A stretch of DNA of 64,000 nt from Cyanosarcina radialis HA8281-LM2 (lineage in GTDB: Bacteria; Cyanobacteriota; Cyanobacteriia; Cyanobacteriales; CCAP-1448). Made by a program: the position numbers and the translations under genes. The DNA lies in the NCBI GenBank assembly GCA_019359615.1, contig JAHHHA010000004.1, positions 186,001 to 250,000 on the forward strand. Reading direction: 5' to 3'. How positions within the stretch are numbered: position 1 is the first letter of the stretch; every line of letters begins with the position of its first letter. Shown here one piece after another: positions 1 to 64,000 of this stretch. The notes under the pieces were generated by a model. That model was not told where the DNA came from. It worked only from the letters and a program-made list of their open reading frames with translations, and made no database searches.

Positions 1-2119
1 CGGCTAACTCTAAAGCTTCAGTATAAGCAAACAATTTCAGGCAGCGTTCGGCAGCGGCTAAGGCGGTCGATGCCGCTAAAGCGCGATCGCCTCCTAAAGA
101 GGCATGGTAGGCAATATCGCTAGCGAGGGAATCGTCGGTAGCAAAAGATTTTTGCAGCGTCCGGGCTATTTGCAGGTGTACTAAGCGACGGCGGGCAGTC
201 GATAGCTGGTTGTAGGCCACTTGACGCACGATGTCATGCACGAAGTCGTATGGCGTTTCGCCTTCGCTCGCTGCTGCCGGACGCACGATCCCTTCTTGTT
301 CTAGTTCCTCGATCGCTAAGAGCAGTTGGTGAATCGGACAATCGGCAATCTGGGCGATGGTGGTCGGGTCGAAACTGCGACCGAGCGCCGCTGCCCACAG
401 CATTAGTTCTCGCGTCGATCGATCTAGTTGCTGTAGTCGATCCTGAATCAATGCTTCTAAGTTGTCCGAACTAGCCGTGCCGTGCTGAGAGATGGCGCGG
501 GCGATTTCTAGAGCTAACAAGGGGTTGCCCCCGCTGTCAGCAAATACTCGATCGACTGCGATCCCCCCTGCCCCCCTTAAAAAGGGGGGTGGGATAGATG
601 TATCCGCTTCTTCGGCACGCCCTTTTTGCTCGATCGCACGCACCAGTTCCCCAATCTGCTCTCGATCGAGTAGTGGCAGTTCCAGAGTTTGCAAGCGGCG
701 ATCGCGCCGGAGGGCTGATACCAATTTACTCGCAGGTCGATCTCGCTCCAACTCGCGAGGACGGGCAGCACAGGCAAACCGCACCGTAGTTCGGCCGAGT
801 AAGCGTGCCGCATAATGCAGGAGGGCGGTTGAGGCTTCGTCTAACCACTGGATGTTGTCGAAAATGACAACTGTTAAAGTCCGATCTTCCGATCGCCCAG
901 ACAAGAGACGAACTACTGCATCGAACAGCCGACCGCGATCGGCTGGTGCTTCTGGTTGAGGGGAAACTTCGGGGAAAAGCGATCGCAACTCTATAGGTAA
1001 GTCAGCTAGAGATGGTTGGGGCAGCGTTGGCGTAGCCTGTTGGGAAGCAACGTATCTGATCGCATCGATCCAAACACCATAGGGTCTGAGCATTTCAGCT
1101 TCAAAGGCGCATCCCCAAAGCACCTGACCGTTTCGATCGCGAACGGCGGTGGCTAGTTCTTCTAACAGGCGAGTTTTACCAATTCCAGCTTCTCCCAGCA
1201 GCAGCAGGATTTCTGAGGTGCTGGTTTCTGGAGTAGCGACCAACCAGTCGTGGAGGACTTGCAATTCGCGATCGCGCCCTACTAAGGGAAGAGACGGCGA
1301 GAGCGGGAGAGCGCGAGAGGGCGGAGAGGGCGGAGGAGCAGCGGAGCAGAGAGGAGGTAAATCCTTGAAGAGCGACGGTTCGTCTTCATTTAATATCCGT
1401 TGGTAGAGATTTCTAGTAGCCAAACTCGGATCGACACCCAACTCTTCTCGCAGTACGGTCATGCACTGGTAGTAAACTTGGAGGGCATTGGCACGATCGC
1501 CGCTCAGTCCGTGTAATTGCATCAAGGCAGCATAAGTTCCCTCGTTCAGCGGCTCGATCCTTAATAGTTGTTGAGCGTAGCCGATGGCAGTTCGATAGTC
1601 TTGGCGCTTTTGCAGCACTTCGATCGATTCCTCCAACGCTCTGACTCTCATTTGCGCCAGTCGTTCTCTTTCTGGGACGATCCACTCATCCTCGCAGCTT
1701 GGTAATAAGTCGCCACCGTACAACTTTAGAGCTAGATCGAGATGCGATCGCGTTTTGTCCAGGTCAGTCGTTTGCCCTGCGGCTTTGACAGACTCTTCAA
1801 ATTCCATTACGTCTAGGGTGAAGGGAGCCGTTAGCGACCATTGCAGGGTTTTGGATTCAATTAGGAGAAATCGATCGGATTCTGGTAAATCGCGCCTCAG
1901 ATAGCTCAACTCCTTGCGGAGGTTGGTACGGGCTTGAGGGTCCGTCGAGTCGGCCCAAAGGGCAAAGGCAATCCGCTGACGAGATTGGGCAACTTGGCGA
2001 TGCAACAGTAGGTATGCTAACAACGCTTGCGATCTGCTGCTAGCGATCTCTGTTACTGCGCGATCGCCGTAAGTTAGAGAAAATCCCCCCAATAGCCCGA
2101 TGCCCAAACTGAGAGACAC
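1..2119 (-). CDS. BTAD/AAA-ATPase transcriptional activator, 3' end outside window
   Basis: The frame is open from a GTG at 2119 to the window edge (706 codons, C-terminus missing). The N-terminus (about 1-90) looks like the winged-helix part of SARP/AfsR-type regulators. A BTAD-like helical region follows (about 95-235, containing LRRDLPESDRF and YQCMTVLREELG). After a low-complexity linker comes an AAA/STAND ATPase with VGRDRE, Walker A GEAGIGKTRL (about residue 310) and a Walker B-like VVIFDNIQWLDE (about 420). The visible end looks like TPR helices. By family knowledge it would be a signal-responsive transcription activator; its target is unknown. The linker (about 1280-1350) and a segment near residues 505-525 are built from repeat DNA. 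GTG is the first in-frame start after upstream AT-rich, non-coding-looking sequence. No overlapping gene on either strand looks real. Confidence 0.8.
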   Translation of the reverse strand, partial: MSLSLGIGLLGGFSLTYGDRAVTEIASSRSQALLAYLLLHRQVAQSRQRIAFALWADSTDPQARTNLRKELSYLRRDLPESDRFLLIESKTLQWSLTAPFTLDVMEFEESVKAAGQTTDLDKTRSHLDLALKLYGGDLLPSCEDEWIVPERERLAQMRVRALEESIEVLQKRQDYRTAIGYAQQLLRIEPLNEGTYAALMQLHGLSGDRANALQVYYQCMTVLREELGVDPSLATRNLYQRILNEDEPSLFKDLPPLCSAAPPPSPPSRALPLSPSLPLVGRDRELQVLHDWLVATPETSTSEILLLLGEAGIGKTRLLEELATAVRDRNGQVLWGCAFEAEMLRPYGVWIDAIRYVASQQATPTLPQPSLADLPIELRSLFPEVSPQPEAPADRGRLFDAVVRLLSGRSEDRTLTVVIFDNIQWLDEASTALLHYAARLLGRTTVRFACAARPRELERDRPASKLVSALRRDRRLQTLELPLLDREQIGELVRAIEQKGRAEEADTSIPPPFLRGAGGIAVDRVFADSGGNPLLALEIARAISQHGTASSDNLEALIQDRLQQLDRSTRELMLWAAALGRSFDPTTIAQIADCPIHQLLLAIEELEQEGIVRPAAASEGETPYDFVHDIVRQVAYNQLSTARRRLVHLQIARTLQKSFATDDSLASDIAYHASLGGDRALAASTALAAAERCLKLFAYTEALELA
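563..594. repeat. C-rich/G-rich palindrome inside a coding sequence
   Basis: Arms CCCCCCTT and AAGGGGGG surround a short A/T centre. The same motif occurs in the intergenic element at 16530-16650. Here it lies in frame inside the regulator gene and adds a segment reading IPPPFLRGAGG just before the conserved SGGNPLLALE stretch. Confidence 0.8.
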
Positions 2120-2261
2120 GATCGTTATACCAACTCTCTATATATATTATTGTCTCTGGTCTTCGCTCCAACTGGCGGCAAGACGATCGTTGTCTGAGAA
2201 AACAGGCGATCGAGCTAAAAGATTCCTGGGAAATTTATGATGGTTTTCTGAGTTGGGGAGG

Positions 2262-2312
2262 TTGGCTTGCCCTCATCCCCCAGCCCCTTCTCCCAAGAAG
2301 AGGGAGAAGGCG
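2262..2312. repeat. Partial copy of CCCTCTCCC/GAGGG repeat family
   Basis: This has the CCCTCATCCCCCAGCCCC...GAGGGAGAAGG pattern seen in the core of the elements at 9166-9290, 16419-16750 and 51420-51538, but without the outer inverted repeats. It lies in the 211-bp spacer between the regulator and the small gene at 2331. Nothing else was recognised in that spacer. Confidence 0.6.
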
Positions 2313-2330
2313 ATCGTACCAAAGTGTCTT

Positions 2331-2606
2331 TTAGCCGCCTTTACTGTCAGAATTGACCGGGGAAATAATTTTGATACGACTATCGATGTAATCGTTCAGA
2401 GCATTCCTCAGCTTCTCTTTTTTTTCTTCATACTTATTTAGAGCTTCCTCAGAACACGGCAGCATTGTTCCATAATATTTGCGAGGATCGTGATTTTTAA
2501 CTTGCTGTTTTTGTTCGAGAGTTAATTTTCCTAGATCTCCAACCTCCCTGAGAGTGTCTTGATAATCGACTAAAGCATTGGCTAACGTGTCAAAAATATC
2601 TTTCAT
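2331..2606 (-). CDS. Small hypothetical protein
   Basis: This is a 91-residue frame from ATG at 2606 (MKDIFDTLANALVDY). A GTG ten codons upstream at 2636 would also be possible. The product is charged and predicted helical, with Lys/Glu-rich segments such as EEKKEKLRNALNDYIDS. No domain, signal peptide or membrane segment is visible. It is isolated, pointing away from the gene at 2809. The family was not recognised. It could be a real small gene or a chance frame. Charged helical composition without low complexity favours a gene. Confidence 0.45.
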   Translation of the reverse strand: MKDIFDTLANALVDYQDTLREVGDLGKLTLEQKQQVKNHDPRKYYGTMLPCSEEALNKYEEKKEKLRNALNDYIDSRIKIISPVNSDSKGG

Positions 2607-2808
2607 AGGACTAGTTTTTTGGTTGAGTATATCCACTTATACCATTTTTTTTAGATTGTGAGAGATACAGTTTAACTGTAGCTAGTAGTCAGTTGAATTG
2701 AGTATAGAGAAACCCAGTATTTACAAAGTTTTGGACTTGGGTTCTGTCCCTCGACTCAACCTACAGGATCGGCAATGATAAAATGGTTGTAGATCCATAG
2801 GAACTCTT

Positions 2809-3315
2809 ATGCTCAGAACTATTGACCTCGAACAAACCTTGCTAACTAACTTGAGACGGCTACCACCAGAAAAACAGCAGCAAGTCTTAGTTTTTGTCCA
2901 ATCTCTTCAAACTTCAGAACCAGACAATCAACAGCAATTACGGCATTACTTGGTTTCACAAATCCTCCCAGATTTACAACGGATTCATCGCGATCGCTCC
3001 GAACCACCTTCACCTGTTTATGCCGATAGCCTAATTAGAGCCATGCGGGAAATGCGCGATCGCTCTCCTCACGATCCTTTGACCAAAATTATCATGGCAC
3101 TTCACAATGCAATGACCTTTGAAAATCGTTGGATAACATATAACGGCGACCAATACCAGCAAGCTTATATCCTGCTGAAAAGCTTGGTCGAAACTGAATC
3201 CCTATCAGAAAAAGACGTACAACCAGTGATTTTAGCTCTAGAGAATCTGGGTTTTGATACTATGCCCTACACGATCTCGACTGAGAACGAACCAGAAGCG
3301 GACGGTAACGATTGA
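2809..3315 (+). CDS. Putative antitoxin-like partner of the downstream PIN-like protein
   Basis: The product is 168 residues. The first 35 residues (LEQTLLTNLRRLPPEKQQ then VLVFVQSL) resemble the DUF2281-type antitoxin head, where a short amphipathic helix follows LPPEKQ. The remaining 130 residues match nothing I recognise and are helical and acidic at the end (ENEPEADGND). The stop is 6 bp before the ATG of the PIN-like gene at 3322, so the two are probably co-transcribed and translationally close. Gene order (small protein first, PIN protein second) matches vapBC. The function as antitoxin is inferred from order and the N-terminal motif, not demonstrated. A plain hypothetical protein is the alternative. 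Confidence 0.6.
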   Translation: MLRTIDLEQTLLTNLRRLPPEKQQQVLVFVQSLQTSEPDNQQQLRHYLVSQILPDLQRIHRDRSEPPSPVYADSLIRAMREMRDRSPHDPLTKIIMALHNAMTFENRWITYNGDQYQQAYILLKSLVETESLSEKDVQPVILALENLGFDTMPYTISTENEPEADGND

Positions 3316-3321
3316 GTTAAG

Positions 3322-4179
3322 ATGGCTGATGCGACTTCTACCAAATACCTTCTCGACTCCTCCGTAGTCCGCCCCATGTTGCTGGGGACTCAAGCCTACC
3401 AACGATACTTTGAATCCCAGTTTGGCTCTAATCCTCGTTACATCTCTCCTTACGTTCAGATGGAGATGAAACGCAGCTACCTTCGCAATATTATTAATTT
3501 CTATTTCACCTTACGCCTCCCGACTATTCCCACTATTGGAGATGCCCTCACCTTCTGGAGTAATTACTTCCAAGGCAGCAAACATAAGGCAGTCGAACAA
3601 CTTGTGGCTCAACTTCTCAGTACCCAAGCTTTAGATTTCACTCGTCCTGAAGCTAAAGAAATAGCTTTAAGAGTTCTCGAAGGACTCATCGCCCAATTTG
3701 TCGAATCTCTGGAGCAACAATTTCTCCAAATCGATCGAGACTCAACCAAATGCGCTCGTGCTAGCGTTCTCTTTCAGATCGATACTCCAAATGCTGCCAC
3801 AGAACTCAAGAGGTTCATCGATCGCTTTGACGATCTAGAAACTTGTCGCCGTCAATGTCAGATCGATCGGTTTCTGCTAGAAGACCATCGCGATCGAGTG
3901 GAACAGTACATCGATCGAGCCACTCGACTACCGAAAAATGATAACACTCGTGGATTTATTGGGATCGTTAACAATTTGAAAGAGATCGTCGAGCGAGGTG
4001 CGACAGCTTGCTCGTGCAAGCGATGCGAACGCATAGGTGATGCTGTCATTGCTCTCGACGCACCACGAGATATGCAGTTAGAACATACCGATAATTCCTT
4101 CGATTATCTCTGCTACTCGATCGACCAACCTCACCGCAAACACCCATCGGAAACCCAGATTATTTTGGGCTATGCCTAA
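3322..4179 (+). CDS. Large PIN-like domain protein, candidate ribonuclease effector
   Basis: At 285 residues this is about twice the size of a VapC. PIN-type acidic positions can be placed at D12 (YLLDSSVV), E48 (YVQMEMKRS) and D240 (GDAVIALDA), followed by HTDNSFDYLC (255-264), which resembles the C-terminal T-x-D-x-x-F strand of PIN domains. Between the two halves lies a helical insert of roughly 190 residues. A Cys cluster (C230-x-C232-x2-C235) sits just before the third acidic position and could bind a metal. The gene follows the antitoxin-like gene by 6 bp. PIN domains are Mg-dependent RNases; that activity here is an inference from the acidic pattern. The insert and the Cys cluster are unusual for VapC. 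Confidence 0.6.
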   Translation: MADATSTKYLLDSSVVRPMLLGTQAYQRYFESQFGSNPRYISPYVQMEMKRSYLRNIINFYFTLRLPTIPTIGDALTFWSNYFQGSKHKAVEQLVAQLLSTQALDFTRPEAKEIALRVLEGLIAQFVESLEQQFLQIDRDSTKCARASVLFQIDTPNAATELKRFIDRFDDLETCRRQCQIDRFLLEDHRDRVEQYIDRATRLPKNDNTRGFIGIVNNLKEIVERGATACSCKRCERIGDAVIALDAPRDMQLEHTDNSFDYLCYSIDQPHRKHPSETQIILGYA

Positions 4180-4307
4180 TAAATTTCAATACTTGAAAAC
4201 AAGGCAGCAAAAGTATGATTCAATTATCGATCGACTATGGCGAAAGTCCCTCCCGCGCTGGACTGCCGCTACGTTAGAGTATTGCAGTAATAAGCGAATA
4301 GAAAACT

Positions 4308-5366
4308 ATGCTGAATCTATTTTCTCATTTCCTGACGATCGCTATTTGGTCGTTGCCGCTTTCTCAGCCCGATCTTGCTATTCCAAGGATCGATCGAGGC
4401 TCGATTTCATTAGCGCAACTCTACACAGCTAAATCTAAAAACTTCCCTATTGTTCTCTCAAGCTTGCAAGCAATCGTTCATCTGGAAGGACTGAAATTAC
4501 CAAAGCCTCAAGTTCGAGGACAAGCGATCGTTCCCTTGGAATTACTACCATCAACTCCGGTATTTATCTTGGATGTTAATATCGGCGATCGATCGAGAAA
4601 ATTTTTACTCGATACTGGCGCATCTACGACCATGTTATCTTCTCCATTAGTTCAACAATTAGGATTAAAAGGAGAACCTATTTCTAACGATAATTTAGGT
4701 TATGCCGTAGCGGGCAATGAATGTCCTAATATGAATGCAATTTTGCATCGGCTGCCTAAATTAAATATCGATCGAGTGCAGATTGAAAAACTTAGAGGGT
4801 TGGAATTTACTAACACGATTATTCCTCCTGAAGTATCTGGAGTTTTGGGAATGGATGTTTTAAGTAACTTCGATCTCAAGCTAAATCCGCAAAGCCGACA
4901 ACTGGAATTATTGTCCCCATCTACTTTACCTAAAAGAGCGTTCCCTCAAGCAATTTTGCTGCGCAAAAAACTAGGGGTAATGCTAACCCAAGTAAAGATT
5001 AACGACCGAGAAACTTTTACTTTTATGTTAGATACTGGCGCTGGTAGTACATACATTTCTCAACGAGTAGCCAGGCAAACAAGGATCGATCCAAAATTGC
5101 GACAACCGATTCAAATTAGGGGATTTTGTGGATTGGAAAATGCCGAGCGATCTAAGCTTTCTAAAGTTAGTTTAAAAGATCGCCAAGTTAACGATATTGA
5201 AGCAATTATTTTATCTTCTTCTTCTATTTTAGATTTGCTTAAAGTTGATGGCATTCTCGGTCAGAATTTTTTCAATAACTATCAACAACATTGGCGATTC
5301 ACTTCTGTTAGTTCTGCCGATGGTAGTTTAATTTTAACTCCTATATCTCAGGCACAGAAGAATTGA
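4308..5366 (+). CDS. Secreted retropepsin-like aspartic protease with two active-site halves
   Basis: The product is 352 residues. The N-terminus (MLNLFSHFLTIAIWSLPLS) is a plausible signal peptide or membrane anchor. Two aspartic-protease motifs are visible: LLDTGASTTML (residues 100-110) and MLDTGAGSTYI (240-250). Each is followed 70-75 residues later by the hydrophobic-Gly element of retropepsins: GVLGMDVLSNF (178-188) and GILGQNFFNNY (315-325). Retropepsins normally work as dimers of one such unit. Here two units are fused, as in pepsin-like enzymes, so an intramolecular active site is possible. The start ATG sits about 130 bp after the PIN-like gene. An overlapping open frame from 4172 has no family signal and is not called. 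Confidence 0.75.
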   Translation: MLNLFSHFLTIAIWSLPLSQPDLAIPRIDRGSISLAQLYTAKSKNFPIVLSSLQAIVHLEGLKLPKPQVRGQAIVPLELLPSTPVFILDVNIGDRSRKFLLDTGASTTMLSSPLVQQLGLKGEPISNDNLGYAVAGNECPNMNAILHRLPKLNIDRVQIEKLRGLEFTNTIIPPEVSGVLGMDVLSNFDLKLNPQSRQLELLSPSTLPKRAFPQAILLRKKLGVMLTQVKINDRETFTFMLDTGAGSTYISQRVARQTRIDPKLRQPIQIRGFCGLENAERSKLSKVSLKDRQVNDIEAIILSSSSILDLLKVDGILGQNFFNNYQQHWRFTSVSSADGSLILTPISQAQKN

Positions 5367-5436
5367 GGAGTTAAGGAATTTATGGCAATTTAAAGACAAA
5401 ACGATCGATGCCTGTATGGGCGGGTTTTGGCAGTCA

Positions 5437-5475
5437 TACTGGGGTAGGCAAGATGCCTACCCCACAAGAATTATT
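5437..5475. repeat. Copy of GGTAGG...CCTACCCCACAAGAATT palindrome family
   Basis: Inverted arms GGGTAGGCA and TGCCTACCC are followed by CACAAGAATT. Related copies lie near 12695-12752, 19746-19799, 36925-36957, 43734-43766 and 56680-56730. It sits between the convergent genes ending at 5366 and 5480, where it may also act as a transcription stop. Confidence 0.65.
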
Positions 5476-5479
5476 GAAT

Positions 5480-7627
5480 TCAAAACTGAATGGGTAAGCG
5501 AACGCCGACACCAAAAGTTAAAGGATTATCAGCTTGAACTCTGAGGTTCTCGAACGGACTCCAACCCAATCTATTAGTGGCGTATGCCTCAATTTGAGCG
5601 CCCGTATTGTTATCATCGGAAAACGGATTCCAGCGCAAGCCGACATTCCACGGAATGATATCTTTGCGCCTATTGCCAATCAAAGCGTTACCTTCACCGT
5701 TAAACTCTACCCCCGCTTCACCAATTAAATCGAGGTTGCTAGTCAGAGGTATCGAACCACCGAAGTTAATGCCAGCAATTTGCAAGCCGTTGCGTTGCAC
5801 GAATCCTAATGTCGGAGTCATCCAAATCGCGCTACCGCCTTTGAATTCGTAATGGATAGGAGTAGAAAGCGTGTAGACAAATAATTCTCCGGTTCTCTCA
5901 TTTCTAAACGCAAAACCGCCTTTTCTCAATCCCCTATCCTCAAACTCATTAGGGTTATTGCTAACTAGGTTAATCATCACGTTATTAGAACGCGCTAGAG
6001 TGCCTGCCACGCTTAAAGTGAAAGGATCGCCATCGGTTTGGTGTAAAAGGCGAATTCGGCCGCTAAAACCTAACAGCGATTCATCGGTAGTACCGCCGAT
6101 GTAGTCGATAAAAGCACCGATTTCTAAATCGTCCATCAAGCCGTATTGCAGCGCCCCAGATACGCCTCCATCTCTGCCTTGCCCCGATAGTAATAGCTGT
6201 CCGCTAGGAATCGTACCGCCGTCTAAAAAGGCAAATCCGGCTGGTATGGCTGGCGGCGGTTGTTGGGTAGGACGAAAAGAGGTGGCATAACGGCGATTAG
6301 CACTGGTAACTCCTGGTAAAAAGTTGATACTAAAGCCAGCAAAGGGAAAATCTTTATCGGCAATAACAGATAATGCCCCCGTGTTACCGAGAGTATTAGA
6401 AATAAATAAATCTGCCGACAATCGAGGATTAATGATGTATCTAAATCCAGCATTATAGGCGATCGTCTTGGCTGGTAAGCCGCTATCTCGATCGATCGTG
6501 TTATTCCCCGTGAAGGGCGCAAAAACATCTCCCCATAACATCAATCGCGAAGTCGGACGATAGCTGACTCCGGCTGCTAGCCCGAATGTCGTGCCAAAAG
6601 TACCTGCATTAGGAATGGGCAGGGTGCGGAAATATAAAGCATTATCTTCCGGTAAAAATGCAACTTTGGGAGATAAGGTAAACTGAAAGCGATCGCCTGT
6701 AGAAACCGTAAAAGGTAACTCGATCGCTGGGACTATTTCTGTTTTCTTACTGTCTAGAGTGGTACCGAATACGCGATAAGGACGCACCCCTCTAGATACA
6801 GAAACTACCGCACTCAATCCCTGATTGCCTTCGCGATTTTGCCAGAGACGTTGCTTAGCTTGAAGGGTCAATTCTTGAAAGAAGTTAGGGTTATTTGCAG
6901 AAGTTCCGGTAGTTCTTTGAGCGCGGAAATTTCCTTGACGACCGGGACCCTCATTATCAACAGTTTGAGCGTCAAATGTTAACTCTAAATTGTTGGTTAC
7001 TCCCCAAGTAAATCCGATTGTCGGTTGTCCGGTTAAACCGCTGAGAAAGTCGTCGTCGGGAAACGATTGACGATAGCGAACAGTTGTCAGAATTTCTCCT
7101 TGATAAAGTTGATGGGCAGTATTGAGGAAAGGATGGCGATTTTCAACCGGATTGCCTCGCAAACCTTCAACTTTAATTACTTCATTTTCTGGGGTGGTTT
7201 CTTGAGTTACAGGTGCTTGATTATTTGGTTCTTGAACTCGAACTGGTTCTTCTGCTGGGGGAGATTGTTCGACAATCGGTTGTTCTCCCTCTCGCGGCAG
7301 GGGTTGTAATTGAGTCGGTGGGACGGTGGGATTGCCTAACTCGACTCTAGGAAGCACAGTGGGCGAACTCGGTTGCTCGATCGTTCTCAATCTTTCGGGT
7401 TCTGATTGTTCCGATCGAGGGATAAATTCCAATCTTTGCGGTTCGTCTGCTAAAGCCGACTGAGAAAATATTCCCAAACAGGCGAGTAAAAATCCTAAAC
7501 CTAAGCTGTTAGATATAATCGGTTGGCGAACTAATTCAATTACCAGACGATAATTCTGACGAAAACAATTGTCAATTCGCAATTCGCAATTCGCAAATGA
7601 GTATTTTTGTTTCCGATCTGCGGTCAT
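5480..7627 (-). CDS. Outer-membrane beta-barrel family protein
   Basis: The product is 715 residues from ATG 7627, chosen because GAGGAG lies 7 bp upstream; a GTG at 7642 overlaps that site and is less likely. A hydrophobic segment (about 35-55, LGLGFLLACLGIFSQSALA) ends in a signal-peptidase-like ALADEP. A Pro/Glu/Gln-rich linker of about 90 residues follows. The rest alternates polar and hydrophobic residues in short strands with Asn/Gly turns and ends in QF, the aromatic C-terminus typical of outer-membrane barrels. It resembles the large cyanobacterial barrel proteins of unknown cargo. The signal peptide is preceded by about 35 extra residues, part of which (FANCELRIDN) is encoded by heptamer repeat DNA. 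Confidence 0.7.
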   Translation of the reverse strand: MTADRKQKYSFANCELRIDNCFRQNYRLVIELVRQPIISNSLGLGFLLACLGIFSQSALADEPQRLEFIPRSEQSEPERLRTIEQPSSPTVLPRVELGNPTVPPTQLQPLPREGEQPIVEQSPPAEEPVRVQEPNNQAPVTQETTPENEVIKVEGLRGNPVENRHPFLNTAHQLYQGEILTTVRYRQSFPDDDFLSGLTGQPTIGFTWGVTNNLELTFDAQTVDNEGPGRQGNFRAQRTTGTSANNPNFFQELTLQAKQRLWQNREGNQGLSAVVSVSRGVRPYRVFGTTLDSKKTEIVPAIELPFTVSTGDRFQFTLSPKVAFLPEDNALYFRTLPIPNAGTFGTTFGLAAGVSYRPTSRLMLWGDVFAPFTGNNTIDRDSGLPAKTIAYNAGFRYIINPRLSADLFISNTLGNTGALSVIADKDFPFAGFSINFLPGVTSANRRYATSFRPTQQPPPAIPAGFAFLDGGTIPSGQLLLSGQGRDGGVSGALQYGLMDDLEIGAFIDYIGGTTDESLLGFSGRIRLLHQTDGDPFTLSVAGTLARSNNVMINLVSNNPNEFEDRGLRKGGFAFRNERTGELFVYTLSTPIHYEFKGGSAIWMTPTLGFVQRNGLQIAGINFGGSIPLTSNLDLIGEAGVEFNGEGNALIGNRRKDIIPWNVGLRWNPFSDDNNTGAQIEAYATNRLGWSPFENLRVQADNPLTFGVGVRLPIQF
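7566..7597. repeat. GCGAATT/AATTCGC heptamer repeat (STRR type), in frame
   Basis: Three and a half tandem copies of AATTCGC end in AATTGTC. The same heptamer occurs at 15211-15245, 36862-36890 and 38365-38395. Short tandemly repeated heptanucleotides of this kind are a known cyanobacterial genome feature. Here the copies fall inside the outer-membrane protein gene. Confidence 0.85.
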
Positions 7628-7811
7628 GGTCGAACTCCTCACACGTGCTCGATCGCTTTATCATACCATAGTTAAGAGTCTTCACTGTTAAGTTTAAATC
7701 CGTATTCTTAAACAAGCAGATAAAAATAGGAAGAATTTAACTCTACCTCGCTACTACTGCGGGTGTTAATAATTGGTAAAATTACTCTGTTTTTCATCCC
7801 CATTTGTTCTC

Positions 7812-9161
7812 ATGTCAACTGCTGCGATCGCCCTCAAAAGTACCGAAGATCGACAAGATTTAATCGTGCAAACGCCAACGGCTGGTTTATCACTGCAAGG
7901 ATGCCTGCGAGTACCGGGAGATAAGTCGATTTCGCACCGCGCCTTGATGTTAGGGGCGCTCGCCCAAGGTGAAACCCAGATTCAAGGGTTGCTGTTGGGG
8001 GAAGATCCCCGCAGTACGGCTGATTGTTTCCGCGCTTTGGGAGCAGAAATTTCCGCCCTAAATACCGAATTGGTAACGGTCAGAGGGATCGGTTTGGGAA
8101 ATTTGCAAGAACCAGTTGACGTGTTGAATGCGGGCAATTCCGGTACGACTATGCGGCTGATGTTGGGGGTGTTGGCTTCGCAACCGGGGCGATTTTTCAC
8201 CGTCACCGGAGATAGTTCTTTACGATCTCGCCCGATGTCTCGCGTCGTCAAACCTTTGCAACAAATGGGGGCGCAAATTTGGGGGCGGCAAGATGCTGCC
8301 TTTGCCCCGCTGGCAATTCGAGGAGAGCAATTGCGATCGATTCACTACCATTCCCCGATTGCTTCTGCCCAAGTTAAATCTTGCATCTTGTTAGCTGGCT
8401 TGATGGCAGAAGGGGAAACAACCGTCACCGAACCAGCTTTGTCTCGCGATCACAGCGAACGAATGTTAAAGGCATTTGGGGCAGAACTAAAAATCGATCC
8501 TGAAACTAACAGCGTGACGATTTCTGGTGGGGCGAAGTTGCAAGGACAACCCGTTATCGTTCCAGGGGATATCAGTTCGGCAGCTTTTTGGTTGGTTGCT
8601 GGGGCTGTAGTTACTGGTGCGGAACTAACAATCGAAAACGTGGGGGTGAATCCCACTCGCACGGGGATTTTAGAAGCGTTAGAGATGATGGGGGCTGACA
8701 TTACTTTAGAAAATCAGCGCCTAGTAGCTGGCGAACCAGTGGCAGATTTGCGGGTGCGACACGGCAGCTTGCAAGCGTGTCAAATTGGGGGCGATATCAT
8801 CCCGCGCCTAATCGATGAAATCCCGATTTTGGCAGTGGCGGCGGTATTTGCCAAGGGAACTACAGTAATTCGAGATGCTGCCGAATTGCGAGTGAAAGAA
8901 AGCGATCGCCTAGCTGTGATGGCAACACAATTAAATAAAATGGGGGCAAAAGTTACAGAGTTACCCGATGGTTTAGAAATTACTGGCGGTACGCCTTTAG
9001 TTGGGGCTGAAGTTGATAGTTGCACCGATCATCGCATTGCCATGAGTTTAGCGATCGCGGCCCTCAATGCTACTGGTACTACTACTATTAATGGGGCGGA
9101 AGCGGCTGCTATCTCCTATCCAGATTTTGTCACTACTTTACAAAAGGTTGCTATTGGTTGA
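7812..9161 (+). CDS. aroA: 3-phosphoshikimate 1-carboxyvinyltransferase (EPSP synthase)
   Basis: The product is 449 residues. It transfers the enolpyruvyl group from PEP to shikimate-3-phosphate in the aromatic amino acid pathway. [15 protein letters not shown] (from residue 36), [41 protein letters not shown] and TDHRIAMS are all present. The four signatures used to separate class II enzymes (R-x-H-x-E, G-D-K, S-A-Q-x-K, N-x-T-R) are all met. Glycine occupies the position where the CP4 enzyme has its glyphosate-tolerance alanine. ATG 7812 is preferred over a TTG at 7773 because the upstream 13 residues are not family-like. It is a single gene, flanked by a palindromic element downstream. Confidence 0.97.
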
Positions 9162-9165
9162 GGCA

Positions 9166-9290
9166 ATACGAAATCCGCTTAGCCAAAGTTGGTTGGCCCT
9201 CAAAGGAGCCTTCGGCACCCCTCTCCCAAGCTTGGGAGAGGGGACGGGGGTGAGGGCTGGATTCGTGCTTTTCATAACCGGATTTAGTAT
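9166..9290. repeat. MITE-like palindromic element, copy 1 of 3
   Basis: Outer inverted repeats ATACGAAATCCGCTT and AACCGGATTTAGTAT enclose the core CCTCAAAGGAGCC...CCCTCTCCC...GAGAGGGG...GTGAGGGC. The layout matches 51420-51538 (perfect 15-bp ends) and the interrupted copy at 16419-16750. There is no coding capacity. It lies between convergent aroA and the ATPase gene. Confidence 0.75.
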
Positions 9291-9308
9291 GAGATCGATC
9301 GGGTTATT

Positions 9309-10568
9309 CTATTCTGGCAGCACTTCATCGTCCGCAGGTGGTAGGGGAATGGGGGCAAATACCTTAGCATCGCCCCGATCTAATTGATGGGCCAGATCTG
9401 CCTCTTCCAATCTTTCTAAAATTGGGACGATATCAACAAAACTGCGAAAGCCTAGCGGTTCTAAATCTGCCATCGTTATCGTGTCATCAGATAAACTCCC
9501 CCGTTGTTGCAATAAAATGCGAACGCGCTCCTCTTGGACGTTCAATGCGGCTCGTTGGAGGAGGGTTGGGGCAGCCACTTTTAAGCATTCTTCTAGCACG
9601 GTCTGAGTAATTAACTGTTCCTGAAGTTCGGCGGCCCTTGAGAGGACGGTATTACCCAATCGATTGAACAAACGAGGCTTGCCCAGAGAAACTTGACAAA
9701 AACGCCTTGCCGCTTCTGGCACGAAAGGTAGCACGGAACGGGGATCTTGCAGATCTTTACACTCGTTATCTATTCGAGCCGTGTTGAGGTAGTTGATTAA
9801 CATCCGATAGGTGGTTTCTCGATCGAGTTCTTTCAACTCCAGTTGCAGGTCGAACAAGCCCCGTTCGCTAGTCAGCAAGTCTCCTGTGATGCCCGTTGGA
9901 TGACCTGTAAGCAAAAACCACGCTCGTCCCTTAAGTATGCCTTGGGCATCGTGCATCATTTGCCGCACTACACTAGGGTTTTGCTTGTCTAGATCGTCGA
10001 TCGCAATGACTACACCTTCAGGATATTTCTCGCTTGCTCGCTCTAGCAGCGTTTCCAGGCTGACGGTAGCATACTGAGCTTTAGTCATTGGCAAGTCTTT
10101 CTCGCTCAATTTAGCACCAAAGCCCATAGTTGCTGAGGCTTCGGTGGTGCGTTCCTTCATGGGCTTCGTGGTGGGAATGCCCATCTGGTGAAGTTGGCGC
10201 AGGGCCCAATCGTCGTCTGGCATTTCTCGCGCTACAGCAATCAAGGCTGTAGTTGCCAGATCCAGATCGGAAGGCAAAGAGATATAGGCAGTTAACATTT
10301 TCGGGCGCTTGCGGCGCAACACCGACAGCACTTCTAGTAAAAAGGCACTTTTGCCAATCCCTATCCGACCGTAAACCAAAATCCGGCGGCGATCGCGACT
10401 TTGGAACTGGTTGAACGCTTTTTCCAGTTCCCCTTCTCGTCCAGTAAAAACACACCTTAGAGTTTCGGAGTTCAGAGCGATAGGGCTTTCGGTAAAGGGA
10501 ATTTCCTTCAGACCTAATCGACGAATATTATTAGCAGATCGGTCAAAAATATCGTCGGCTGTAGTCAT
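9309..10568 (-). CDS. P-loop AAA ATPase with C-terminal winged-helix-like region
   Basis: The product is 419 residues. Walker A is YGRIGIGKSAF (about residues 90-100), Walker B is VVIAIDDLDKQ (about 188-198), and a sensor-like FLLTGHPTGI follows. The layout is that of stand-alone AAA_16/ORC-like ATPases, with a lid region and a C-terminal segment (about 345-410, VRILLQQRGSLSDD to DLAHQLDRG) resembling a winged helix. No transmembrane or effector domain is visible. It lies 163 bp downstream of the TPR gene on the same strand, so joint expression is likely. The biological role is unknown; coupling of a TPR sensor to an ATPase switch is an inference from the neighbourhood. Confidence 0.75.
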   Translation of the reverse strand: MTTADDIFDRSANNIRRLGLKEIPFTESPIALNSETLRCVFTGREGELEKAFNQFQSRDRRRILVYGRIGIGKSAFLLEVLSVLRRKRPKMLTAYISLPSDLDLATTALIAVAREMPDDDWALRQLHQMGIPTTKPMKERTTEASATMGFGAKLSEKDLPMTKAQYATVSLETLLERASEKYPEGVVIAIDDLDKQNPSVVRQMMHDAQGILKGRAWFLLTGHPTGITGDLLTSERGLFDLQLELKELDRETTYRMLINYLNTARIDNECKDLQDPRSVLPFVPEAARRFCQVSLGKPRLFNRLGNTVLSRAAELQEQLITQTVLEECLKVAAPTLLQRAALNVQEERVRILLQQRGSLSDDTITMADLEPLGFRSFVDIVPILERLEEADLAHQLDRGDAKVFAPIPLPPADDEVLPE

Positions 10569-10731
10569 AATATGTCTTGCAAAAGTCGATTAATCATCAA
10601 AAGCATCTGCGTTTATCTGCGTTTATCTGTGGTTCATCTGCGTTATAAATCTGAAATTTTGATTCACGCAAGAGACGAGCATGAACTACGTTCACAACCA
10701 AGGATAAAAATAGGAGATTTTCAAGACAGGT
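10569..10731. repeat. Spacer with TCTGCGTTTATCTG repeats
   Basis: The spacer between the TPR and ATPase genes holds near-tandem copies of ATCTGCGTTTATCTGCG followed by TGGTTCATCTGCG. This simple repeat is also seen in other cyanobacterial spacers. No gene or terminator was recognised. Confidence 0.5.
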
Positions 10732-12495
10732 CTATACATAAACCTCGTTACTAAGTTGCTGTTCCCATGCCCGTTTTGCTAACTGGTAGAGTCGATCGAG
10801 TTCAGCCGCTTTGTTTGGCTTTTGCAAGTGCTGATAGATCTCCTGGGCTTTGGCCAGTTCCGCCAGCCCTTTTTCTAGATATCCCTGAGATACCAGCACG
10901 CCTCCCAATCCGGCCCGGCTTTGGGCTATACCCAGTTCGTCCTTCAGATGTTCGTACAGCCGCAGAGCATCCCGATAGTAGAGGCGGGCGTTGTCCCAAT
11001 CGGACAGAAATTCGTGGGCCTTTCCGGTTTGAAACAAGGCATTGGCGTGAGCGTAGAAATCGTCACCGCGACTCAGTTGGTTGATGCTGTTGAGTAAAAG
11101 CTGTAGTCCTTCTTGCCAGCGACCATCTCGCACCAAACGGCTGCCCAAGATCGATTGGGTGGTGGGTAGGGCTTGCCAGATCTGCTTTCTGTCATAGTGT
11201 TCTGGATCGATCGCTTCGAGAGCGATCTTATAAGCCTGTAGAGCCTGCTGGAGATCTGCGGGATTCTGCGTGTATTCATAGTAACGAGAGAAGGCATTGC
11301 CCAAGCGATATTGGGAGTCAATGAAGTAGGGAGTACCACTAGCTGCAACTTCTAGCGAAGCCTTCAGCAGGGTAATGGCGCTATCTAGGTCGTCGATCTT
11401 ATTTGTCAGGGAGGCTCGTTTCATCAACGTCTCCGCTAGATCGCTTTGATTCTTTGCCCACTGTTGGGGAAAGGCATCGCGCGAAAAGACTTTCGCAGCT
11501 TGTTGGTAGAAAGCGATCGCCTGTTCCAGATTCTCCCCTCGCTCTCCTTTGATGCGCTCGCCATAAGCAGTTCCCAGGTTATTTTGCGTCATCGCCCAAT
11601 CTTGGGGAAAATGCTCGCGAGTGCGTACTTGCAGGGCTTGTTGGTAGGCAGCAATCGCCCGTTCCAGGTTCTCCGCCCGCTCTCCTTTGATGCGCTCGCG
11701 ATAAGCAATGCCCAGGTTATTTTGCGATCCCGCCCATTTTTCCGGGAAATGCTCGCGAGTATATACTTGCAGGGCTTGTTGGTAGGCAACAATCGACTGT
11801 TCTAGGTTCTCCCCCCTGTCTCCTTTGATGCGCTCGCGATAAGTATTGCCCAGGTTATTTTGCGCCATCGCCCATTTTTTCAGGAAATGCTCGCGGGTAT
11901 ATACTTGCATGGCTTGTTGGTAGGCAACAATCGACCGTTCTAGGTTCTCCGATCGCTCTCCTTCGATGCGATCGCCATAAGCATTGCCCAAGTTATTTTG
12001 CGCTCTCGCCCATTTTTCCGGGAAATGCTCGCGAGTGTATACTTGCAGGGCTTGTTGGTGGAAACCGATCGACCGTTCCAGGTTCTCTGCCCGTTCTCCC
12101 TTGATGCGAGCATGATAAGCAATTCCCAGGTTATTTTGCACTCCTGCCCAGTCTTGAGGGAAATTCTCGCGAGTGTAGATCTTTAAGCACTCTTGATAGG
12201 CAGCGATGCTCAACTCTAGGTTTAGCATTCGATCGCCCAAAGGAAACTGCTGGATCGAATTTCCAAAGGTTAGCAAAAACGGTGCAATCTCTTCTCGTTC
12301 TGGTGTTAACTTCTGTACTACCAGCGGCAATGCTTCTAGCAAAGATTCATTCAATTGCGCCTGGTGAGACTTGAAAAAGTTATGAACTCGATCTCGATCT
12401 TCCTGAGTTTCAGCCATGCAGCGCATGAACGCTAGCAAAAACTTCTTTGCTTGTCGCGTTGGCGGTTCAGATTGACCGAATCCTTTTTTTCCCAT
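10732..12495 (-). CDS. TPR-repeat protein with six near-identical 46-residue units
   Basis: The product is 587 residues from ATG 12495; a GTG three codons upstream is possible. About 110 N-terminal residues precede six consecutive 46-residue units of the form AYQQALQVYTREHFPEKWA-xx-QNNLG-x-AY, the tetratricopeptide variant often seen in cyanobacterial CHAT- and NTPase-associated proteins. Four more diverged TPR-like units follow (about 350-570). There is no CHAT, kinase or NACHT domain. TPR arrays bind proteins or peptides. Unit-to-unit identity is high at the DNA level, which points to recent amplification or homogenisation. It is the first gene of a likely pair with the ATPase at 9309-10568. 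Confidence 0.8.
   Translation of the reverse strand: MGKKGFGQSEPPTRQAKKFLLAFMRCMAETQEDRDRVHNFFKSHQAQLNESLLEALPLVVQKLTPEREEIAPFLLTFGNSIQQFPLGDRMLNLELSIAAYQECLKIYTRENFPQDWAGVQNNLGIAYHARIKGERAENLERSIGFHQQALQVYTREHFPEKWARAQNNLGNAYGDRIEGERSENLERSIVAYQQAMQVYTREHFLKKWAMAQNNLGNTYRERIKGDRGENLEQSIVAYQQALQVYTREHFPEKWAGSQNNLGIAYRERIKGERAENLERAIAAYQQALQVRTREHFPQDWAMTQNNLGTAYGERIKGERGENLEQAIAFYQQAAKVFSRDAFPQQWAKNQSDLAETLMKRASLTNKIDDLDSAITLLKASLEVAASGTPYFIDSQYRLGNAFSRYYEYTQNPADLQQALQAYKIALEAIDPEHYDRKQIWQALPTTQSILGSRLVRDGRWQEGLQLLLNSINQLSRGDDFYAHANALFQTGKAHEFLSDWDNARLYYRDALRLYEHLKDELGIAQSRAGLGGVLVSQGYLEKGLAELAKAQEIYQHLQKPNKAAELDRLYQLAKRAWEQQLSNEVYV
11470..12230. repeat. 138-bp tandem repeat encoding TPR units
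   Basis: The marker TCTCCTTTGATGCGCTCGCG recurs at about 11532, 11670, 11808, 11946 and 12084, a constant 138-bp spacing. Sequence between copies differs at scattered positions only. Confidence 0.9.
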
Positions 12496-12694
12496 TGCGC
12501 TCACATCTACGATCTAGGGTTAGCATCGAGCGATCGCGGCTCTTTTTGCCAACTATTGTAACTTGCTCAATGACTTGAATCCCAGGCGATCGCGGCTTCG
12601 ATCGTAAGTTTAAAGGTAGGATTTGGGTTGGATAGGTAGAATAGAAGCAGAAAATTAAGATGATATCAACAAAAATATAGGGAGTCTAAAAAAT

Positions 12695-12752
12695 CTTGTG
12701 GGGTAGGCTTCCAGCCTGCCCACTGGGACAGCCGAGACGGCTATACCACAAG
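12695..12752. repeat. CTTGTGG...CCACAAG palindrome, intergenic
   Basis: Ends CTTGTGG and CCACAAG flank two internal palindromes: GTAGGCTTCCAGCCTGCC and AGCCGAGACGGCT. It belongs to the same family as the copies at 5437, 19746 and 43734. The rest of 12496-12882 shows no gene. Confidence 0.65.
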
Positions 12753-12882
12753 TCATTTATCAAGGCTATCAAAGGATAGATACATGACTTAATCACTGAG
12801 AATTCCCGACGAACAAACAAGAAAAAAAAGACTAGAAAATTTAAAGAAACTCGGACGACAATTAGATTTTATAAGCTTAGAA

Positions 12883-13002
12883 ATGGATGAATTGTTAGCA
12901 GCGATCGAAGTAGAAGTTTGTTGTCAACGTCGAAAAAGCTTGAAAAAAACTCTAAGATTAATTTATCGATCGATGATAATAAAAGGAGCCTTTCACCCAT
13001 GA
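12883..13002 (+). pseudogene. Short frame, possibly remnant of an upstream gene
   Basis: The frame is open from 12793 and has its first ATG at 12883 (MDELLAAIEVEVCCQRR), ending in TGA that overlaps the vapB-like ATG as ATGA. The codons upstream of the ATG also look coding (KKRLENLKKLGRQLDFI), but there is no start codon for them. It could be a 5'-damaged gene or a short leader cistron translationally coupled to the antitoxin. The family was not recognised. Confidence 0.3.
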
Positions 13003-13298
13003 CAGTACGAGACAAATTAACTCAAGAAATTCAACAAACTTGTGATTCAGTTTTAGAGGAAGTCTTAGATTTTCTCTTATTTATCAAATCGCGCAAAAAT
13101 CCAGTGCGAGTAGAAACTAATCTAAGTCAAAATCCTCAAAACGACCCCTCTATAGCAACATCAGAACAAAGCGATCGCCCAATTTGGGAGATTTTTGAAG
13201 AAGTCTCTGATAATTTACCGGATGAAATTTTAACTGACTTACCAACTGATGGCTCTACCCAACACGATCGTTATCTTTACGGTAGTCCAAAACAATAA
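12999..13298 (+). CDS. VapB-like antitoxin, DUF2281-type
   Basis: The product is 99 residues from ATG 12999, preceded by AAAAGGAG about 10 bp upstream. Upstream in-frame codons back to 12918 are ignored because of that ribosome site. The N-terminal half (MTVRDKLTQEIQQTCDSVLEEVLDF) is the helical antitoxin head. The C-terminal half is acidic and probably unfolded until it binds toxin (PIWEIFEEVSDNLPDE). The stop lies 2 bp before the toxin ATG. By family knowledge it neutralises the PIN toxin and autoregulates the operon. Confidence 0.75.
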   Translation: MTVRDKLTQEIQQTCDSVLEEVLDFLLFIKSRKNPVRVETNLSQNPQNDPSIATSEQSDRPIWEIFEEVSDNLPDEILTDLPTDGSTQHDRYLYGSPKQ

Positions 13299-13300
13299 TT

Positions 13301-13708
13301 ATGAGAGTCTTGTTTGCTGATACTTTTTATTGGATAGCTTTACTGAATCCCAAAGATGAAAATTATCAAACTGTTAAATCTTTTAATCGAACCTTAATTG
13401 AAACTCGCATCGTGACAACCGATGAAGTCTTAATAGAATTTCTCAATTTTTACTCATCTTACAATCATCAGATGCGGCAAAATGCAGTTCACCGAATCGA
13501 TGACATTATGATTAATAAGATGGTTCGAGTTATCCCTCAAAACCGGGAATCTTTTATGGCAGGATTATCTTTATACAAACAAAGACTCGATAAAGGGTAT
13601 AGCTTAACAGATTGTATTTCTATGATAACTATGCGTCAATTATCGATCGATGAAGTTTTAACTCACGATAAACATTTTAGACAAGAAGGATTTACTATTC
13701 TATTTTAG
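13301..13708 (+). CDS. vapC: VapC-type PIN-domain ribonuclease toxin
   Basis: The product is 135 residues, the normal VapC length. PIN acidic residues are seen at D7 (LFADTFYWIALL), E45 (LIEFLNF) and D104 (SLTDCISMITM), with the terminal LTHDKHFRQEGF motif. It is predicted to cleave tRNA or rRNA when free of its antitoxin. It is encoded 2 bp after the antitoxin. All catalytic positions are intact, so the module is probably functional. Confidence 0.88.
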   Translation: MRVLFADTFYWIALLNPKDENYQTVKSFNRTLIETRIVTTDEVLIEFLNFYSSYNHQMRQNAVHRIDDIMINKMVRVIPQNRESFMAGLSLYKQRLDKGYSLTDCISMITMRQLSIDEVLTHDKHFRQEGFTILF

Positions 13709-13768
13709 GGCGTAGTTAAACCTAAGAGTGAGTTTTATCGAAGCGATCGCCTAGCTGCAATGGCACGA

Positions 13769-14335
13769 TTAAGAGGTTATTCGATCGCCACTAACTCCTG
13801 AAAAGTGAATTTCTCTTCCCGTATATTGGGGAACCCAACCTTCAGTACCGCTGAAGTAGCGCACGGCTTTCATCCGGCGAGTAGGGGTTAAATGAAACCA
13901 GTGTTCCGTACCCGCTGGCACATTGATGTACTCTTCAGCTTGAACTGTCAGTTCCACTTGAGAGCCATCTGGACGCACAAACCCAAAAACTCCCTCGCCA
14001 GCAATGACGTAGCGCACCTCGTCATCAGCATGAGTGTGGATGCGATCGAACTTAGATAGCAACTCATCTAAATTGGGAACTTGAGGATGCAGCACCAGCA
14101 AATCTCTAGATTTATATCCCGCTGTCTGCTGGAGTTGCTGAAAATAGCCATCTAGAGCCACCAGCACTCGTTCCTTCTCAGCTTCGCTCAAACTCTCTTT
14201 AGTCAGCAATTCGTGCAATTGGGGTTCTTCCCCTATACTCTGGCGATCGATCTGGACGTTTAAAGCAGCTAACTCGCCAGCAATATCGTTGAGGCGCTCT
14301 AAAGCAGTGCCATTTTCCAGTCGTAGAATTGCCAT
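13769..14335 (-). CDS. mtnD: Acireductone dioxygenase (methionine salvage)
   Basis: The product is 188 residues, a cupin. It oxidises acireductone to the 2-oxo acid precursor of methionine in the methylthioadenosine salvage pathway. The metal site H-x-H-x3-E is visible in HTHADDEVRYV, with the distal His in AGTEHWFHL. Length matches the family. It follows trmD by 11 bp on the same strand, so the two probably share a transcript. No other salvage gene is in the window. Confidence 0.93.
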   Translation of the reverse strand: MAILRLENGTALERLNDIAGELAALNVQIDRQSIGEEPQLHELLTKESLSEAEKERVLVALDGYFQQLQQTAGYKSRDLLVLHPQVPNLDELLSKFDRIHTHADDEVRYVIAGEGVFGFVRPDGSQVELTVQAEEYINVPAGTEHWFHLTPTRRMKAVRYFSGTEGWVPQYTGREIHFSGVSGDRITS

Positions 14336-14346
14336 ATTTTACTTGC

Positions 14347-15018
14347 CTAACTCAACAAATCGGGACGGCGATCGCGGGTTCTTTGAATTTGTTGTTCTCT
14401 GCGCCAGCGATCGATGGCGGCATGATTTCCTGACAGCAACACTTCGGGTACTTTCCAACCGCGAAACTCAGCCGGACGAGTGTATTGAGGATAATCTAAT
14501 AAATCGGTTTCAAAACTCTCGGCTTTCAAAGACTCTTCTTTTCCCACCGTTCCTGGCAGCAGCCGCACCACGCCATTAATTAAGGCTAAAGCGGGAATTT
14601 CTCCACAAGTTAACACGAAATCTCCTAAAGAAACTTCGCGAGTAACTAAATTTAGCACCCGCTCGTCCACGCCTTCATAATGCCCGCAGATAACTACTAA
14701 TTGCTCGTAATTAGTAGCTAACTCCTTCAATAAGGGCTGTTTGAGCGTTTGTCCTTGAGGAGTCATCAAAATTACCTCCCGTCTAGGACAAATGGGTAGC
14801 GATTCCACAGCCGCAAAGATCGGTTCTGGTTTCATTAACATTCCCACGCCGCCACCATAGGGTTCGTCATCGACTCGTCGATGTTTGTCGGTAGCAAAGT
14901 CGCGAGGATTAACTAAATTTGCGATCGCAATCTGCTTGGCTAAAGCCTTCCCCAATAATCCCGAACTCAAAGGAGAATTAAAGAAATCTGGAAATAGGGT
15001 AATAATGTCGAATCGCAC
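14347..15018 (-). CDS. trmD: tRNA (guanine(37)-N1)-methyltransferase
   Basis: The product is 223 residues. It methylates G37 of tRNAs from S-adenosylmethionine to prevent frameshifting. The start codon is GTG (MRFDIITLFPDFF). The SPOUT-knot signatures DDEPYGGGVGMLM, VVICGHYEGVDERV and GDFVLTCGEIPAL are present, as is VPEVLLSGNHAAIDRWR. Length is standard for cyanobacterial TrmD. It lies directly upstream of mtnD. Confidence 0.96.
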   Translation of the reverse strand: MRFDIITLFPDFFNSPLSSGLLGKALAKQIAIANLVNPRDFATDKHRRVDDEPYGGGVGMLMKPEPIFAAVESLPICPRREVILMTPQGQTLKQPLLKELATNYEQLVVICGHYEGVDERVLNLVTREVSLGDFVLTCGEIPALALINGVVRLLPGTVGKEESLKAESFETDLLDYPQYTRPAEFRGWKVPEVLLSGNHAAIDRWRREQQIQRTRDRRPDLLS

Positions 15019-15210
15019 TGGTTGAGATCGCTAATTTCTCGGAAAACTGGGATATATCGATCGAGGCATCCAGAAGATTTCGATCGCGGAGCGTCTCTGA
15101 AAGAGAATCGCCCGCCTTCTAAAGTGAAACCGATTCGCAATTACCATCAGTGTTGACTCTGAACCCACTAATGGCCAATTATCCAATTGAATGCTGGCAT
15201 TACGAACATT

Positions 15211-15245
15211 GCGAATTGCGAATTGCGAATTGCGAATTGTCAATT
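15211..15245. repeat. GCGAATT heptamer tandem repeat
   Basis: Four tandem GCGAATT units end in GTCAATT. The 518-bp spacer 15019-15536 also holds the upstream region of the cyanophycinase gene. An in-frame extension from 15375 was judged non-coding. No RNA gene was seen. Confidence 0.85.
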
Positions 15246-15536
15246 AACAGCAATTTTAACACTTCCTCGCGATCGTCTTGGCAGAGGTCAGCAGTCCCAA
15301 TCTTATAGATCGGACAGGGTTTCGGGGGCTGAGATCTAAAATTAGTCTCAAATATGTTAAATTTTTTCTAAAAATTGTTAAGTGTATCTGGCATTATCCA
15401 TATAGGGGAATGCTTTGCTGACCTGGTAAGGTCGATTGGCAGAATCGCTTACCTTCCCCACCGCGTGCTGTTGCCAGAACTAGTGCCCACCAATGATATG
15501 ATGCTCAATCTAGAATCTCAATCACTCAGAATTAGA

Positions 15537-16352
15537 ATGCCCCAATCTACTAAAACTGCCATTTTGGTCATTGGCGGCGCTGAAGATAAAGTCCACGGGC
15601 GAGAGATCTTACAAACGTTTGTTTATCGTTCTGGAGCAACTGACGCTCGAATTGCCATTGTCCCGTCAGCTTCGCGAGAGCCAGCAGCTATAGGCGATCG
15701 CTACAGCCAGATTTTTCAGGAACTAGGCGCTCAGACGGTCAAAGTTTTGGATATTCGAGAACGGGAACACTGCGAAAACGAGGAATTACAGGAGTTCGTG
15801 CGAGAGTGTACTGGGGTGTTTCTCACAGGTGGCGATCAACTGCGACTTTGGGGATTGTTAGCCGATACCCCTTTAATGGAAAAAGTTCGCCGCCGAGTCA
15901 AAGCTGGTGAAATTACCCTCGCTGGCACTAGTGCGGGGGCAGCGGTGATGGGCGATCTCATGATTGCTGGCGGCGGGAGTGGAGAGTGTCCCAATCGTTC
16001 TTTAGTAGATATGGCGACAGGGTTAGGAATTATTCCGGAAGTGATTGTCGATCAGCATTTTCACAATCGCAATCGCATGAGCCGACTGATGAGCGCTGTA
16101 GCCGCTCATCCCGACAAGCTGGGGATTGGCATTGACGAAGATACTTGCGCTTTATTCGAGCGCGATGGAGTTTTGCAGGCTATAGGCAAAGGAACGATCA
16201 CGATCGTCGATCCGGCCGATGTTTCTTACACCAACCACGATCGAATCGCAGCCACCGATCCGATTAGCATTCACAATCTGCGCGTTCACGTTCTCAGCTA
16301 CGGTCATCGCTACCACCTACACCAACGCACTATTCTGCCTTCAGAAAGATGA
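15537..16352 (+). CDS. cphB: Cyanophycinase
   Basis: The product is 271 residues. This S51 serine exopeptidase degrades cyanophycin, the Arg/Asp nitrogen reserve, to beta-Asp-Arg dipeptides. ILVIGGAEDKVHGREIL starts the family-conserved part. The nucleophile motif is GTSAGAAVMG, with IIPEVIVDQHFHNRNRM and GIGIDEDTCALFERDG. ATG 15537 (MPQSTKTAIL) is chosen because other cyanobacterial cyanophycinases begin at this point; longer in-frame options start at 15375 or 15498. Cyanophycin synthetase (cphA), which often follows, is not in the window; pncB follows instead. Confidence 0.95.
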   Translation: MPQSTKTAILVIGGAEDKVHGREILQTFVYRSGATDARIAIVPSASREPAAIGDRYSQIFQELGAQTVKVLDIREREHCENEELQEFVRECTGVFLTGGDQLRLWGLLADTPLMEKVRRRVKAGEITLAGTSAGAAVMGDLMIAGGGSGECPNRSLVDMATGLGIIPEVIVDQHFHNRNRMSRLMSAVAAHPDKLGIGIDEDTCALFERDGVLQAIGKGTITIVDPADVSYTNHDRIAATDPISIHNLRVHVLSYGHRYHLHQRTILPSER

Positions 16353-16418
16353 GGCCCATGGCAGTTCAGGCAAGAGGGAATAAAGGGGCAACGAAACCAT
16401 GTTTGTAAATCTCGCATC

Positions 16419-16750
16419 ATACCAAATCCTGTTTACAAAACCCTCTTGACCTCAAAGGAGCCTCCGGCTCCCCTCTCCCTTGGGCTACGGTGTATACATA
16501 AGTTATCGGTTATGCTGTTTGACATCTCGATCCCCCTAAATCCCCCTTAAAAAGGGGGACTTTGAGAGCTTCCCCCTCCTTGGCGCAAGCTACATGACGA
16601 GGGAACCTCGACGCAACTCCCCCCCCTTTTTAAGGGGGGCTAGGGGGGATCTAATGCAGGGCCTCCAAGTTTTCCCACAGATGTGTATACACGCTAGCTC
16701 CCTTGGGAGAGGGGTTGGAGGTGAGGGCTAGCCCAGCCGGATTCCAGACG
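16419..16750. repeat. MITE-like palindromic element, copy 2, interrupted
   Basis: The left half (ATACCAAATCCTGTTT to CCCTCTCCCTTGGG) and right half (CTCCCTTGGGAGAGGGG to GTGAGGGC and a decayed AGCCGGATTC) together give the same layout as the copies at 9166 and 51420. They are split by a 213-bp insertion at 16485-16697. Confidence 0.8.
16485..16697. mobile_element. MITE-like insertion with 10-bp target duplication
   Basis: Flanking direct repeats CTCCCTTGGG (16475-16484 and 16698-16707) are identical. Terminal inverted repeats CTACGGTGTATACATA and CTAGCGTGTATACACA match at 13 of the first 15 positions. Removing the insert plus one direct repeat restores an intact host palindrome. Inside, arms near 16531-16562 and 16617-16652 (GATCCCCCTA.. 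and ..TAGGGGGGATC) form a second long inverted repeat. There is no open frame, so it would need a transposase from elsewhere. Confidence 0.85.
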
Positions 16751-16791
16751 ATCGCGCTGGGTATTTACACTGCTCGACATTTTGGTAAAAA

Positions 16792-16808
16792 TTACTATAA
16801 TTAAGTAA
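16792..16808. promoter_or_regulatory. Imperfect palindrome upstream of pncB, candidate NrtR operator
   Basis: TTACT and AGTAA are separated by 7 bp of A/T, ending 25 bp before the pncB ATG. NrtR repressors bind palindromes in front of NAD genes, and nrtR is two genes downstream. The assignment is positional; the cyanobacterial NrtR consensus was not compared. Confidence 0.3.
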
Positions 16809-16833
16809 ACTCCTCTGGCTACATCCCTAAAAT

Positions 16834-18264
16834 ATGAATCTTGACTCCAACACGTTCGATCGCGAAGCACATCAAGAAGATCTCGAACTGACGTTGCATT
16901 CCGAGGAATATAGCCTGTTAACCGATCTGTACCAACTAACAATGGCAGCTTGTTACGTCGGTGAGGGTTTGGAAGAGAGAACAGCCAGTTTTGAGATGTT
17001 CGTTCGCCGCTTGCCAGCAGGTTTTGGCTACTTAATTGCCATGGGGCTAGAACAAGTCTTGGATTACCTGCAAAAACTGCGTTTCAGTTCCTCTCAAATC
17101 GCGGCTTTGCAGGCCACAGGCATTTTTGCCAGCGCCCCTACCAGGTTTTGGTCGTTACTAGAGAGTGGCAGCTTTACAGGAGATGTGTGGGCAGTGCCAG
17201 AGGGAACGGCAATTTTTCCCCACGAGCCGATCTTGCGCGTAGAAGCACCGCTATGGCAAGCGCAGTTAGTAGAAACTTATTTATTGAACGCCATCAACTA
17301 CCAAACTTTAATTGCCACCAGGGCGGCCAGATTGCGAGATATCGCCGGATCTGAAACTACGCTGTTAGAATTCGGCACCAGACGAGCTTTTAGTCCTCAA
17401 GCCTCTTTATGGGCAGCACGGGCAGCCCTAGCAGCCGGATTCGATGCTACTTCCAACGTCCTAGCAGCTTTAAAACTAGGTCGCCAACCCAGCGGCACTA
17501 TGGCTCATGCGTTAGTGATGGCGCTCAAAGCTACAGAGGGGAGCGAAGCCGAGGCCTTTGCTGCTTTTCATCGATATTTTCCTGGCGCACCCCTATTAAT
17601 CGATACTTACGATTCGATCGCGGCTGCCGAACATTTAGCCGCACGAGTAAAATCGGGAGAAATGGAACTATCTGGCGTGCGGATCGATTCGGGTGACTTA
17701 GTGACGCTATCCCAACAAGTTTGCAAGCTGCTACCAGGGGTTTCGATCTTTGCCAGCGGGGATTTAGACGAGGGGGAAATTGCCCGACTCAAAGCGGCTG
17801 GGGCCGAGATCGACGGCTACGGTATCGGTACGCGCTTGGTAACGGGAACACCCGTCAATGGGGTGTATAAACTAGTAGAAATCGATGGGATGCCAACCAT
17901 GAAGCGATCGCACAGTAAAGCCACCTATCCGGGGCGCAAGCAAATCTGGCGGCGGTTTGCAGGAACTCAGATGCAGATCGATCGCTTAGGACTTGCAGGA
18001 GAGAGGGAGATGGGGAGATGGGGAGATGGGGAGATGAGAGCAACTTCAGAAGCAACTATAGAGGAAAAACCCCTACTTCAGTTGATACTCAAACAAGGTC
18101 AAAGAGTACAACCACCATCTACCCTAGATGAAATTAGAAAACGCACCGATGCCTCTGTCGCTAGCTTACCTGCTGCCACCCGTCATTTAGATAATCCCAC
18201 CCCGCCAGTTGTAGAAATCTCTCAGGCGTTATTGGAGCTAACCGCACAAACCGAGAAGGAGTGA
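16834..18264 (+). CDS. pncB: Nicotinate phosphoribosyltransferase
   Basis: The product is 476 residues. It joins nicotinate to PRPP, giving nicotinate mononucleotide in NAD salvage. TDLYQLTMAACYV near the N-terminus, EFGTRRAFSPQAS, GTMAHALVMAL, LIDTYDS, VRIDSGDL and GYGIGTRLVTG are family landmarks. A segment at about residues 389-403 ([14 protein letters not shown]) is encoded by GAGATGGGG repeat DNA and sits in the variable C-terminal part, so the enzyme core is intact. It is followed by nadD after 18 bp. The three NAD genes pncB, nadD and nrtR form one probable operon. Confidence 0.93.
   Translation: MNLDSNTFDREAHQEDLELTLHSEEYSLLTDLYQLTMAACYVGEGLEERTASFEMFVRRLPAGFGYLIAMGLEQVLDYLQKLRFSSSQIAALQATGIFASAPTRFWSLLESGSFTGDVWAVPEGTAIFPHEPILRVEAPLWQAQLVETYLLNAINYQTLIATRAARLRDIAGSETTLLEFGTRRAFSPQASLWAARAALAAGFDATSNVLAALKLGRQPSGTMAHALVMALKATEGSEAEAFAAFHRYFPGAPLLIDTYDSIAAAEHLAARVKSGEMELSGVRIDSGDLVTLSQQVCKLLPGVSIFASGDLDEGEIARLKAAGAEIDGYGIGTRLVTGTPVNGVYKLVEIDGMPTMKRSHSKATYPGRKQIWRRFAGTQMQIDRLGLAGEREMGRWGDGEMRATSEATIEEKPLLQLILKQGQRVQPPSTLDEIRKRTDASVASLPAATRHLDNPTPPVVEISQALLELTAQTEKE
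18004..18036. repeat. GAGATGGGG nonamer repeat inside pncB
   Basis: Three and a half units of GAGATGGGG lie in frame. The same nonamer forms the long array at 39160-39213 and, inverted, the CCCCATCTC runs at 22370-22400 and 29030-29065. Confidence 0.85.
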
Positions 18265-18282
18265 GGGAGAAGTCAAAAAACA

Positions 18283-18939
18283 ATGAACGATGAACGCTTG
18301 AAACTCAACACTCAACACTCAACACTTCACACTCCGAGCGGAGCGAGGATTGCCTTATTTGGAACCAGTGCCGATCCGCCAACTGCGGGACATCAAGCAA
18401 TTATGAATTGGCTGTCAGAGAATTACGATCGAGTAGTAGTTTGGGCATCCGACAATCCGTTGAAATCGCATCAAACTCCTTTGTTTCATCGAGAAGCGAT
18501 GTTGAGGTTGTTAATTGAAGAGATCGAACCCCCCAGGCATAATCTGAGGGTGTACTCAGAATTGAGCAGTCCCAGAACCATAGATACGCTGCAAAAAGCC
18601 AAAACAATTTGGGCCTCAGCACAATTTACGCTCGTCATTGGTTCCGACTTGGTAAATCAGTTGCCTCGTTGGTATCGAGCCAGAGATTTGTTGCAGCAAG
18701 TGCAGTTGCTCGTTGTTCCGCGACCTGGATCGCCAATAGATCCAACGGGGATACAGCAGTTGGAACAAATGGGTGCTAAGGTAGCGATCGCTTCTTTATC
18801 CGCACCATCAGTTTCCTCTACTGCTTATCGGGAACAAAGAGATCCTCACGCTTTAACGCCAACAGTTGAGGCATACATTAATCGAGAACGCTTGTACCTA
18901 TGCCAGAACGCGGCCACAGAAATATCCCAGGTTCGTTAA
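18283..18939 (+). CDS. nadD: Nicotinate-nucleotide adenylyltransferase family protein
   Basis: The product is 218 residues. It adenylylates nicotinate mononucleotide to deamido-NAD. ALFGTSADPPTAGHQ is the nucleotidyltransferase HxGH-type motif, and SAPSVSSTAYREQ corresponds to the ISSTxIR motif. DNPLKSH and VIGSDLVNQLPRW are also typical. The first 20 residues (LNTQHSTLHTPS) are encoded by an AACACTC tandem repeat. A later start is not obvious because no ATG occurs before the first motif. Its end overlaps nrtR by 40 bp. The short divergent form of NadD is common in cyanobacteria. Confidence 0.88.
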   Translation: MNDERLKLNTQHSTLHTPSGARIALFGTSADPPTAGHQAIMNWLSENYDRVVVWASDNPLKSHQTPLFHREAMLRLLIEEIEPPRHNLRVYSELSSPRTIDTLQKAKTIWASAQFTLVIGSDLVNQLPRWYRARDLLQQVQLLVVPRPGSPIDPTGIQQLEQMGAKVAIASLSAPSVSSTAYREQRDPHALTPTVEAYINRERLYLCQNAATEISQVR

Positions 18940-19643
18940 AGCAACCATTAGCTGATTTTAAAGTCGGAGTTGATAATGCGATCTTTTCGGTCGATACCGA
19001 GCGAAATCGCTTGTTAATTTTGTTAGTCAAGCGTCAGGACGAACCTTTTCTAGGTCAGCGGTCTTTGCCTGGAACTTTAGTCCGTCAAGGAGAATCATTG
19101 GAAGACGCTGCCTATCGGATTCTCGCTGAGAAAATTAGAGTAGAAAACTTATATTTAGAACAGTTATATACCTTTGGCGGGCCTGGACGAGATCCGAGAG
19201 AAGATGCGACGAGTTATGGAGTGCGTTATTTATCAGTTAGTTACTTTGCTTTGGTGAGATTTGCTGAAGCGGAGTTAATTTATCAAACCACTGGCGACGT
19301 TGCTTGGTATCCGATCGAAGATATTCCCAAGCTGGCTTTCGATCACGAGAGAATTTTACAGTATGGATATCAGCGCTTGCGTAACAAATTAGAGTATAGT
19401 CCGATCGCTTTTGAAGTTTTACCAGAAGTCTTTACTTTGAACGATTTATACCAACTATATACTACTGTTTTAGGCGAAAATTTTTCCGATTATTCTAACT
19501 TTCGATCCCGCTTGCTCAAGCTAGGTTTTTTATGCGATACAGGCATTAAAGTTTCTCGTGGAGCGGGCCGTCCTGCTAGTTTGTATCGATTTGACTCGAA
19601 AGCTTTTGCACCTTTAAAAGATAAGCCATTAGTCTTTATTTAA
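18900..19643 (+). CDS. nrtR: NrtR-type Nudix transcriptional repressor of NAD genes
   Basis: The product is 247 residues. The N-terminal Nudix fold (about 20-150) has VLL-type strands and a decayed Nudix box: GTLVRQGESLEDAAYRILAEKI lacks the REx2EE core. That suggests ligand binding rather than hydrolysis, as known for NrtR regulators sensing ADP-ribose. The C-terminal winged helix (about 170-240) has FTLNDLYQLYTTVLG and the RGAGRPASLYRF wing. It overlaps nadD by 40 bp in another frame, so translation is probably coupled. Its likely targets are this operon and other NAD genes; no NAD synthetase gene is in the window. Confidence 0.9.
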   Translation: MPERGHRNIPGSLKQPLADFKVGVDNAIFSVDTERNRLLILLVKRQDEPFLGQRSLPGTLVRQGESLEDAAYRILAEKIRVENLYLEQLYTFGGPGRDPREDATSYGVRYLSVSYFALVRFAEAELIYQTTGDVAWYPIEDIPKLAFDHERILQYGYQRLRNKLEYSPIAFEVLPEVFTLNDLYQLYTTVLGENFSDYSNFRSRLLKLGFLCDTGIKVSRGAGRPASLYRFDSKAFAPLKDKPLVFI

Positions 19644-20059
19644 AGATCGACATTGCCACTATTCAAAACCCCCGGTTGCTTTCTACCGCCAAATCAATTC
19701 AGCGGCTCATATAGCGGAACTAAATCGTTGATGAAATTTCTGGTAGTCAGGCAGAAAAGCCTGCCGTAGGATAGCCGGGATGGCTATCCCACAAGAATTG
19801 GATTTGAGATTTACAGATGCGATCGCATCTTCCTCAAGACGTAAGCAAGATTTCCTTCTCATGACATACAGGTGTTCGATCTCCCTACGATAGGCTGAAG
19901 ATATAACGGAATCGCGGCGTTTTTCAACGCGCAAATTCAATAGACATCTCCCACAATTATGCTTGTGAGGTAGGTAGGATGCCTACCGTTGAGTTTAATT
20001 TCTGGAGAGGTCTAATAAACGTCGAAATCAAACAGCATCGCAATCGTCGGAGGGAAAAA
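19644..20059. repeat. Spacer with inverted-repeat copy at 19746-19799
   Basis: This 416-bp spacer carries GGCAGAAAAGCCTGCC and ATAGCCGGGATGGCTAT followed by CCCACAAGAATT, the family seen at 5437 and 12695. Near 19968 GGTAGGTAGGATGCCTACC forms another small palindrome. An in-frame extension of the next gene back to 19979 is not supported. No RNA gene was seen. Confidence 0.5.
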
Positions 20060-20419
20060 ATGAAACTTCTAAAACTTTCTAATCTTGTTGGCAAGGGATT
20101 GCTCGTAGCTGGTTTAGCAACTTTGTCCTTAGCTTTACCTGCAACCGCCAACACCACAGCCGCAAACGACTATCGACTAGCACAAGCAACAACAGACGAT
20201 AGCACGAGTGGCAGCAGAGATATCAATTATTACCCAGCGATGAACGATTATCAAATCGGTCGTCACGGCTTGTCAGCGCCGAGGTCGGTGGATGGCACTC
20301 GCCAAACCCAATCGACATCGACATCAAGTAATGGCATCGGTGGTCCCGACGGCGTAGATATCAATCGCTACGAAGAAATGAACGATTATCAAATCGGTCG
20401 TCACGGTATGTGGTACTAG
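20060..20419 (+). CDS. Small secreted protein with duplicated MNDYQIGRHG motif
   Basis: The product is 119 residues from ATG 20060, with GGAGGG about 6 bp upstream. A signal peptide is clear (MKLLKLSNLVGKGLLVAGLA to ALPATANT, cleavage near residue 31). The mature part is polar and contains two copies of a motif: INYYPAMNDYQIGRHG (about 56-71) and INRYEEMNDYQIGRHG (about 101-116). They are joined by a Ser/Thr/Gln-rich linker. The family was not recognised and no enzymatic residues are evident. Export to periplasm or outside the cell is inferred from the signal peptide. It is a single gene with its own spacer on both sides. Confidence 0.8.
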   Translation: MKLLKLSNLVGKGLLVAGLATLSLALPATANTTAANDYRLAQATTDDSTSGSRDINYYPAMNDYQIGRHGLSAPRSVDGTRQTQSTSTSSNGIGGPDGVDINRYEEMNDYQIGRHGMWY

Positions 20420-20543
20420 TTGAAATCGGTTCTTTTTTTGAACAAAAAATGACCTTGTAAGGGTAAAGGGCAAAGGTACTAGGTGATTTCTATTTTTCTC
20501 TTGTGCCTTGCCCTATACTCTGTGTAGTCCCAAATGGAAGTCT

Positions 20544-20975
20544 CTACCGATCGGATTTCAGAGGTTTGGGAGGCGAGGTTGGAGTTAAGGGATCTCGATC
20601 GCGAACTAACAACAAGGGCACGCTCAATATGCCTAGAGTAATTACCACTACCGTCATTATCCAGACGGCGAAGCGATTCGGTCGGTAATCTCCTCGTTCG
20701 ATTTGCCAGAAGACTCGATCGTATCGCCAAGCAGCGAGAGCGATAGTGGCAATCCCAAAAATCACTAAACTTACACCCAGGTTTTCTGAATTAAAAATCG
20801 GGTTTACGGGCATTTCTTGCTGAGTAATGGCTACTCTAAGCTGTTGCAGAAATAGACCAAAACGAGCGATGGCAAATCCAAAACCAATCAAGGCTACAGA
20901 GGTACGCAGCCACGCTAAGAAGGTGCGCTCGTTAGCTTGATGTTCGCGCTGGCGATCGTTGGATGGCCCAGTCAT
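20544..20975 (-). CDS. DUF202 (YidH-like) small membrane protein
   Basis: The product is 143 residues. The N-terminal ANERTFLAWLRTSVALIGFGFAI is the hallmark of DUF202 proteins. Three membrane segments are visible (about 20-45, 68-85 and 105-125). The molecular function of the family is unknown. It is divergent from hemH, with 130 bp between start codons. Confident on family only. Confidence 0.88.
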   Translation of the reverse strand: MTGPSNDRQREHQANERTFLAWLRTSVALIGFGFAIARFGLFLQQLRVAITQQEMPVNPIFNSENLGVSLVIFGIATIALAAWRYDRVFWQIERGDYRPNRFAVWIMTVVVITLGILSVPLLLVRDRDPLTPTSPPKPLKSDR

Positions 20976-21107
20976 GATGTGTCCGTTGACTTACGTTAAA
21001 TGAGGATCGCGATTTTATGTATCTCTAGTTGCAAACTTCAACCATTAAAACTATATGATTGTTAAAATAGGTAACAAATCTGAAAAATAAAGGGATCTGT
21101 AGCAGCT

Positions 21108-22271
21108 ATGGGTCGTGTTGGGGTTTTACTACTGAATCTGGGCGGACCAGATGAAATAGAAGATGTACGTCCTTTTCTATTTAACCTATTTTCCGACCCT
21201 GAGATCATTCGTCTGCCATTTCCGTGGATGCAAAAACCGTTGGCGTGGATGATTTCTACCATGCGAGCGAAAAAATCTCAAAAGAACTACGAGCAAATTG
21301 GCGGCGGTTCCCCGCTGCGGCCGATTACCGAAGCCCAAGCTCAAGCCCTACAAGAACAATTGAGCGATCGCGGGCAAGAAGCTCAGATCTATATCGGGAT
21401 GCGCTATTGGCATCCATTTACCGAAGAAGCGATCGCCCGGATCGAGCGCGATGGCATTGAAAAGTTAGTAATTTTGCCCCTTTACCCGCAATTTTCCATC
21501 AGCACCAGCGGTTCTAGCTTTCGTCTTCTAGAAAAACTTTGGCAAGAAGACCCCAAACTCTCAAATATCGAATATACCGTCATTCCTTCTTGGTATCAGC
21601 AACCGGGATATCTGGAAGCGATGGCACAGCTAATCGCCCAAGAACTAGATACTTTCCCCGATCCCAGTAAAGTTAATATCTTTTTTAGCGCCCACGGCGT
21701 GCCCCTCAGTTATGTGGAAGAAGCTGGCGATCCCTACCAAAAAGAAATCGAAGAATGCACCCGCCTGATTATGCGGACGCTGAATCGATCGAATCCCTAC
21801 ACCCTGGCCTATCAAAGCCGCGTCGGCCCGGTAGAATGGCTCAAACCCTACACCGAAGAAGCCATTACCGAACTAGCTGCCAAAGATGTCAAGGATTTGC
21901 TAGTGGTACCGATCAGCTTTGTCTCAGAACACATCGAAACCTTACAAGAAATCGATATTGAGTACCGAGAGTTAGCTGAAGAATCTGGCATTCACGACTT
22001 CCGCCGCGTCCCAGCCCTCAACACTCATCCCCTATTTATCAGCGGTTTGGCAGATCTAGTCACTAGAGCGCTCAATTCTCCAAATCTGAAACTATCTCAA
22101 GTTCCACAGATGAAGAAGATGGTGAAGATGTACCCGCAAGAGCGGTGGGAATGGGGCATGACCACAGCCGCAGAAGTCTGGAACGGACGGCTGGCAATGA
22201 TTGGTTTTATCGCTTTGCTCATAGAATTAATCAGCGGCCGCGGCCCTTTGCATTTCATGGGATTGCTTTAG
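21108..22271 (+). CDS. hemH: Ferrochelatase with C-terminal CAB-like helix
   Basis: The product is 387 residues. It inserts ferrous iron into protoporphyrin IX, the last step of heme synthesis. [14 protein letters not shown] opens the protein. The catalytic region includes [13 protein letters not shown], with the active-site His, and later [13 protein letters not shown]. The C-terminal 45 residues hold [18 protein letters not shown], the chlorophyll-binding-like motif restricted to cyanobacterial and plastid ferrochelatases; it anchors the enzyme in the thylakoid and senses pigment supply. It is a single gene. Confidence 0.97.
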
Positions 22272-22454
22272 GGAAGTGTTGAGTGTTGAGTGTGGAGTGT
22301 TGAGTTGTCAGTTGTCAGTTGTTAATTTTCCCCTCTGCTCCCCTGCTCCCCATCTCCTCACTCTTCGGCCTCTCTCCCCATCTCCCCATCCCCCCCTCTT
22401 CCCCTAAAGCTCGCTCCTGCTATAGTAGTGAACTGTAGGCTGTAGGGGAAAAAG
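22272..22454. repeat. Spacer of tandem heptamer and CCCCATCTC repeats
   Basis: GAGTGTT units (22277-22305) and GTCAGTT units are followed by CCCCTGCTCCCCATCTCC-type runs. The spacer separates hemH and argJ and contains no gene. Confidence 0.7.
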
Positions 22455-23789
22455 ATGGCAGACTGGCAGCAAGTTTCAGGTGGAATCACGGCTCCCAAGG
22501 GGTATCGCGCGGCAGGGATAGTAGCAGGGTTAAAACCTTCAGGACTGCCAGATCTAGCATTAATCGTCTCGGATACAGAAGCGATCGCCGCTGGGGTCTT
22601 CACTACCAGTCAAGTGCGGGCTGCTTGCGTAGATTATTGTCGCCAGCGCCTGCTTGCGAAGCACGGTGCCCGCGCTATCCTCTGCAATGCCGGACAAGCA
22701 AATGCGGCTACAGGCAGCCAAGGCTGGCTGGACGCGCTCGAAAGTGCGATGTTAGTGGCGCAAACTTTGAACGTCTCTTCCGATCTAGTGCTGCTAGCCT
22801 CTACTGGAGTCATCGGACGGCGGATCGAGATGGATGCCTTGCGAGCGGGTATTCCCCAAGTAGTGGCGGCTTTATCGCCTACTGGGGGCGAGTCCGCTGC
22901 CCAAGCGATCGTCACTACCGATTTAGTCACCAAATCGATCGCTTTAGAGACAACGATCGACGATCGCCCGGTTCGTATCGGCGGCATGGCTAAGGGTTCG
23001 GGGATGATTCACCCCCATATGGCAACCCTGCTAGCATTTGTCACCTGCGATGCTGCCGTTTCTCCTGCCCTCTGGCAACAAATGCTCAGTCGAGCGGCCG
23101 ATCGCAGTTTCAATCAAATTACGGTCGATGGCGATACCAGTACCAACGATAGCTTGATTGCTCTGGCTAACGGCGAGTCTCGCACCCCGGCGATTACCGA
23201 AATGGGGCCGGAAGCAGAAAAATTAGAGTCGATGCTGACGGCTGTTTGCCAGTATTTAGCCAAAGCTATAGCCCGCGATGGCGAGGGTGCAACTTGTTTA
23301 ATCGAAGTGGAAGTTACGGGCGCGACTGATGAAAAAGCTGCCTGTCAAGTTGCCAAAACCATTGCTGGTTCTTCTTTAGTCAAGTCGGCAATTTTTGGCC
23401 GCGATCCCAACTGGGGCAGAATTGCCGCCGCTGCGGGTCGTGCGGGAGTCTTTTTCGAGCAGGAAAATTTGCGAATTCAGCTAGGCGACTTTTTACTGAT
23501 GGAAAACGGTCAACCTTTGCCGTTCGATCGCGCTGCTGCTAGTGCTTATCTGAAACAGCAATCTGCCAGCCCAACTAAAGAGACGATCGCTACTAATACT
23601 AGCAATGAGTTAATGTCTGTCGAGTCCGGTCAACCAACAGCCTTCAGCCGTCCGGCATCCCCGGCTGATTTTACGGACAATACAGTGGCGATCACGGTTA
23701 GTATTGGCAATGGTTCCGGTACGGGTAAGGCTTGGGGTTGCGACCTAAGTTATGACTACGTGAAGATTAATGCCGAATACACAACTTAA
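22455..23789 (+). CDS. argJ: Bifunctional glutamate N-acetyltransferase / amino-acid acetyltransferase
   Basis: The product is 444 residues. It moves acetyl groups from acetylornithine to glutamate and can use acetyl-CoA, recycling acetyl in arginine synthesis. Self-cleavage occurs before the Thr of KGSGMIHPHMATLLAF (about residue 192); Gly-rich FGRDPNWGRIAAA is also present. It is longer than usual: after LLMENGQPLPFDRAAASAYLK there is about 35 extra residues that include ESGQPTAFSRPASPADF, a diverged repeat of the preceding segment. The last 21 codons are duplicated at 25797-25859. Confidence 0.95.
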   Translation: MADWQQVSGGITAPKGYRAAGIVAGLKPSGLPDLALIVSDTEAIAAGVFTTSQVRAACVDYCRQRLLAKHGARAILCNAGQANAATGSQGWLDALESAMLVAQTLNVSSDLVLLASTGVIGRRIEMDALRAGIPQVVAALSPTGGESAAQAIVTTDLVTKSIALETTIDDRPVRIGGMAKGSGMIHPHMATLLAFVTCDAAVSPALWQQMLSRAADRSFNQITVDGDTSTNDSLIALANGESRTPAITEMGPEAEKLESMLTAVCQYLAKAIARDGEGATCLIEVEVTGATDEKAACQVAKTIAGSSLVKSAIFGRDPNWGRIAAAAGRAGVFFEQENLRIQLGDFLLMENGQPLPFDRAAASAYLKQQSASPTKETIATNTSNELMSVESGQPTAFSRPASPADFTDNTVAITVSIGNGSGTGKAWGCDLSYDYVKINAEYTT

Positions 23790-23898
23790 ATGTCACTTTG
23801 GAGCCTAATTGTTTTGTGAAGGCGATCGATTAACCGAAGCGGTTGAGTTATGACAAAAATCCGATTGTTATCTATTAGAGATTACAGCGCGATCGGTT

Positions 23899-24056
23899 GG
23901 GGAGTTATACCGTATTTTTGCTGGATAACCCCACCAATTTGGGGAGTTATACCGTAAGATTACCGGATAATACCCCAGTTATCGGGAGTTATACCGCAGA
24001 TATGCGACATAATACCCCAAATAGGAGTTTTATCAAGCAAGGTGCGGTATAATATA
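23899..24056. repeat. Four tandem hairpin units, period about 42 bp
   Basis: Units start at about 23899, 23941, 23983 and 24022. Each begins GGGAGTTATACCG (GGAGTTTTATC in the last) and the first three end GGATAACCCC or ATAATACCCC, so each unit folds on itself. The last unit runs into GGTATAATATATAG. No matching repeat occurs elsewhere in the window. Confidence 0.75.
24048..24053 (+). promoter_or_regulatory. Candidate -10 box for the ABM gene
   Basis: A perfect TATAAT lies about 100 bp upstream of the ATG at 24154, at the edge of the hairpin array. A convincing -35 was not found. Confidence 0.35.
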
Positions 24057-24153
24057 TAGTTATGCGGCTCAAATTGCTGGTTGAGACATCGTTGAGTGTT
24101 ATTGATTTTTGTGTCAGAATGCTTCATGAAAACAGCAGTCTTGGAGGTCTAAG

Positions 24154-24768
24154 ATGCCTGTCGTGAGTAAAGCTAATGGCTTATTGGCTGAGTTTGCTAT
24201 CTTTCCAGTTGAGCCTGACAATCAAGCAAACTTAGTCGAAAAGGTTATTCAAAACATTGAGTCTGTTCTCAAGCACAATACAGGAGTTGTGTCTGGCACA
24301 GTGCTTCGTAGCCGCGATGGGTTAAGAGTAACAAGCTATACACAATGGGCGAATCAAGAATCTTATGTAGCTACTCAACCCTTCACAGATTTTGCTGTTC
24401 CTGATGTTCATCTGTTTGAGATCTTTGCTGAAGAGCCAGAAGATAGTGCATTGCAGCTTTCGTCAGGTATGAATGGACTAATCAATTTTGGCATCTTTAA
24501 GATGAAGCAACCCGAAAATCAAGCTCGATTCATAGAGTTATTTCGTGAGGCGCTAGTAATGGTGTCAGGGCAAGCAGGGTTGATTTCGACTCATGCTCAT
24601 CGTAGTTTAGACGGTTGGCGTTGTATTAATTTTGGGCATTGGCGATCGCTGGAGGAATATACAGCGATGGATGAAAACCGACCCTTTTCACCCCTCTTTG
24701 CTGAGATGCTTGATTTGGCAGATAACGAGTACCAGAAAACTTTGCACGAAGTTGTGTTTATAACTTGA
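24154..24768 (+). CDS. Tandem ABM-domain (dimeric alpha/beta barrel) protein
   Basis: The product is 204 residues. TTGGAGGT lies 6-8 bp before the ATG. Two ferredoxin-like ABM domains follow one another (about 9-93 and 109-200): AEFAIFPVEPDNQANLVEKV in the first, INFGIFKMKQPENQARFIELF in the second. Each ends with a W-x(3-4)-E-x-Y motif (WANQESYVA and WRSLEEYTA). Such domains occur in monooxygenases and heme-degrading or detoxifying enzymes; the substrate is unknown. The stop codon is 15 bp before an attC-like site, as in an integron gene cassette. Confidence 0.8.
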   Translation: MPVVSKANGLLAEFAIFPVEPDNQANLVEKVIQNIESVLKHNTGVVSGTVLRSRDGLRVTSYTQWANQESYVATQPFTDFAVPDVHLFEIFAEEPEDSALQLSSGMNGLINFGIFKMKQPENQARFIELFREALVMVSGQAGLISTHAHRSLDGWRCINFGHWRSLEEYTAMDENRPFSPLFAEMLDLADNEYQKTLHEVVFIT

Positions 24769-24785
24769 AGAGACGGCAAGCCGCC

Positions 24786-24872
24786 GCATAACAACCCTAG
24801 TGCAGCGGACGGTTGAGAGATCTTGGTGGTGATGCAAAAGTAATCTGCCGCCGCTGACCAGGAACGTTAGAT
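24786..24872 (+). other. Integron attC-like recombination site
   Basis: The site is 87 bp. It has a left core-like GCATAAC (one mismatch to RYYYAAC) and a right core GTTAGAT (fits GTTRRRY exactly). Imperfect inverted inner arms GTGCAGCGGACGG and CCGCCGCTGACC lie between them. Position directly behind a gene is as expected for a cassette. No integrase gene is in the window. Confidence 0.5.
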
Positions 24873-25091
24873 TGGCAACAAATATTTAGCAACTTTCGTC
24901 GATCGCTAAAAGATCTCAAATCGGTTCTATACATCGAGTTGTTATACTGGCGATCGCGATCGACTAATCCCATCAAGTATCCACTCCATATCGTTTCTCA
25001 ACCCGTATCTGGCAGCGAAGCTGAAAAACTGACCCAAGCAATTATGACAGCTTTAAATTTGCTGGTTCAAGCACTGACAACTCTCGTCTGA
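24867..25091 (+). pseudogene. 5'-truncated reading frame starting at the attC-like edge
   Basis: 74 codons without a stop run from the attC-like right core to TGA at 25091 (LDWQQIFSNFRRSLKDLK, VLYIELLYWRSR, HIVSQPVSGSEAEKLTQAI). There is no start codon until an internal ATG near the end. Composition looks like real protein. It overlaps the end of higA on the other strand by 25 bp. Probably the 3' remnant of a gene cut at the recombination site; the family was not recognised. Confidence 0.45.
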
Positions 25092-25396
25092 GCCTTAAAT
25101 TCCAGTTGAGGTTTCAGGATGACCCGAATTTCTACATCACTGCCAAGAGCATTTAGGAATCTAAACAGCCGTTCAGTTGAAAAACCAGAGAGTTGGCCAT
25201 TTAAGAGCGCAGAAATTTGAGGTCGATCGATGCCAAGAAGCTTTGCAGCTTCAGTCTGAGTTAGATTTTTGGCATCAATTAAGTTACTAATTTGTCGGAC
25301 AAGTTCTGCTTTAATCAACAACTCATCAGCATTAGCAAGTCCTAGATCGGCAAAAACATTCCCACTGCTAGATTGAACCTTGATTTCCTCACTCAT
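25067..25396 (-). CDS. higA: HigA-type XRE antitoxin
   Basis: The product is 109 residues. A helix-turn-helix is clear at about 47-80 (LTQTEAAKLLGIDRPQISALLNG), followed by FSTERLFRFLNALGSDVEI, the usual tail of HigA2-like antitoxins. It binds the toxin and represses the operon. Its start overlaps the toxin stop by 8 bp. Gene order is toxin first, as in higBA. Confidence 0.88.
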   Translation of the reverse strand: MSEEIKVQSSSGNVFADLGLANADELLIKAELVRQISNLIDAKNLTQTEAAKLLGIDRPQISALLNGQLSGFSTERLFRFLNALGSDVEIRVILKPQLEFKAQTRVVSA

Positions 25397-25778
25397 GCTT
25401 ATCCTCCTCTGACTGGTTTTTGTAATATTGCTCGTAATGTTCTTTCGCCCGTTTCAGTCGCTTCTCAATCAGTTCAATATCCTGCTTGGAAGTCTCAATC
25501 CCGCGCTTAGACTTTTTCTGGAACACATGGAGAACGTATACAACCTCCTCAAACTTAATTGTATATACCGCTCGATATGTGTCTCGATCGAAGTCTTGAA
25601 CGACTTCCAGCACTGATGCTCCCTTGAAGCTCCTGAGTGGCTTTACACTTGGATGCTTTTCGCCACATTGCGCTCGGTATAGTGCGTACCCCACAGCTTG
25701 TTGAACTTCGTCAGGAAAGTCTTTCAGGTCGTCAAGCGAACTGGCAATCCATTCAACGGGTTTCGGCAGTGAATTCAT
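25389..25778 (-). CDS. higB: HigB/RelE-like (phage Gp49-type) mRNA interferase toxin
   Basis: The product is 129 residues. VEWIASSLDDLKDFPDEVQQ opens the protein, and the RelE-fold core is VLEVVQDFDRDTYRAVYTIKF then EVVYVLHVFQKKSKRGIET, with basic residues typical of ribosome-dependent RNases. The C-terminal helix is Lys/Glu-rich. It overlaps higA by 8 bp. It lies just inside the second argJ tail, so the module is part of the accessory island. Confidence 0.88.
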   Translation of the reverse strand: MNSLPKPVEWIASSLDDLKDFPDEVQQAVGYALYRAQCGEKHPSVKPLRSFKGASVLEVVQDFDRDTYRAVYTIKFEEVVYVLHVFQKKSKRGIETSKQDIELIEKRLKRAKEHYEQYYKNQSEEDKHE

Positions 25779-25796
25779 ACTGTCTAAAGGTTATCT

Positions 25797-25859
25797 AAAG
25801 CCTGGGGTTGCAACCTGAATTCTGACTGCCTGAAGATTAACGCTGAGTACACCACCTGA
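25797..25859 (+). pseudogene. Detached second copy of the argJ 3' end
   Basis: 21 codons read [20 protein letters not shown] then stop, against [20 protein letters not shown] at the end of argJ. Most differences are at third codon positions, so it comes from a diverged coding argJ, not from a mutated non-coding copy. No upstream argJ sequence is attached. Confidence 0.85.
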
Positions 25860-25929
25860 AGGGATTTTAAAGAGCGAAATGATAGTTCGCTACCAATCCG
25901 CCTTATAACGTCAAAATCCCTAGAGAAAC

Positions 25930-26169
25930 ATGAATTCAACACTTACGGTTCAACACCTTCCTCCTGAAGCAATCGATCGACTTCTAGACTACTTGCCCGA
26001 TTATGTCAAAACTGCTCTCCAGGAAAAAGCAGTTGAACTGGAGTGTTCTCTAGAAGCAACCATTGAAATGGCGATCGCTAGCTTCCTGGATGAAGAGGCG
26101 TTCAGTTTTGAGGATTGTCTTTTAGCAAAACGTCTGACAAATTTATCTGAGAACAACAAGGGGAGTTAG
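25930..26169 (+). CDS. Small hypothetical protein
   Basis: The product is 79 residues, acidic and helical: LPPEAIDRLLDYLPDYVKTALQEKA, then ECSLEATIEMAIASFLDEEAFSFEDC. No membrane segment or known motif is seen. It could be an antitoxin-like or adaptor protein, but no toxin partner follows; the next gene is a GNAT enzyme 45 bp downstream on the same strand. GNAT toxins with small antitoxins exist (DUF1778 type), yet this protein lacks that fold signature. Confidence 0.55.
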   Translation: MNSTLTVQHLPPEAIDRLLDYLPDYVKTALQEKAVELECSLEATIEMAIASFLDEEAFSFEDCLLAKRLTNLSENNKGS

Positions 26170-26214
26170 TTAATAGCTTTCAACTCCCTAGCTATTGTGC
26201 CAGAATTACTAGCT

Positions 26215-26967
26215 ATGACAATTCCCAGAAAAGGTACAAGGCAAATAACTGTTGATGGGATCTCGTATCGCTGGCTCGTGTCACCAGACGACGAACCAGG
26301 TCTAGGAATCATCGTCGAGCGTGCAGAGTTTCCGGCAAACAAGGTGGGTGCTTTAGTCGAGCATGGAACTATTATTTCACCTGGGTTAGTTAGAAAAGTA
26401 ATATTGCACGCCTTGTCAAAAGGGTGGCAACCTCAAAAGTCAGGACAGGGAATGGGATTTCGATTTGAAGAAATTATTTCCAAATATCCCGACGATACAG
26501 AATCACCGCTATTATTGCGCAACTATCAAAAAGAAGACGATCGATCCATTTGGCACTTGTATAATCTCGGCCTCGAACGAGTTGGAGTTCGTCGAGGAGA
26601 AGGCAAGTGGGATGATGATTTACGGAATATTCCTAGCTTCTATCAAGAAAGTAAGGGCGCGTTTATTGTCGGTTGCTTGGGTAAACAAGCGATCGCGATG
26701 GGAGCCTTCAAATATGTTTCAGAACAAGAGGCGGAGATCCGGCGGATATATGTCGATCCAGATTTTCAGCGACTGGGTTACGGTCAACAATTACTGGAAT
26801 ACTTGGAATCGCAGGCTGTAAAGTCAGGTTATAAACTGTTAACACTTCATACCAATTCAATCCAAGTGGCAGCGCAGGGATTATATGTCAGGAATGGCTA
26901 CATTGAAATTAAACGACAGTCCTGGCGTGGAATAGAGCGGATCTATTTTGAGAAGCGATTCTTGTAA
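26215..26967 (+). CDS. GNAT-family N-acetyltransferase with N-terminal cyanobacterial domain
   Basis: The product is 250 residues from ATG 26215; a GTG six codons upstream is an alternative and neither has a clear ribosome site. Residues 1-90 (ITVDGISYRWLVSPDDEPGLGI, WQPQKSGQGMGFRF) form a domain often found alone in cyanobacteria. Residues 105-245 are a GNAT fold with the acetyl-CoA loop DPDFQRLGYGQQLLEYLE and a C-terminal LYVRNGYIEIKR. The substrate is unknown. Confidence 0.85.
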   Translation: MTIPRKGTRQITVDGISYRWLVSPDDEPGLGIIVERAEFPANKVGALVEHGTIISPGLVRKVILHALSKGWQPQKSGQGMGFRFEEIISKYPDDTESPLLLRNYQKEDDRSIWHLYNLGLERVGVRRGEGKWDDDLRNIPSFYQESKGAFIVGCLGKQAIAMGAFKYVSEQEAEIRRIYVDPDFQRLGYGQQLLEYLESQAVKSGYKLLTLHTNSIQVAAQGLYVRNGYIEIKRQSWRGIERIYFEKRFL

Positions 26968-27061
26968 GTGCGGGGCAGAATTAATTAACACAACTTCACT
27001 CACTCTGAGTTGAGTTAAAGTATGAAATTCACCTGTCAAGTTGGCTGTATGTTGAATGTTA

Positions 27062-27172
27062 ATGGATAATTACGTTAGCTCGATCGAAAGAGATGGATTC
27101 ACTATCGTTCCTGCTGCGTTTGTACAACATAACCGTCTCAAATTTTCTCTTCAGGAAATCGCTGCCCTCTGA
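27062..27172 (+). pseudogene. Possible N-terminal remnant of a phytanoyl-CoA dioxygenase-like gene
   Basis: ATG 27062 opens 36 codons reading MDNYVSSIERDGFTIVPAAF and ending ...SLQEIAAL. The DGFTIVP segment is characteristic of the start of PhyH-family oxygenases. The rest of the gene is absent, and the frame runs 35 bp into the 3' end of panB on the opposite strand. A chance match cannot be excluded at this length. Confidence 0.35.
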
Positions 27173-27923
27173 CTTCGCTACCAAAATCTTGCACGGCTTG
27201 GGTAACAATCTCTCGCAAATTGACGTAAGATTTGGCAAACGGCGGCTGTCGTTCTGAGAGTCCTAAAACATCAGCGGTAACGAGCACCTGTCCGTCGCAA
27301 TCCGGCCCTGCGCCAATGCCAATTGTCGGGATGGTGAGTTTTTGGGAAATCTGGGCAGCTAAAGCCGATGGAATGTGTTCTAAGACGATCGCAAAGGCCC
27401 CAGCTTGTTCGAGAGCGATCGCTTCTGATACTATCCTCTCGCTAGCCGCTGGCGTTTTTCCCTGCTGTCGATAACCTAGTTGATGTACCGATTGGGGTGT
27501 CAAACCGACATGGCCCATCACCGGAATTCCCACTTGGACTAACCGCCTGACGGTTTCTGCCATTTCTGGATATCCGCCTTCTAACTTAACGGCTTGCACT
27601 CCAGTTTCTTTCAACATTAAACCCGCCGAATGGATCGCCTGTTGGGGGCTTTCTTGGTAGCTCAAAAACGGCAAATCTACTACTACCAAAGCTTTTTTTA
27701 CCCCTCGACGAACCGCTTTGGCATGGTGCAGCATTTCTTCTAAGGTAATCGGCACGGTAGTTTCATACCCTAACGTCACCATCGCCAGAGAATCGCCCAC
27801 TAAGACGATATCGACTCCAGCCAGATCTAAGATTTGGGCGATCGCGTAATCCCAACCCGTGAGCGCCACAATCTTTCGCCCTTGTTCTTTCCATTGACTC
27901 AACTGTTGGGGATTAACTGCCAT
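27138..27923 (-). CDS. panB: 3-methyl-2-oxobutanoate hydroxymethyltransferase
   Basis: The product is 261 residues. It adds a hydroxymethyl group from methylene-THF to ketoisovalerate, the first committed step to pantothenate and Co[46 protein letters not shown] and [17 protein letters not shown] are all family motifs. Length is normal. It stands alone with no other pan gene nearby. Confidence 0.96.
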
Positions 27924-28223
27924 TTTAGAAGCGATCGACCTGAATTTGTTCGGGATGTAATGAGACTAAAGACCTCTATCTTTAATATATCTTGCCTCGC
28001 TAAGCTACAGATAAAGCTGAAGGCGATCGTTAAAATGAAGGTGGCATAAGTCCTGTTAACTATAGTCAGAAAAACTAATATGCCAACAACTGCGATCGGT
28101 CTGCAATTAGAACCAGATCAAAGGAGGACATGAAGTTGTTACCTTGCTCTCTTTCGGTCATGTAGCAGTTAGGAATTATTCTGAACTCCTGAACTCCTGA
28201 ACTATTACATTCTTGTCGTTCAA
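27924..28223. other. 300-bp spacer, no gene recognised
   Basis: It contains GAACTCCT octamer repeats at 28180-28202 next to the tRNA-Asn gene. Otherwise nothing recognisable. Confidence 0.4.
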
Positions 28224-28295
28224 CTCCCCAGGCAAGATTCGAACTTGCGACCAATCGGTTAACAGCCGACCGCTCTACCACTGAGCTACTGAGGA
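28224..28295 (-). tRNA. trnN: tRNA-Asn (GTT)
   Basis: The complement of 28224-28295 folds as a 72-nt cloverleaf. The acceptor arms are TCCTCAG and CTGGGGA, the D arm has AGCTCAGTGGTAGAGC, the anticodon loop is CTGTTAA (anticodon GTT), and the T loop is TTCGAAT. The discriminator base is G. CCA is not encoded. Confidence 0.95.
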
Positions 28296-28453
28296 AAGTG
28301 GGTAGCTTTAAGCCATTAATAATCATAGCGATCGCCCATCGCCTTTGGCAACCCCTCAAGCAAAATTTCTGATTTTTCTAAGGTTTGCGATCGCCAAGAT
28401 TTGTCCTCAAGAGCTATGCTGAGATGATGTCCTCATCGTTATTGTGGGGTTTC

Positions 28454-28939
28454 ATGCTGACGCATCACCGTCGTCCAGTATCTCTATCTTTAGTTTCTAC
28501 CGATCTGCCAATTTGGTCCGAGATCGAAACCGCTGCCACTCTCTATCAAAAAGACAAGCAGGTATTTCACCTGCTGTTGACCGAACCTGCAATTGTCGAA
28601 ACTGAAGCGATCGCTTCATCAGTTGCCAGCCAACCCAAAGAGGGGAATTTTCGGCTGCTATGGCTAGAACTATCTCCTTATCGGGCAATCCTAACGGTAC
28701 AAGAAAACGGCAAACTGAGTTACCGTCACCTGTGGGAAAAAGGGATTTATGGCACTAGTCGCTATTGGCTGCATAGCGAGTCATTGCAAATCAACGAACC
28801 CTTGCGTCTGCGAAACTACACCCGCAGCCTCACCCTAGAAGGTTATCCCATGCCCGAACGCCTGCGAGTCGAATACGAACTGTGGTCGGCAACACTGCCA
28901 CTAGGACGCTATATCTTTAATTTGGATATTCATCACTAA
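28454..28939 (+). CDS. Hypothetical cyanobacterial protein
   Basis: The product is 161 residues from ATG 28454, preceded by GTGGGG; ATGs at 28424 and 28427 are possible alternatives. The protein is soluble and mixed alpha/beta, with SLVSTDLPIWSEIETAATLY near the N-terminus and RLRVEYELWSATLPLGRYIF at the C-terminus. No catalytic motif is evident. It is flanked by tRNA-Asn upstream and a palindromic repeat downstream. Family not recognised. Confidence 0.65.
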   Translation: MLTHHRRPVSLSLVSTDLPIWSEIETAATLYQKDKQVFHLLLTEPAIVETEAIASSVASQPKEGNFRLLWLELSPYRAILTVQENGKLSYRHLWEKGIYGTSRYWLHSESLQINEPLRLRNYTRSLTLEGYPMPERLRVEYELWSATLPLGRYIFNLDIHH

Positions 28940-28963
28940 AATAGAAGTTCAGAAGTTCAGGAG

Positions 28964-28991
28964 GTAGAGACGTTGCATACAACGTCTGTAG
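28964..28991. repeat. GTAGAGACGTTGCA palindrome, intergenic copy
   Basis: Arms GTAGAGACGTTG and CAACGTCTGTAG. It is the same element found in frame inside purL (31936-31963) and smc (56234-56261). The spacer up to 29088 continues with GTCAGTT and CCCCATCTC units. Confidence 0.85.
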
Positions 28992-29088
28992 AGGAGTCAG
29001 GAGTCAGTTGTTAATTTTTTCCCCTGCCCCCCATCTCCCCATCTCCCCATTTCCCCATCTCCGCCCTCTCGCCCTCTCGCCTTCCCCT

Positions 29089-32000
29089 ATGTCTGATAAC
29101 GCTGCGTCTCCATTTTCTTTAGAAGAAATTGCTAATGAAGGAATTAAACCAGAAGAATATGAGGAAATCGTCAGGCGATTAGGTCGCCATCCGAACAAAG
29201 CCGAACTGGGGATGTTTGGGGTCATGTGGTCGGAACATTGCTGCTATAAGAACTCCCGTCCCCTACTCAAACAATTTCCTACCGCAGGCGATCGCATCTT
29301 AGTCGGGCCGGGAGAAAATGCTGGCGTGGTGGATTTAGGCGATGGACTGCGGCTGGCATTTAAAATCGAATCTCACAATCACCCTTCCGCGATCGAACCG
29401 TTTCAAGGTGCAGCTACAGGAGTAGGAGGCATCCTACGGGATATCTTTACCATGGGAGCGCGTCCGATCGCTTTGCTGAACTCTCTGCGCTTTGGTTCTT
29501 TAGCAGATCCTCGAACTCAAAGGTTATTTAACGGCGTAGTAGCAGGAATTTCCCACTATGGTAATTGTTTAGCAAGCAACGAAACTTTTATCTGGCGCGA
29601 TCGCACGGGCGTACATTTTGACACTATTGGCAATTTTGTCGAATCCCGGTTGCCTGCTAATTGCACGACTCTAGAGTTAGATCCCTCTAGCACAGTTGAA
29701 ACCCTCTCTCTAGAACCAGATAGCCATAAAAGTTGCTGGCAACCAGTGCGTCGCCTATTCAAACGCCGCGCCCGTACCCTAATAACTGTCCGCACTGCTC
29801 TCGGTCGAACCTTAACCGTCACGCCAGATCATCCCACGCTGCTCTGTAGAAACGGTCAATGGGACATCTGTGTTGCCCAAGCCTTAACGACTAGGGATGA
29901 AGTGCCAATTCTGGCTTCCTGGCCTGCGACACCTGAGAGTCAAGATGGCGTTACCGCCCTAGATTTAATCGCTAGTTTAAATCCTCAAGCCCCTAGTGGC
30001 AAAAATGTCCATGTCGAATTACCACCAGACTGGCAACCTACAGATGTTGTCCGCACGGCGCTATCGTTGCTGGAACCATCTGTGGGGAAACGACATAGCT
30101 ACTTGAAAAAGCACAGATTGCCTCTGGCGCATTTTCTCAGTTTAGAGCCTCTGTTAGGCGTTGAGCGCCACGAAGTTCGGCTGTTTCGTCGGGGAAAAGC
30201 TAACTATATGAATGGACTTATCCAGCCAAATGAGGTGTTTGCTCGATTGCTTGGCTATTACCTCTCCGAGGGATGCGTTTCTCAAAATGGCAACACCTAT
30301 AAAATCATTTTCACCTTTGCCCTAGACGAACTTGAGTATGTTAATGACGTAGTAGATGGGCTTAAAAGTCTGGGACTCCGCCCCTGTGTCGAGAGACGCA
30401 TTTCTACGATCGCTGTTTATGCTACCTCTTGGCTGTTTGGTTATATGTTGCAAGAGGTTTGGCAGTGCGGCACTGGAGCGAGTAATAAGGCATTTCCAGC
30501 ATTTGTTTTTCAATGGAATCGTCACTTACAGCGCGAAGCTTTAAAGGGTTTACTCAGAGGCGATGGTTCCATGACTACAAAAACTCATGGCAACCATGCC
30601 AAGATTACCTTTGCCACCACTAGTCATAAGTTGTTCGAGCAAGCCTTAGTGCTGATCCAAAATCAGGGGGCAATCCCATATATTTACGAGCGTCCGCCAG
30701 CAGAAGGACAAATTGAGGGTCGCAAACATACGCGGCTACCGCTATGGCAGCTAGAAGTTATTAACTTTGCTGGACTGACGGCTTTAGCCAACGTTTTTTC
30801 TGAAGAACGTACTGTTGAACTAGCAACTGCTTTGGGGTGTTATAACGGCACTAAACATTCTTTTCCCCGTTTTACCCAGCACGCAAAGCAGGTGGTGCTT
30901 GTCAAGATAAAAAGTATAGAAACCAATACCGTTGATGAATGCGATGTTTATGATGTTGAGGTAGACAACTCTCATCTTTTTGTCACTACTTCGGGCATCG
31001 TTACCCATAATTGCGTTGGAGTGCCCACAGTGGGCGGCGAAGTCTACTTCGATCGAGCTTATTCTGACAATCCTTTAGTTAACGTCATGGCACTGGGATT
31101 GATGGAAACCCCAGAAATCGTTAAATCTGGAGCAGCAGGAATTGGCAATCCGGTACTTTATGTCGGTTCGACTACGGGACGCGATGGCATGGGAGGGGCT
31201 AGCTTTGCCAGCGCCGAACTCAGCGATGAATCGGAAAAAGATCGTCCTGCGGTGCAAGTGGGCGATCCATTCCTCGAAAAGTCGCTAATTGAAGCTTGCT
31301 TGGAAGCATTCAAAACTGGTGCTGTAGTAGCCGCCCAAGATATGGGAGCCGCCGGGATTACCTGTTCTACCTCAGAAATGGCAGCAAAAGGCGGCGTAGG
31401 CATCGAACTGGATTTAGGCAAAATTCCGGTGCGGGAAACGGGAATGGTGCCCTACGAATACCTGCTGTCTGAATCTCAAGAACGGATGCTGTTCGTGGCT
31501 CAACCGGGACGCGATCGAGAATTAATCGATATTTTTCACCGCTGGGGACTGCAAGCAGTGGTGGCTGGTAAAGTAATTGCCGAGCCGATTGTCCGAATTC
31601 TGTTTCAAGGGCAAGTAGCAGCAGAGATTCCGGCTACAGCTTTAGCTGACGACACCCCGATCTATCATCGAGAGTTGCTAGCAGAACCGCCAGAGTATGC
31701 CCGTCAAGCCTGGGAATGGACACCAGAGAAATTGCCTCCCTGTACGGTAAATGGCATAGAAATCCAAGGACAATTTCAAAATTGGAACGATATTTTACTA
31801 ACTTTGTTGGCTGCACCAACTATTGCTTCTAAACGTTGGATTTATCGGCAATACGACCATCAGGTACAAAATAACACTGCTATTCTCCCTGGCGATGCCG
31901 ATGCTGCCGTAGTGCGGTTGCGTCCCCAGAATGTTGTAGAGACGTTGCATGCAACGTCTCTACAAGGTGCGGAAATGGCGACAGGGGTGGCCGCTACGGT

Positions 32001-32913
32001 TGATTGTAATTCTCGTTACGTCTACCTCGACCCTTATGAAGGGGCCAAAGCAGTGGTGGCCGAAGCTGCACGTAATTTGAGTTGCGTCGGGGCCGAACCT
32101 TTAGCTGTCACTGATAACCTCAATTTCGGCAGCCCAGAAAAACCTGTAGGCTACTGGCAACTGGCCCTAGCCTGCCGGGGAATTGCTGAAGCCTGTGAGG
32201 AGTTCGGCACGCCCGTTACTGGCGGTAATGTGTCTCTTTACAACGAAACCCTAGATGCTAGTGGCAATCCTCAGCCCATTCACCCCACGCCTGTAATCGG
32301 CATGGTGGGATTAATTCCCGATCTCAAACGAGTTTGCTCTCAAGGCTGGCAGAAAACCGGAGATGTCATCTATCTTCTGGGACAACCATTAACTGATGTA
32401 GAGACGCGAGATCTCGCGTCTCTAGGCGGTTCGGAATATCTAGCGACGATTCACGAACTAGTTGCGGGTAAACCCCCAACCGTCGATTTCGATCGGGATC
32501 GCCGCGTCCAAGTTGCTTGTCGGGAAGGGATTCGCCAAGGTTGGGTGCGATCGGCTCACGATAGCTCTGAGGGCGGATTGGCGGTGGCTCTGGCAGAATC
32601 GTGTATCAGCAGTGGATTGGGAGCCGAGATCGATTTAGGGTTAGCTTCCACATCGCCTCACCGCTGGGATTTGTTGCTATTTGGCGAAGGTGGTGGCAGA
32701 ATTTTTGTCTCGGTAGCGAGAGATCTAGCAGAAGTTTGGGAATCTTATTTAAATACACAACTAGGTGAAGATTGGCAAAAGCTCGGTTTAGTTGGCGAGG
32801 CGAATGGCAACCTGCAACTGCTAACCGCTGACGGGATATCGGTTTTAAACGTTAGGATGACAGATATAAGCGATCGATATCTCAACTCGATTTCCAGACA
32901 GATAGCTATTTAG
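29089..32913 (+). CDS. purL: Phosphoribosylformylglycinamidine synthase subunit PurL, intein-containing
   Basis: The frame is 1274 codons. After intein removal it leaves about 792 residues, the usual size of small PurL, which works with PurQ and PurS to make FGAM in purine synthesis. ATG 29089 ([18 protein letters not shown]) is chosen; upstream codons are repeat DNA. Exteins show [54 protein letters not shown] and [12 protein letters not shown]. The split is at ISHYGN / CVGVPTVGG. Two palindromic repeats add residues in frame ([11 protein letters not shown] and [11 protein letters not shown]). purF follows 247 bp downstream on the same strand. Confidence 0.96.
29566..31011 (+). other. PurL intein, 482 residues, with LAGLIDADG endonuclease
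   Basis: The intein starts at Cys1 ([13 protein letters not shown]) and ends at [11 protein letters not shown], followed by extein Cys (CVGVPT). Splicing block B is [11 protein letters not shown] and block F is [12 protein letters not shown]. The penultimate His and terminal Asn are present. Homing-endonuclease dodecapeptides LLGYYLSEG (about residue 226) and LKGLLRGDG (about 326) retain acidic residues. The open frame is uninterrupted, so both splicing and nuclease domains look intact. Confidence 0.95.
31936..31963. repeat. Perfect 28-bp palindrome inside purL
   Basis: Arm GTAGAGACGTTGCA and its exact complement. It is in frame and encodes VETLHATSL within the second extein. It belongs to the same family as 28964-28991. 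Confidence 0.95.
32399..32424. repeat. Perfect 26-bp palindrome inside purL
   Basis: Arm TAGAGACGCGAGA and its exact complement. It is in frame and encodes VETRDLASL. The same palindrome occurs in smc at 56169-56194 and with one mismatch at 53375-53396. A partial copy lies at about 33090-33108 in the purL-purF spacer. Confidence 0.95.
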
Positions 32914-33160
32914 CCGCTACTTCCCGCACTTCATAAGCCTAATTACTTACGATCGGGTGCGATTTTGCCGCTCTAGTGAGTTACTTTAGTATTAGTAGTG
33001 TTAAGGAAATGTTAAGTTGAATCAAATTTTCTAAAGCTCGATGCTGTTCGATCGACTTTCTTTAGATCTAGCGGCATCCCCAAATTGACACAGGCGAGAT
33101 CTCGCGTCTTTACCCTCTTTTCCAGACTCAATATCCCCGCATTAGGAGCAACTCGGTAGC

Positions 33161-34645
33161 ATGATCCCCAACTCTCTGTTTTTGGCTGATGAGGAACCGA
33201 CAATCGATCGAGCAGTACGATCGGATAAGCCAGAAGAAGCTTGCGGTGTTTTTGGCATCTATGCACCAGAGGAAAATGCGGCCAAGCTGGCCTACTTCGG
33301 TTTATATGCCTTACAGCACAGAGGTCAGGAATCAGCGGGCATCGCTACGTTTGAGGGCGACAAGGTTCGCGTTCATAAAAATATGGGGTTAGTTTCTCAG
33401 GTGTTTAACGAAACTATCCTCGATCGCTTGCCAGGAAGTTTAGCCGTCGGCCACAACCGTTACTCGACTACAGGTTCCAGCCGCGTCAGCAACGCCCAGC
33501 CAGCGGTGGTAGATACTCGCTTGGGCACTTTGGCTTTAGCACACAACGGTAATTTAGTCAATACCGCTCAACTGCGGGAAGAATTGCTCGATCGCAATTT
33601 CGATCTAGTCACCACGACCGATTCGGAGCTAATTGCTTGGGCAATAGCCGAAGAAGTAAATGGCGGTCAACCTTGGCTTGAAGGAGCGATTCGGGCTTTC
33701 AACCGCTGTCAAGGAGCCTTTAGCTTAGTAATCGGCACTCCAGCCGGATTAATGGGAGTGCGCGATCCCAATGGAATCAGACCTTTGGTAATCGGCACTT
33801 TGGGTAATAAACCCCAACGTTACGTTTTAGCTTCGGAAACTTGCGGTTTAGATATCATTGGGGCTGAATATTTGCGAGATGTCGAACCAGGCGAGTTGGT
33901 ATGGATTACCGAAGAAGGTTTAGCTTCGTTCCATTGGACTAAAGAACCGCAGCGGAAGCTTTGTATTTTTGAAATGATTTACTTTGCCAGACCCGATAGC
34001 GTCATGAACGAAGAATCGCTCTACACCTATCGGATGCGACTGGGACACCAACTAGCTAAAGAATTTCCCACCCCAGCCGATATCGTCATTGGCGTTCCCG
34101 ATTCTGGAGTGCCAGCGGCTATCGGTTATTCTCAAGCATCGGGGATTTCCTATGCTGAGGGTTTGATCAAAAATCGCTATGTCGGACGCACGTTCATCCA
34201 GCCAACTCAATCGATGCGCGAGGCTGGAATTAAAATGAAGCTCAATCCGTTGAAGGACGTACTAGCGGGAAAACGGGTAATCATTGTTGACGATTCGATC
34301 GTCCGGGGAACTACCAGTCGCAAAATTGTCAAAGCCTTGCGGGATGCAGGCGCAACTGAAGTGCATATGCGAGTTTCTTCGCCCCCAGTCACTCACCCTT
34401 GTTTCTACGGCATCGACACTGACAACCAAGATCAGTTAATTGCAGCGACTAAATCTGTCGATGAAATTGCCAAATTAATTGAAGTTGACTCTCTAGGTTT
34501 TCTCAGTTGGAAAGGAATGCTCGAAGCTACGGGTGAAGATCCCAATAGTTTCTGTTCGGCGTGTTTTACAGGCGACTACCCAATTCCAGTTCCAGAGACA
34601 GTTAAGCGTTCTAAATTGATCCTGGAACAACCTACACCAGTTTGA
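33161..34645 (+). CDS. purF: Amidophosphoribosyltransferase
   Basis: The product is 494 residues. It makes phosphoribosylamine from PRPP and glutamine, the first step of purine synthesis. A propeptide of 27 residues precedes the catalytic Cys of EEACGVFGIYAP. ALQHRGQESAGIA, GHNRYSTTGSS and the PRPP loop VIIVDDSIVRGTTS are present. Cysteines in RKLCIFEMIYF, THPCFYG and CSACF match the four [4Fe-4S] ligands of the Bacillus-type enzyme. Same strand as purL. Confidence 0.97.
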   Translation: MIPNSLFLADEEPTIDRAVRSDKPEEACGVFGIYAPEENAAKLAYFGLYALQHRGQESAGIATFEGDKVRVHKNMGLVSQVFNETILDRLPGSLAVGHNRYSTTGSSRVSNAQPAVVDTRLGTLALAHNGNLVNTAQLREELLDRNFDLVTTTDSELIAWAIAEEVNGGQPWLEGAIRAFNRCQGAFSLVIGTPAGLMGVRDPNGIRPLVIGTLGNKPQRYVLASETCGLDIIGAEYLRDVEPGELVWITEEGLASFHWTKEPQRKLCIFEMIYFARPDSVMNEESLYTYRMRLGHQLAKEFPTPADIVIGVPDSGVPAAIGYSQASGISYAEGLIKNRYVGRTFIQPTQSMREAGIKMKLNPLKDVLAGKRVIIVDDSIVRGTTSRKIVKALRDAGATEVHMRVSSPPVTHPCFYGIDTDNQDQLIAATKSVDEIAKLIEVDSLGFLSWKGMLEATGEDPNSFCSACFTGDYPIPVPETVKRSKLILEQPTPV

Positions 34646-34700
34646 GAACTACAGCAGTGGTAAAGATGCGAGACATCGCATCTTGACAGAAGTTGTGAAA

Positions 34701-34815
34701 ATACTATTTATGCTTGAGTCCGCGCAGGCAGACTTTATTTGCCAAGGCTGCGGTTAAAACCGCCTGGGTAAAGTAACACGTCTTGGGTAGGGGCGCAATG
34801 CATTGTGCCCCTACA
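34701..34815. repeat. Two repeat types in the purF-nblA spacer
   Basis: 34708-34770 is GAGTCCGCGCAGGCAGACTTT...GCGGTTAAAACCGCC, seen in the opposite orientation at 62338-62388. 34787-34814 is the GTAGGGGCGCAATG palindrome, also at 51292-51319 and 63525-63552. No gene lies in 34646-34896. Confidence 0.8.
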
Positions 34816-34896
34816 GGTAATTTGGGTGTGGCAGGTATGCCAGCAAAACGGTATGAGTTGTCGTGCAGACATAATGACATCTAAATCGATCGAAGA

Positions 34897-35115
34897 TTAA
34901 CCTTCAGAGAGCAAGCCGAGAGGAAGATCGACATCTTTTCCAATCCCCCATGCTTCCTTGAGAAGTTCGCGGAAAGTCGTGGTCTGAAATAGCATGGTTT
35001 CTCGCAAATGAATCAGCAACTCCTGGGCCTCTTGCTGAGAAAGCTCTCGAACCTGACCTTCAAAGACTTGAAGCTCAAACTGCTGTTCTAGCGGTAACTG
35101 CTGGCGGATATTCAT
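34897..35115 (-). CDS. nblA: Phycobilisome degradation protein NblA
   Basis: The product is 72 residues from ATG 35115; a 17-residue upstream extension is not family-like. LPLEQQFELQVFEGQVRELS and the following SQQEAQELLIHLRETMLF match the two-helix NblA fold, ending in FRELLKEAWGI. NblA tags phycobilisomes for proteolysis during nitrogen or sulfur starvation. No clear NtcA site (GTA-N8-TAC) was found in the upstream 100 bp. The C-terminal DVDLPLGLLSEG is slightly longer than usual. Confidence 0.85.
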   Translation of the reverse strand: MNIRQQLPLEQQFELQVFEGQVRELSQQEAQELLIHLRETMLFQTTTFRELLKEAWGIGKDVDLPLGLLSEG

Positions 35116-35376
35116 AGGATTCTTGCAATTTCTGCTTATGAACTTATGTAAATAAATGTAACACATATTTTCAAAATGTTGCGATTCGTAATTTTTTATG
35201 ATAGATAATAATACTCAACATCCAAACTGGATCGAACAGCGTGGGGAATAGGGATGAGTCCGGCAAGCAAGCGATCGATCGAGGAGTAGGTGTCTTTTTT
35301 GCCAGTATTATTGGTTGAGGCTGCTAGTTTTTGCAATTAAGCAATTAACAGTTCGCAATTACCGTAGAGGCTCGGC
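35116..35376. other. Divergent spacer of nblA and amylase
   Basis: It holds both promoters and a short degenerate AGCAATTAACAGTTCGCAATT stretch of the heptamer type near 35338-35358. No further feature was recognised. Confidence 0.4.
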
Positions 35377-36855
35377 ATGGCACAACTCAATGGCACGATG
35401 ATGCAATATTTCCATTGGTATACGCCCGATCGCGGGCATCTATGGGATGAAGTCAAAAATCGCGCTACAGAATTGGCTGATGCTGGTTTTACTGCCCTGT
35501 GGCTGCCCCCAGCTTACAAAGGAGTTGGCGGCCGAAGCGATGTGGGTTATGGAGTTTACGATCTGTTCGATTTGGGGGAATTCGATCAAAAAGGGACAAT
35601 AAGAACTAAATATGGGACTAAAGAGGAGTATCTAGCCGCGATCGCCGCCCTGCATTCGGCAGGAATTGAAGTTTATGCCGATACGGTACTCAACCACAGA
35701 ATCGGTGGCGATGGTGCTGAGACTTTCAAAGCGACTCCTTATCCTCAAGACGATCGCTTAACTCCCAAAGGCAGCTTACAAGAGATTAAAAGCTACACCC
35801 ATTTCCATTTTCCCGGTCGTCAGGGTAAATATTCAACTTTTGAATGGCACTGGTGGGATTTCGATGCAGTGGATTATAACGAGTATAACCAGGGCGATCG
35901 CAGTACGGTTTATTTGGTAGAAGGCAAACTGTTTGACGATTACGTCGCCTTAGAAAAGGGCAATTTTGCCTACCTGATGGGGTGCGATCTCGACTTCCAA
36001 AACGAACGGGTGCGCAATGAAATTACCGAGTGGGGTAAGTGGTATCTCGAAACCACGGGGGTAGATGGTTTTCGGCTCGATGCCATCAAACACATTTCAG
36101 CTTGGTTCTTTCCCCGCTGGCTGGATGAAATGGAACGATTTGTCGGCAAAGATTTGTTCGTAGTCGGCGAATACTGGATACCAAAAATTAACGACTTGCA
36201 TTGGTATATCGATGTCGTCGGCAGCAGAATGGCGGTTTTTGACGTACCGTTGCATTACAACTTTCATTACGCCAGTCGTGCGGGTGGCAACTACGATATG
36301 CGGCAAATCTTAGACGGAACGCTGATGCAACAGCGATCGCTCCACGCCGTTACTTTTGTCGAAAACCACGATTCTCAACCCTTACAAGCCCTAGAATCTG
36401 TAGTCGAAGCCTGGTTTAAGCCCTTAGCCTATGCCATCATTTTGTTGCGCCAACAAGGTTATCCCTGCGTTTTTTATCCCGACTACTACGGTGCCGAATA
36501 TGAAGATTGGGGACGGGATGGCAATCGCTATAATATTTCTCTACCTTGCCATCGTTGGGCGATCGATAAATTGCTTTATGCCCGCCAAAACTATGGCTAC
36601 GGTCTTCAGTACGATTATTTAGACCATTGGAATACGATCGGGTGGACGCGATTGGGTAATGACGAACATCCCCAGGCTATGGCAGTAATTATGAGCGACG
36701 GGCCAGAAGGCTTTAAATGGATGGAAGTCGGTAAGCCCAATGCCAAATTTATCGATCTGATGGAGCAGATTAAAGACCCGGTTTACACCAACGAGTGGGG
36801 TTGGGGAAACTTCCGCTGTCGAGGCGGTTCGGTGTCGGTTTGGGTGCAACAGTGA
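35377..36855 (+). CDS. Cytoplasmic alpha-amylase, GH13 family
   Basis: The product is 492 residues with no signal peptide. It hydrolyses alpha-1,4-glucans, probably intracellular glycogen products. The four GH13 regions are visible: DTVLNHR, GFRLDAIKH (nucleophile Asp), GEYW (acid/base Glu) and FVENHDS. GTMMQYFHWYTPDRGHLW is typical of the GH13_5 type shared with Bacillus and E. coli AmyA. A stop-free frame of normal length. An ATG with no strong ribosome site follows a heptamer-like stretch. Confidence 0.94.
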   Translation: MAQLNGTMMQYFHWYTPDRGHLWDEVKNRATELADAGFTALWLPPAYKGVGGRSDVGYGVYDLFDLGEFDQKGTIRTKYGTKEEYLAAIAALHSAGIEVYADTVLNHRIGGDGAETFKATPYPQDDRLTPKGSLQEIKSYTHFHFPGRQGKYSTFEWHWWDFDAVDYNEYNQGDRSTVYLVEGKLFDDYVALEKGNFAYLMGCDLDFQNERVRNEITEWGKWYLETTGVDGFRLDAIKHISAWFFPRWLDEMERFVGKDLFVVGEYWIPKINDLHWYIDVVGSRMAVFDVPLHYNFHYASRAGGNYDMRQILDGTLMQQRSLHAVTFVENHDSQPLQALESVVEAWFKPLAYAIILLRQQGYPCVFYPDYYGAEYEDWGRDGNRYNISLPCHRWAIDKLLYARQNYGYGLQYDYLDHWNTIGWTRLGNDEHPQAMAVIMSDGPEGFKWMEVGKPNAKFIDLMEQIKDPVYTNEWGWGNFRCRGGSVSVWVQQ

Positions 36856-36861
36856 CCGCAA

Positions 36862-36890
36862 CAATTCGCAATTGCCAATTCGCAATTCGC
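36862..36890. repeat. AATTCGC heptamer cluster
   Basis: ACAATTCGCAATTGCCAATT is followed by CGCAATTCGC. It lies directly after the amylase stop codon. At 36925-36957 GCCTAGACGGCTATCCCACAA is a partial copy of the CCCACAAGAATT family. Confidence 0.8.
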
Positions 36891-36969
36891 AGTAAATCCA
36901 ACGGCTTCACTGACCTACACTCATGACAAGCCTAGACGGCTATCCCACAATTCATGAATGGCCTTCTTT

Positions 36970-37641
36970 TTATGCTGCTGTTTCGATTAACTCCGGGCTG
37001 TCGTGAGTTGTCTTATTTACCAATGTTCTCACGGGATAAGCTGCCATCTGCTCGGCTGGATAAGCGCTCAATAGGGGCTGTAGCAATTCTGGCTTTTGTA
37101 CCCCTGGATCGAGCCACAAATCGTAGTCTTGCGGATGGAGAATTACTGGCATTCGATCGTGAATCGGTTGCATCAGATCGTTAGCCGCTGTGGTGATAAT
37201 CGTACAGGATTCTATTATTTCGCCTTCTGCACTTTCCCAATGTTCCCACAACCCAGCCAAGCCAAAAGGCTGTTTGTCTGGCAAATGAATATAAAATGGT
37301 TGCTTTTTACCTGCCAAGTGCTGCCACTCGTAAAATCCATCAGCTACCACCAAACAACGCCGTCGCTTGAAAGCCGATCGAAAAGAGGGTTTTTCTGCTA
37401 CTGTTTCGGCTCTAGCATTAATTAATTTAGCGCCCATTTTCTTATCTTTCGACCAACTGGGAATCAAGCCCCAATAAAGCATTTTGAACTGTCTTTTTTC
37501 TGATTCTTCAGGCTTGATAACCGTTCCCACCATTTGGGTAGGAGCAACATTATAGCGGGGACTCAATTCAGGAACGTCCTTCAAGTCAAAGGCTTGGGCG
37601 ATCGCTTCACTATCATGACTTTGGGTGAATCTGCCACACAT
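36970..37641 (-). CDS. SRAP-domain (HMCES/YedK-like) protein
   Basis: The product is 223 residues. It forms a covalent bond with abasic sites in single-stranded DNA, protecting them. Met is followed by Cys2 (MCGRFTQS), which becomes the N-terminal catalytic Cys. PRYNVAPTQMVG, WGLIPSWSKD, INARAETVAEKPSFR, GFYEWQ (Glu) and HDRMPVIL (His) complete the active site. Length is standard. It is monocistronic, convergent with the amylase. Confidence 0.94.
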   Translation of the reverse strand: MCGRFTQSHDSEAIAQAFDLKDVPELSPRYNVAPTQMVGTVIKPEESEKRQFKMLYWGLIPSWSKDKKMGAKLINARAETVAEKPSFRSAFKRRRCLVVADGFYEWQHLAGKKQPFYIHLPDKQPFGLAGLWEHWESAEGEIIESCTIITTAANDLMQPIHDRMPVILHPQDYDLWLDPGVQKPELLQPLLSAYPAEQMAAYPVRTLVNKTTHDSPELIETAA

Positions 37642-37782
37642 AATATAATTCCCCTAAAGCGTTGAAAATCATCTTTTTCCTTAACTAATTATAGCAACTA
37701 TTGAAAGCGATCTGCTAATATTATCTAGCTTGTTTTTGGCAGGCAATCGCCTTTTTTTGACTGCGATTTCACTTCTGCAACT

Positions 37783-38247
37783 ATGATTCATCGCGATCGA
37801 CTAATCCAATGTCTCAACTCGATCTCATGGCGCGATCGAGCAGTTATTACCAGTGAAGCATTTTCTTTAATTGAAGAACATATTGAAAAAATGCGTTATG
37901 TCATACCTCGCATTATGGCAAGGCAAAATCTAAATGAAGACGAAGCTCATGGCTTTGCCCAGGCAGCAGGAAGCGATTCTTTGGAATATGGGGATTTGTT
38001 AGATAAACTCTTCGCAGATGCAGATTTTGCAGGCGCAGGAATTAGACATTCTTTGATAGCATCGATCGCTGCTGGCTATTGCTGGCATCTAGACCCTGAA
38101 TTGAACGATCTTCCGAACCCTTGGATTCCTTTCTTAGCATTAATTGAAATGGGTTACACAGTAACTACTGACGCTTCGTTAGAAGGCGATGAAGTTTTCT
38201 TGCTAGTCGGATACAAGAACGGGATAGCTCGTTTTCTTATAATTTAA
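37783..38247 (+). CDS. Hypothetical protein
   Basis: The product is 154 residues, soluble. MIHRDRLIQCLNSISWRDRAV is followed by a helical part (LIEEHIEKMRYVIPRIMARQNL) and a C-terminal half with GYCWHLDPELNDLPNPWIPF. No recognised motif. The relatively high aromatic content and the absence of partners give no functional clue. It is isolated between the SRAP gene and a repeat-bearing spacer. Confidence 0.6.
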   Translation: MIHRDRLIQCLNSISWRDRAVITSEAFSLIEEHIEKMRYVIPRIMARQNLNEDEAHGFAQAAGSDSLEYGDLLDKLFADADFAGAGIRHSLIASIAAGYCWHLDPELNDLPNPWIPFLALIEMGYTVTTDASLEGDEVFLLVGYKNGIARFLII

Positions 38248-38364
38248 ACAAAGATTTTCAGTTGAAGGTTTCTGCAAGAACTTATATCTGCCATGTCACA
38301 TAACGATTTCTTACCGATGAGGCAGAAATCGGTAGTGGGTTTAGAGCAAGCATCGATCGAAACT

Positions 38365-38395
38365 GCGAATTGCGAATTGGCAATTGCGAATTGTC
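38365..38395. repeat. GCGAATT heptamer cluster
   Basis: TGCGAATTGCGAATTGG is followed by CAATTGCGAATTGTC. It lies upstream of the DUF751 gene. Confidence 0.8.
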
Positions 38396-38468
38396 TTGAG
38401 CGATCGCGGCGGAATTCTGACTCGATCGGTTACTATTGACTGTAGCTTATGCAGACTGCCCTAGAATT

Positions 38469-38672
38469 ATGAAAGACCTTTGGAGTACCATCTCTCGCTA
38501 TCCCCGCTTCTTGTTAATCGTGATTGCGGGAGTATTCTTTGCCTTATTCGGGTGGTCGGCTCCTTTGTGGAAACGCCCGACCACGGCGATCGCCATGGTA
38601 GTTTTTTTGGTAGCTAGTATCAGCTTTATAGCTCTCACCTTGCAAGCCATGTTGGGATTGAATGCGCCTTAA
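38469..38672 (+). CDS. DUF751 small membrane protein
   Basis: The product is 67 residues from ATG 38469 (MKDLWSTISRYPRFL); an upstream TTG at 38436 is not used. There are two membrane helices (about 13-30 and 42-60) with KRPTTAIAMVVFL and TLQAMLGLNAP. DUF751 proteins are cyanobacterial/plastid and commonly lie next to rbfA, as here (103 bp upstream). Function unknown. Confidence 0.88.
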   Translation: MKDLWSTISRYPRFLLIVIAGVFFALFGWSAPLWKRPTTAIAMVVFLVASISFIALTLQAMLGLNAP

Positions 38673-38775
38673 GGCGCTTAGCGATACGTGCGGAGTACGC
38701 GCTGCGCGATCGCCCAGTAATTTAGCATTTGGGTAGAGTTACGATCTCTACCTCCATCGAAAGAGGTAAACTCCT

Positions 38776-39153
38776 ATGGCTACAAGTCGTCGAGTCTCTC
38801 GCGTTGCCGAACTAATTAAACGCGAAGTCAGTCAAATGTTACTCCACGGGATCAAAGACGATCGCGTCGGCACGGGTATGGTCAGCGTTACCGATGTAGC
38901 CGTATCGGGAGATTTGCAACACGCCAAAATCTTCGTTAGCATCTACGGCACCGATGAAGCCAGAACCGAAACCATGGCTGGGTTAAAATCGGCAACCGGG
39001 TACGTTCGTAGCGAACTCGGTCAAAGAATTAGGTTGCGTCGCACCCCAGAAGTAGTGTTTCTCGAAGATCGATCGCTAGAAAGAGGCGATCGCATTCTCT
39101 CGCTATTAAACCAAATCGGCCAGCGGGGAGAGGGGAAAGAGAGCGAAGAGTGA
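38776..39153 (+). CDS. rbfA: 30S ribosome-binding factor A
   Basis: The product is 125 residues. It binds the free 30S subunit and is needed for 16S rRNA processing and cold growth. [21 protein letters not shown] opens the KH-like fold, with ISV-type strands [10 protein letters not shown] and [20 protein letters not shown]. The last ten residues (RGEGKESEE) run into repeat DNA that follows the stop, so the C-terminus may have been altered by it. Confidence 0.96.
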
Positions 39154-39294
39154 GGAGAGGGGGAGATGGGGAGATGGGGAGATGGGGAGATGGGGAGATG
39201 GGGAGATGGGGAGAGAATTCTTCATTCCACACTTGACACTTGATACTTCTTCAACTTCTGAACTCCTGAAATTCTGAACTCCTGAACTCCTACC
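39154..39294. repeat. GAGATGGGG array and GAACTCCT repeats
   Basis: About six tandem GAGATGGGG units (39160-39213) are followed by ACTTGAC-type and GAACTCCT units to 39292. The spacer separates rbfA from the convergent ABC ATPase gene. Confidence 0.9.
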
Positions 39295-40338
39295 TTAAAA
39301 CACCCTAATCGCTCCATCTAAGACAAACAATTGCACTGGCGTACCTACAGGCAAGGCTGGGACTTTAGGGGTGCGGGCGTGAAGTTCTCTGCCAGAGGGA
39401 GTTTGCAAGCAGTAGCGGTACTCGCGTCCGAGGAATTGACGATCGCGAATTACTACTTCCGCACTCGGATCGGCTTGGAGAATCAAGTCTTCCTCGCGGA
39501 TCATTAATTCTCCCTTTTCCACGGCGATATTTTCCGAACTTAAAGTAAAAGCGCCGATTTCGGTTTCCCAAATTCCCGACTGGATGCACCGCGCGGGCAA
39601 GAAGTTCGCTTGGGTGACGAATTCAGCGACAAACCGCGAAACGGGTTGAGTGTAAATTTCTTCTGGCGTGCCGATTTGTTCGATCCGCCCTTGTCGCATC
39701 ACCGCGACTCGATCGCAGATGGCTAGGGCTTCTTCTTGGTCGTGAGTGACAAAAACGGCTGATATTCCGGTTTTTTTCAAAATTTCTCGCAATTCCTCCC
39801 GCAGCCTCAAGCGCACTTGCTGGTCTAAATTGCTCAGAGGTTCGTCTAACAGCACCATTGCTGGTTGCGGTGCAAGCGCCCTGGCTAAAGCCACCCGCTG
39901 CTGCTGTCCGCCAGAAATTTCGTAAGGATAGCGGTGTTCTAGCCCTCCCAATCTAACTAGTGCGATCGCTTCTTGGGTTCGTTGTCGGCGTTGTTTTTTC
40001 TCTAAATTTGGCAACCCAAAGGCAATATTTTCTGCGACCGTCAGATGCGGAAAAAGAGCATAGTCTTGAAATACCATCCCTAACTGCCGCTGTTCTGGCG
40101 GTATCCAACACTTAGCACTGGCAACTACTTGGCCCCCGATCTCGATGCTTCCAGTTTGCGATCGCTCGAATCCTGCAATCAGTCTCAAAAGCGTAGTTTT
40201 ACCGCAGCCAGACGGCCCTAGCAATCCCAAGATATCCCCTCGATTCAAAGTTAGTGTTGCATCTGCCACCGCTGGCAGTTGAGTTGCAGCAAATTGCTTG
40301 GTTACACTTTCTAAACGCAGAATCGGAGTTGGTGTCAT
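39295..40338 (-). CDS. ABC transporter ATP-binding protein, ferric iron type
   Basis: The product is 347 residues from ATG 40338 (MTPTPILRLESVTKQF); the longer frame upstream includes repeat DNA. Walker A GPSGCGKTT, Q-loop VFQDYALFPHL, signature SGGQQQRVALARAL and Walker B MVLLDEPLSNLD are intact. The C-terminal TOBE-like region is present (about 240-347). It energises iron uptake together with the permease at 40469 and the binding protein at 42235. Homologous to FbpC/FutC. Confidence 0.92.
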   Translation of the reverse strand: MTPTPILRLESVTKQFAATQLPAVADATLTLNRGDILGLLGPSGCGKTTLLRLIAGFERSQTGSIEIGGQVVASAKCWIPPEQRQLGMVFQDYALFPHLTVAENIAFGLPNLEKKQRRQRTQEAIALVRLGGLEHRYPYEISGGQQQRVALARALAPQPAMVLLDEPLSNLDQQVRLRLREELREILKKTGISAVFVTHDQEEALAICDRVAVMRQGRIEQIGTPEEIYTQPVSRFVAEFVTQANFLPARCIQSGIWETEIGAFTLSSENIAVEKGELMIREEDLILQADPSAEVVIRDRQFLGREYRYCLQTPSGRELHARTPKVPALPVGTPVQLFVLDGAIRVF

Positions 40339-40468
40339 TTGTCCTTGGTAATTGGGCATGGGGCATGGGGCATCGGGCATCGGGCATCCCATCGAATTCT
40401 GTAGGGGGAAAGCATTTGGGCGATAACTTAATTGTTTGAACCAGTCTTCGTTTGCCAAATGCTTTGCC
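40339..40468. repeat. GGGCATG/GGGCATC repeat in ABC operon spacer
   Basis: Five near-tandem GGGCAT units (40357-40389) lie between permease and ATPase genes. It is in frame with, but upstream of, the chosen ATPase start. Confidence 0.75.
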
Positions 40469-42160
40469 CTACCCAACCTTTTGATGTCGTTCTTGCAGGA
40501 GCAAAAATAAAGTGGAGCCAAAACAAACTGAAAGCATTGCCAAAGAACCAGCGGCGGCTTCGGCAAACGAGACGTTTTCAGTAGCTTGCCAAATTTGGGT
40601 AGCCAGAGTTTCAAACCCGATGGGAGCGAGCAGGAGGGTAGCTGGTAGTTCTTTGATCGCGGTGAGAAATATCAGCGCAATCCCGGACAAAATGCCAGGG
40701 CGCACTAGGGGGAGGGTGATTTCTTTGAGAATTTGCCATTGATTTCTACCGAGCAAGCGGGCTGATTCTTCTAGTTGGGGATTGACTTGCAATAAAGAAC
40801 TCCGCACCGTGCCGACAGATTGGGGCAGAAACAATACTAAGTAGGCAAAAATCAGCATGGGCAGAGTTTGATAGAGCCAGGGCAGGTAGTTGGCTCCAAA
40901 GAAAACTAACGACAGAGCGATCGCAATTCCAGGTAAACCAAAACCGATGTAGGTCATGCGTTCGACTATTGCCGTGAGGCGACTGGGAAAGCGCACCGCT
41001 AAAATTGCTACTGGCAAGGCAAATAAGGTAGCGACTACTGCTGCTAGAGTTGATGCTCCCATTGAATTCATGACGGCTGAGAGCAAGTTAGGAAAGGTGG
41101 CGCTGGTAGTTAAACCCCGGATCAGCCAGAAGATCGTAATCCCGATGGGCAAGACTAAACTCAAACCGACTAGGGCAATACAAAAACCCAATGCCAACCA
41201 CTTCCAAGCACCTAGTTTGGCGAGCTTGACGCATCGCCCCCCAGCAGAACCCCGACTGTAGTAAGCCGCCCGCGACCTAGCTTTTTGTTCTAGCCACAAG
41301 ATGACTGCAATCAGCCCTACTAACATCAAGGCCGAAGCCGCCGCTGCATGGCGATCGAAACTAGTTTTGTACTGTAAAAAAATCACCCTGGTGAAAGCAT
41401 CGAATTGCATCAGCGAGGGCGTACCAAAATCTCGCAGGGCGTATAACGCCACTAGCAAACCTCCAGCTACTAAAGAAGGGCGCAACTGAGGCAGAACCAC
41501 CTGAAAAAAAGTCGCTCTGGGGCTTCGTCCCAAGCAGCAAGCCGCTTCTTCTAAACTCGGATCGATTCCTTGCAGTCCAGAACGGACGCTCAACAACAGA
41601 TATGGATAGGTAAATAGCGTCATGGCCAATACCGTTCCTGGCAAACCGTAAATCGAGGGTAATTCTTGCACTCCTAGAGGTTCTAGCAGCATTTGTAACA
41701 GGCTACCTCGCGGACCGAAAGCGGCAATTAGGGTAAAACTACCGACATAACTGGGAACTGCTAGGGGTAAAGTCGTAGCCACCAGCCAAAATTTTCGTCC
41801 TGGTAAATCTGTCCGCACCGTCAACCAGGCTAGGGGAACAGCTATTAAGGCCGAACAGGTAGTGACGATCGCAGCTAAGGCGGCACTATTAAATAGCACC
41901 TGGAGAGTGCGGGGACGGGTTATGAATTTAACCAGTTCTTCCCCGCTAGCACCAAGGGTACGAACGACTAGATAGATTAGGGGTAAAGTAATAGCGATCG
42001 CTACCACTGTTGCCAGCATCGATAGCAATAGGGGCGGACGAGCGTTTTTTATCGCCTGAAATAAACGTAAGACTAGCGATCGAGCGCGATCTTTCCCGCT
42101 AGCCGTTTGGATTTTTTTGTCCTTTTGAAACGATCTTTTTACGTCTAAATCAGTTTTCAA
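40469..42160 (-). CDS. Ferric iron ABC transporter permease, two-domain
   Basis: The product is 563 residues with about 12 membrane helices in two homologous halves. Each half has an EAA-type loop that docks on the ATPase: EEAACCLGRSPRATFF and EESARLLGRNQWQIL. This duplicated permease type is typical of FbpB/FutB. The N-terminal 40 residues are basic and cytoplasmic. Between binding-protein gene (74-bp gap) and ATPase gene (130-bp gap), same strand. Confidence 0.93.
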   Translation of the reverse strand: MKTDLDVKRSFQKDKKIQTASGKDRARSLVLRLFQAIKNARPPLLLSMLATVVAIAITLPLIYLVVRTLGASGEELVKFITRPRTLQVLFNSAALAAIVTTCSALIAVPLAWLTVRTDLPGRKFWLVATTLPLAVPSYVGSFTLIAAFGPRGSLLQMLLEPLGVQELPSIYGLPGTVLAMTLFTYPYLLLSVRSGLQGIDPSLEEAACCLGRSPRATFFQVVLPQLRPSLVAGGLLVALYALRDFGTPSLMQFDAFTRVIFLQYKTSFDRHAAAASALMLVGLIAVILWLEQKARSRAAYYSRGSAGGRCVKLAKLGAWKWLALGFCIALVGLSLVLPIGITIFWLIRGLTTSATFPNLLSAVMNSMGASTLAAVVATLFALPVAILAVRFPSRLTAIVERMTYIGFGLPGIAIALSLVFFGANYLPWLYQTLPMLIFAYLVLFLPQSVGTVRSSLLQVNPQLEESARLLGRNQWQILKEITLPLVRPGILSGIALIFLTAIKELPATLLLAPIGFETLATQIWQATENVSFAEAAAGSLAMLSVCFGSTLFLLLQERHQKVG

Positions 42161-42234
42161 GCTTCACAGCACCCCTACTTTTCTAGCAGCTTTAATGTTC
42201 CCCTTTTGACTTTTGATTTTTGACTTTTGACTTT

Positions 42235-43281
42235 CTACAGCACTCCCGTTTCTTCCAATAGTTTTAAAGTGCCTTGCAAATCGTTCAAATCGCTCAAATC
42301 GACTTTCGGACTTTTAATTTCCTCTAAACTCTTCAACTTACTAGCAGTCGGCACGCCTTTAGTTAAGGGATACTCAAAAGTCTTAGTAGCAAAGTATTCT
42401 TGCCCCTCTTGAGATAGCATGAATTCGACAAATTTTTGAGCGGTTTCCGGCTGTTTGGCACTGTTAAGAATTGCTATTCCAGCAACATTAATTATCGAGC
42501 CGACATCATTAAAGTAGTGATGCGCCACGGGAATTTGCGGGTTTTCTTGTTTGGACTTTTCTAAGTAGTAATGATTGATAAATCCGACCGCAATTTCTCC
42601 CTTAGATAAAGCATCCAAAATTTGGACGTTGTTGCCATAAGTTTTGACGTTGTTGGCTTTAATTCCTGCTAGCCATTGTTTGGCTTTCTCTTCTCCCTGA
42701 GATACTCTGAGGGCGGTTACAAAAGATTGAAACGAGCCATTAGTGGGTGCCCAGCCAATTTTGCCTTTCCATTTAGGATCGGTAAAACCAAAAACCGAAT
42801 TGGGTAAATCGGCGGGTTTGACCAGCTTAGTATTGTAATCAGCGGTGCGGGCGCGACCGGATATTCCTACCCAATTACCTGCTGGAGAACGAAAACGTTC
42901 GTCCACTTGGTTTAGAAGCGAAGCGGGTAACGGTGCTGCTAATCCAGCTTTTTGAACTGCTCCTAGTGCCCCTGCATCTTGCCCAAAGAACAAGTCAGCG
43001 GGGCTATTTTTGCCTTCTTCTTGCAGGGCGGCTGCCAGTTCGGCCGTATCTCCATAGCGGACTTTAACTTTGACTCCTGTTTCCTTCTCAAACTGTTGGA
43101 TCAGCGGGCCGATTAGTTTCTCGTTCCGACCGGAGTAAACTACCAACTCTTTGGCCGAGGAACCGCTGTTTGTGGGCGGTGCGGCTGAAGTGTTAGTATT
43201 GTTACCGTTGCTACAAGCGATCGCCAGCGAACCGCTAACTGTTGCTAGCCCTAACAGGGACAAAATTTTCCGACGTTTCAC
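42235..43281 (-). CDS. Iron(III)-binding lipoprotein of the ABC importer
   Basis: The product is 348 residues. The GTG start at 43281 has GGAG about 7 bp upstream. A lipobox (SGSLAIAC) at about residue 23 is followed by a Ser/Thr/Asn linker. The binding domain has ELVVYSGRNEKLIGPL, ADLFFGQDAGALG and AVGFINHYYLEKSK, matching FbpA-type iron proteins with Tyr ligands. It is the first gene of the operon. A palindrome lies in its leader. Confidence 0.92.
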   Translation of the reverse strand: MKRRKILSLLGLATVSGSLAIACSNGNNTNTSAAPPTNSGSSAKELVVYSGRNEKLIGPLIQQFEKETGVKVKVRYGDTAELAAALQEEGKNSPADLFFGQDAGALGAVQKAGLAAPLPASLLNQVDERFRSPAGNWVGISGRARTADYNTKLVKPADLPNSVFGFTDPKWKGKIGWAPTNGSFQSFVTALRVSQGEEKAKQWLAGIKANNVKTYGNNVQILDALSKGEIAVGFINHYYLEKSKQENPQIPVAHHYFNDVGSIINVAGIAILNSAKQPETAQKFVEFMLSQEGQEYFATKTFEYPLTKGVPTASKLKSLEEIKSPKVDLSDLNDLQGTLKLLEETGVL

Positions 43282-43303
43282 GCGCTTCTCCAGTTTAAAA
43301 TCT

Positions 43304-43320
43304 TTAAGAATTTTTCTTAA
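43304..43320. promoter_or_regulatory. Perfect 7-3-7 palindrome before the iron operon
   Basis: TTAAGAA-TTT-TTCTTAA lies 22 bp upstream of the GTG start. Position fits an operator. It is not a close match to the classical Fur box, so the regulator is uncertain. Confidence 0.45.
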
Positions 43321-43609
43321 CTATGTTTTCAGATTGAAAAGACTCTATTCCCTATCTGGAGATCGATCGGAAATAGATAAGATGCTATTTGTTAATTAAC
43401 AGGGTATCTAATAGCTATCTTTGACTATAAGGTATTTAAGAACCTTTGTCAAAATTACTGCAATTAATTCTCAACTGATTGGACGAAGAAAAGAGGGCAC
43501 AAATTATTAACCCTTGTAGGAGCGCAATAGACATCTCCAGAAATTAAGCTCACGGGCAGACTGGATGACTACCCCACAAGAATTGTTGGCAGATGTCTGA
43601 TGAAAAAAG

Positions 43610-43959
43610 GTAGGGGCGCAATGCATTCATGCGCGTCAACTTAACGGTCAAAAGCTTACCTCGACAGGGGTTTTGAACCCCTGTCTCAAAGTTAAAGTCC
43701 TCTAATGGAAGTAAAAAAAATAATTGGGTAATTCTTGTGGGATAGCCCTCTGGGCTGTCCCACAAGAGGCCCGCCCCACAATTACCGAATTTAATTCTTA
43801 ACCTTCATAAGAGGACTCAATGACTTTGGGAAAATTTAGTTCCTTAGTCCATTAAAATGTAGCCAGGGGTTTTGAACCCCTGGCGGTTGTAGCTGAAATT
43901 CATAGTGTAACAGTGGCTTTAGCTCTAAGTTGACACCAATGAATGCAGTGCGCCCCTAC
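43610..43959. repeat. 350-bp nested palindromic element
   Basis: Terminal inverted repeats of about 35 bp: GTAGGGGCGCAATGCATTC... at 43610-43644 and its diverged complement at 43925-43959. Inside, in order: GACAGGGGTTTTGAACCCC... (43663-43685), AAAGTCCTCT, a central CTTGTGGGATAGCC palindrome (43734-43766), AGAGGACT, and CCAGGGGTTTTGAACCCC... (43863-43883). The whole element is therefore roughly symmetrical. No open frame. The 328 bp between it and the binding-protein gene hold only another CCCACAAGAATT copy near 43570. Confidence 0.8.
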
Positions 43960-43988
43960 TATATGTGGTGTCTGTGGGATAAGTCCTG

Positions 43989-44645
43989 TTACAGCAATCC
44001 TTCTAAGGTGGCTGCTACCACTCGATAATCTAGATCGTGACGCAACTCTACCAAAGCCGCTTGAGCTTGGGGATTGTCAAAGGATCTCAAGGTTTTTGCT
44101 ACTTCCGCTCGAATTTCTGCCACTGGAGCAGTAGCCAGCGAAAGCAGAATTTCTAGAGCATTATCGGCTTGAGAAGTTCCGTGTAGTTTGCGCAAGTTGG
44201 CGATCGCCGCTAGTCTGACTACAGGATCGTCTCCTTGAATTCCTAGCATACACATTTGACAGAGAATTTCAGGGCAATCTATATCTTCCATCGCGGCAAA
44301 AATGCTCTGTCTTACCAGCCAGTGGGAGTCTTGGACGAACAGTTCAAACAAATAGGGCAGTCCTTTATCGCCGTATTTAGAGATGGAATTGGCGGCTTCG
44401 GCTCTGACGTTATAGTCGCTGTCAGATTCGATCAGTTGCACTAACATCTCAAAGCCTTCTTCTGTCTGCTTGTACCCCAAACCCATGGCGACAAAGGAGC
44501 GAATCAGAAATTCTTTGTCATACATCCGCCGCTTGAGCAAGGGAACTACTACTTCTGGCGTATACTCTCTCAAGTTCACGATCGCTCTCATCCGCTCTTG
44601 AGGATTAGGACTGTCTAGGTAGGTTTCGATTCGATCGAGTTCCAT
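43989..44645 (-). CDS. HEAT-repeat protein
   Basis: The product is 218 residues from ATG 44645, with GAGG 6 bp upstream. About six helical HEAT/Armadillo repeats follow (NPQERMRAIVNLREY, DKEFLIRSFVAMGLGY, DYNVRAEAANSISKYG, SHWLVRQSIFAAMED, DPVVRLAAIANLRKLH, VAEIRAEVAKTLRSF). Cyanobacterial HEAT proteins include phycobilin lyase subunits and scaffolds; no chromophore-lyase motif is visible, so only the fold is called. An upstream tRNA-Leu is on the same strand. Confidence 0.8.
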   Translation of the reverse strand: MELDRIETYLDSPNPQERMRAIVNLREYTPEVVVPLLKRRMYDKEFLIRSFVAMGLGYKQTEEGFEMLVQLIESDSDYNVRAEAANSISKYGDKGLPYLFELFVQDSHWLVRQSIFAAMEDIDCPEILCQMCMLGIQGDDPVVRLAAIANLRKLHGTSQADNALEILLSLATAPVAEIRAEVAKTLRSFDNPQAQAALVELRHDLDYRVVAATLEGLL

Positions 44646-44799
44646 TAGCGCCTCAGAAATTTTAACTATCTTTACATCGATTTTACAATCGGTTACAAAA
44701 ACGCATGGGGGGGATAGCCGATCTTCGATCGCCCAGTTTAAACTACTTTGCCCTTGCAAGGTAGAGATGTATGGACGTAGCTGTTTTCTTGCTACAGTA

Positions 44800-44883
44800 T
44801 GGGCGAGGAGAGAATCGAACTCTCACGATCGCAAGATCGCTAGATTTTGAGTCTAGTGCGTCTACCAGTTTCGCCACCCGCCC
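44800..44883 (-). tRNA. trnL: tRNA-Leu (CAA)
   Basis: The complement is an 84-nt class II tRNA. Acceptor arms are GGGCGGG and CTCGCCC with discriminator A. The D region is GAAACTGGTAGACGC, the anticodon stem-loop CTAGACTCAAAATCTAG (anticodon CAA), the variable arm CGATCTTGCGATCG, and the T arm GAGAGTTCGATTCTCTC. The first 22 nt overlap the 3' end of the M48 protease gene. Confidence 0.93.
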
Positions 44884-45752
44884 TGGGGTTTAGCTTTCTG
44901 ATTATACAACATCGAATGTTGTTGCAGCAGAGATTGATAATCTTGACTGCTAGCCCAGCGATCGATTTCTTTGGCTCTAATGACGGGAACTGGGTGAGTC
45001 AAATTGGCAGTTTGGGCCGATTTGAGCATTTCGCCTAGCTGAGTATTGCTGACATCTTCATAGGCTCTAGCCTGGGCCAGAAAAGCATCGACGTTGAGTT
45101 GCGGGGCTAGAGTTGGAGAACCGCCTGCTAATTTCATCAACACCGAAATCGCCAATTTGGGATCTTGAGTAGCTAGCAAAGCCGCGCGATCGCAAGTAAA
45201 CTCGGCACAGCGCAACCATTCTAACATCTGGGTTTGTAACGCTTGAGCGATCGACGCACCCCAACCGGGTAGCTGTCCGGCGGCTAACACCATAATATTG
45301 GCCAGAGTTAAGTAAACTCCGTGATCGCACTTGAGATGGCCCAATTCGTGAGCGATGACCGCTTGAATTTCTCCTGGGGTGAGCAAATCGATTAAAGAGG
45401 TATGCAAGACAATAAAAGGTTGCTTCCCTCGCATCGCAAAAGTGTAAGCGTTAGGAACTGGATGCTGATGGACGTATAGCTGCGGTACTTCCAGATCCAG
45501 AATTTTGCAGGCCTCTACCAGCAGTTGATGGATATGCGGCAACTGTTGAGGCCCGACTAAGACGCTAGCGGCAATATTGTTGAGGTAAAAGAACTGTTCC
45601 GCGACAGGTCCGAGCAAATTGCGCACTACCATATCGAGTCCCGGTAGTTGCTTCAAGGCTGTGGTGGCTTCTAAATCCAGGGGATGACGAAATTGGTCTG
45701 CTTTCAGACCCAGCAATGGTATTTTCAATCCCGATTCTAAATCTACGTTCAT
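44862..45752 (-). CDS. M48-family metallopeptidase
   Basis: The product is 296 residues from ATG 45752. The zinc motif is VIAHELGHLKCDHG (about residue 170), with the third ligand Glu in the CAEFTCDRAALLAT segment. A hydrophobic stretch ANIMVLAAGQLPGWG lies between them. Upstream in-frame codons to 45902 are not used. The last seven residues (QGGWRNW) and the TAG stop are encoded inside tRNA-Leu. By family it is an HtpX/Oma1-like protease; the target is unknown. Confidence 0.85.
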   Translation of the reverse strand: MNVDLESGLKIPLLGLKADQFRHPLDLEATTALKQLPGLDMVVRNLLGPVAEQFFYLNNIAASVLVGPQQLPHIHQLLVEACKILDLEVPQLYVHQHPVPNAYTFAMRGKQPFIVLHTSLIDLLTPGEIQAVIAHELGHLKCDHGVYLTLANIMVLAAGQLPGWGASIAQALQTQMLEWLRCAEFTCDRAALLATQDPKLAISVLMKLAGGSPTLAPQLNVDAFLAQARAYEDVSNTQLGEMLKSAQTANLTHPVPVIRAKEIDRWASSQDYQSLLQQHSMLYNQKAKPQGGWRNW

Positions 45753-45798
45753 AAGAAAAATTTGGGAGCATCCAGATAAAAGCCCTAACCTTTTTAAC

Positions 45799-46392
45799 TT
45801 AGCGCGAAACTTCTCTAAACAGCAGACTGAGGGCGCGACGCACGTATACCGTCCAAGATTCCGATGTTGGTTGAAACAGCAAGGCATAAAGCATGATGCC
45901 ACTCATAGTGTCGAAAATCAAACTGGGATCTATATCTGCCTGCACCTCGTTCCTCACTTTGGCTCGTTCGATGACAACAGCAAACGCTTTTCGTCGAGGT
46001 TCTAAATATTTTGTCCGATAAATCCGGGCAAACCCGGAATTGCTGGAGGCACTGCTAACGATCGTGGCCACAGTTTGTCGTCCCAACGGACTGAGGGTGA
46101 TTTTGGCAGCATTCTCAATTAACGCCTCAATATCGCCCCAAAGGTTTCCCGTATCGGGAATTAACACCTCTTCCCGCATACTTTCAATGGCATCAGCTAC
46201 CAATTCTTCTTTACTGCTGTAACGTCGATAGATGGTTGTTTTTCCTACCCCAGCACGAGAAGCAATAGCTTCTATACTCATCGCCTCAAAACCCACTTCT
46301 CCTAGCAGTTCTAATGTGGCTTGTAGCATTGCTTGATGAGATTGGGTGCTTCTAGGTCTTCCAGGTGACTTTTTACGATCGGCATGGTTCAT
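45799..46392 (-). CDS. TetR/AcrR-family repressor
   Basis: The product is 197 residues. The HTH is clear at about 38-62 (MSIEAIASRAGVGKTTIYRRYSS reduced to its core GVGKTTIYRRYSSKEEL). The C-terminal ligand domain resembles TetR_C_11 types. It is divergent from the COQ4-like gene with 45 bp between starts, and a strong palindrome fills that gap, so it very likely represses both genes. The ligand is unknown. Confidence 0.92.
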   Translation of the reverse strand: MNHADRKKSPGRPRSTQSHQAMLQATLELLGEVGFEAMSIEAIASRAGVGKTTIYRRYSSKEELVADAIESMREEVLIPDTGNLWGDIEALIENAAKITLSPLGRQTVATIVSSASSNSGFARIYRTKYLEPRRKAFAVVIERAKVRNEVQADIDPSLIFDTMSGIMLYALLFQPTSESWTVYVRRALSLLFREVSR

Positions 46393-46406
46393 AAATTTCG
46401 ATTATA

Positions 46407-46434
46407 ATTTACGATACTATTACGTATCGTAAAT
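46407..46434. promoter_or_regulatory. TetR operator, 28-bp palindrome
   Basis: Arms ATTTACGATAC and GTATCGTAAAT are perfect over 11 bp with a 6-bp centre. It lies between the divergent starts at 46392 and 46438. Confidence 0.85.
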
Positions 46435-46437
46435 ACT

Positions 46438-46929
46438 ATGACGACTCAACGCCCCGACTACATGGATAAAAACAGCACTCAAGCAGTGCGAGTAGGTTTA
46501 GCAGAATACTACGCCTTTAATCCTCATGTGACCCCTGCTGACACGCAACCTCCAGAATTCGGCAAAATTTTACTGGCTCATGATGTCGGTCATGTCATTT
46601 ATGGCTGCGATACAGGAATGTATGACGAGCTAAAGATTCTGCCGCTGTTTTGGTGGACGAGCGACTGTACGTTTCAAAGATTCCGTGAAATGAGGAGAAC
46701 GCCAGCAGTAGATGTGATGTATGAAGATATGATTAGAGAAAAGGGCGTACTTTGGCTTTATGGAGCAATTCTGAGAAACCTGCCGCCATTGATTCCAGAA
46801 CTAATTTCTATTTGGTTCAAAACTCGCAATCGCAGCAAAAGATTACCTTTTCTAGAATTTGAACCTCTGCTCGATCGATCGCTTTTAGATATCCGTCAAG
46901 AATTCGATCTGTTGCCATTCATCAAGTGA
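46438..46929 (+). CDS. COQ4-like protein
   Basis: The product is 163 residues. A zinc-type motif H-D-x2-H-x11-E is present (LLAHDVGHVIYG, then Glu64), the signature of COQ4, a ubiquinone-synthesis protein. The rest is helical with several aromatic residues (LPLFWWTSDCTFQRFREM). Cyanobacteria make plastoquinone rather than ubiquinone, so the role here is unclear. Probably derepressed by loss of TetR binding at 46407-46434, 4 bp before its ATG. Confidence 0.65.
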   Translation: MTTQRPDYMDKNSTQAVRVGLAEYYAFNPHVTPADTQPPEFGKILLAHDVGHVIYGCDTGMYDELKILPLFWWTSDCTFQRFREMRRTPAVDVMYEDMIREKGVLWLYGAILRNLPPLIPELISIWFKTRNRSKRLPFLEFEPLLDRSLLDIRQEFDLLPFIK

Positions 46930-46994
46930 AGGGGAGAGGGCGAGGAGGGCGAAGAGCGCGAAGAGGGCGGAGAATTTTTAAATTTGAACTTCAA

Positions 46995-48071
46995 TCAACC
47001 AGTTAAGCATTCTGAAGGTACGGGATATTCTCCTTGCAACCAACCGATAATTTCTTGGCTGTACGGGTTATTGAAAGCCGTATATTTGTCGATTAGCTGT
47101 GCTTTTGACTCGGAATTGATGCGATCGAGTCCTTCATCTTGAAACAGCGGCAAATCCTCTAGCAAGCAATTAGCTAATGCTTCTGGACACAAGGTTTTGA
47201 CAGCTTCGATGAAAGCAGCAGTTGGAGAATAGCGATCGCCCTGTTGGTAGCTCAAATTTAGCGTCATTAGGGGAATTTGCGACAGATAAGCCTGATTCAT
47301 CGGATTCACTGCATGACCGACAGTTAATTCTGCCATTGATGACGGGCGATTTTCAAAAGCGCGAAGGTGCAGAAATTTACTCATCCTAGCTCCGTCGTTG
47401 ACTGGGTAGTTATCCCAAATAAATGGTTTTCTGCCCAATCTTTGAGCCACTTCTTTTAAGTGAGATTCTGGATAAGATTTAGAGCAAACATCAGGGCCAG
47501 TCCAGAAAATATTTACTTGGGGATCTAAAGTTTTGCCCAGCGTTTCTAAATAATCTTGAGGGCGTTCTCCAAACAGACGATCGAGAATCCGATTATCTGT
47601 GTAGTAAGTAGGACACATAATAAAAACTTTAGCCGTGCTTAGATCCATGACTCTTTGGATAACTTCTGTCTGGATTTTCGCCAGTTTATAAAAGTCTCCT
47701 CTCATGTCGTCGAATAGAATGGCTAAAATATCTATATTTAAGTCATTTAAGGACAAAATCTTTTGTTTTAACGAGGCGATCGCTTCATCATTGTAGTCTT
47801 TATAAATCTCAAAAGGACTCAATCCAATTCCCCATTGCAAACCCGATCGATGATAAGTATCCCCAACTTCCTTTAATGACTCAAATTCTGAAGCAGACCA
47901 ATTTTGCTGCCAATTCTTGCGCAAAAAGTCGTCAGCTTTAGGAGCATATATGTAGTAACTATATCCATTATTTTTAAGGAAATTAGCGTAATCTTTTCGC
48001 GTCTCCCAAGTCCAGGTTAGACCGAAAAATCCTTCGATTACTCCATAATTAGAATTGCTCAGTTTATCCAT
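46995..48071 (-). CDS. GH84-like beta-N-acetylglucosaminidase
   Basis: The product is 358 residues from ATG 48071; a GTG four codons upstream is possible. NYGVIEGFFGLTWTWETR opens the catalytic barrel, ILAILFDDMRGDF carries the Asp-Asp pair used in substrate-assisted catalysis, and IFWTGPDV and WDNYPVNDG are conserved in O-GlcNAcases and NagJ-type enzymes. No signal peptide, so a cytoplasmic location is likely. The gene is unusual for cyanobacteria and has no related neighbours; transfer is possible. Confidence 0.85.
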   Translation of the reverse strand: MDKLSNSNYGVIEGFFGLTWTWETRKDYANFLKNNGYSYYIYAPKADDFLRKNWQQNWSASEFESLKEVGDTYHRSGLQWGIGLSPFEIYKDYNDEAIASLKQKILSLNDLNIDILAILFDDMRGDFYKLAKIQTEVIQRVMDLSTAKVFIMCPTYYTDNRILDRLFGERPQDYLETLGKTLDPQVNIFWTGPDVCSKSYPESHLKEVAQRLGRKPFIWDNYPVNDGARMSKFLHLRAFENRPSSMAELTVGHAVNPMNQAYLSQIPLMTLNLSYQQGDRYSPTAAFIEAVKTLCPEALANCLLEDLPLFQDEGLDRINSESKAQLIDKYTAFNNPYSQEIIGWLQGEYPVPSECLTG

Positions 48072-48096
48072 ATTTAGCACCACTAAATAACTGGCT

Positions 48097-48654
48097 TTAT
48101 AAGTTCAACCAGCTAAAAACTTGTCGAACAGTTAGTTCTAGTTCGATTCCATTGAGGATTGGCAGACGATCGCTATTCTTAAAGTTTTGGACGCGGCGAT
48201 CGTCAAATACAGCTAAAATGCTTTCGTCTTCTGGATCTAGCAACCAGCCTAACTCTGTGCCATGTTCGGCGCAGTGCAGCAAGTTGGCTAAAACTTTTTT
48301 ATACTTTTGTTCGGGAGAGAGGATTTCAATCGCCCAATTGGGATGAATTTCAAAGCGGTTGGCAATTCTACCGGATGGCTGACGGGGAATGCGTTCCCAA
48401 CGAAATACTGACACATCGGGAACGATCGCTGCACCACCAAAAACACATCTTAACTCTGGGAAGGCGATCGCTACCTGTTTAGGTTCAGTAACTCGATTGA
48501 TGTTTTGGCAAAGCTTAAGTTGTAGTAGGCTGTGTTCTCCTTGGGGCATAGGCTTTTGGTTGATTTGTCCGTCGAGGAATTCTGAGGCTGGCTTGGTTTC
48601 TGGCAGTTCCAGAAACTCCTCTAGAGTTATAGGTTTGGCGATCGCAACAGTCAT
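48097..48654 (-). CDS. Uma2-family putative restriction-fold nuclease
   Basis: The product is 185 residues. ITLEEFLELPETKPASEFLDG opens the protein. The PD-(D/E)xK-like core is visible: VPDVSVFRW and NWAIEILSPEQKYKKV. DUF820/Uma2 genes are highly amplified in cyanobacteria; function is unknown. The ATG at 48654 is preceded by AGAGGTAAACT. Confidence 0.9.
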   Translation of the reverse strand: MTVAIAKPITLEEFLELPETKPASEFLDGQINQKPMPQGEHSLLQLKLCQNINRVTEPKQVAIAFPELRCVFGGAAIVPDVSVFRWERIPRQPSGRIANRFEIHPNWAIEILSPEQKYKKVLANLLHCAEHGTELGWLLDPEDESILAVFDDRRVQNFKNSDRLPILNGIELELTVRQVFSWLNL

Positions 48655-48682
48655 AGTTTACCTCTTATCAAAACTATAAAAA

Positions 48683-49204
48683 TTACTTAATTATGTATCT
48701 AAAAGTCAAGCTAATTCTTTGTTCTGTACTAACCTCTTTTGGAATAGCGTGCATCCACTCATCCTGAACTTCTTTATCCATGGCAAGAAGGCTGCCATTT
48801 TTCAAAAGATATTTATATTTGATTTCCTGGTCTGCTTTGCTGCGATAAGAAATATATCTTTCAGCCCCAAGCGAAATAATAACTACACTTGTTCCTGGTT
48901 TTAGCTCTTCAGAAGAGTCAGAATAGTATCCCATTGAAGAGTTGCCATCTAAGTAATAGTTTATCAAACAATTATTAGGCATAAATCCTATATATGTTTC
49001 TATTTTTTTGCAAACAGGAACTAATTCGCTTAACATTTCTGTTTGAGGATAAGTGATACCTGAATAATTGTAAGCAACTCCAAAACTAGCCGTTTTTCTG
49101 GCTTTGATTCTTTCATCCCAGATAATAGTATCTCGAATAGCAACAAACAATTCGTTGGGCTTTTCGATAAAATTTTCAATCAGGATAATTTGAGGTTCTG
49201 GCAT
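48683..49204 (-). CDS. AlkB-like 2-oxoglutarate/Fe(II) oxygenase, altered metal motif
   Basis: The product is 173 residues. The fold is AlkB-like: ASFGVAYNYSG, PNNCLINYYLDGNSSMGYYSD, GTSVVIISLGAERYI, DEWMHAIPK and RISLTFRYI. In AlkB homologues the second motif is usually GxHxD; here codon TAT gives Tyr in place of the first His ligand, while Asp, the distal His and the Arg pair remain. A single C-to-T change would explain it. Either activity is lost or it is altered. Confidence 0.8.
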   Translation of the reverse strand: MPEPQIILIENFIEKPNELFVAIRDTIIWDERIKARKTASFGVAYNYSGITYPQTEMLSELVPVCKKIETYIGFMPNNCLINYYLDGNSSMGYYSDSSEELKPGTSVVIISLGAERYISYRSKADQEIKYKYLLKNGSLLAMDKEVQDEWMHAIPKEVSTEQRISLTFRYIIK

Positions 49205-49401
49205 AAGAGAGTAAAAAACTACCTTGAGGGAGGTGCTAGAGGAGCTGCGGGCGTGGGAGTATGAGCGTTCGGATCGATCGGAGCAGATTGTTTCCTCGTA
49301 ACACCTCGTCAGCTTAAACCTAAAATGGTGCGTTACGACGGATTGTTAAATTCAAGTGTGAGCTAAAATTATCGCCGTCTAACGCACCCTACTTTAATGC
49401 A
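49205..49401. other. Spacer, no gene recognised
   Basis: No open frame of interest or repeat of the families described here. Confidence 0.3.
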
Positions 49402-49836
49402 CTATTTTAAGCTTGCCACGCCAGTAGTTGCCGATTTTTGAGCCGCTCCTTGAGTTCCCGACTGAATCAACTCCACTTTGTACCCGCTGGGATCTTGAAC
49501 GAAAGCAATCACCGTCGAACCGTGCTTCATCGGCCCCGGTTCGCGCACTACCTTACCCCCACGCGCCTTAATTTCTTCGCAAGTAGCGTAAATATCATCA
49601 ACCCCGATCGCAATATGACCGTAAGCATCTCCAAGATTATATTCTTCTACCCCCCAGTTGTAAGTTAGCTCTAAAACCGTATGGTCTGACTCATCACCAT
49701 AACCGACAAAAGCCAGGGTAAATTTCCCATCAGGATAATCCTTTTGCCGCAAGAGTTTCATGCCCAAGACGCGGCAATAAAAGTTCAAAGACTCTTCGAG
49801 GTTGCCGACTCGCAGCATCGTATGTAACATTCGCAT
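49402..49836 (-). CDS. gloA: Lactoylglutathione lyase (glyoxalase I)
   Basis: The product is 144 residues from ATG 49836 ([17 protein letters not shown]). It converts the methylglyoxal-glutathione hemithioacetal to lactoylglutathione. Metal ligands are visible as His5 (MLHTML), Glu in VLELTYN, His in YGHIAIGV and Glu in KVELIQ. Length is normal; the last 20 residues are Ala/Thr-rich. An upstream extension to 49884 is not needed. Confidence 0.95.
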
Positions 49837-49925
49837 CGTTATCAATCCCAAATTCTTTGTAAGATCTGACACCATAATTTCCATTCAGGACGTATTCTAG
49901 CAAGCGGGCTGAAAAGTCACTTTGA

Positions 49926-51221
<1,296 letters not shown>

Positions 51222-51291
51222 GCAATTTTGAGGCGAAAACGGATACCGCTGTCTTTAGTCGCGCGATCGCTTTTGTTGCAACACATCCTGG

Positions 51292-51319
51292 GTAGGGGCG
51301 CAATGCATTGCGCCCCTAC
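51292..51319. repeat. Perfect GTAGGGGCGCAATG palindrome after eno
   Basis: 28 bp, two exact 14-bp arms. It belongs to the same family as 34787-34814, 63525-63552 and the ends of the 350-bp element at 43610. Confidence 0.95.
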
Positions 51320-51419
51320 AAGAAATTCGTGTGTAGCAGGTATTTAGCAAAATGGTATGAGATGAATTTTATGGGAAGCGATCGCTTCTTCTTCGATCTC
51401 GCCGATTTCTTGCCAATTC

Positions 51420-51538
51420 ATACCAAATCCGGTTTCCAAAACCGTCTTTCCCCCAAGGAGCCTCCGGCTCCCCTCTCCCACGGGAGAGGGGTTGGGGGTG
51501 AGGGCAGCAATGGATGGTATGAGAACCGGATTTGGTAT
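51420..51538. repeat. MITE-like palindromic element, copy 3 (intact)
   Basis: 119 bp. Terminal inverted repeats ATACCAAATCCGGTT are perfect over 15 bp. The core is CCAAGGAGCCTCCGGCTCC...CCCACGGGAGAGGGG...GTGAGGGC. This is the best-preserved copy of the family. No coding capacity. Confidence 0.9.
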
Positions 51539-51609
51539 CAGACCTAATTTCTCGCTAATTTCAGTAAAAAAAGAGAAATCCACTGGCTTGCAATTTCTCT
51601 GGCGCTCTC

Positions 51610-52605
51610 CTACTCTGTCTCTTCATATTCTGGCTGTTTGATGCGTTGAGGAATTTCAAGCGGCTTATTAGTATCTTGCTCCCAGACATCGCTTTGCAGA
51701 TCGTCATCTGCGTTCTTGTAATCGTAGTTACTTGGTGTTGGGCTATAAGTTGGCTCCCGATTGTCCTCATACTCAGGCTCGACATACGCTTGCTGATATT
51801 TTTTGCGAGTCGTGGTATCGGTGGCTTCGCTCCAGTTATCTTCTTCCTCTTCGTAATAAGAAGCGGTTGGCTGTCTTTGCGGTAAAGGTTGCAGCGGTTG
51901 TTCTTCGTAATCGTCTTCGTTCCAAGAATCTTGCGCCGCCACTTGAGTCTGACGTACTTGAGATGCAGTTTGAGTAGCTCTGACTGGCAATCCAGTTCCT
52001 AGTTGATTTTCCGGGCGCACTTGAGGAGTCAAGTAACCATCTTCCTCATCCCGTTCCCAAGGCGCTCTCCCCAGTCCCAATCGTTCCAGTACGCCTACAG
52101 TTAGTTGGTTGAGGCGTTCTTCCGAGCCTTCAAAAACGATCAGGCGGTTGGGGCCGCTGCTGACGATTTCTTCTACAGGGAGTTCGTAGGTGCTGATTAC
52201 TTGGTCGGGAATTTGCGGCAGCCCGAAGGAAGCGATAATTAAAGAAGAAAGTTTGCCATCTTCAGTATTAAACTTAAAGCCTCGAACTCTACCTAACGGC
52301 TCGCCAGTTTCGGTAATGACTTCATAACTAATTAAGCTGCTATAAGCCTCTGCATCGATATCTTCGATCGCATCTTCGTTATCGACTAAGATCACATCCC
52401 CCCATTGCCGGATAGTGTCGATAAACATATATCGCGCCATGCCCGATAGCGAAAGCAGGTTGTCTCGCAAACCAAACGCTACAACTTCCCGGCGATCTAT
52501 GTCTATTAAGATATCCTTGATCACTCCCAGGCGTTTGGCGCTATCGTTAGCAATTACTTGAGTGTTGACGATATCGGAGCGGTAACGGATGTTTTCAGAT
52601 GTCAT
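51610..52605 (-). CDS. PRC-barrel domain protein
   Basis: The product is 331 residues. Two PRC-barrel-like domains occupy about 1-160 (DIVNTQVIANDSAKRLGVIKD and YEVITETGEPLGRVRGFKF). The C-terminal half is acidic and low complexity, rich in Gln, Asp, Tyr and Thr (YYEEEEDNWSEATDTTTR), and likely disordered. PRC domains bind RNA/ribosome-maturation or photosynthetic partners; the role here is unknown. It lies 107 bp downstream of smc on the same strand. Confidence 0.88.
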   Translation of the reverse strand: MTSENIRYRSDIVNTQVIANDSAKRLGVIKDILIDIDRREVVAFGLRDNLLSLSGMARYMFIDTIRQWGDVILVDNEDAIEDIDAEAYSSLISYEVITETGEPLGRVRGFKFNTEDGKLSSLIIASFGLPQIPDQVISTYELPVEEIVSSGPNRLIVFEGSEERLNQLTVGVLERLGLGRAPWERDEEDGYLTPQVRPENQLGTGLPVRATQTASQVRQTQVAAQDSWNEDDYEEQPLQPLPQRQPTASYYEEEEDNWSEATDTTTRKKYQQAYVEPEYEDNREPTYSPTPSNYDYKNADDDLQSDVWEQDTNKPLEIPQRIKQPEYEETE

Positions 52606-52712
52606 TTTTAGTTAAGTGGGTGTAATTATAATCTTAATTGAGGACTGTCAAACCAAGCCAAAAGTCAAAAGTCAAAAGTCAAAAAGAAGAAACAGTTACG
52701 TTAAAAACAAGT

Positions 52713-56540
<3,828 letters not shown>

Positions 56541-56649
56541 AGGCGGTAGCTGGGATAGACGCTACAAAATGGTAAAAGTGTATCGCAACATTGACCAAAT
56601 TTAACCAAATCGAGAAAAAATTATTTACAACAATGTTGGCTTTTACTCC

Positions 56650-56730
56650 AATCGTCTGCCAATAGAAGTAAAAAAATTGGGTAATTCTGGTGGGATAGCC
56701 CAGAGGGCTATCCCACCAGAAGGCAGGCTT
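56650..56730. repeat. Copy of the core of the 350-bp palindrome
   Basis: GAAGTAAAAAAATTGGG then TAATTCTGGTGGGATAGCC and its complement GGCTATCCCACCAGAA match the centre of 43610-43959. It lies between smc and the GGDEF-EAL gene. Confidence 0.8.
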
Positions 56731-56738
56731 TCCTCAAA

Positions 56739-58994
56739 TCAGTCGATCTGTTCGATCTGACCGGGAATAATAGCAGTAGCCGATTGCACGTCCAAAGGTC
56801 TAGCGAAAAAGTATCCCTGACCGAATTCACATCCCAAAGTTTGCAATTGCTGGAATTGTTCGGCTGTTTCCACTCCCTCAGCCACGACTGCCATGCCTAA
56901 AGTATGAGCCAGGGTAGTAATGGTACGGACGATTTCAAAGTTTTCGCGATCGCAGTTCATCCGGCTGACAAAAGCGCGATCGATCTTCAAGATATCTACT
57001 GGAAACCGATGGATATAGCTCAAAGATGAATAACCCTGACCGAAATCGTCGATGCTCAACTGAATATTTCTCTCTCTAATCGAAAATAAAACATCGAGCG
57101 TATCTTTAAAATTATCCATCAGCATCGTTTCGGTAATTTCTAATCTTAGACAACTACCTTCTAAACCAGTTTCTTCCAAGATCGAATCTAGTTGCTTGAT
57201 GAAATTAGGTTCTCTGAGTTGTTTGCTAGCCAGGTTGACGCTGATCTTTAACGATGGAGTAGCAGGGAATTTCAGTTGCCAAGCCCGCATTTGACGGCAA
57301 GCCTCGCGCATTACCCATTCTCCTAAAGGAACGATTAACCCCGTGTCTTCAGCAATGGGAATGAATTCTCCTGGAGAGACTAGACCGCGTTTGTGATGTT
57401 GCCAGCGGATCAAAGCTTCAAAGCCAGTTAGCTGGCCAGTTATCAATGAGATAATCGGTTGGTAGTGGAGTAAAAATTCCTGGTAGTCTAAAGCTTGCCT
57501 GAGATCGCTCTCTAACTTCAGGAGTTTGAGCGTCTGGGCGTACATTCTTTGGTCGAAAATCGCATAACGAGCTTTGCCCATCTCCTTAGCGCGATACATG
57601 GCAATATCGGCATCTCTGAGCATTTCGGTCGCTTGCTCGTACTCGCTAGAGTTGAGAACGATGCCAATGCTGGCGCTAGTGACCACCGTGTGTCCCTGAA
57701 GAGAAAACGGCAAGAGCAGTTCCCTTTGGATGCGCTCGGAAATGGTAATGGCGCTGGTAATGTCGTCGATATCGTCTAGCAAAACGATAAATTCGTCTCC
57801 GCCCAAACGAGCGATGACATCTGTAGGTTGCAAGCATCGTTTTAATAAATCGGTAAACTCGATCAGCAATCGATCGCCGACTTCGTGCCCTAGACTGTCG
57901 TTAATGATTTTGAATCGATCGAGATCGATAAATAGCAAAGCAAACAAATATTCTTTGTGCTTCTCCGCCTGTTGCAAAGCTCGATCGACATATTCGATAA
58001 ATAAGTTGCGATTGGGCAGATTGGTAAGATTATCGTGCAGGGCATCGTAAAGAATTTGTTCCTGAACTAGCCTGCGTTCGGTAACGTCGCCAACGATCCC
58101 ATCTAATCTTACGGGTACGCCATTTGGGTCGCAGATGACCCGCGAGCGATCGATCACCCACCTGACTTCGCCATCCGGCCTTAAGATTCTATACTCTAAC
58201 TCTAAGCTGCCTTTCTCTAATAACTGGTCTAAAGAGCGATCGATTAGCGGCCGATCTTCTGGATGAACTACTTCTAAACGCAGGTTGGGATGGCGGAAAA
58301 ATTCTGAAATCGATCTTTGATAAAGTCCTTCAGCAGAGTTATTGAGATAGAGTAACTCGAAGGTAAACGGACAAATAGACCAAACCACATCTTCGAGAGA
58401 ATTGAGGATACTTTCGAGTCTTTCCTCGCTCTCCTGCATCCATTGTTGGGCTTGTTGCCTGTCAGCAATTTCTCGTTTCAGTTGATGGTTAGCTGCTTCT
58501 AACTCGAACGTGCGCTGCCTGACTCGCTCTTCTAGCTGAGCGTTCAACCGCGAAATTTCTGATTTGGTAGTTTGCAGGGCAATTTGACTTTTCACCCGCA
58601 CTAAAACTTCTGCTACTTCAAAAGGTTTAGTAATGTAGTCTACTGCTCCCACCTCAAACGCTTTCACTTTTTCAGTTAAATCTTTTAAAGCGCTCAAAAA
58701 AATTACTGGCACTTCACTAGTAGCAGGTAAAGCTTTCAATTGCTGGCAAACCTCATAGCCATCAATGTCTGGCAGTTTGAGATCTAGCAAAATTAAATCT
58801 GGCACCTGGGCTTGCGCTGCAACTAGGGCTGTTTTGCCATTTTTGGCACATCTAACTTCATAGCCTTGTTCGGTGAGGGCACCTTGTAGTAAGCGGCGGT
58901 TCTCTGGCGAATCATCAACGATTAAAATTTGTCTCGGAAGAGCATTAAGCTCGCGATTGCTCATATAATTGGTCGCGGCATCGAGCAGAATCAT
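56739..58994 (-). CDS. REC-PAS-GGDEF-EAL signalling protein
   Basis: The product is 751 residues from ATG 58994 (ATG 58964 is an alternative). Receiver domain 21-140 has ILIVDDSPENRR and phospho-Asp71 (LILLDLKLPD). A coiled segment precedes a PAS domain with PAC (about 185-315). GGDEF (about 325-480) has an intact RLGGDEFIVLLDD. EAL (about 500-745) has GFEALIRWQH, IEITETMLMD-like LRLEITETMLM and VDILKIDRAFV. Both cyclase and phosphodiesterase motifs look active, so it could make or degrade cyclic di-GMP. The input kinase is not next to it. Confidence 0.93.
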   Translation of the reverse strand: MILLDAATNYMSNRELNALPRQILIVDDSPENRRLLQGALTEQGYEVRCAKNGKTALVAAQAQVPDLILLDLKLPDIDGYEVCQQLKALPATSEVPVIFLSALKDLTEKVKAFEVGAVDYITKPFEVAEVLVRVKSQIALQTTKSEISRLNAQLEERVRQRTFELEAANHQLKREIADRQQAQQWMQESEERLESILNSLEDVVWSICPFTFELLYLNNSAEGLYQRSISEFFRHPNLRLEVVHPEDRPLIDRSLDQLLEKGSLELEYRILRPDGEVRWVIDRSRVICDPNGVPVRLDGIVGDVTERRLVQEQILYDALHDNLTNLPNRNLFIEYVDRALQQAEKHKEYLFALLFIDLDRFKIINDSLGHEVGDRLLIEFTDLLKRCLQPTDVIARLGGDEFIVLLDDIDDITSAITISERIQRELLLPFSLQGHTVVTSASIGIVLNSSEYEQATEMLRDADIAMYRAKEMGKARYAIFDQRMYAQTLKLLKLESDLRQALDYQEFLLHYQPIISLITGQLTGFEALIRWQHHKRGLVSPGEFIPIAEDTGLIVPLGEWVMREACRQMRAWQLKFPATPSLKISVNLASKQLREPNFIKQLDSILEETGLEGSCLRLEITETMLMDNFKDTLDVLFSIRERNIQLSIDDFGQGYSSLSYIHRFPVDILKIDRAFVSRMNCDRENFEIVRTITTLAHTLGMAVVAEGVETAEQFQQLQTLGCEFGQGYFFARPLDVQSATAIIPGQIEQID

Positions 58995-59895
58995 AATCTA
59001 GGCCATAGTTTTCCCTTATCGGGAGGTGAAACTATCTTGAGAGCAGATGCACTTGAGGGGGAGAATTTACTACCTTAAAAGTTATACATAGATCTGGTTA
59101 CTTAACAGATTAACTCGATTTTGATGAATCTTGAGATAGAATTTTGCCAGATCGAGCAGGCCGATCGACTTCCAACGGTCAGATGGCTTGAAATAGGTTA
59201 TTTTTAGTCGAGGATCGACGCAAACTCAAAGCCAACAATCTTATTTTGACAGTATTTTAGCTCGATGGCGATCCTCGTCAGAAATTTCCTCTTATCGCTC
59301 GATCGACGTTTGGCTCGTTAAGTTTGAGTACCGCTGTGCTCGTCCGCTGGCTCGACTGAAATTTCGTATTAGTTAAAACCCTCAATCTTACTGGTTGAGA
59401 AAAGAATTATTTGTCGCTAACTTAACAATTTTTGGTTGGCGATCGCTAGCATAATTATTATCTAGAAATCGCCGGAAAAAAATCTCGATCTCGCTGACAC
59501 GATTTGTTAAGTGCGTTTTTGAGGAAAATTATCTCGATTTAATGTAAAGTTTTGTGGCGATCTGACCGATCTATGGGGTTTTGAGTCCAATTTATTAATA
59601 TGAAAAGATAAAATTAGCCCGCTCGCCGTACTCAAGCTAAGCTCTAGTAATAATACTCATTGTTAGAGCGCCAACTCGATCGCCAGAGACACGGTATTCG
59701 ATCGAAAGGTATAGATACTGGAAAATAGTCGCCAAAACCTCATGTACGATGCCCGATCTGGCGCAGAGCTAATTTATTACCCGACCAAAAAAGTGAAAGT
59801 GGATTAGTATCAATAGTGAAGTCAGTTTGCCTCACCCGGAAGTTATATCTCTCCTCGATCGCTGTAGGGATCTAAAACTCGTTATTGCCCCATAT
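58995..59895. other. 900-bp spacer, no gene recognised
   Basis: The largest non-coding stretch in the window, between the divergent GGDEF-EAL gene and ctpA. A short in-frame extension of ctpA to 59827 is not supported. No tRNA, riboswitch or repeat of the families above was seen. Its length would allow a regulatory RNA or long leader. Confidence 0.4.
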
Positions 59896-61215
59896 ATGAA
59901 AGAAAACCTCAAAAAGTTACCGATACTCTCAAAAGTCATCTTAGGTTCGGCTGTTGCTGCCACTAGTGCTTTGTTTTTATCTGCTCCTCTAGTACAAGGT
60001 GGCGCTCGCGCTGCCCTGCAAGATAGCCCTAAAGCAGTAGTCGATGAAGTTTGGCAAATTGTCAACCGCGACTATGTAGACGGTAGTTTCAATCAGGTTA
60101 ATTGGCAAGCAACCAGGCAAGAACTATTGAGTAGAAACTACTCCTCTCGCGAAGAAGCTTATGCTGCCATCAAAGAAGCTTTAAAAAAATTGGGAGATCC
60201 GTTCACGCGGTTTATGACTCCTCAAGACTATAAAGCCCTAACCAGCCAAACTGAGGGCGAAATCTCTGGCATTGGCATTCGGCTGGGAATCAAAGAGGAA
60301 GATCGAAGTCTGGTGGTAGTCGAACCGATTGAAAACTCTCCAGCGTCTAAAGCTGGCGTGAAATCTGGAGACGCACTGGTAGCAATAGATGGCAAGCCGA
60401 CTAAAGGAATGACCGTCGAGCAAGCATCGGAGTTAATTCGAGGCGAAGCCGGAACGAAAGTCAGCTTGAAATTAGAGAGAGAAGGCCAAGGAGCATTCGA
60501 TCTCACGTTGACTCGCGCTCAGATCGAACTATCATCAGTGCGTTACTTGGTGAAAAATGAAGGCAAAATTCGAGTAGGTTACATTCGCTTAGATGAGTTT
60601 ACCGCTCACTCGGCCGAGCAAATGAAACGAGCGATCGCTAAGCTGAGCAACGAAAAGGTTAATGGCTTCATCTTAGATCTGCGGGGAAATCCTGGAGGGC
60701 TATTAGTGGCTAGCGTTGACATCGCTAGGATGTGGCTAGATAACGGCGCGATCGTTAAAATCGTAGACAGGCGCGGCAGCAATGACGAGTTAAAAGCCAA
60801 TCGCACTGCTATTACCAAACTACCTTTAGCAATTTTGGTCGATGGCAACTCTGCCAGCGCCAGCGAAATCCTCAGCGGGGCGCTCAAAGATAATCGACGA
60901 GCCACGATCGTTGGCAGTCAAACTTATGGCAAAGCCTTGGTGCAGTCGGTTCACGAGCTTTCTGATGGCTCTGGTTTGGCCGTCACCGTCGCTCACTATT
61001 ACACCCCCAACGGCACCGATATCAGTCACAAGGGCGTGACTCCAGATGTCAAGCTCGACTTAACTGCCGACCAGTTGCGCCAGCTAGCAGCCAATCCCAC
61101 TTGGATTGCTACGCCCAACGATCCTCAATATGCCAGAGCGATCGCGGTTTTAGCCAACCCTAACGCAGCGCAACCAGTTTTCTCCCCAAGAAAACCTCAG
61201 CTTGGCAGCCGCTAA
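59896..61215 (+). CDS. Carboxyl-terminal processing protease, S41A family
   Basis: The product is 439 residues from ATG 59896 (MKENLKKLPILSKVILG). A signal/anchor segment lies at about 12-35. The PDZ domain (about 110-190) has GEISGIGIRLG and KAGVKSGDALVAIDGK. Catalytic Ser in DGNSASASEIL (about 318) and Lys in TYGKALVQ (about 344) are present. It resembles CtpA/CtpB/CtpC of cyanobacteria; CtpA matures the D1 subunit of photosystem II, but which paralogue this is cannot be decided from the sequence alone. Confidence 0.93.
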   Translation: MKENLKKLPILSKVILGSAVAATSALFLSAPLVQGGARAALQDSPKAVVDEVWQIVNRDYVDGSFNQVNWQATRQELLSRNYSSREEAYAAIKEALKKLGDPFTRFMTPQDYKALTSQTEGEISGIGIRLGIKEEDRSLVVVEPIENSPASKAGVKSGDALVAIDGKPTKGMTVEQASELIRGEAGTKVSLKLEREGQGAFDLTLTRAQIELSSVRYLVKNEGKIRVGYIRLDEFTAHSAEQMKRAIAKLSNEKVNGFILDLRGNPGGLLVASVDIARMWLDNGAIVKIVDRRGSNDELKANRTAITKLPLAILVDGNSASASEILSGALKDNRRATIVGSQTYGKALVQSVHELSDGSGLAVTVAHYYTPNGTDISHKGVTPDVKLDLTADQLRQLAANPTWIATPNDPQYARAIAVLANPNAAQPVFSPRKPQLGSR

Positions 61216-61316
<101 letters not shown>

Positions 61317-61354
61317 AATTGCTCCCCTGCTCCCCCTGCCTCCCCATCTCCCCC

Positions 61355-61681
61355 TCACCCTTCAGTCGATGGGATTTCGCTGACAACTTCGTAGAAAGAA
61401 GTATTCGGTGCGTGTACGAATAAAGGATTCATGTGTTTGAAAATTTCTTGGACGATCTCGTTCTGATTGGCCTCCATATTCTCTATACTTTCCCAAAAAA
61501 TTATTGCTATACCCCTATCGCTTGCTGGTTCTTGTAGCAAGTAAGCCCCTTGAAAGCCTTCGTGATAGGTAGCTACTGCCTGGGTAAAAAGTTCTTTCGC
61601 TTCAGCAAACTTACCAGGCTTGAATTCTCCAATCGCTACATAAGCAAATTTATTTTTGAGAAAATCTAAGAATTCTGACAT
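61355..61681 (-). CDS. Small ABM-like dimeric barrel protein
   Basis: The product is 108 residues from ATG 61681, chosen because GGAGG lies 6 bp upstream; an ATG five codons earlier is possible. YVAIGEFKPGKFAEAKELFTQ and GFQGAYLLQEPASDRGIAII fit one ferredoxin-like ABM domain, ending with WESIENMEAN. Function unknown. Confidence 0.72.
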   Translation of the reverse strand: MSEFLDFLKNKFAYVAIGEFKPGKFAEAKELFTQAVATYHEGFQGAYLLQEPASDRGIAIIFWESIENMEANQNEIVQEIFKHMNPLFVHAPNTSFYEVVSEIPSTEG

Positions 61682-61745
61682 CTTTGCCTCCGCCATCAGC
61701 TTTAGATCGATATCTTATCCGATCCCACCAAATGGCGATCGCTTA

Positions 61746-62046
61746 AAATCTAATTGACTGCACTAGAGCCATCTAATAATAAAGAAAATATTAATTTTAA
61801 CCGCTACCAATTGCTAGTCTGCGACAGTAGATGTCAACTAAAGCAACTTAGGATAAGATGTTCTCCACGACTGGAGATTAAAACCTACCTTAAAAGTTTA
61901 ATTGGGCTGGGAATGCCAGGTTTAGGCAAGCTAGACAAACGATGAGAACTCGTTCCCTGGCAATTAAATTAATTGGGTTCAGATTCTCCTGCGTTCGTTA
62001 GAATTGAAAGTAGGTAATAAGTAAATATACTAAGGGAAAATAAATT
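61746..62046. other. 300-bp spacer, no gene recognised
   Basis: A 63-codon open frame at 61754 has no ribosome site or family signal and is not called. The spacer holds the promoter of the PedR-like gene. Confidence 0.3.
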
Positions 62047-62322
62047 ATGGCTAGCGGTAAGTCTCAAACTCCATCGCCGCTCTCAGATCGAGAACTGCAA
62101 ATTATTGAGTTAGTCACCTCTGGTTTAACCAACGAGCAAATCGCCCAACAACTGGCGATCAGCAAACGTACTGTTGACAACCATATTAGTAATATCCTCG
62201 ATAAAACTAAGACGGGAAACCGGGTGGCCTTGGTGCGCTGGGCTTTGCAGTGGGGTAAAGTTTGTATTGATGATGTCAATTGCTGTCAGTTGCCCGTAGC
62301 TACCGATGAAGTCGCTTCTTAA
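62047..62322 (+). CDS. PedR-like LuxR-type mini-regulator
   Basis: The product is 91 residues: essentially a single LuxR-type HTH (LSDRELQIIELVTSGLTNEQ, ISKRTVDNHISNIL) and a short tail. GKVCIDDVNCCQLP in the tail has three cysteines. In Synechocystis, PedR is a redox-sensing protein of this size controlled through a cysteine by thioredoxin; orthology is inferred. Confidence 0.82.
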   Translation: MASGKSQTPSPLSDRELQIIELVTSGLTNEQIAQQLAISKRTVDNHISNILDKTKTGNRVALVRWALQWGKVCIDDVNCCQLPVATDEVAS

Positions 62323-62329
62323 GCGATTC

Positions 62330-62390
62330 CCAGAAGCTTGGCGGTTGAAACCGCAGCTACAAAACCAAAGTCCGCCTGCGCGGACTAAAG
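62330..62390. repeat. GGCGGTTGAAACCGC / CCGCCTGCGCGGAC repeat
   Basis: It contains GGCGGTTGAAACCGC and AGTCCGCCTGCGCGGACT. This is an inverted copy of the repeat at 34708-34770. It may end transcription of the PedR-like gene. Confidence 0.8.
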
Positions 62391-62499
62391 AATAAATAAG
62401 ATTTAGGATCGAATTCTTCCAGTGTCATCGATCGATCGTCCGTAAGTAGCGAGCGTGATGACTTGGCAAACGATCGATTGGCAATTATTTCGATCGCCT

Positions 62500-63504
62500 T
62501 CAATTGCTAGAGGCTATTTTTGACTTTATCTTAGTAATTAGCCTTTGGATTGCTAGTTTTGTCAGCCGCATTTTGGTTAAGTTGGGAATAGAATTTCGGT
62601 GATGTTTTTGTCGATCGAAGAAGTCGTCAATTTCCGGCAAAATAATCTTTAAACGTTGAATGATATTTGCCGTTCTATACTCGGCTAAAAAGCTTTCTGA
62701 TAAAGCGAATGAGGGCGGCTCTTTAATTGTTTTGAGAATGCGATCGCGATCGTATTCTTGAGAGTATCCGGCAATCTTATGGCAATTAAATCCAGGATCT
62801 AGATAATCAGATAAGCCGCCGTTGATACTAGAAAATACCTGACAACCACAAGCCATAGCTTCTAACGGTTGCAAGCCAAAACCTTCGCTTACTCGTTGAA
62901 TTGCCCAATATTCTGCTGAATCGTAGAGATAGACCTTAGCTCGATTAAATAGCTTAACTAAATCTTCAACATAAGAATTTACCACAAAAACATTACACTG
63001 TTTTTGCAAAACTGGAATTAATTCTTTAATTAAATAATGCGAAGATTTCCGCGCTTGAACTAAAACGTCAATATCTCGTTCTAAGTTTAAATCTTGAAAT
63101 TCATCAGAGATTTGATTGGGTAAATAATAAATTAGTGAATTCGGGGCTATTTGTCCCCAATATCCCATCGTATTGCGACTAACTGTAATAATCGGAATTC
63201 TAGCGGGAATCTGAAATCCATAACCAGCACTGTGAGCGTGATAAATGACATTATATGACTTCAATTTAGCAGCTAATTTAGGAATATGAAATCCCCAGCT
63301 AATAACAAAAATAGCATCATCGCGGGTTGGGCGATCGAGCAGATCGTCGAGAAAAAGCGTATTTGATTCTCGTTGGCGATAAGTTACAACTTCTGCTTCA
63401 CAAACTTGCCGAACTAAATTGAGTGTTTTTAACTCTGCCCACAGACCTCCACAAGCAAATTTACCTCCAGTTCCAGGTACTAAAAAATAAAGCTTTCTCA
63501 ACAC
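62500..63504 (-). CDS. Glycosyltransferase, GT4-like
   Basis: The product is 334 residues from GTG 63504, preceded by AAGGAG; the 21 codons before it are repeat-derived. RKLYFLVPGTGGKFACGG is the N-terminal Gly-rich loop, and the C-terminal donor site is SEGFGLQPLEAMACGCQVFSS. ALIVSWGFHIPKLAAK-like VISWGFHIPK lies between. Sugar donor and acceptor unknown. The gene for a PIG-V-like membrane protein lies 69 bp upstream on the same strand. Confidence 0.85.
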   Translation of the reverse strand: MLRKLYFLVPGTGGKFACGGLWAELKTLNLVRQVCEAEVVTYRQRESNTLFLDDLLDRPTRDDAIFVISWGFHIPKLAAKLKSYNVIYHAHSAGYGFQIPARIPIITVSRNTMGYWGQIAPNSLIYYLPNQISDEFQDLNLERDIDVLVQARKSSHYLIKELIPVLQKQCNVFVVNSYVEDLVKLFNRAKVYLYDSAEYWAIQRVSEGFGLQPLEAMACGCQVFSSINGGLSDYLDPGFNCHKIAGYSQEYDRDRILKTIKEPPSFALSESFLAEYRTANIIQRLKIILPEIDDFFDRQKHHRNSIPNLTKMRLTKLAIQRLITKIKSKIASSN

Positions 63505-63524
63505 TATTCTCCTTCTAAACTCGT

Positions 63525-63552
63525 GTACGGGCGCAATGCTTTGCGCCCCTAC
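63525..63552. repeat. GTACGGGCGCAATG palindrome, intergenic
   Basis: Imperfect 28-bp copy of the GTAGGGGCGCAATG family, between the glycosyltransferase and membrane-protein genes. Confidence 0.85.
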
Positions 63553-63573
63553 GACTAAACTCCTCAATTCTTC

Positions 63574-64000
63574 TTAAAAAGCCCATTTACCCTGAGCGAA
63601 CAAACTGACAAACAACGAAAAAAATAGTAAAGACCAAACATTGATAACAGTGAACCAAAAACGATTTTGAGCTTGGCAAGCAAACAGAATATAAAGGGGA
63701 AACAAAACTAAGGTATAACGAGGAACGCTCAAAATAAATGACGTGCTAGTAAATAATAGCCAATTTCCGGTCATCCAGACGCTATAAGCTGGTCTGAGTC
63801 TCAGCCAACTCCAAATCGTTCCAGCTAAACCCAAACCAATAAAGAACAATTCCTGGATACCAACCATTTGCCGATAAGTAGGAGAAGCTTCCCAGAGGCG
63901 GGCAATAGTAGATTTAATCCCGCTCCAGGGCAACGCCCCAGATTTGTGCCAGAACTCGTGCTGATGGGTTAAGAATCCGAAGGGATTGCCAGTAACAAAG
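63574..64000 (-). CDS. PIG-V-like mannosyltransferase family protein, C-terminal part
   Basis: The frame is open beyond the right edge of the window; 141 codons are visible. The part seen has NPFGFLTHQHEFWHKSGALPW, then four membrane segments (IQELFFIGLGLAGTIWSW, SVWMTGNWLLFTSTSFILSV, TLVLFPLYILFACQ, INVWSLLFFSLFVSLFA). This matches the C-terminus of PIG-V-like integral membrane glycosyltransferases. The N-terminus is missing because it is outside the window. Confidence 0.6.
   Translation of the reverse strand, partial: FVTGNPFGFLTHQHEFWHKSGALPWSGIKSTIARLWEASPTYRQMVGIQELFFIGLGLAGTIWSWLRLRPAYSVWMTGNWLLFTSTSFILSVPRYTLVLFPLYILFACQAQNRFWFTVINVWSLLFFSLFVSLFAQGKWAF

Follow-up and report, generated by a model that had tools for sequence, protein, structure and literature searches.

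The window, i.e., the whole stretch of 64,000 nucleotides of the Cyanosarcina radialis HA8281-LM2 genome that was analysed, carries between positions 14347 and 19643 the genes for trmD, cyanophycinase, nicotinate phosphoribosyltransferase, nicotinate-nucleotide adenylyltransferase and an NtrR-like protein; the resemblance of the last product to the NtrR repressor scores below the cut-off. The spacer between the cyanophycinase and nicotinate phosphoribosyltransferase genes, both of which are intact, harbors a MITE of 213 bp inserted into a MITE-like palindrome, and this nested insertion is real (Table 1). Genes of NAD salvage adjoin the MITE. An Rfam search of positions 15400–17500 of the window returned no match.

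Table 1. Features of the nested repeats in the window
Feature	Position	Strand	Basis
Layer 1, outer MITE-like palindromic repeat, interrupted by layer 2	16419..16764	+	Alignment; own-genome matches
Target hairpin CCCCTCTCCC-TT-GGGAGAGGGG, split by the MITE	16470..16714	+	Rejoined from 16470–16484 and 16708–16714
Target duplication, left copy CTCCCTTGGG	16475..16484	+	Exact match
Layer 2, 213-bp Tn5-like MITE, without transposase gene	16485..16697	+	Copies; autonomous IS with nearly the same ends
Left terminal inverted repeat CTACGGTGTATACATAAGT	16485..16503	+
Layer 3, GATCCCCCTAAATCCCCC...GGGGGGATC unit with two CCCCCTTAAAAAGGGGG-type hairpins	16529..16651	+
Right terminal inverted repeat CTAGCGTGTATACACATCT, minus-strand reading	16679..16697	-
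Target duplication, right copy CTCCCTTGGG	16698..16707	+	Exact match

An earlier note made from the letters of the window had claimed a perfect 10-bp target duplication, matching terminal inverted repeats beginning with CTA, and restoration of the host palindrome on removal of the insertion. The duplication is exact; calculated from local base composition alone, the probability that ten bases agree by chance at a single preset pair of positions is about 1e-6. The terminal inverted repeats are borne out as well, in an imperfect form with 14 of 19 positions identical, in which CTA is followed by two differing bases and then by GTGTATACA. Excision of the MITE together with one copy of the duplication leaves CCCCTCTCCCTTGGGAGAGGGG, which is palindromic except for its two central bases, and the dyad of this rejoined site (row L001 of the site collection described below) lies 1 nt from the center of the duplication. 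With a coding capacity of at most 71 codons, the element has the features of a MITE: it is short and non-coding, has terminal inverted repeats and a 10-bp duplication, occurs in dispersed copies and shares its ends with an autonomous IS.

The outer repeat had been placed at 16419–16750. Its start is confirmed by the left end ATACCAAATCC at 16419, while the right end has to be moved to about 16764, where a degenerate GGTAT is found at approximately 16760–16764. In an alignment of the window copy with 20 further copies from the own genome, the empty outer repeat has a consensus of about 119 bp with the ends ATACCAAATCCGG...CCGGATTTGGTAT and a central hairpin CCCCTCTCCC(NN)GGGAGAGGGG, at which the window copy is split by the MITE. 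The joined outer flanks have 47 matches in the own genome; among the 42 listed, 38 cross the junction unbroken and are empty sites, and the remaining four are the two halves in the window itself and two partial matches. These empty sites belong to paralogs of the outer repeat and do not represent the orthologous locus: no relative with the flanking genes side by side was found among the matches listed for 20 genomes, including the own one. A second, empty ATACCAAATCC repeat is located in the same window at 51433–51505 (C37:237433-237505; aligned as winS2). REP elements of the GTAG/CGTC type are short palindromes with a GTAG or CGTC tag and are linked to RAYT; the outer repeat is classified only as REP-like, with MITE-like terminal inverted repeats.

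The insertion was also said to carry inverted repeats of its own, so that three layers of mobile sequence would be nested. Two CCCCCTTAAAAAGGGGG arms, 87% complementary to each other, are indeed present at 16529–16558 and 16622–16651 and delimit a GATCCCCC...GGGGGATC unit. Solo matches to this unit are found at C2:2401, C21:304750 and C21:164160 (query 47–167 only) and, in two pieces, at C5:37365. Because these matches lack the MITE ends, the inner unit is an independent repeat, and since it also occurs alone and the outer repeat has terminal inverted repeats in its consensus, the count of three layers is correct.

Copies in the own genome and a Tn5-like partner

The own genome (6.5 Mb in 65 contigs) contains further copies with the same ends. 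A 22-nt left end, CTACCGTGTATACATAAGTTAT, occurs at 53 places with up to three mismatches, whereas the reversed pattern used as a control gave none, and a BLAST search with a 218-nt query, the MITE plus the bases next to it, gave 63 matches, several of them near full length with 89–95% identity. Two-ended elements fall mostly into length classes of 205–217, 238–265 and 312–336 bp, besides single ones of 165 and 223 bp. Seven copies of the 216–217 bp class share a mean identity of 97% (minimum 93.5%), which suggests fairly recent spread of this class. Contigs C3, C12, C32 and C49 terminate within, or about 100 bp from, copies of the 216-bp class, and the true number of copies is therefore probably higher than counted. 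At some loci (L103 at G000:C56:156500-160000, L138, L154, L157, L205 and L206) family ends are nested or adjoining; in L103, four end sequences of the family are found inside 500 bp.

A scan of public genomes with CTACNGTGTATACATAAGT retrieved at least 101 stretches; among the 80 listed, all but two are cyanobacterial by title, the two both being from a single MAG with the label Saprospiraceae. One of them, from Nostoc linckia FACHB-104, contains a full-length IS of 1486 bp (L142:3445-4930) with ends CTACCGTGTATACATAAGT and CTACTGTGTATACACAAGT that are nearly identical to those of the family, flanked by a 9-bp duplication in a palindromic site. Many copies in the own genome, L002 and L010 among them, have exactly its 19-nt left end, and the first 29–30 bp of the 216-bp MITE class are 97% identical to the left end of the IS. 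The window MITE differs from this IS by one base in the left end and by four of 19 in the right end. In an order-level sample of 388 genomes, the end pattern with at most one mismatch was detected in 50.

The IS has an open frame of 471 codons, encoding the protein P0001; an annotated relative begins later and has 442 amino acids. P0001 scores 350.1 bits against the IS4 family transposase profile NF033590, with a cut-off of 160, and had no Pfam match at 0.001. It aligns with solved structures of Tn5 transposase at E of about 8e-35, including the D, D and E regions, which in Tn5 hold the catalytic acids. The signature of P0001 reads YGWRWKIEQLFATLK, corresponding to the spacing Y-(2)-R-(3)-E-(6)-K; its Y, R and E align with those of Tn5 transposase, and the K is shifted by one column in the printed alignment. 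With the DDE and YREK motifs, the profile match and duplications of about 10 bp, the transposase family, which the earlier note had left open, is the IS4 family, Tn5-like. Because near-identical 19-bp ends bound this Tn5-homologous IS, the window element is a Tn5-like MITE. Relatives of P0001 (E ≤1e-10, many at about 30% identity) were found in 95 of the 388 sampled genomes.

No intact P0001-type partner was found in the own genome, where all 11 candidates were scored. The matches of P0001 there are four pieces, all at C31:4184-4911, two of them with stops; the best piece is 57% identical over residues 316–452 and contains a stop, and an end-like sequence with three mismatches is located near this relic. 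As only a decayed transposase is found in its own genome, the family may be stranded, or it may be served from a source absent from the assembly. No family end (14-nt pattern, up to three mismatches) is found within about 1.5 kb of the four PF01609 transposases found in the own genome. A weak Dimer_Tnp_Tn5 match on C54 was rejected as the partner: it is below the cut-off, and the surrounding 3.5 kb contains no end with five or fewer mismatches. Another rejected candidate is an element of 1693 bp in Leptolyngbya PCC 7375 (L158:2026-3718), which has the right ends and a transposase of a different IS4 branch, NF033592. The ends are accompanied by a 10-bp duplication, and the element may be a MITE of about 195 bp into which a second IS has inserted, as its total length would allow.

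Duplications and dyads at the landing sites

A total of 133 two-ended elements were collected (39 own, 94 other); after 11 composites spanning more than one element were dropped, 122 remained (38 own, 84 other). Duplications are exact in 57 of these, imperfect in 28 and absent in 37, i.e., 19, 7 and 12 in the own genome and 38, 21 and 25 elsewhere. When the right flanks were permuted, the mean number of exact duplications of 9 bp or longer was 0.94 for the own genome and 0.23 for the others; with up to two mismatches allowed, it was 4.2 and 3.6, respectively. The seven imperfect own duplications are therefore not clearly above chance, as 4.2 are expected among shared repeats. The exact duplications in the own genome are 9 bp (10 copies), 10 bp (5), 11 bp (3) and 12 bp (1) long, and those elsewhere 8 bp (1), 9 bp (5), 10 bp (7), 11 bp (19), 12 bp (2), 13 bp (3) and 14 bp (1).

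A site was scored as dyad-centered if the best dyad of the rejoined sequence had a stem score of at least 5 and lay no more than 2 nt from the center of the duplication. This applies to 45 of the 57 exact sites (33 of 44 non-redundant ones), to 17 of 19 in the own genome (8 of 10 non-redundant) and to 9 of 11 full-length IS copies; with one composite kept, the counts are 46 of 58 and 34 of 45. Random positions of the same loci gave 198 of 4000 (about 5%), and shuffled sites 4.2%. Centering is absent in 12 of the 57. Furthermore, the five base pairs flanking the duplication are 75% complementary at the 44 non-redundant sites, unselected for a dyad, compared with 57% on average when the right flanks are permuted, and none of 2000 permutations was as high; for all 57 sites the values are 0.796 and 0.625, again with none of 2000 as high. 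For 21 sites the figures are 0.895 and 0.619, which are inflated and partly circular because these sites had been picked by their centered dyad. The collection as a whole is not a random sample, since it is conditioned on exact duplications and drawn from the listed scan matches. In these sequence comparisons, insertions favor the dyads of hairpin palindromes, and the insertion point in the window is probably not accidental. A single class of palindromes, CCTCTCC(N5)GGAGAGG, occurs 88 times in the own genome (control, 0), so the targets are far from exhausted.

A second branch shows the same preference. Searches of plasmids revealed P0001-type relatives with about 35–37% identity in alphaproteobacteria, and the proteins from Sinorhizobium and Methylosinus are both above the NF033590 cut-off. 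Plasmid pSymB of Sinorhizobium meliloti Ak57 has eight copies (nine matches, one copy being split), all in GC-rich hairpins: seven have exact duplications of 9–11 bp within 2 nt of the dyad, and the eighth, judged by eye, has an imperfect one. A copy in Methylosinus has a 9-bp duplication with a dyad offset of 0. The Ak57 copies (L359, L363, L365, L367, L369, L371, L373 and L374) are 1419–1420 bp long, except for one of 1512 bp, and in the one copy inspected the annotation says merely IS4 family transposase.

There are also exceptions. Among six copies in Kovacikia, only L368 passes the dyad test; L364 is centered with a score under the threshold, the insertions of L361 and L366 lie off the dyad, and an exact duplication is lacking in L370 and L372. 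A copy in Nostoc C057 (L362), whose protein is 91% identical to P0001, is 6.5 nt off the dyad, and ISSysp3 and two Acaryochloris copies have duplications of 10–11 bp with no obvious centered hairpin by eye. These copies show that the preference for palindromes, although strong among the collected elements, is not universal.

A proposed mechanism and its rivals

Very probably, the 213-bp MITE was mobilized in trans by an IS4-family, Tn5-like transposase, a relative of those recognized by NF033590, and inserted at the palindrome center of an older repeat. This reading is supported at the level of sequence by the ends, the duplication, the paralogous empty sites, the partner IS in another species and the enrichment of dyads; what we infer is that the MITE is mobilized in trans, that symmetry directs the targeting and that the sites are harmless. 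The transposase would act in trans on the MITE ends by cut-and-paste, joining the 19-bp ends to strands cut about 10 bp apart at the center of a hairpin in the older MITE-like repeat. A complex of transposase and DNA with two-fold symmetry would favor targets with two-fold symmetry, and such a preference would place insertions on the dyad or 1–2 nt from it. The transposase may sense this symmetry in the duplex or in an extruded hairpin. Abundant REP-like palindromes of cyanobacteria would offer landing sites outside genes.

As to what is recognized at the target, base sequence alone may be sufficient, the transposase preferring duplications bounded by C or CC...GG, a combination common in palindromes; we give this explanation a little less than an even chance. 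By eye, many duplications begin with C or CC and finish with G or GG, and according to PMC1525189 the target sites of Tn5 are frequently palindromes, with direct repeats terminated by GC pairs. However, other target sequences, such as ACGCAGAGCGT, GCATGAATAAC and GGCTGAAGCC, are also centered, and the pairing of the arms extends beyond the duplication at the 44 sites mentioned above. This pairing does not prove that the arms are needed, because REP arms are naturally long. A more tentative, and on balance improbable, proposal is that this cyanobacterial and alphaproteobacterial branch of Tn5-like transposases reads the two-fold axis or the hairpin form of the target, so that many palindrome sequences serve and the stagger adapts over about 9–14 bp. 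If true, these would be palindrome-homing DDE transposons, and hairpin-bearing MITEs would target each other, giving rise to nested repeat islands.

Insertion of the MITE into a preexisting palindrome could also be mimicked if the outer and inner elements had spread jointly as a composite, with a single nesting event and the present copies as its duplicates. Both layers are found together at G000:C2:109981-110306 (92% identity over 327 bp), and the outer flanks are common to L001 and L002. Such joint spread is very unlikely, however, in view of other MITE copies that occupy different host palindromes and of the outer repeat being empty at 38 of the 42 listed places. Least credible of all is an origin without a DDE transposase, in which replication slips or switches template at hairpins, or a single-strand HUH system (RAYT- or IS200-like) is at work: hairpin sites are frequent and seven copies have, by eye, opposite loop orientations on their two sides, but the duplications of 8–14 bp are exact, the inverted ends are conserved, autonomous relatives with such ends encode a DDE transposase, and RAYT or IS200-like insertion is not known to make such a target duplication.

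In L002, L068, L118, L159, L204, L234 and L241, the loops of the target hairpin look reverse-complementary across the element by eye, which may reflect recombination or a flip of the loop. One-sided loop inversion as a new mode of insertion was considered and rejected; both loop orientations are common genome-wide, and recombination between copies could explain the pattern.

Relation to known elements

Tn5 is in wide use for tagmentation, and its targets are treated as nearly random. The transposase of Tn5/IS50 (IS4 family, IS50 subgroup) is homologous to P0001, and the ends resemble each other: the right end of the window MITE agrees with the mosaic end at 14 of 19 positions, and with the outside end the window left end agrees at 12 of 19 and the two ends of the Nostoc linckia IS at 13 of 19 each. 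As a control, 6 of 38,986 sampled 19-mers reach 13, the score at which they were counted, and the sampled loci include the elements themselves. In the excerpt of PMC2266710, from which the duplication length of the IS4 family is also taken, Table 1 gives for the IS50 subgroup the end consensus CW------Y---CA-A--W- and duplications of 8–9 bp. By inspection, all seven stated positions fit the left end of the Nostoc linckia IS and the right end of the window MITE. In contrast, the duplications here are 8–14 bp long, most commonly 9 bp in the own genome and 11 bp elsewhere; 41 of the 57 exact ones are 10–14 bp and 29 are at least 11 bp, and that in the window is 10 bp. Chance extension of 9-bp repeats explains some of the 10-bp cases and not so many of 11 bp. 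Because the duplications exceed 8–9 bp, the family is filed as IS4 family, Tn5-like, rather than as a strict member of the IS50 subgroup. Tn5/IS50 further differs from the family in that the latter prefers hairpin centers and has high-copy MITE derivatives.

IS elements that target REP palindromes are already known, and IS4 members are among them. Tobes and Pareja, 2006 (PMC1525189), report a tendency of Tn5 toward palindromic targets; all nine copies of ISRm22 (IS4 family) are, in their account, inserted in REPs at the axis of palindromy, and ISPsy8 is likewise found at the REP axis. Both have proteobacterial hosts and shorter repeats than the elements described here, 6 bp in ISRm22 and 3 bp in ISPsy8 (PMC1525189, excerpt), and ISRm22 belongs to a different subgroup, IS4Sa (PMC2266710, excerpt). 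A close relative is ISSysp3 of Picosynechococcus PCC 7002, with a transposase 59% identical to P0001, a length of 1485 bp, perfect 19-bp ends CTACTGTGTACACACAAGT and a 10-bp duplication; it differs in that the single copy examined is outside any obvious hairpin. Nezha and other cyanobacterial MITEs, which are named in PMC3733652 and in the reference list of PMC10969869, are similarly short gene-less elements with inverted repeats. Among the literature matches listed, there was no account of a Tn5-like MITE family or of its ends, and the excerpt of PMC2246112 contains nothing on palindromic targets or IS50. Added to the earlier note are the transposase family, the partner in another species, and the dyad preference with variable stagger in cyanobacteria and on one Sinorhizobium plasmid.

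A natural group related to Tn5 that prefers palindrome centers and has a variable stagger provides a comparison for the residues and DNA shapes that govern target choice, and its members show preferred settling places of gene-less Tn5-type elements. Part of the nested palindromic repeats of cyanobacteria would then be explained as targets of IS and MITE insertion rather than as unrelated repeats. Plasmid pMB02 of Acaryochloris ‘Moss Beach’ (L357) carries a copy of the Tn5-like IS, 2446 bp from end to end, that is interrupted by a gene for an IS630 family transposase.
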